Below are positions 1-21,458 of a stretch of 21,458 nt of DNA, piece after piece. A program made the translations under genes and the position numbers. The DNA comes from Candidatus Schekmanbacteria bacterium (GTDB taxonomy: Bacteria > CSSED10-310 > JACPHN01): the NCBI GenBank assembly GCA_016188575.1, contig JACPHN010000113.1, positions 1 to 21,458 of the forward strand, given 5' to 3'. Within the stretch, counting starts at the first letter, position 1. Every line of letters begins with the position of its first letter. Under the pieces are notes generated by a model, which was given only the letters and a program-made list of their open reading frames with translations, made no database searches and had not been told where the DNA came from.

Positions 1-746
1 CTCCGCTCGTCCGGCGCGATCAGCGCGTCCGGCGGGCAGCTCACCCCGACCAGCGTCGGGGTCGCGGGCGGCGAGGGTGCCTGGGTCGGCTCGGAGGTAC
101 CGGTCGCGGTCGGACTGGCGGCGGGCGATGGGCTCGGCGATGCGGAGAGGTTGGCGGTCGGCGACGGCGGCTCGTCCGGCGTCTCGGTCGGCGTGGCCGT
201 GGGCGTGCGGGTCGCGGTCCGCGTCGGAGACTGGGTCGCAGTGGCCGTCACCGTCGCCGTCGGCGCCAGCGAAAACGGGGGGAAATCGACGGCATCGAGC
301 CCCACCCGGTCTGCGCCCGACGCCCCGGCCGCGTCCTTGATGTAGCCCCAGCGGAAGGTCCACACCCCGGCCGAGACCCGGTACGCCACCTGCTCCCACG
401 GGCGCTCCCCCGACCAGCGGCCCTTCTCGTACGCCCGCCCGGAGCTGCCAACGATCCAGAACACGAGCTCGTCGCGGTCGGTCTCGGTGGAGGTCGTCAG
501 CCAGAACGACACCTCGCCGGTGGTTTCGATCTCGACCGTCACCTCGAGGATGGCGGTGGCGCTGTCGGCGCGCGGCGCGGTGCGGGCGGCGTAAGCTCCC
601 TCGGCGGTGTCCCCCGCTTCCACTCCCCAGCCGCCTTCCGGGGCCAGGTGCCATGGCAGCGCCGTCATGGTGCCGGTCTCGAAGGAGTCACCCGCGGCGG
701 CGGCCACGGTGGCGACCGCGACCAACAAGAGAGAGAAGCGACGCAC
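1..746 (-). CDS. Secreted protein with beta-sandwich domain and Thr/Pro-rich linker (partial, C-terminus off window)
   Basis: A 248-codon open frame on the minus strand runs off the left edge. It starts at GTG 746; GGAGG lies about 14 bases upstream and an in-frame TGA just before it. The N-terminus (VRRFSLLLVAVATVAAAAG) is a typical Sec signal peptide, so the protein is exported. Residues about 25-155 are rich in beta-strand and end in WTFRWGYIKDAAGASGADRV followed by GLDAVDFPP. This resembles beta-sandwich modules of secreted proteases and adhesins, which often end in a W-x-Y-x-KD...DxxxxDDVxFP pattern. It is followed by a low-complexity linker of Thr-Pro, Thr-Ala and Ser-Pro repeats, typical of stalks on large surface or secreted proteins. 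The visible tail (GVSCPPDAL) suggests that a further domain begins at the edge. The function is unknown. The start is inferred from the signal peptide, because no ATG gives this frame. Confidence 0.75.
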   Translation of the reverse strand, partial: MRRFSLLLVAVATVAAAAGDSFETGTMTALPWHLAPEGGWGVEAGDTAEGAYAARTAPRADSATAILEVTVEIETTGEVSFWLTTSTETDRDELVFWIVGSSGRAYEKGRWSGERPWEQVAYRVSAGVWTFRWGYIKDAAGASGADRVGLDAVDFPPFSLAPTATVTATATQSPTRTATRTPTATPTETPDEPPSPTANLSASPSPSPAASPTATGTSEPTQAPSPPATPTLVGVSCPPDALIAPDER

Positions 747-1010
747 TGCGTCATCGGCATCCTCCGGTTCGCCTCACCACCCAGTATGCCGCGGCCGCCC
801 GCGCCGCGCAAGCCGCCGATTTCCTCCTGGATCCACCGGCTGTCCGCCTGCAAGCTGCGCGGAAAGCGCGTCACGAAGACCCCCTTCACCTCCCCTCGCT
901 GGCGCGGGAAGGAACGGATGGGTGCGCTGTCGCGTCGACGACGACCGCGATTGCCCGCCCGGCGCGGCCATCGCTCGATTTCGGTGGCACGCCAGCCTAT
1001 TACTGGAGCC

Positions 1011-1580
1011 ATGGCCGAACCTGCGACGAGACGCCTGAGCTATTCCGAATACCTGGACCTCGAACGCGACACGGACATGCGCCACGAATTTCTCGACGGC
1101 GCGGCGTGGGCGATGTCCAGCGGCACACCGCGGCATTCGGCGATCAAGTCGAACCTGCTCGGCATCCTCTTTGGCGCCCTCAGGGGCAGTCCGTGCCGGC
1201 CCTACGACAGCGATCTCAAGGTCCGGGTGGTCGACTCCGGGTTTGCGACCTACCCGGACCTCACGATCATCTGTGGCCCGCTCGAACCTCACGCCGAGGA
1301 TCGCAACGCCGCCACCAACCCGACCGTCCTCATCGAGGTGCTCTCGAAGCATACTGAGGCGTGGGACCGGGGAGGCAAATTCCTCGAGGTTCGCCATATC
1401 GCGACACTTCGTCACTACCTGCTGGTTTCCCAGGATACCCGGCGCGTCGAGCACCTGGAACGTCAGGAAGCTGGGGCGTGGCGTCTCACGATCCACGGCC
1501 CCGGGGAGCTCGTCACCGTCGACGCGATCGCGACCGAGATCGCCGTCAACGAGATCTACGAGCGATTGCCGGAGCCGTGA
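1011..1580 (+). CDS. Uma2 family (DUF820) putative restriction-endonuclease-like protein
   Basis: The product is 189 aa, the usual Uma2 length. The frame is open further upstream, but ATG 1011 gives the family N-terminus (RRLSYSEYLDLERD, then MRHEFLDG). Uma2 proteins have a PD-(D/E)xK nuclease fold. The expected pieces are visible: H43 in a helix after the first strands, YPDLTIICG with Asp83, IEVLS with Glu109, and a following DRGGKF with Lys123. The C-terminus (LRHYLLVSQDTRRVEHLER) also matches the family. The biological role of Uma2 proteins is not established; they are abundant in cyanobacteria and in some deltaproteobacterial-type genomes, often as multicopy accessory genes. Here the gene stands alone, with a divergent secreted-protein gene on its left and a convergent methyltransferase on its right. 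The family call is firm and the activity is not. Confidence 0.9.
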   Translation: MAEPATRRLSYSEYLDLERDTDMRHEFLDGAAWAMSSGTPRHSAIKSNLLGILFGALRGSPCRPYDSDLKVRVVDSGFATYPDLTIICGPLEPHAEDRNAATNPTVLIEVLSKHTEAWDRGGKFLEVRHIATLRHYLLVSQDTRRVEHLERQEAGAWRLTIHGPGELVTVDAIATEIAVNEIYERLPEP

Positions 1581-1648
1581 GCGCGACTCGGTGCCCGACC
1601 GGCAGACGCTGACCGCGCCGGGGCGCCGCCGGGCAACAGACTCGCAGC

Positions 1649-1662
1649 CTCGCGACCGCGAG
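1649..1662. terminator. GC-rich hairpin between convergent genes (possible terminator)
   Basis: CTCGCGACCGCGAG forms a short perfect stem directly after the methyltransferase stop and about 70 bases after the Uma2 stop. There is no T-run on either side, so intrinsic termination is uncertain. The call rests on the hairpin's position between convergent genes. Confidence 0.25.
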
Positions 1663-1663
1663 C

Positions 1664-2692
1664 TCAGGGCCGCCGGGCTACCAGCCCAAACAGCGGCTGG
1701 CCGGGAACGAGCTGGGATTCAGCATCGACGACCAGGCCCGCCGCCGTCAGCTCGCGGTGCACCTCCTCCACCCGCGGCAGGGCGTAACAACCGGCGGATG
1801 CGAGCAAGATGACGTCGAAATAACGGGATATCGGCGCATTGGCGGAAAATGTGGACACCACGAACACGCGGCCTCCCGGCGCCAGATGCACGGCGAATTT
1901 CTGAAAGAGGCGCGCGCGCTCGGCGGCGGTGAAATAATATACGTTCTGGTACGAGGTGATGACATCGAATGGACCGTCCAGAGCCGAAGGCCAGACCTCC
2001 TCGCGCAGGTCCGCCCGCAGCAGTGTGAAGCGGTCCCCGATTCCCCAGGCATCGAGGTTCGCCTGGGCGACCGCCAACGCTCCCGCGGAGAGGTCGACGC
2101 CCACGCCATGCAGCCCGGCACCGAGCTCGGAATAGGCCTTCAGGTAGATTCCGGACCCGCATCCCATCTCCAGAATCGAAAGGTCGGCGCTCCCGCCGAG
2201 CGCTTTGTCGACGTAGCCCCAGATCATCGGAAACAGCAGCCGGGACGATTGCGCCACCACCCCGCCGTAGGCCGCCAGGTAGTCCGGCCGGACGCTCTCC
2301 CGAAGCGTCTTCGGCAGGTCGCGGAAGACGTCGCCATGATACCGCACCGTTTCCTCGAGCATGCCCGCCATGGCGATCCCCTCGGGCGTGGATGCAGCGA
2401 GGGCGCGAGCCAGCACGCCGCGCAGCTCGTAGCGGTCTCCCCGCCTGCGCAGCTCGCCGATGCGCGCTCCATAGTCCAGGAAAGACTGCAGGAGCTCAGC
2501 CTGGACGACGGCCAGTCCCGAGCGGAGCTCCTCCACAGACGCCCCTTGCCCCAGCCGCTGCGCGATCCCCGTCGCACGCAACGCCTCGAGCCACTGGAGG
2601 CGAGAGTGGCCGCGCAGCGCGGCCTGGAACCGCACCATGGCGGTCTTTCCCGGTAACTCCCACAACGTCTTGGCAATGCGCTTCCAGTCCAT
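1664..2692 (-). CDS. Class I SAM-dependent methyltransferase with N-terminal helical (winged-helix-like) domain
   Basis: The product is 342 aa. ATG 2692 has an excellent ribosome site (GGAGG six bases upstream). Residues about 1-165 are mostly helical; LLQSFLDYGARIGELRRRGD and the following YELRG resemble the winged-helix dimerisation region of small-molecule O-methyltransferases. The Rossmann part follows: motif I LEMGCGSG at 174-181, the ribose-binding acidic residue in GVGVDLS (Asp200), a post-motif strand DVITSYQNVYYF, and LAPGGRVFVVS. The substrate cannot be told from the sequence. The gene is the last on the strand of the iron-uptake operon but lies 181 bases after the ATPase gene, with a perfect 12-bp palindrome in between. 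It may therefore be the operon's last gene or a separate unit. Methyltransferases are not part of the described P19/FTR1 clusters. Confidence 0.9.
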   Translation of the reverse strand: MDWKRIAKTLWELPGKTAMVRFQAALRGHSRLQWLEALRATGIAQRLGQGASVEELRSGLAVVQAELLQSFLDYGARIGELRRRGDRYELRGVLARALAASTPEGIAMAGMLEETVRYHGDVFRDLPKTLRESVRPDYLAAYGGVVAQSSRLLFPMIWGYVDKALGGSADLSILEMGCGSGIYLKAYSELGAGLHGVGVDLSAGALAVAQANLDAWGIGDRFTLLRADLREEVWPSALDGPFDVITSYQNVYYFTAAERARLFQKFAVHLAPGGRVFVVSTFSANAPISRYFDVILLASAGCYALPRVEEVHRELTAAGLVVDAESQLVPGQPLFGLVARRP

Positions 2693-2756
2693 TGGGCACC
2701 TCCGATGCGAAGCAAGAATGGATGACCTTGCCCGCGGCGCAGTGACGGCCGCGAAG

Positions 2757-2768
2757 GTGAGCGCTCAC
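2757..2768. promoter_or_regulatory. Perfect 12-bp palindrome upstream of the methyltransferase gene
   Basis: GTGAGCGCTCAC is perfectly self-complementary and lies 65 bases before the methyltransferase ATG, inside the 181-bp gap after the ABC ATPase gene. It could be a repressor operator or a small hairpin. I see no convincing -35/-10 pair around it, so the role is open. Confidence 0.35.
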
Positions 2769-2873
2769 TGTAGGCCGCCGTGCAGCTCGCCGCCAGGGTG
2801 TGCTGCCGGCGGCTGAGCGGTCCGCGCCGCAACGGCTGCAGGCCCACCACGGCAGTCGATCGCGGTTCATCGC

Positions 2874-3581
2874 TCATGGTCGAGGCGCACACTCGTCTCC
2901 AGTTGCTGCAGGACCCGCCGGCGAAGCATCTGCGCAGGCGCGCAGCTTCCCGTAACTCATCACGCTCATCCGGTCGGCGCAGCGGGCGATCTCCGGGTTG
3001 TGGGTGACCAGAATGACCGTCTGCCCCCTCTGGTGGAACCCGCGGATCAGCTCCAGCACCACCTCCTCGTTCGCCCTGTCCAGGTTCCCGGTAGGCTCGT
3101 CGGCCAGCAGGATCGCGGGGTAGTTGACCAGCGCCCGCGCAATGCACACCCGCTGCTGCTCCCCCCCCGAAAGCTGCGATGGTTTGTGGTGGAGCCGCTC
3201 ACCCATGCCCACCGCTTCCAGGGCGCGAGCGGCCTCCGCGGCATCTGCCATGCTGTGGAAGTACTGAGCGAGCATCACGTTTTCCAGCGCGCTCAGGTAG
3301 GGCACCAGGTGAAACTGCTGGAAGATCGAGCCAATCGTCTCCCGGCGCAGCGCGGTGAGCCCGTCGGTGTCCAGCCCCGCCACCTTGCGCCCGTCGATGA
3401 TCACGTTGCCGGACGTGGGCACATCGAGGCAGCCCAGCAGGTTGAGCAAGGTGGTCTTGCCCGAGCCGGACGGCCCCATGATCGCGAGCCACTCTCCCCT
3501 CTCGACGGTCAGGTTCACCCCATCAAGCGCCCGCACCTCGCCGTACTGCTTGACCACGTTCTCCAGGCAAATCACGCTCAT
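2874..3581 (-). CDS. ABC transporter ATPase subunit (LolD/MacB type) of the P19-linked iron uptake system
   Basis: The product is 235 aa and starts at ATG 3581, with AAGGGAG nine bases upstream. All nucleotide-binding motifs are present: Walker A GPSGSGKT at 36-43, Q-loop Gln in FQQFHLVPYLSALENV, signature LSGGEQQR from 137, Walker B ILLADEP with Asp161 and Glu162, and switch His194 in VTHNPE. The LVPYLSALENV segment and its length place it in the LolD/MacB/FtsE-like group, whose partners have few membrane spans and large extracytoplasmic domains. This fits the two FtsX-like permeases encoded just upstream (58 bp gap to the nearer one). Its position matches Cj1663 in the Campylobacter P19 cluster. 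It presumably powers the two-permease module. The residues after about 215 look like an unstructured Pro/Ala tail. Confidence 0.95.
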   Translation of the reverse strand: MSVICLENVVKQYGEVRALDGVNLTVERGEWLAIMGPSGSGKTTLLNLLGCLDVPTSGNVIIDGRKVAGLDTDGLTALRRETIGSIFQQFHLVPYLSALENVMLAQYFHSMADAAEAARALEAVGMGERLHHKPSQLSGGEQQRVCIARALVNYPAILLADEPTGNLDRANEEVVLELIRGFHQRGQTVILVTHNPEIARCADRMSVMSYGKLRACADASPAGPAATGDECAPRP

Positions 3582-3639
3582 CCGTCGATGCTCCCTTGCT
3601 GTTGTTGGTACGGCCGAGGTTCGCGAGGTACCCCCGCCT

Positions 3640-4773
3640 TCAGTAGTCCCCCTTCAGCACCAGTGCAGGGTGAAGCCGCGTCACCATCCGCAGCGGGATG
3701 AGCGCGCCGGCGGCGCTGATGAGCACGGCGACGGCGGGCACGAGCGGCACCAGCCACCAGCGAAAGCTGACGGCCGTGGCGAACAGCACGCGCTCGATGA
3801 GATTGGCCAGCCCATATCCGGCCGCGAGGCCGAGGATGCCGGCGGCGACCCCCGTGATCGCCACCTCCGCCAGGAAGTGAAACCGCATCCGTCGATCCGT
3901 CGCCCCCAGGGCCTTCATCAGCGCAATCTCTCTGCGCCGCTGGGACACCATGGCCAGGAGGGCGATCAGCAGCGACACGAAGGTCGAGGCGGTGATGAGC
4001 ACGACCGCGACGTAGACGATGGCGCGGACCTTCTCCAAGATGATGCCTTCCGAGCGCGAGAGCTTCAGAATCGGGTGCGCCGCGACTCCGGGAGCGCGCT
4101 GCTCCAGAGCCCGAGCCAGTCCCTCGGCCTCCTCCAGGGCGCCGATGATGCTGGCCAGCAGCAGGTCGATCTCGCCGGGGCGCGCGAACAGGGTGCTGGC
4201 CTCGCCGAACGGGAGGAACACCTGCCCGTCTTCGGCCCCGCCCGTTTCGACCAGCGCCGTGACGGCGCAACGATGCCGCCTTGCTTCCATGACCAGCTCC
4301 ACCTCATGACCTGGCTCGACCCCGAGCTTGCGGGCAGCGTCGCGGCCAAGCAGACAGCCTGTCGCGGGGATGCCGGCACCGTCGTTGCCGCTGAGCTGCC
4401 AGTACGGGGTGACGGCCCTGATCTGATCGAACGCCATCCCGGCCGCTACCAGGCGACGCCCCTGCAGCTCGACGACATCGTAGAGCAACGCCTGGATGCC
4501 CACGAGCCGCTCCGCCGGCAGCAGGGAACGCAACGCCTGCTCCGCCTCCCCGGTCAGCGACCGCCTCGACTCGCCCGGCTCCACCACGAAGTTGGCTCCA
4601 TAGGCTCGCAGCTCCCTGCTCATCTTGGCTCCGACATCGACGTAGAGCGTAACGAAGGCCGCGATCACGCTCGCCCCCAAAGTGACCGAGGCCAGCGCCA
4701 CCGTGACCCGTCCCTTGCGCTCCAGCAACGACCGCAGGAGCAGTCTCGCGAAAAAGGAAGGCGTGTGCGTCAT
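3640..4773 (-). CDS. FtsX/MacB-type ABC permease, second of a paralogous pair
   Basis: The product is 377 aa and starts at ATG 4773, with a GGTGGGGG stretch about 10 bases upstream as a weak ribosome site. The topology is MacB/FtsX-like: one N-terminal membrane segment (about residues 22-45, VTVALASVTLGASVIAAF), a large periplasmic region, then three C-terminal membrane segments (about 255-375) containing the coupling-loop region QRRREIALMKALGAT. A motif right after the first membrane helix (VGAKMSRELRAYGANFVV) is almost the same as in the larger permease encoded upstream, so the two are paralogs and probably form a heterodimer with the ATPase encoded downstream. In Campylobacter the equivalent genes are Cj1661 and Cj1662. 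The transported entity is not proven for any member; iron import linked to P19 is the best context-based guess. Confidence 0.9.
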   Translation of the reverse strand: MTHTPSFFARLLLRSLLERKGRVTVALASVTLGASVIAAFVTLYVDVGAKMSRELRAYGANFVVEPGESRRSLTGEAEQALRSLLPAERLVGIQALLYDVVELQGRRLVAAGMAFDQIRAVTPYWQLSGNDGAGIPATGCLLGRDAARKLGVEPGHEVELVMEARRHRCAVTALVETGGAEDGQVFLPFGEASTLFARPGEIDLLLASIIGALEEAEGLARALEQRAPGVAAHPILKLSRSEGIILEKVRAIVYVAVVLITASTFVSLLIALLAMVSQRRREIALMKALGATDRRMRFHFLAEVAITGVAAGILGLAAGYGLANLIERVLFATAVSFRWWLVPLVPAVAVLISAAGALIPLRMVTRLHPALVLKGDY

Positions 4774-4867
4774 GGACGTCGAGCCCCCACCTCGTCTCCC
4801 ACAAAAGCCGCGCGGAAGTCAATCGATAGCTTCACGAACATCTATCCCTCCAGATCCGACTGCGGTC

Positions 4868-6151
4868 TCACTCACCCGCCAGCACAAGCGACGGCTCCAC
4901 TCGCAAGATGAGCCGCACGGGCACGAGGCTTCCCCCGAGGCTGACGGCCACGGCCAGCAGCACGACCACCGGAATGACGCCAGGCTTCACCGCAGCCCAG
5001 GACGCGAAGAGCTGGACGCTGATGAGCTGGCAAATTCCGACCCCGGCAACATAGCCGACCAGCCCGCCGACGACCCCCGCCAGCGTCATCTCACCCAGAA
5101 AGAGCAGCATGAGCAGCCTGTTCGAGGCCCCGATGGCCTTGGTCAGCGCGATCTCCTGCCTCCGGCTCGCGATCATGGCAGTCATCAGGCTGAAGACGCC
5201 CAGCCCCGAGCACGACAGCGCCACCGCGGTGACGACCGCCATCAGAAGCTGGATCTTGCGCACAACCACCCCTTCGGACTCCGAGATCCGCCGAATCGGC
5301 TTCACCTGGACGCCTGGGATGACCTCCTCCACCTGGAAGGCGATGGCGTCGACGTAGGGTGAGCAGTACCAGACGTCCAGCTCGCGTGTCGTGAGCTCCT
5401 CGCGGTTGTGGCGGGCCTGCCGCGCCAGCTCGTTGTCCGGCGCCGTGAGCGCGCTCACCTGTACGAGGTCCACGAGCCCGGCGCCACCCCGGATCCGCTG
5501 CGCCAACTCCAGGGGAACGAAGATTCGATCGTCTTCCCCATCTCCCGTCCGGACCACCCCGCGCACGGCGAGCCGGGCATCCCGATCCTGACCTGGCAAG
5601 CGGACCGTGAGCGGGTCCCCCGCCGCGACCCCGAGCTTCTCCGCCACGCGCGCACCGACGAGGGCACTCTCGACTTCTCCATCTTCGGGCCAGGCGCCCT
5701 CGACGTGCCACCACGGGTTAAGCGAGCGCAGACCAGTCCGGAACGTCTCGTCTCCCAGTACCGGGTAGGCCCGATCGAACCAGGTCCCCACGAGATCGAC
5801 CGCGCCGCCGGCGGCGGAGACCCGCTCCTCCAGGAAAGGCGCGAACGCCATCACGTGGTTGCGCCAGAAGATCTCCTTGAGCAGGCGCAGGCGGTCGAGC
5901 GGCACCCCACCACGCCGTGCGAGCGGATTGAAGTCGACGCCACCCAGGCGCAGCGGCAGCTCGTCGGAGCGCGGCACGATGACGAGATTGGCTCCGAAAC
6001 CCCGAAGCTCCTCGTTCATCTTGTCGCCTACGTCGAGGGTGAGGTTGAGCAGTGCCGTCGCCAGCGCCGTCCCCAGCGCGACGTTCAGCACGGCAAAGAG
6101 CTTGCGGCGCCAGTCGCTCCAGAAGGACGCTCTCAGGACTCTCGCGATCAC
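4868..6151 (-). CDS. FtsX/MacB-type ABC permease, first of a paralogous pair
   Basis: The product is 427 aa. The start is GTG at 6151, overlapping the stop of the DUF2318 gene (GTGA), which implies translational coupling. The first membrane segment is at about residues 18-40 (LFAVLNVALGTALATALLNL), followed by VGDKMNEELRGFGANLVIVP, the motif shared with the other permease. About 240 residues of periplasmic domain come next. Three C-terminal membrane spans (about 305-330, 348-382, 392-417) follow, with a cytoplasmic SRRQEIALTKAIGAS coupling region between the first two. The periplasmic part is about 50 residues longer than in the paralog. It is expected to pair with the second permease and the ATPase as the ABC module of the P19-type iron system. 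A 94-bp gap separates it from the second permease gene. Confidence 0.92.
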   Translation of the reverse strand: MIARVLRASFWSDWRRKLFAVLNVALGTALATALLNLTLDVGDKMNEELRGFGANLVIVPRSDELPLRLGGVDFNPLARRGGVPLDRLRLLKEIFWRNHVMAFAPFLEERVSAAGGAVDLVGTWFDRAYPVLGDETFRTGLRSLNPWWHVEGAWPEDGEVESALVGARVAEKLGVAAGDPLTVRLPGQDRDARLAVRGVVRTGDGEDDRIFVPLELAQRIRGGAGLVDLVQVSALTAPDNELARQARHNREELTTRELDVWYCSPYVDAIAFQVEEVIPGVQVKPIRRISESEGVVVRKIQLLMAVVTAVALSCSGLGVFSLMTAMIASRRQEIALTKAIGASNRLLMLLFLGEMTLAGVVGGLVGYVAGVGICQLISVQLFASWAAVKPGVIPVVVLLAVAVSLGGSLVPVRLILRVEPSLVLAGE

Positions 6152-7407
6152 GATGCCACCTTCCCGCCGCGCGCGAACAGCCTGGCCCCATCGTGGCCCG
6201 TGAGGTCCTCGACCGCGATGACCAGAGTTTCCTTTTCGACGACGTGCTTCAGCGGAATGGGGTTACAGCCGCCCTCGCGGCCAACCGTCGGTCCGTGAAT
6301 GGCCGTGCCACAGGCCAGGCAAATGAGCTCCTTGCCCTGCTTGACGTATCCCTTCGCCCCGCACATCCGGCACGCGTCGTAGGCGGCCCGCATTGTCCCG
6401 GTTTCGTCCTTGAGCACGAGGAACCGGATGAGCCGTCCGTCCTCGGGGGCGTATGCGTAGTGGCGAACCTCGCCAGGCCCGTAGCTCGCCACGGAGATGA
6501 CAAGGCTCCCGGCACGCGCCTCCAGCCGCTCCGCGGCCGCCTGCCGCAGCGGCTGGCTCGCGTAGAGCTGGTAGTACAGGCTGGCGCCGGTCGCCGCAGC
6601 GACGGAGACCAGAAACACGACGGCGTGGCACCACTGTTTGCGCACGCGCCAGCGGTACAACCGCCGGGACGCAGGATTGGGATGCAGCATGCCGTCACTT
6701 CCGGCACTTCCGGGTCGGCGTCGGAGAAGAAAGCCAACCGCGCCGAACACCGCGGCCAGGACCGCTTGCGCGTAGCCGAAGTAGGGAATCCGGTTGATGA
6801 TCCAAACCACCACGGGGAACAGCGCTCTGGGCAGGGAGACCCAGCCACTCAACGCCAGCGCGTGATAGCCCCACGAGAGGTGCTCGCAGAAAAGCAGCAT
6901 GACGATGCCAGTTATCGCCGAGCGCCGCAGCCACGGCTCGCTGTCGCGGGCAATTCCGAGCAGCGCCGCGCCGGCGATGGCCACGAGAGCGATGCCGAGC
7001 GCGACGCCGGCATGGAACAGGAGCAGCTCCGAGCTCGCCACCATGACGCGGTCTTGGGATTTGTAGACCACGAACGAAATCACGGCGCCCGCCCGCTGGG
7101 CGAGCAGCACGACGATGGCTGCGAGCCCGAGGCCTCGGCTCCACCGCCGCGCGGCCCGCCACGCGGCCGCTGGCAGCGGCGCCACCAGAGCCGCCACGGC
7201 GAGCATCACGATCGCTTCGCCGAGGGTGCGCGCATCCAGCCGCAGGTAGGCGACCGTGAGCACCGCGCCCAACCCGATCCCCCCAAGCCAGATGCTCCTC
7301 GGAAATCGGGCCCGGCGGCCATCCGACTCGGCGTCCGGCCACCAGAGCGCGGCGAGCACGGCGACCACGAAAAGATAGCGAACCGTCTCGAAAAGTGATT
7401 CCGTCAT
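6148..7407 (-). CDS. DUF2318 multi-spanning membrane protein with CxxC metal/redox motifs
   Basis: The product is 419 aa, starting at ATG 7407 nine bases after the porin stop. About seven or eight hydrophobic segments occupy residues 10-230, and one more at about 258-280 leads into a C-terminal soluble domain. That domain carries the DUF2318 signature: Cys346-x2-Cys349 (DACRMCG), Cys363-x2-Cys366 (LICLACG), then GREGGCNPIP with Cys381. Such cysteines could bind an Fe-S cluster or metal, or move electrons. In the Campylobacter P19 cluster this position is Cj1660. The family is tied to P19/FTR1 iron uptake, and a redox step coupled to iron movement is a reasonable inference but is not shown by the sequence. 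His and Tyr residues in membrane segment 6 (CEHLSWGYHAL) are further possible ligands. The gene overlaps the next permease gene by 4 bp. Confidence 0.9.
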   Translation of the reverse strand: MTESLFETVRYLFVVAVLAALWWPDAESDGRRARFPRSIWLGGIGLGAVLTVAYLRLDARTLGEAIVMLAVAALVAPLPAAAWRAARRWSRGLGLAAIVVLLAQRAGAVISFVVYKSQDRVMVASSELLLFHAGVALGIALVAIAGAALLGIARDSEPWLRRSAITGIVMLLFCEHLSWGYHALALSGWVSLPRALFPVVVWIINRIPYFGYAQAVLAAVFGAVGFLLRRRPGSAGSDGMLHPNPASRRLYRWRVRKQWCHAVVFLVSVAAATGASLYYQLYASQPLRQAAAERLEARAGSLVISVASYGPGEVRHYAYAPEDGRLIRFLVLKDETGTMRAAYDACRMCGAKGYVKQGKELICLACGTAIHGPTVGREGGCNPIPLKHVVEKETLVIAVEDLTGHDGARLFARGGKVAS

Positions 7408-7416
7408 CGACGTGGC

Positions 7417-8784
7417 TCAGAAATCGATCTGCACCCGTAGGGCATACAAGAAAAGGTCGCCAGCGCCGACGACCGCGCCCGGGTTGCTGACGTACTGGAC
7501 GTGCGGGCTCACCCGTACGCCGGCCTCCAGGCGGTAGCTGTAATAGACCTCTGCGAAGGTTTCGCCTCCGGAGACGGCCGCGCCATCGAGACGCTCGGAC
7601 ACCTTGCCATACTTGTCGCTCCCATGCGTGTAGGCCGCGGCCAGCCCCAGGACGTCACCGCCGCGGCGCCAGAGGTTGCCGTAGAGCCGCCCTCCGAGCG
7701 ACACCGCATGGTCGAAGGTGCTCACGGCCGGGTCTTGCCAGCCGTAGCGGAGGAAGAGGGTGAGATCGCTCGCGACCTGCTGGTCCAGGCTGACTCCGGC
7801 TCCCCAGCTCGGCTTTCCCTCGCCCTCAATGTCTTCGAAGTCGAGATGGTCGGTGCGATTTGTCCAGCCGAACATGCGGTAATTCCCCAGCAGGCCGTAG
7901 TAGCTGCGGCTGACGTCGAGCTCGCCGATGGCGAAGGGATGGTCGAGGGCGTCCGTGTAGTCGCCATCGCCCTCGAACAGCCCGAAGTGCGTCTCGACGG
8001 TGAGCGCCTTGTTGTAGACGGAGGTGAGCCGCCACGCCAGACGCGCGCCCAGGCCGTAGCCGTTGTCGTCGCCTCCCCAATCGATCGCCAGGTTGTTCAC
8101 GAACACGTCCGCCAGAAACTGCTGGGTCTCGTCATTTGCCACGCTGTTGGCGTCGAAGAAGCCAGTCGGGTCCATCGCACCGAGCTGGAAACCCACGCGG
8201 CGATCCACGACCGTCGGGTAGGGCAGGATCAGCTCGTACCAGGCCTCGGCGAGCTTGAAGTTGTCCTCCCCCACCTCGAGGTCGGCGTTCGCGCCCGAGA
8301 AGCCCGAGGGAAGCGCATGCGCCACTCCTTCGCCCCGCCCCACGAGCCCGCGGCCGTAACCCAGCCCATACTCGCCGACGGGCATTGTGACGTCGAGGTC
8401 ACCGGAGACGCTTACCTCTGCCGTGTCTCCCCCCGCGCTATCGCTGCCCTCGTTACCGGCCGTGCCCTGTCCGATGAACGTCAGCCCGCCACCCAGCCCG
8501 ACCCCGTCGAGGGCGTCGAGCACCGCCGCACCCACCCTCTGGCTGTAGCCCAACCGCTCGACCTCTTCCCCAAGCGCCTCGACCCGGTCGGCAACTGGCA
8601 TCGCCCCGGTCTGCTCCACTTCTGCCGTGCCCTGCAGCCCCAGCCCGGCTTCGAGCTCCTCCACCCGTCTCTTCAACCCCTCCAGCTCCTTCCTCACCTC
8701 CTGATCACCGTCAGCCCCCGCCACCGCGCAGCTCAATACCGTGAACACGCCAATCACCACGACTTGCACCAGTCTTCTGGCCAT
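7417..8784 (-). CDS. OprB-family outer-membrane porin embedded in the iron operon
   Basis: The product is 455 aa, starting at ATG 8784 (GGGGAT upstream). The signal peptide is about 1-24 (VVVIGVFTVLSCAVAGA), followed by a short coiled coil (EVRKELEGLKRRVEELEAGL). A long barrel region then alternates aromatic and polar residues and ends in Phe (LYALRVQIDF), the usual outer-membrane insertion signal. Late segments (LFLRYGWQDPAVSTFDHAVS, VLGLAAAYTHGS, FAEVYYSYRLEAGVRVSPHV, VQYVSNPG) match the carbohydrate-selective porin OprB pattern. A signal-peptide, coiled-coil and OprB-barrel layout also occurs in cyanobacterial porins, some of which have been linked to inorganic iron entry. The gene sits between the P19 gene (103-bp gap) and DUF2318 (9-bp gap) on the same strand, so it probably supplies the outer-membrane entry step for the metal. 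Substrate specificity is inferred from position only. Confidence 0.9.
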   Translation of the reverse strand: MARRLVQVVVIGVFTVLSCAVAGADGDQEVRKELEGLKRRVEELEAGLGLQGTAEVEQTGAMPVADRVEALGEEVERLGYSQRVGAAVLDALDGVGLGGGLTFIGQGTAGNEGSDSAGGDTAEVSVSGDLDVTMPVGEYGLGYGRGLVGRGEGVAHALPSGFSGANADLEVGEDNFKLAEAWYELILPYPTVVDRRVGFQLGAMDPTGFFDANSVANDETQQFLADVFVNNLAIDWGGDDNGYGLGARLAWRLTSVYNKALTVETHFGLFEGDGDYTDALDHPFAIGELDVSRSYYGLLGNYRMFGWTNRTDHLDFEDIEGEGKPSWGAGVSLDQQVASDLTLFLRYGWQDPAVSTFDHAVSLGGRLYGNLWRRGGDVLGLAAAYTHGSDKYGKVSERLDGAAVSGGETFAEVYYSYRLEAGVRVSPHVQYVSNPGAVVGAGDLFLYALRVQIDF

Positions 8785-8887
8785 AGCTATCCCCTACTCG
8801 CGTTCCTTGCCTCGCTGTCGTGAGCACCCGCGCCAAACGAGCGCCCGGACTCCTCGCCCGCCTGATGAGCAGCCGGCGGAGCGCTCC

Positions 8888-9427
8888 TCAGTAGCCCCGT
8901 CCCTTGCCGAGACCCAGAAACTCGAATTCCCACGTCATCGCAAAGCTGGGAAACCAGGGGCGGACTCCCGTGGCCTTGTCCGTGTGCCTGCCAAAGCCGT
9001 TCTTGCGCGGATTGTCGACGGTGTATTCCACCTGGTACCGGCCGACGCCGGGCATGATCACGTTGTCGCCGTAATGCGGCCCATCGGACGCGACCATGGG
9101 CATCATCGTCCCCTCGACGGTCTGGCCGGTGTCGAGGTTGGTGAGCTTGTAGGTCACCGTCAGGTAGGGGATCCACTCTCCCTCGCCGAACCCGTTCGGG
9201 TTGCCGGTGCTGGCGTGGATGTCCGCCTCGAGGTGGACGTCCGCCTTCTCATGCTTCTCATGCGACATTTCCGGATCCATCTGGATCGGCTGCAGGTAGA
9301 CGGCGGCGATCTCCATGCCGTAGCGGACCTGCGGAAGCCCGATCGGATACTCCACGAATGCCGCCGCCTGCCCGAGCAGAAACGCCGAGCTCAATGCCAC
9401 CAGCACGAACACGAGTTGCTTTTTCAT
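8888..9427 (-). CDS. Periplasmic metal-binding protein of the P19 / FetP (Tpd) family
   Basis: The product is 179 aa. The start is ATG 9427 (MKKQLVFVLVAL), with AAAGGGA upstream and 13 bases after the FTR1 stop; an earlier in-frame start would overlap that gene and lacks a signal peptide. The signal peptide is cleaved near Ala23, before FVEYPIG. The P19 signature is fully kept: YGMEIAAVYLQPIQM, then HLEADIHA with His65, Glu67 and His71, then MVASDGPHYG with Met111, Asp115 and His118, and GFGRHTD with His148. These match the residues that bind copper and the second metal in Campylobacter jejuni P19 (His42, Glu44, Met88, Asp92, His95, His132). P19 and FetP are periplasmic dimers that work with an FTR1-type permease in iron acquisition under limitation. 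There is an extra His/Glu-rich stretch (MSHEKHEKADVH) just before the site. Confidence 0.96.
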   Translation of the reverse strand: MKKQLVFVLVALSSAFLLGQAAAFVEYPIGLPQVRYGMEIAAVYLQPIQMDPEMSHEKHEKADVHLEADIHASTGNPNGFGEGEWIPYLTVTYKLTNLDTGQTVEGTMMPMVASDGPHYGDNVIMPGVGRYQVEYTVDNPRKNGFGRHTDKATGVRPWFPSFAMTWEFEFLGLGKGRGY

Positions 9428-9440
9428 CGTTTGTCCCTTT

Positions 9441-10721
9441 CTAGGATCCTGCACCAACTGGTCTCGGAGTCTCGACTGACGCGATGGGATGCGGCCAATC
9501 TCTGCGGCGGCGCCACCCCACGAGCACCACCGCGGCTGCGCAGACGAACAGCCCCTGGATCACGGTCGTCTGCACGGAGGGATAGAGCCCCAAGAGCTCC
9601 ACGTGAGGGAGGAGCGATAGCGGCGTGTCGCCCACGAGCCCCCCCTCCTGGAGCTCGTGCACTCCCTTTCCCGCAAACACGAAGGCAAGGTAATAGAGGA
9701 AACCACCCGTCACCGCGAAGAACGGTCCGAGCGGAATCGTGGCCACCACCTTCCTGAAGATCACGAACAGGCCGCCAAGGAGCAGGCACCCTGCACCAAA
9801 GCCGCTCCATATCGCGTTGCGAGCCCCTTCGGTGCCCGCTAGCAGCGCCTGGTAGAAGAGCACGGTTTCCGCGCCCTCTCGATACACGGCGAGAAAGGCG
9901 GCGGTTGCCAGGGCGACCGCGCTGCCTCTGCTCACCGCGTCTTCCACCGTGCCCTGGATGAACCGCTGCCAGCGCCGGCTCTGGGCCTTGCCGACGAGCC
10001 AGTAGCTCACGTAGAAAAGCACGAGCGAAGCGAGCAGCATGGTCAGGCCCTCCACCACCTCCTGCCCCGCCGGTGACACGGAAAGGACGCTCGCGAAGAG
10101 AAAAGCCGTCAGGAAGCTAGCCGCCACCGCTGCGGCCCCGGCCCCATAGACCACCCGCAGCTCGCGCCTTCTCCCGGTGCGCTGCAGATACGCGACGAGA
10201 GCACCCAAGAGGAGGATCGCTTCGAATCCCTCGCGCAGAATGATCAGCAGCGACTGGACGAAGATGCCTCGCGCACCCGACGAGCGGGACGGCTCGACGC
10301 CGGGGTCCGCGGCGGATTCCGCAAAGGATGGGTCGTTGCGGAGCCCGCTCAGCGCTGCGACGTCCTCCACCAGCATGGCCCGCAACTCGGCGGCGACGCG
10401 CTCGATCTCGGCCGGCGGCGCCTGGTCGCGCACCAGATACCGCAGGCTGCGGAACAGTTTTTCGATGCGGTAGTTGCGCTTTGCCGAGATGAACTGTCTG
10501 ACCGCGATTTCCAGCCCGCTGGACTCGTAGGCAACGAAATAGGCGTCGGAGAAGCTCTGGTCGGCGCGCGCAAAATCGCCGCCGCGATAAGCCCCGAGGC
10601 CGGCGGCGACGTAGGTCTCAATTTGCTCGAGCCCCCGCTCCCACTGCGTGCCCGCTTCCAGCGGCGGAACGGCGAGCACGGCCAGGCACACCAACACCCC
10701 GATTCGCAGGCGAACCTTCAT
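9441..10721 (-). CDS. FTR1-type high-affinity iron permease with N-terminal periplasmic domain (FetM / Cj1658 type)
   Basis: The product is 426 aa. ATG 10721 is chosen because GAGGAGA lies five bases upstream and a signal peptide follows (RIGVLVCLAVLAVPPLEA). The frame is open 54 codons further, but that stretch covers the predicted leader and operator. Residues 24-150 form a helical periplasmic domain (LEQIETYVAAGLGAYRGG, then DFARADQSFSDAYFVAYESS). Seven membrane spans follow. The two iron-translocation motifs of the FTR1/OFeT family are present: REGFE at 163-167 and REGAE at 281-285. The family carries ferric iron, usually after oxidation or delivery by a periplasmic partner. Here the partner is P19, encoded immediately downstream. 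The gene is first in the operon and is preceded by a strong promoter and a palindrome. Confidence 0.96.
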   Translation of the reverse strand: MKVRLRIGVLVCLAVLAVPPLEAGTQWERGLEQIETYVAAGLGAYRGGDFARADQSFSDAYFVAYESSGLEIAVRQFISAKRNYRIEKLFRSLRYLVRDQAPPAEIERVAAELRAMLVEDVAALSGLRNDPSFAESAADPGVEPSRSSGARGIFVQSLLIILREGFEAILLLGALVAYLQRTGRRRELRVVYGAGAAAVAASFLTAFLFASVLSVSPAGQEVVEGLTMLLASLVLFYVSYWLVGKAQSRRWQRFIQGTVEDAVSRGSAVALATAAFLAVYREGAETVLFYQALLAGTEGARNAIWSGFGAGCLLLGGLFVIFRKVVATIPLGPFFAVTGGFLYYLAFVFAGKGVHELQEGGLVGDTPLSLLPHVELLGLYPSVQTTVIQGLFVCAAAVVLVGWRRRRDWPHPIASVETPRPVGAGS

Positions 10722-10902
10722 CGCAGTCTCCTCATGACTTCCAGCCGACAGGCGCCGAGACTTCCGGCCGGAACCTGCCATCTTTATTTCATCGCCTCGG
10801 CCGGTCGGCCGAGGACACTCATACGCGCTCTGGACTCCCGCGGAACCTGTCGGGGAGGAGACTGCGGTGCTCACTTCTGTCAAGCATGCCTGACAAGAGC
10901 GT
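10722..10902 (-). other. Long 5' leader of the iron operon
   Basis: If the predicted promoter is used, transcription starts near 10903 and leaves a leader of about 180 bases before the FTR1 ATG. It includes the operator palindrome at its 5' end. The remaining leader, for example the GGCCGGTCGGCCGAGG region near 10800, could fold, but I recognise no known riboswitch. An in-frame open reading extension exists, but it has no signal peptide and unfavourable composition. Confidence 0.35.
10878..10895. promoter_or_regulatory. 18-bp palindromic operator candidate for the iron operon
   Basis: TGTCAAGCATGCCTGACA is an inverted repeat with eight of nine pairs matching around a GCATGC core. It begins about eight bases after the predicted transcription start, which suits a repressor that blocks early transcription. 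It does not resemble a classical Fur box. The GC-centred dyad with CTTGA/CCTGA arms is closer in style to sites of DtxR/MntR-type metalloregulators. No regulator gene is in the window, so the factor is not identified. Confidence 0.6.
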
Positions 10903-10938
10903 TCGGGTTAAAGTAGGCGCGGTGCCAGGGTTTGTCAA
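10903..10938 (-). promoter_or_regulatory. Sigma70-type promoter of the FTR1-P19 operon
   Basis: On the minus strand a perfect -35 TTGACA (10938-10933) is followed by a 17-bp spacer and TACTTT (10915-10910) as a modest -10. This puts the start near 10903, just ahead of the 18-bp palindrome. The exact spacing and perfect -35 make this the best promoter candidate in the window. Confidence 0.6.
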
Positions 10939-11068
10939 GTGGCATTAACGAAAATCCACCGGCCCGCGGCCGCGTTTCCTCGGTTGCGTCCAGTCGGTGC
11001 CAAACGCATCCGTGGGACACGGCTGCGAGGGGTAGCCAGACGTCATGGTGGAGGGTCTCTGCTGCTTC

Positions 11069-14000
11069 TTACCTTTTTTCCGGCGTCGCCGGTTGGGTGC
11101 CAAAGCGCTGCCGGAACCGATCAAGCAACAGGTAGAAGGTCGGCAGGGCAAGCAGCGTGAACAGCGTCGAGGTGACCAGGCCGCCGGTCATCACCACCGC
11201 CAGCGGGCGCTCGACCTCGGTGCCGTGCAGCCGCAGCACCAGCAGCGGCAGCAGGCCGAGGATCGCCACCGACGCCGTCATGATCTTCGGGCGCAGCCGC
11301 CCGATGCTCGCTTCCCGCAGCGCCTCGGAGAACTGCCGCCCTGCGGCGAGCAGGCCGCGCGTCTGGGTGACGAGCACCAGGCCGTTTTGGACGGCGATGC
11401 CGAACAGGCCGATCAGGCCCACCAGCGACGAAACGTTCCAGGTCTCGCCGGCGAGGAGCAGCGCGACGATGCCGCCGACGAAGGCCACCGGCAGGGCAGC
11501 GACGATCATCAGCGCCTCGGCCACCGAGCCGAGCGCCAGGTAGAGCAGCAAGAAGACGGCGACTCCAGCGACCGCGATCGCAAACCCCAGCGCGCGGGCG
11601 GCGCGGGCTTGGTTCTCGACCCGACCGCCGACGTCGACGAAGTAGCCGGTGGGCAGCTCGAGCTCGGCGGCGAGCAGCCGGCGGGCGTCGCCGGCGACAC
11701 TGCCGAGGTCGCGCCCGACCACGCTCGCCTCGACGGCGATCCGCCGGCTACCGGCCTCGCGCCGCACGGCCGCAGGACCGAAGGTTTCCTCGATGATGGC
11801 GAGCTGCTCGAGCGGGATGCGGCTGCCGTCGTTGCCGTCGACGAGCAGGCCGCGCAGGTCGGCGAGGTTGGCCCGGCGGTCGTCGCCGAGCCGCACGACA
11901 AGCGCGTAGCGCCGCTGCCCGCGCCAGATCTCCGACACCTCCTCGCCGACCAGTCCGATGCGGACCGCGCGGATGACGTCGCCAGGCCTCAGTCCCCTCC
12001 GGGCGACGGCGGCGCGGTCGATCGTGATGCGCAACTGCGGCAGCCCGGTGAGCTGTTCGGCACGCAGGTCGGCGATCCCGTCGACGCGCTCGAGCAATTC
12101 GCGCGCCTCCTGGGCCAGCCGGGCAAGCTCGCCCAGGTCGCTGCCGAAGATCCGCACCGAGATGTCGGCGGGAGTGCCGCCGAGCCCCTCGTCGATGCGC
12201 ATGCCGAGCGGCGTCGTTATCAGCACCCCGACGCCCGGCACGTCCTCGGCCTGCTCGCGCATCGCCGCCTCGATCTCGCCGAGCGTGCGGGCGCGGTCCT
12301 TGCGCAGCACGACCAACACGTCGGAGACGGTGTGCGGCATCGGGTCCTCGGTGCTCTCGGCGCGGCCGGTGCGCCGCACCACGTCCTCGACCTCCGGCAC
12401 CGCCCGCAGCGCGTCCTCGAGCTGTCGGTTGAGGTGGTCGACCGTGGCCAGCGACGCTTCCGCCGGGAGCGACGTCTGGATGAGGAACGCCCCCTCGTCG
12501 AGCGCCGGCATGAAGTCGCTGCCGACCAGCAGCGCGAGCGCGAGCGCCGGCACGGTGAGGGCGAGCGAAAGTAGCTGCACGAGGCCAGGTCGCCGCAGGC
12601 AGGCGTCAAGCACTGGTGCGTAGAGACCCTTGAGCCACCGCACCAGCCAGACGTCTTCGTGCCGGCCAGCCGGGCCTGGCCGGAGAAGCAGCGCTCCGGC
12701 CACCGGCACCAGCGTGAGCGCGAGCAGCAGCGCCGCGGCCACCGACGCGATCACCGCCGCGGCCAGCGGCGCATACATCCGTCCTTCGATCCCCTCCATG
12801 GCGAAGAGCGGCACGAAGACCGCGATCACGATGAGGGTGGCGAAGGTGATCGGCTGGGCGACCTCGATGGCGGCGGCCAGGGTGCGCTCGTGCCGGTCAC
12901 CGCCGTCAGCGCGGCGCTCACGTATCCGATGCACCATGTTCTCGGTCATGATGATCGCCGCATCGACGAGCAGCCCGACGGCGATGGCGAGGCCGCCGAG
13001 GGTCATGGTGTTGAGGCCGATGCCGAAGTGGCGCAGGAGGAGACCGGCGAGCGCGATCGAGACCGGGATGGTGAGGGTGACGAGCAATGCCGCCCGCAGG
13101 TCGCCCAGCAGTACGAAGAGCACCGCGACGACGAGCAGGGCGCCGAGCAGCACGGCTCGGCCGACGCCGGCGAGCGCCGAGCCGATCAGCTCCGACTGGT
13201 CGTAGACGATCCGCAGGGTCACCCCCCGTGGCAGCCCCCGTCGCAGGTCGTCGACGGCCCGCCGGATGGCGGCCGCCACCCGCACCGTGTCGGCGCCGAA
13301 CTGCTTTACGACCCGGCAACTGACCACCTCGCCGCTCAGCCGGTGGGCGAGGCCGCGTCGCACCGCCGGCGCCTCGCGCACGTCGGCGACGTCGCCGAGC
13401 AGCACCGGGGTCGAGCCCCGCACCGCCACGACTGTCGTCTGCAGGTCCTCGATCGATTCCGCCCGGCCAACCGCCCGCACCGCCCATTCCATCGACCCAT
13501 GGACCACGAAGCCGCCGGCGGCGTTCTCGTTGGCCCCTTCGACCGCGTGCAGCAGCTCTCCGAGCGCCACGCCGCGGGCGGCCATACGCTCGGGATCGAG
13601 TTGCACCTGGAACTGCCGCAGGTAGCCGCCCAGCCGCTCGACGGCGGCGACGCCGGGGACGGCGAGCAGGCGGTTGGTGACCTCGAGCTCGGCCAGGTCG
13701 CGCAGCGTCATCAGGTCCGCGGCGCCCGGCTCGGCCTCGAGGGTGAGCTCGAAGACCTCGTTGAGGCGGCCGGTGAGGCTCGACAGCACCGGCGGCTCGG
13801 TGCCGGCCGGCAGCTCCGTGGCGGCCTGGGCGACGCGCTCGGCGACGAGCTGCCGGGCGCGGTGATAGTCGGTGTCGGGCTCGAGCTCGACCGAGACGGT
13901 GGCGACGCCGAGCTGGCTGCTCGAGCGGATCCGCCGCACGTCGGGCAGCCCCCCGAGCGCGCTCTCAAAGGGGATAGCGATCGCCGTGTCGAGCTCTTCG

Positions 14001-14176
14001 GCGCCCATCGCGGCGTTCTGAACGATGACGTTGAAGACCGGGGCGGAAAGGTCCGGGAAGACGTCGCGGGGAAGGTCGTCAAAGGCGGCCAGACCCGCCG
14101 CGGCACCGCCGAGGGCAAGCACCACGGCGAGCAGCGGTTTTCGGAAGAAGGTTTCGATGATGCGTCCGATCACCAT
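11069..14176 (-). CDS. Heavy-metal efflux RND pump, CusA/CzcA family
   Basis: The product is 1035 aa, starting at ATG 14176 with AGGAGG seven bases upstream. The frame continues upstream, but that part is a shadow of the adaptor gene. The N-terminus (IGRIIETFFRKPLLAVVLAL) and DDLPRDVFPDLSAPVFNVIV are typical of the HME-RND family. Two repeats of membrane and periplasmic domains are evident. In membrane helix 4, AIAVGLLVDAAIIMTENMV has Asp405 and Glu412, matching the proton relay of CusA; the extra Asp found in CzcA (DFG) is missing. However, the three CusA metal-binding methionines appear absent: the 560s read FLIQTS, the equivalent of Met623 is His615 in DPMPHTVSD, and the third site is Glu near 663 in RIDEG. 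The pump exports a metal cation from periplasm or cytosol via the adaptor and outer-membrane factor encoded next to it. The substrate is uncertain. Confidence 0.95.
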   Translation of the reverse strand: MVIGRIIETFFRKPLLAVVLALGGAAAGLAAFDDLPRDVFPDLSAPVFNVIVQNAAMGAEELDTAIAIPFESALGGLPDVRRIRSSSQLGVATVSVELEPDTDYHRARQLVAERVAQAATELPAGTEPPVLSSLTGRLNEVFELTLEAEPGAADLMTLRDLAELEVTNRLLAVPGVAAVERLGGYLRQFQVQLDPERMAARGVALGELLHAVEGANENAAGGFVVHGSMEWAVRAVGRAESIEDLQTTVVAVRGSTPVLLGDVADVREAPAVRRGLAHRLSGEVVSCRVVKQFGADTVRVAAAIRRAVDDLRRGLPRGVTLRIVYDQSELIGSALAGVGRAVLLGALLVVAVLFVLLGDLRAALLVTLTIPVSIALAGLLLRHFGIGLNTMTLGGLAIAVGLLVDAAIIMTENMVHRIRERRADGGDRHERTLAAAIEVAQPITFATLIVIAVFVPLFAMEGIEGRMYAPLAAAVIASVAAALLLALTLVPVAGALLLRPGPAGRHEDVWLVRWLKGLYAPVLDACLRRPGLVQLLSLALTVPALALALLVGSDFMPALDEGAFLIQTSLPAEASLATVDHLNRQLEDALRAVPEVEDVVRRTGRAESTEDPMPHTVSDVLVVLRKDRARTLGEIEAAMREQAEDVPGVGVLITTPLGMRIDEGLGGTPADISVRIFGSDLGELARLAQEARELLERVDGIADLRAEQLTGLPQLRITIDRAAVARRGLRPGDVIRAVRIGLVGEEVSEIWRGQRRYALVVRLGDDRRANLADLRGLLVDGNDGSRIPLEQLAIIEETFGPAAVRREAGSRRIAVEASVVGRDLGSVAGDARRLLAAELELPTGYFVDVGGRVENQARAARALGFAIAVAGVAVFLLLYLALGSVAEALMIVAALPVAFVGGIVALLLAGETWNVSSLVGLIGLFGIAVQNGLVLVTQTRGLLAAGRQFSEALREASIGRLRPKIMTASVAILGLLPLLVLRLHGTEVERPLAVVMTGGLVTSTLFTLLALPTFYLLLDRFRQRFGTQPATPEKR

Positions 14177-14187
14177 GGTGGGTCCTC

Positions 14188-15504
14188 CTAGTGGTGGTGA
14201 CCGGCGCCGCCACCGGCCGCCTTTTCGGCTTGCGCCTTGAGGAGGAAGGCGCCTTCGACGACCACCGTCTCGCCGGCGGCGAGGCCGCTGAGCACCTCGA
14301 CGTTGCCCCCGCCGAGGTCGCGCCCGCGGCGGACCCGGCGCTGCTCGAAGCGACCCGGCTCGCGTGGCACGAAGGCGAACCAGTCGTCGGCGAGGCGCTG
14401 CAGCGCCGCGGCAGGGACGGCGCGCGCGGTGCCGCCGCCGGCCGCAGCACGAAGCGGCAGCCAGGCGGAGGCTGACATGCCGGGCCGCAGCAGCCGTTCG
14501 TCGTTTTGGATGACGATGCGGATCGGAATGGTGCGCGAGGCGACGTTGACTTCCTGGCCGACCAGGGTCACTCGGCCGGAGAAGGTGCGGCCGGGCAGCG
14601 CGGCAAAGGTGACGCGCGCCTCGGCGCCGGCGACGACGCGCAGCGCATCGCGCTCGAAGGCCTCGGCGACGAGCCACAGGCGGGAGAAATCGGCGATGCG
14701 GTAGAGCGGCGCGGCAGGATCGGCGAGTTGGCCGCGCACGGCCCGGCGCTCGACGATCGTGCCGGCGATCGGCGCGCGCAGGACCAGCCGTGCGTCGGGT
14801 TCGGCGTCGGCGGCCGGCTCGCCGGCGCCGAGCGCGCGCAGTGTCGCACCCGCCGCTCGCAGCTCTGCTGCGGTGGTCTCGGCCTCGGCCTGGGCTTCTT
14901 CGAGCTCGCGCTGGGCGGCGATGCGCTCGGCGGCGAGCGCCTGCTTGCGCGCCAGGGCGCGCAGGGCGAGCTCGGCGCGCGAGCGCGCGGCGTGGTACTC
15001 GGCACGGGCCCGGCCGAGCTCGACAGCGTCGAGCTCGACGAGCACCTGGCCGGCGCGCACCACGTCGCCGGGTCCAGCGAGCAGCCGCACGACTCGGGCA
15101 GCGATCGGCGTGCCCACCTCCGCGTAGGCGTCCTCGTCGACGCGGACTTCGCCGAGCACGGTGACGCCGTCGGCGATCGGCCGCTCGGCGACGGTGGCGG
15201 TGACGAAGCGCAGGTCGCGCATCATGTCCGGAGCGACCTCGACGACGGCGGCCGCGCCCTCTCCATGGCCCTGCTCGTCAGCCTCCCCCTCGTGGCGGGG
15301 GCCTTCGCCGGCCCCGGGCGCCACGGCGCCGCCGGCGTCGGTGTGGTCGTTTTCACCGGCGTCGTGGTCGTCCGCCTGGGCGTCACCCGCTCCGCGGTGG
15401 TCATCGGCATGCTTTTCGTGGTCTTGATTGGCGTCCTCGCGGGCGGCGGGGCCGCATCCGCCGATCAGCAGCAAGCTCGCCAGCAAGGCGATCGTCTTCG
15501 TCAT
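14188..15504 (-). CDS. Membrane-fusion lipoprotein (CusB/CzcB type) with His/Asp-rich N-terminus
   Basis: The product is 438 aa, starting at ATG 15504, which overlaps the stop of the outer-membrane factor gene (ATGA). The lipobox LLLIGGC puts the acylated Cys at residue 17. Residues about 22-85 are a flexible His/Asp/Glu stretch (DHEKHADDH, DDHDAGENDH, RHEGEADEQGHGEG) of the kind that binds divalent metals. Next come the barrel-sandwich halves (GTPIAARVVRLLAGPGDVVR and LVLRAPIAGTIVERRAVRGQ) around a helical hairpin rich in Ala, Arg and Glu. A beta-barrel part (IADFSRLWLVAEAFERDALR) and a membrane-proximal domain follow. The C-terminus ends in His-His-His. It links the RND pump in the inner membrane to the TolC-type channel and may hand over metal. 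The pump gene starts 11 bases downstream. Confidence 0.95.
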   Translation of the reverse strand: MTKTIALLASLLLIGGCGPAAREDANQDHEKHADDHRGAGDAQADDHDAGENDHTDAGGAVAPGAGEGPRHEGEADEQGHGEGAAAVVEVAPDMMRDLRFVTATVAERPIADGVTVLGEVRVDEDAYAEVGTPIAARVVRLLAGPGDVVRAGQVLVELDAVELGRARAEYHAARSRAELALRALARKQALAAERIAAQRELEEAQAEAETTAAELRAAGATLRALGAGEPAADAEPDARLVLRAPIAGTIVERRAVRGQLADPAAPLYRIADFSRLWLVAEAFERDALRVVAGAEARVTFAALPGRTFSGRVTLVGQEVNVASRTIPIRIVIQNDERLLRPGMSASAWLPLRAAAGGGTARAVPAAALQRLADDWFAFVPREPGRFEQRRVRRGRDLGGGNVEVLSGLAAGETVVVEGAFLLKAQAEKAAGGGAGHHH

Positions 15505-16715
15505 GGCAGTGCTCCGGCATGGACCCTGAGCTCGACGGCGGCAGCAGCGGCGGCGAGCAGGTGATCGAGGTATTCCTGGCGCAGCTCGAGGGTTTCGCGA
15601 CGGACGAGCAGGAGCTCGGCCAGACCCAGCTCCCCCTCCTCGTAGCTGCGCCGGGCGAGGCGCTCGTTGTCGTCGAGAATCGGCAGCGCTTGGTCCTCGA
15701 GCGTGGCGACGGCGGCGCGCAGTTGCGCGGCGGCGGCCTGCGCCGCCGCCACTTCGGAGCGGGCCGCGCGCCGGGCGGCGTCGAGCTGGGCGGCCAGGCG
15801 GCCCACCCGGGCGCTGGCCTCGGCGCGCGACGCCTGACCGCGGTTGAAGACCGGCAGCGTCAGGCTGACGGCGCCAAGCACCGTCTCGGTGTCGCCATCG
15901 CGCTCGTAGCGCAGGCCGAGCTCGGTCTCGGGGAGCCGTTCGGCGGCGGCCAGTAGCGCCTCGGCCCGAGCTTCGCGCAGCTCGGCGCCGAGCACGCGCA
16001 GGTCGGCGCGCTCGGGAGGGGCTGCCGACTCCGCGACGACCTCCTGCACCTGCTCGCGGAGAGTGCCGGCGAGGTCAAGCCGCGTCTCCGGCGGCATGTC
16101 CAGCAATACGCGCAGCTCGCCGAGCGCCAGGCTGCCCGCCGCCATCGCCTGGCCGCCGTCGGCGCGGGCGTGGGCAAGGGTGGCGCGAGCCAGATTGAGC
16201 TCGAGCACCGCGAGCTCGCCGGCCTGGTGGCGCCGCTCGGTGATGCGCACCACCTCGGTGGCCACCTCCTCAGCCTGCCGGGCGAGCCGCAGCCGCTCCT
16301 GGGCATGGAGCGCCCGCAGGAAGGCCAGGGCGACCTCGCGCAAAGCGCCGCGCACCGCCTCGTCGTATTCGGCCGCGGCGCGATCGACGCCTGCCTCGGC
16401 CGCGGCGATCCGGGCAGCGCGGCGCCCGCCGAGCGCGAGCGGCTGGCGCACATCGAGCTCCACGGCCGTCTCGCCGTCACTGGCGGTGCCGGCGGCGGTC
16501 TCGAGCAGAGGGTTTTGTGCGAGACGCAGCGAGGCACCGAGCAACCGAGCTCGGGCCTCGTCGATCCGTGCCCGAGCGGCCTGCGCGGCAGCCGCGCGGA
16601 CCCGGGCCAGCTCGAGCGCATCGCCGAAGGAGAGCGCGGCCTGCTCGGCGCAACACGGCGGTGGCCCGGTGCTCAGCATGACGAGCGCGACGAGAGCAGC
16701 AAAGCGACGACCCAT
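15501..16715 (-). CDS. TolC-family outer-membrane factor (CzcC/CusC type)
   Basis: The product is 404 aa, starting at ATG 16715 with only a weak ribosome site (GTGAGA). The signal peptide is about 1-23 (FAALVALVMLSTGPPPCCA). The body shows two repeats of long Ala/Glu/Arg-rich helices typical of the TolC periplasmic tunnel, with the characteristic phrases LSFGDALELARVRAA, QNPLLETAAG, VELDVRQPLALGGRRAARI, and in the second half VSLTLPVFNRGQASRAEA and YEEGELGLAELLLVRR. At 404 residues it is close to CzcC. It forms the trimeric outer-membrane exit duct. It is the first of three tightly coupled genes (outer-membrane factor, adaptor, pump). A 336-bp gap with several palindromes separates it from the small Cys-rich gene upstream. 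Confidence 0.95.
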   Translation of the reverse strand: MGRRFAALVALVMLSTGPPPCCAEQAALSFGDALELARVRAAAAQAARARIDEARARLLGASLRLAQNPLLETAAGTASDGETAVELDVRQPLALGGRRAARIAAAEAGVDRAAAEYDEAVRGALREVALAFLRALHAQERLRLARQAEEVATEVVRITERRHQAGELAVLELNLARATLAHARADGGQAMAAGSLALGELRVLLDMPPETRLDLAGTLREQVQEVVAESAAPPERADLRVLGAELREARAEALLAAAERLPETELGLRYERDGDTETVLGAVSLTLPVFNRGQASRAEASARVGRLAAQLDAARRAARSEVAAAQAAAAQLRAAVATLEDQALPILDDNERLARRSYEEGELGLAELLLVRRETLELRQEYLDHLLAAAAAAVELRVHAGALP

Positions 16716-16738
16716 GGGCGATTCTCACCAATATGGAT

Positions 16739-16756
16739 GCCGGCCTTTAGGCCGGC
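16739..16756. repeat. Perfect hairpin just upstream of the outer-membrane factor gene
   Basis: GCCGGCC-TTTA-GGCCGGC is a 7-bp perfect stem with a four-base loop, 24 bases before the outer-membrane factor start. The CCTTTAGG centre is of the type seen in REP elements and in ends of IS200/IS605-type elements. It would sit in the mRNA leader of the efflux genes and could affect translation or RNA stability. Confidence 0.6.
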
Positions 16757-16761
16757 GACAT

Positions 16762-16792
16762 GTTTGGGCGGGGCTTGTGACGCCGCCCAAAC
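16762..16792. repeat. Inverted repeat with 10-bp arms
   Basis: GTTTGGGCGG (16762-16771) and CCGCCCAAAC (16783-16792) are exact inverted copies with an 11-base loop. The element lies next to the smaller hairpin and is probably part of the same REP-like cluster. Confidence 0.6.
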
Positions 16793-16799
16793 CACCGCT

Positions 16800-16918
16800 G
16801 AAACCCCGGCCTTCAGGCCGCGGTTCGGGAACCCTCCCACCGCCTGCGGCGGCGGGCGCCGCCCTGGACCTCGCTGCGCTCGGTTCCGCGGCGATTCCGC
16901 CCTGAATGGCGGGGTTTC
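16800..16918. repeat. 119-bp REP-like element made of two inverted units
   Basis: The element is bounded by exact 8-bp inverted ends, GAAACCCC at 16800 and GGGGTTTC ending at 16918. Each end continues into a related palindrome: CGGCC-TTCA-GGCCG at 16807-16820, and on the other strand CCGCC-ATTCAG-GGCGG at 16912-16897. Read inward from both sides the two units agree over most of about 22 bases, like a pair of REP sequences in a BIME. A further hairpin (CCGCC-TGC-GGCGG, 16840-16852) lies inside. REP elements of this form are usually mobilised by RAYT/IS200-like transposases, but none is encoded here. From 16919 to 17051 I see nothing further. Confidence 0.6.
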
Positions 16919-17051
16919 GGACCGGCTGACCAATGGATGACATCCAAAGCCAAAGGAAATGCCGCACCCAAAGCTCGAGACCGCTTCGGGGCAGCTCGGC
17001 GGAAACGACGAGCGGCCGCCCGGCAAGCGCCACGCGGCGCGGCACGGACGA

Positions 17052-17402
17052 CTAGCCGCGACTCCTCGGGACGTGCTGGATGTCACGCACTGGTATTGGC
17101 CATCGGCCCGAACCCGGCGGCGCGAGGACGCCGCAACCGGTCGCGCACGCCCGCTCGATCGCCGGGAGCCAACCGAGGTCCGAGCGGCCAGGCCCGCAGC
17201 ACAGGCAGTCGGCGCAACGGGGCAAGCAGTCCCGATCGCCGCTCTCAGTCGTGCAACTCGTCTGGCAGCACTCCGCCGCTGTCAGTACGCCATCACCGAG
17301 CGCCTGCCAGGCGAACAAGGCGAGCAGTGCCATCAGGATAGCGGGCGCCCAATCGCCTGGCCGAAGCCAGCGGGCACAGCGCGAGCCGGCGGCGCGGCCC
17401 AC
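17052..17402 (-). CDS. Small exported Cys-rich protein upstream of the metal-efflux genes
   Basis: The product is 116 aa. The frame is open for a further 44 codons, but GTG 17402 has GGGAGG nine bases upstream and gives a good signal peptide (Arg-rich start, then APAILMALLALFAWQAL). After it comes a short Cys-rich core (AAECCQTSCTTESGDRDCLP and RCADCLCCGP), then two more Cys (ACATGC). The mature part thus holds ten Cys in about 75 residues. The C-terminus reads IPVRDIQHVPRS. The pattern suggests periplasmic binding of soft metals such as Cu, Ag, Zn, Cd or Hg, or structural disulfides. It lies on the same strand as, and 336 bases before, the outer-membrane factor gene, and is probably the first gene of the efflux operon. 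I do not recognise a named family; small Cys-rich proteins do occur ahead of CzcCBA-type genes in other bacteria. Confidence 0.7.
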   Translation of the reverse strand: MGRAAGSRCARWLRPGDWAPAILMALLALFAWQALGDGVLTAAECCQTSCTTESGDRDCLPRCADCLCCGPGRSDLGWLPAIERACATGCGVLAPPGSGRWPIPVRDIQHVPRSRG

Positions 17403-17545
17403 GTCACCGAACCTCCCATCGAGGGTTTCTGCCGATAGCGGCGTGCCTCCGCGCCAAGCTTCTGGCACGAGTGCGGCGACGAATCGGGCCGCGGGACTGC
17501 GGGCGCTCTTCAACGCTCTGCAGAACTGGATCACCTGCGCTCACT

Positions 17546-17560
17546 TGGAGTGGACCACTC
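17546..17560. promoter_or_regulatory. 15-bp perfect dyad in the leader of the Cys-rich gene
   Basis: GGAGTGG-A-CCACTCC is a perfect inverted repeat with a single centre base. It lies between the predicted efflux promoter and the Cys-rich gene. With a one-base loop it is more likely a protein-binding site than a hairpin. Its role is unknown. Confidence 0.4.
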
Positions 17561-17592
17561 CGCGAATGGGAAGTGACAAAGTGTATCGCGAG

Positions 17593-17600
17593 GGGCCAAA
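17593..17600. promoter_or_regulatory. Half-site of the efflux operator
   Basis: GGGCCAAACG here repeats the right arm of the palindrome at 17627-17642. It starts exactly 42 bases away (four helical turns), and both copies are followed within three to four bases by GAGCTCC. It may be a weaker auxiliary binding site. Confidence 0.4.
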
Positions 17601-17626
17601 CGTGAGGAGCTCCTGTATCACCCTCT

Positions 17627-17642
17627 TTTGGCCCGGGCCAAA
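17627..17642. promoter_or_regulatory. Palindromic operator candidate, promoter-proximal copy
   Basis: TTTGGCCCGGGCCAAA is a perfect 16-bp palindrome. It lies about 15 bases after the predicted -10 of the minus-strand efflux promoter, so it would fall in the early transcribed region. It shares the CCCGGG core and TTG/CAA arms with the second palindrome at 17689. Confidence 0.6.
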
Positions 17643-17657
17643 CGGTCGAGCTCCCTC

Positions 17658-17687
17658 AGTATGCGATTTTTTCTTTCTAACTGTCCG
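17658..17687 (-). promoter_or_regulatory. Candidate promoter of the Cys-rich/efflux operon
   Basis: On the minus strand CGGACA (17687-17682) and CATACT (17663-17658) form a -35/-10 pair with an 18-bp spacer that is AT-rich, unlike the surroundings. Each hexamer matches four of six consensus bases. The two CCCGGG palindromes lie on either side of it, which supports the assignment more than the hexamers do. Confidence 0.4.
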
Positions 17688-17688
17688 C

Positions 17689-17704
17689 CTTGACCCGGGC
17701 CAAG
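17689..17704. promoter_or_regulatory. Palindromic operator candidate, upstream copy
   Basis: CTTGACCCGGGCCAAG matches its own complement in seven of eight pairs. It lies directly upstream of the predicted -35. Its centre is 62 bases from the centre of the 17627-17642 copy, close to six helical turns, so one protein could bind both sites on the same face of the DNA. Confidence 0.55.
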
Positions 17705-17814
17705 AGCAGCCTACTCGGCACAACGTCGCTCCGTACCGCCAACTCACCGTAAAATCAATCCCCAGTGCGCACCTGAATCCACCGCCTGTGCGACTGCGAG
17801 CGGCGCGGCATGGC

Positions 17815-17844
17815 TTGACACCGCCGCCGGTTCTCCACTAAGAA
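17815..17844 (+). promoter_or_regulatory. Candidate promoter of the Cys-nucleophile lipase-like gene
   Basis: A perfect -35 TTGACA (17815-17820) is followed after 18 bases by TAAGAA (17839-17844) as a weak -10 on the plus strand. It would give a leader of about 140 bases before the ATG at 17990. It is divergent from the efflux promoter. The stretch between 17845 and 17989 shows nothing else I can name. Confidence 0.4.
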
Positions 17845-17989
17845 CAGCCGTATCACCCAAAATCGCCCGTCTGATCGGCGCGGCTGCGAAGACGTCCGGC
17901 GTGTGCAGGTCTCGCGAAACGCGGGCAATCTGGGCGGCAGAAGGCGCATCGTGTGTTCGTCCGAACTGACTGTAGAGCGAGGTAACTCC

Positions 17990-18886
17990 ATGACCACCCC
18001 TCCTGAGCTCGCCCGCCTCGCATGCCCGCGCCCGGGACTGCGATTTGCTCTGGCCGCTTCCCTGGCGATCGTATCGCTGCTGCTGAACGCCTGCTCCTTC
18101 TATGCGGTTCGCAGCGGTAAATCGTCCTACCGCCCGCCCGACAAGCTCGTTGTCGGCGCCGGATCCGGTGAGCGCTCGCTGGTCGTCGTGCTCATTCCGG
18201 GCTCCATGATCGTGGCCGATTTTTTCGCGGAGCTGCGAGACCGGCTCGAGCGCGAGGGGTTTCGGCCAGTCGTCTTTCAGCCGCCGGACCTGTTTACGGA
18301 CTCACTCGAAGTCGGCGCGCAGCGGATCGGCGCGGCAATCGAGGCGGTGCGCCGGACTGCCGGCGTGGACCGCGTGGTGATTCTTGCCGAGTGCAATGGT
18401 GGAGTCGCGGCCCGCTACTACGTGGAGCGGCAGGGAGGAAACCAGTTCGTGGCGCGTCTGGTGACATTCGTCTCCGCACATCATGGCACCGAGGCGGTAG
18501 GGGTGCGGTGGTATCCAGCGCTCGCCGACATCAAGCCCGGGAGCGCTTTTCTCGCCGAGCTTGCCGGCGATTGGCCCGCAGCACTGGACACGACGCTGGT
18601 GTCGATCTACTTCTGCGACGACGAGATCATGAAACCGGCGACGACGTCGCGGATTCCCGGAGCCGTCAACGTGGAAATCTGTGACCCGGAGATCCGCAAG
18701 CGTGCCAAGGAGCGGCCTCGCCAGGAAGTGGACCACTTCCTGGGCGCGATGTTGCTTCGCCTATACCCCGTGCACTTTGCCGGGTTCTGGGACGATTCCC
18801 TCTTCCGGCTCTTCGTCTCCTGCCTGCGCGACGAACCCAAGGCCATCCGCGAGCTCGACCTGGTCCGCGCGACGTTCCCCCAATAG
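17990..18886 (+). CDS. Alpha/beta-hydrolase (lipase-like) lipoprotein with Cys at the nucleophile position
   Basis: The product is 298 aa. ATG 17990 has GAGG seven bases upstream and gives a lipoprotein signal (Arg-containing start, ALAASLAIVSLLLNAC with Cys35). The fold follows bacterial lipases: VVVLIPGSMIVADFFAELRD matches the oxyanion-loop strand and first helix. VVILAECNGGVAARYYVER matches the nucleophile elbow, normally GHSxGG, so Cys135 stands where Ser is expected and Glu where His is usual. LVTFVSAHHGTEAVG matches the TPHxG strand. SIYFCDDEIMKP supplies the Asp (210/211), and VDHFLGAML the His (249). A Cys-His-Asp triad works in dienelactone hydrolase, so activity is possible, but a pseudoenzyme cannot be excluded. 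It is probably anchored in a membrane on the periplasmic side. The next gene on this strand is another alpha/beta hydrolase. Confidence 0.85.
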   Translation: MTTPPELARLACPRPGLRFALAASLAIVSLLLNACSFYAVRSGKSSYRPPDKLVVGAGSGERSLVVVLIPGSMIVADFFAELRDRLEREGFRPVVFQPPDLFTDSLEVGAQRIGAAIEAVRRTAGVDRVVILAECNGGVAARYYVERQGGNQFVARLVTFVSAHHGTEAVGVRWYPALADIKPGSAFLAELAGDWPAALDTTLVSIYFCDDEIMKPATTSRIPGAVNVEICDPEIRKRAKERPRQEVDHFLGAMLLRLYPVHFAGFWDDSLFRLFVSCLRDEPKAIRELDLVRATFPQ

Positions 18887-18914
18887 GCGCGAGCGAGAGG
18901 GCAGCGGCCGAATA

Positions 18915-18931
18915 GCCGGCGCCCGGCCGGC
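18915..18931 (+). terminator. GC-rich hairpin between the two hydrolase genes
   Basis: GCCGGC-GCCCG-GCCGGC forms a 6-bp perfect stem 29 bases after the stop of the lipase-like gene and before the next gene on the same strand. No T-run follows. It may slow or end transcription, but an intrinsic terminator is not clearly shown. Confidence 0.25.
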
Positions 18932-18969
18932 CTTGCCCGCTCCGTCTCCGGGCTGCTAAGATCAGCGCC

Positions 18970-20100
18970 ATGAGCAGCATGATCATGTCAGACGAGGCGC
19001 TTGCGCGCGCCCCAATCGCGGCCGTGGATCTGATGTACCCCGAGCAGATCGTGGAGCAGACGATCGATCGGGAAACGAGCGCCTTCTTTCGGAAGTCCGT
19101 CTACCGCGTGGCACTGGAGGTCGGCGCGACGGCGCTGGTGCGCAAGCGCCTCGTGCAAGGAGCGGAGCTTCCTCCCGTGCTGCTCACGCATGGATTCGCG
19201 CAAAACCACTACGCCTGGCACGTTCCGAGTCGCTCGTTTTCGGCCTACCTGGCCGCGGCGGGGTTCGACGTCTACAGCATCGACCTGCGCGGAGTCGGGC
19301 GGGCGCGCCTCTTCGGTGCACCGCGGCCCACGCGGCTGCAGGACTACATCGAGATCGACGTCCCCAGAGCACTGGCGGTGATCGCGCGGCTGTCGGGCTC
19401 CGAACCACTGTTTCTGATCGGCCACAGCATGGGCGGCGCCATCTCGTGCTCGGTCGCGGGGCTGCTCCCGCAGCGCGTGCGCGGCGTCGTCTCGCTGGCC
19501 GGCCTGTACGCCTTCGGGTGCAAGAACAATGCGGTCAAGGCCGTCTGCACGCTCGCCCTGGCACTGCAAACGGTTGCTCCCATGCGCCTGTGGGCGCGCG
19601 TGCCGACCAAGACCGTGGGCGATGTGTTGCGTCTGACTCGCGTCGGATTCAACTCCCGGCTCGGCGGCATCCTACCGTTGCAAGCGTGGGCGCCCGGTTC
19701 GATGGAGGACCACGTCCTGAACGAATACCTCGAACGGAGCTTTGCGCCCTCGACGATCGGCATCGTCTCCGAGCTCTCGCGACTATCCCGTGGAGACGTC
19801 CTGACGGACGCTCGCGGCGTTTCCTACTTCGAACGCTTCGAGAGCGCGCGGCTGCCCACGCTCGTCGTCACCGGCAGCGATGACCTGCTGATCTCGGTTC
19901 CCGACGCGGTTGCCTGCTACGAGCGCTCCCGATCACCGCACAAGGCGTGCCATGTGTTTACGCCGGACGGGCGGCTCGGACCGCGGATGGGACACGTGGA
20001 CTTGTTCATGGGCCGCGAGGCGCCCTACACGACCTGGCCGCTGGTGCGCGACTGGCTCGTCGAGCAGTCCGGCGTCGCCCGCGTCCGCGCGGTGGGCTAG
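18970..20100 (+). CDS. Alpha/beta-fold hydrolase (Ser-Asp-His type)
   Basis: The product is 376 aa. Three Met codons (18970, 18979 and 18985) lie close together at the start and none has a good ribosome site, so the exact start is open. The hydrolase landmarks are clear: LLTHGFAQNHYAWHVP with the HG oxyanion motif (His74-Gly75), VYSIDLRGVGRAR, the nucleophile elbow LIGHSMGG with Ser153, VVTGSDDLLISVPDAV with Asp304/305, and the terminal His342 in RMGHVDLFMG. Between strands 6 and 7 there is a larger helical cap (about residues 185-285). There is no signal peptide, so the enzyme is probably cytoplasmic. It resembles lipase/esterase and PHA-synthase-like hydrolases of large GC-rich genomes; the substrate is unknown. 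It may share a role in ester or lipid turnover with the upstream lipoprotein, but that is context only. Confidence 0.9.
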   Translation: MSSMIMSDEALARAPIAAVDLMYPEQIVEQTIDRETSAFFRKSVYRVALEVGATALVRKRLVQGAELPPVLLTHGFAQNHYAWHVPSRSFSAYLAAAGFDVYSIDLRGVGRARLFGAPRPTRLQDYIEIDVPRALAVIARLSGSEPLFLIGHSMGGAISCSVAGLLPQRVRGVVSLAGLYAFGCKNNAVKAVCTLALALQTVAPMRLWARVPTKTVGDVLRLTRVGFNSRLGGILPLQAWAPGSMEDHVLNEYLERSFAPSTIGIVSELSRLSRGDVLTDARGVSYFERFESARLPTLVVTGSDDLLISVPDAVACYERSRSPHKACHVFTPDGRLGPRMGHVDLFMGREAPYTTWPLVRDWLVEQSGVARVRAVG

Positions 20101-20152
20101 GGGCGACGCCGCAACATGTATCACCTAGACCCCCCACCTCACCTCCCCATAC

Positions 20153-20319
20153 GCGCTCGGATAAGGCGGATGCCGCTTCCTGTCCCCCTCCCCCCGCTTG
20201 CGGGGGAGGGTTGGGGTGGGGGGCGGACAGCGGCGGGCTCGCCGTTCTTCCCATCACCCGGTCTCCCCCCGCGTGAGCGGAGGAGGGTTATTGCGCGGTG
20301 CCAAAGCTTATCCGGGCGC
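20153..20319. repeat. MITE/REP-like intergenic repeat with 13-bp inverted ends
   Basis: GCGCTCGGATAAG at 20153-20165 and CTTATCCGGGCGC at 20307-20319 are inverted copies with one mismatch, bounding 167 bp. Inside are two related C-rich/G-rich hairpins, one near 20186-20210 and a weaker one near 20263-20288. Outside, a CCTCACCTCCCC direct repeat flanks both sides (near 20137 and 20325). This looks like a non-coding mobile or REP-type repeat that fills the 406-bp gap between the hydrolase and SDR genes. The rest of that gap, 20340-20506, shows no further feature apart from the ribosome site of the SDR. Confidence 0.5.
20186..20210. repeat. C-rich/G-rich hairpin inside the intergenic repeat
   Basis: CCCTCCCCCCG-CTTG-CGGGGGAGGG can fold with a ten-pair stem and one bulged C. 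It is followed by TTGGGGTGGGG. Such elements recur between genes in many GC-rich proteobacterial genomes; copy number in this genome cannot be judged from one window. Confidence 0.55.
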
Positions 20320-20506
20320 TTATGCCTCACCTCCCCCCGCAGACGGAAAGGGGCACAGATGGTGGATTCAGGCGGAAACGGGCCGTTGACGGGCGCGCCG
20401 GATCGGCCTACTGTGCGTGGCGCGAGATGGCAGTCGGCAGCGCATCGGCGCATGTCACAGGTGGTAACGCGAAGAAGATGTTGGCTTCGAGCAAGGAGCG
20501 GCGGCC

Positions 20507-21277
20507 ATGAGAATTGACGGCAAGGGCGCCATTGTGGCGGGTGGAGCATCAGGTCTGGGGGAGGCGACGGTTCGCTGTCTGGTAGATGCGGGCGCGCGGG
20601 TAATCGTAGCGGATCTCAACGAAGCCGCCGGGGAACCGCTCGCCGCCGTGCTCGGCGGAGACCGGGCGCGGTTCGTCAAGACCAACGTCTGCGACCCGGC
20701 GGCGGTGGCCGCGGCCATCAGCGCCGCTCGCGAGCTCGCTGGCGGCGTGCATATTCTCGTCAATTGTGCCGGCATCGCCGTCGCGTCGAAGATTCTCGGC
20801 AAGGAGTCCGTCCACGACCTCGACGCGTTCCGGCGCGTGCTCGAGGTAAACTTGGTCGGCACCTTCAACACGCTGCGCCTCGCCGCGGAGGCGATGTCCA
20901 ACAATGAAGCCGACGCCGAGGGCGAACGGGGTGTCGTCATCAGCACCGCTTCCGTAGCGGCTTTTGACGGTCAGATCGGGCAGGCCGCATACGCGGCTTC
21001 CAAGGGTGGCATCGCGGCGCTCGCGCTCCCGGCGGCTCGCGAGCTCTCGCGCTTCGGCATTCGCGTCGTCACCATCGCCCCGGGCATTTTCGACACGCCC
21101 ATGCTCGCGGGCCTCCCCGAAAAAGCCCGCCAGTCGCTCGGCGAGCAGGTGCCGTTTCCCTCGCGCCTGGGACGGCCGAGCGAGTACGCGGCGCTCGCCC
21201 GCGCCATCATCGAAAACCCGATGCTCAACGGCGAGGTCATTCGCCTGGATGGAGCACTGCGCATGGCAGCGCGTTGA
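20507..21277 (+). CDS. Short-chain dehydrogenase resembling 3-hydroxyacyl-CoA dehydrogenase type 2 (HSD17B10-like)
   Basis: The product is 256 aa, starting at ATG 20507 with AAGGAG nine bases upstream. Classical SDR motifs are visible: the nucleotide-binding loop AGGASGLG at 11-18 (Ala where Thr is usual), Asp36 in IVADLNE favouring NAD, NCAGI at 86-90, the Asn of VNLVGTFN, and catalytic Ser149, Tyr162 and Lys166 (YAASK). The segment [20 protein letters not shown] followed by [14 protein letters not shown] is highly characteristic of the type 2 3-hydroxyacyl-CoA / 3-hydroxy-2-methylbutyryl-CoA dehydrogenase group. It therefore probably oxidises a 3-hydroxyacyl-CoA with NAD in fatty-acid or isoleucine breakdown. 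No acyl-CoA dehydrogenase, hydratase or thiolase gene is within the window. A 406-bp repeat-containing gap separates it from the upstream hydrolase, so it is probably its own transcription unit. Confidence 0.92.
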
Positions 21278-21326
21278 TCCACGCCACGGGTCGAGCTGCC
21301 AGACGACTGGCCGCGTCCGTCACCTT

Positions 21327-21382
21327 CTCCATCCAACCGCCTCCGGCGGTATGGATGGAGCCTGGGGGAGACCCCGGGCTCC
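21327..21382 (+). promoter_or_regulatory. Two mutually exclusive hairpins downstream of the SDR gene
   Basis: The first hairpin pairs CTCCATCC (21327-21334) plus ACCGCC with GGCGGT plus GGATGGAG (21353-21360). The second pairs GGAGCCTGGGG (21357-21367) with CCCCGGGCTCC (21372-21382) around a GAGA loop. GGAG at 21357-21360 is needed by both, so only one can form fully. No T-run follows either. It could be a terminator region for the SDR or an attenuator for a gene beyond the right edge. Confidence 0.35.
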
Positions 21383-21458
21383 GAGGTGACCAGCCGCAGC
21401 CAGGAGGAGAAGGAATGACCTGATCTTCATCGGGCTACGTCAGGCGGGTGACGACACC

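Follow-up and report, generated by a model that had tools for sequence, protein, structure and literature searches.

The seven-gene operon at 2874-10721 matches a known iron-uptake cluster, FetMP-FetABCD, with one gene added, for a porin; it is a natural mix-and-match and not a new kind of system. Its six core genes (FTR1, P19, a DUF2318 protein, two FtsX-type permeases, and an ATPase) stand in Fet order, with the porin inserted after P19. Judged by its gene content, the operon probably serves ferrous-iron uptake of the FetMP-FetABCD (P19/FTR1) type and brings with it an outer-membrane entry channel of its own. Published Fet models leave two gaps, namely, the passage of iron through the outer membrane and the functions of FetA and FetBCD. 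A locus that combines FetABCD with the porin known from sister Ftr operons, which have FtrD instead of FetABCD, allows both to be tested directly. The interest of the locus is moderate and lies in what looks like an exchange of modules and in the pairing of a Fet system with a gene for an outer-membrane channel.

Locus and gene content

The window (the whole stretch of DNA analyzed; 21,458 nucleotides) is an entire 21.5-kb contig (C232) of a 9.2-Mb genome in 275 contigs. The host genome is the sole member of its own class, in a phylum sampled by 8 genomes; P19 was found in 1 of the 8, the host, and the porin-FetABCD order is thus taken from a single genome. No second P19 cluster was found in these genomes, and a search for DUF2318 elsewhere in them returned one weak profile match (G007), around which no Fet genes matched. 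Contamination or misbinning of the contig was ruled out, its composition matching that of the host genome (pooled correlation, 0.89, versus 0.77 or less for outsiders).

All seven genes lie on one strand, as the first-pass annotation had claimed, here the minus strand, with families assigned by Pfam. The FetM-like FTR1-family iron permease (9441-10721; 426 amino acids [aa]; PF03239, E = 7e-26), also placed by motifs and tree, has an N-terminal extracytoplasmic domain and intact REGFE (163) and REGAE (281) motifs. FetP/P19 (FtrA), a periplasmic iron/copper-binding protein (8888-9427; 179 aa; PF10634, E = 2e-64), matched PDB entries 7r4z, 3nrp, and 3lzl, and its metal-ligand positions H64, E66, M110, H117, and H147 are invariant in the alignment; its start is most likely the ATG at 9425-9427. 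The OprB-family porin (7417-8784; 455 aa; pI 4.4) was identified with Pfam (OprB PF04966, E = 4e-26), an AlphaFold model (pLDDT 79), and a tree. The best structure match of the model was Pseudomonas putida OprB (4gey; E = 8e-18), so that the OprB profile and, from the model, the barrel fold were both found.

FetA, the DUF2318 membrane protein (6148-7407), was assigned by Pfam (PF10080, DUF2318/FtrD-like; E = 2e-24), alignment, motifs, and model. About eight membrane helices precede a C-terminal DUF2318 domain, in which the paired cysteines are intact (CxxC-x13-CxxC-x14-C; motif of this cluster type, CxxC-x13-CxxC-x14,15-C). The protein ends soon after DUF2318, as do six Desulfobacterota FetA proteins, and is without the C-terminal extension of gammaproteobacterial homologues. 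As a lead, the predicted fold of DUF2318 resembles Rieske ferredoxins: residues 300 to 407 of the AlphaFold model (pLDDT 68; built from nine sequences) aligned with Rieske ferredoxin T4moC (Z, 9.0; 94 residues; 2.6 Å), the Cys and His positions of Rieske proteins being occupied by Cys in DUF2318. By sequence, Rieske homology was not significant, profile comparison being no better than the reversed control and the Pfam Rieske match marginal (E = 0.068). Foldseek with the FetA model returned no match with E < 0.001.

FetB (4868-6151) and FetC (3640-4773) are FtsX/MacB-type ABC permeases, each made up of a single helix, a large domain in the periplasm, and a helix bundle at the C terminus. FetB matched PF02687 FtsX (E = 2e-16), PF12704 MacB_PCD (E = 2e-10), and, in the PDB, MacB, LolE, and YbbP, and was also placed by tree; FetC matched the same two Pfam families (E = 2e-20 and 2e-8, respectively) and was assigned with NCBIfam. 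FetD (2874-3581) is an ABC ATPase (PF00005, E = 1e-35; NCBIfam) with Walker A GPSGSGKT and LSGGE motifs, closest to MacB/LolD/FtsE ATPases. FetB/C and FetD match MacB, LolCDE, and YbbP, and the features of the MacB/LolCDE type are present, namely, an FtsX C-terminal domain, a MacB-like periplasmic domain, and a MacB/LolD-class ATPase.

The fetA and fetB genes overlap by 4 bp, the porin gene is separated from fetA by 9 bp, and the FTR1 stop lies 13 bp from the P19 ATG. Larger gaps occur between P19 and the porin (103 bp), FetB and FetC (94 bp), and FetC and FetD (58 bp), and no terminator-like sites were found in the intergenic gaps of the cluster. FTR1 is preceded by a good ribosome site and, ~190 bp before its start codon, by a plausible promoter, the candidate TTGACA-17-TACTTT (10910-10938, minus strand; recognized by eye, with a weak −10 box); a consensus promoter scan reported no site there. 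Upstream of FTR1, no canonical Fur box near consensus was found (best site, 9/19 mismatches). The near-palindrome TGTCAAGCATGCCTGACA (10878-10895), immediately downstream of the candidate promoter, was considered as a weak operator candidate and is unsupported, since other 16/18 palindromes are frequent in the window and no copy was found in related loci.

Directly upstream of the Fet operon, 347 bp away on the same strand, lies a CusA/CzcA-family heavy-metal RND efflux operon (TolC-like protein, adaptor, and pump; 11069-16715, minus). A class I methyltransferase gene (1664-2692, minus) follows fetD after a gap of 181 bp, in the same orientation, and could be cotranscribed, and a Uma2-family putative endonuclease gene (PF05685; 648-1580, plus) is close to the contig end.

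Porin and module distribution across P19 loci

A single-sequence scan of genome contigs found no FetA relatives, so a P19 alignment was used to find loci. The comparison set comprised the 80 loci closest by P19, mostly from Proteobacteria; the wider sample comprised 1,989 genome searches over a few phyla, where rarity is not proof of uniqueness. An OprB porin directly follows P19 in 60 of the 80 loci, 58 of these with FtrD, across several phyla, and the usual order of loci with porin and FtrD is P19-OprB-cupredoxin-FTR1-FtrD. Expressed by FtrD, 58 of 68 FtrD-containing loci have the porin after P19, and 10 are without it. Some P19-linked porins carry a strong negative charge, and others do not. 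FetA occurs in 8 of the 80 loci, never with a porin; counting 8 further loci, 16 other P19+FetA clusters were found (two incomplete, owing to a contig end or a downstream gene missing in the sample), none with a porin (Fisher P = 8e-11, relatedness ignored). FtrD and FetA were never found together in the sampled loci.

The comparison of P19 neighborhoods proposed in the first-pass annotation recovered the core order in 16 other clusters and the porin-FetABCD combination in none, leaving the window as the only such cluster among these and the closest 80 P19 loci. The same annotation had called the gene set nonstandard, which holds for a porin with FetABCD; a porin after P19 is common, and local thioredoxin loss is shared by six Desulfobacterota Fet clusters.

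In the porin tree, the window grouped with L005, L019, and L021 (support, 100), which are Nitrospirota and "Deltaproteobacteria" FTR1-FtrD-P19-OprB operons. The FTR1 tree gave the same grouping (support, 88), within a larger clade (support, 100) to which all Fet-type FTR1 proteins belong as well, and the P19 tree gave no resolved placement for the window. FetB of the window, a long branch, fell with the Desulfobacterota Fet clade (support, 88), apart from a P19-less Nitrospirota group (support, 98). Because porin and FTR1 group with FtrD operons and FetB sides with Desulfobacterota Fet, the simplest reading suggested by these trees is that FtrD and FetABCD were exchanged, in one direction or the other, around a constant FTR1-P19-porin core. 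We put forward only tentatively, and would not favor as a whole, a broader proposal: that FtrD and FetABCD can stand in for each other as redox/energy modules on this common core, with the window as a natural recombinant showing so, that the porin is the outer-membrane step absent from published models, and that DUF2318 is an all-cysteine Rieske-like metal domain. If true, the operon would encode a self-contained path from the outside to the cytoplasm.

DUF2318 genes also occur without P19/FTR1. Ten Desulfobacterota loci (L145, L148, L149, and L151-L157) combine a DUF2318 protein (mostly short) with one FtsX permease and an ATPase; 5 of the 10 are near CusB/CusA heavy-metal efflux genes, and L154 adjoins a CopZ-like copper-chaperone domain. 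A copper-related role is suggested for this module. Nitrospirota carry FetABCD modules without P19/FTR1 (L197, L199-L204, L206, and L208), mostly as FetB-FetC-FetD-FetA; in those with neighbors listed (L199, L201, and L208), FetA is followed by a ~330- to 350-aa membrane protein, which in L208 matches ResB weakly. A survey of FetMP-FetABCD in 33 species from six phyla stated that DUF2318 genes are almost always within Fet clusters (PMC6083913), which fails for these Nitrospirota modules.

Proposed iron path and alternatives

In a ferrous-iron uptake system with its own entry channel, the acidic OprB-family porin would admit Fe(II) or a small iron chelate to the periplasm. P19 would bind the iron and, with copper, support its oxidation, as is known for relatives, and FTR1 would move iron via the REGxE motifs, as is known for the family and consistent with the motifs present here. 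FetA may carry electrons through its cysteine-rich periplasmic domain; because FtrD and FetA are mutually exclusive in the loci sampled, it would fill the position of the Fe-S protein FtrD of sister operons. Characterized MacB/LolCDE-class ABC systems turn ATP into periplasmic movement (mechanotransmission) and pass no substrate across the inner membrane. Because of this family membership, FetBCD is proposed as an ATPase driving periplasmic conformational work on FetA, P19, and FTR1, rather than as an importer or channel.

OprB is named for carbohydrate uptake, and the porin might be a general or sugar porin present by chance, with no role in iron uptake. Such a reading would fit its absence from 10 of the 68 FtrD loci and from all 16 other P19+FetA clusters, and a separate start could be accommodated in the 103-bp gap after P19. 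We consider it unlikely, given that the porin adjoins P19 in 60 of 80 loci, drawn from several phyla, that the tree places the window porin with full support among P19-linked porins, and that only 9 bp part it from fetA. It is likewise improbable that FetBCD is itself a transporter, bringing in an iron chelate or sending out a reductant across the membrane, since both permeases are of the FtsX/MacB type, a mechanotransmission class without inner-membrane substrate passage in characterized cases; such transport would follow published models, in which FetBCD and FetA are suggested to be the source of reducing power (PMC10783030).

FetABCD might also serve P19 by handling copper or the redox state of periplasmic thiols and move no electrons to or from iron, in which case its iron phenotype would be indirect. 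P19 relatives bind copper, and stand-alone DUF2318-permease-ATPase modules exist without P19/FTR1, half of those in Desulfobacterota (5/10) near CusA/CusB and one beside a CopZ-like domain; the window operon itself is preceded by a CusA/CzcA-type efflux operon. However, few Desulfobacterota modules were sampled, all of one phylum, no P19-containing Desulfobacterota Fet cluster had CusA/B nearby, and Campylobacter jejuni fetA-D knockouts behave like iron-uptake mutants and are rescued by iron (PMC10783030). We regard a copper or thiol role as rather doubtful and retain ferrous-iron uptake as the preferred reading.

No thioredoxin, FMN-binding, nitroreductase, cupredoxin, or FtrD gene was found adjoining the window cluster, and the earlier observation of a porin inserted after P19 with no adjacent thioredoxin genes is confirmed at the locus. 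Six Desulfobacterota Fet clusters (L139-L143 and L150) and one from Verrucomicrobia (L044) also have no such gene downstream, and a thioredoxin/FMN-binding seventh gene was therefore not treated as defining. The redox partner of the window FetA is possibly encoded elsewhere in the genome; with no thioredoxin gene nearby, FetA may be served by a different envelope redox protein or by none. The six Desulfobacterota clusters have a nitroreductase-family gene directly upstream of FTR1 (Pfam-confirmed in three and alike by sequence in the others), the product of which is probably exported and is a possible flavin redox partner.

Comparison with known systems

C. jejuni fetMP-fetABCDEF (Cj1658-Cj1665; PMC6083913, PMC10783030) shares the six core genes, their order, and the DUF2318 cysteine motif with the window. 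The window differs in its porin between fetP and fetA, in having no fetE/fetF thioredoxins, and in a FetA that lacks the YHS domain present in C. jejuni FetA. Collinearity of the core with Cj1658-Cj1663, as first annotated, is borne out, but the order is also common to clusters in several phyla. The variant had further been expected to be informative about which parts are essential. Since single-gene disruption in C. jejuni has already shown fetA, fetB, fetC, and fetD each to be needed under iron limitation, with thioredoxins FetE and FetF redundant (PMC10783030), part of that insight exists; the window is informative for FtrD and FetABCD as alternatives. The Escherichia coli plasmid FetMP/Fls cluster (NZ_CP115321; L003) shares the order FTR1, P19, FetA (Fe-S protein), FetB, FetC, and FetD. 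Unlike the window, it has TlpA downstream, FMN-binding NqrC-like and disulfide-oxidoreductase genes upstream, a longer FTR1, and no porin.

FtrAPBCD is a five-component ferrous uptake system of Rubrivivax gelatinosus, as cited in PMC11966278. Our literature search found no other description of a porin with P19/FTR1, the primary FtrAPBCD paper lying outside that search. FtrAPBCD resembles the window in an extra gene after P19 (FtrA), which by position is an OprB porin in 51 loci; we infer from this position that FtrP is an OprB porin. It is described with the cupredoxin FtrB and the Fe-S protein FtrD and without FetABCD; the window has the OprB porin directly after P19, and both FtrD (a Fer4_5 Fe-S membrane protein) and FtrB are missing.

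The six Desulfobacterota FetMP-FetABCD clusters share with the window the same core, the lack of a downstream thioredoxin, a FetA without C-terminal extension, and the closest FetB, and they differ in the nitroreductase-family gene upstream of FTR1 and in having no porin. A ~140-aa protein resembling the FTR1 N-terminal extracytoplasmic domain is encoded between FtrD and P19 in six loci (L005, L019, L021, and L228-L230). Operons of the order FTR1-FtrD-(small FTR1 N-domain protein)-P19-OprB (L005, L019, L021, L228, and L230) have the porin after P19 like the window, and the first three have its closest porin and FTR1 by tree; in all, FtrD takes the place of FetABCD.
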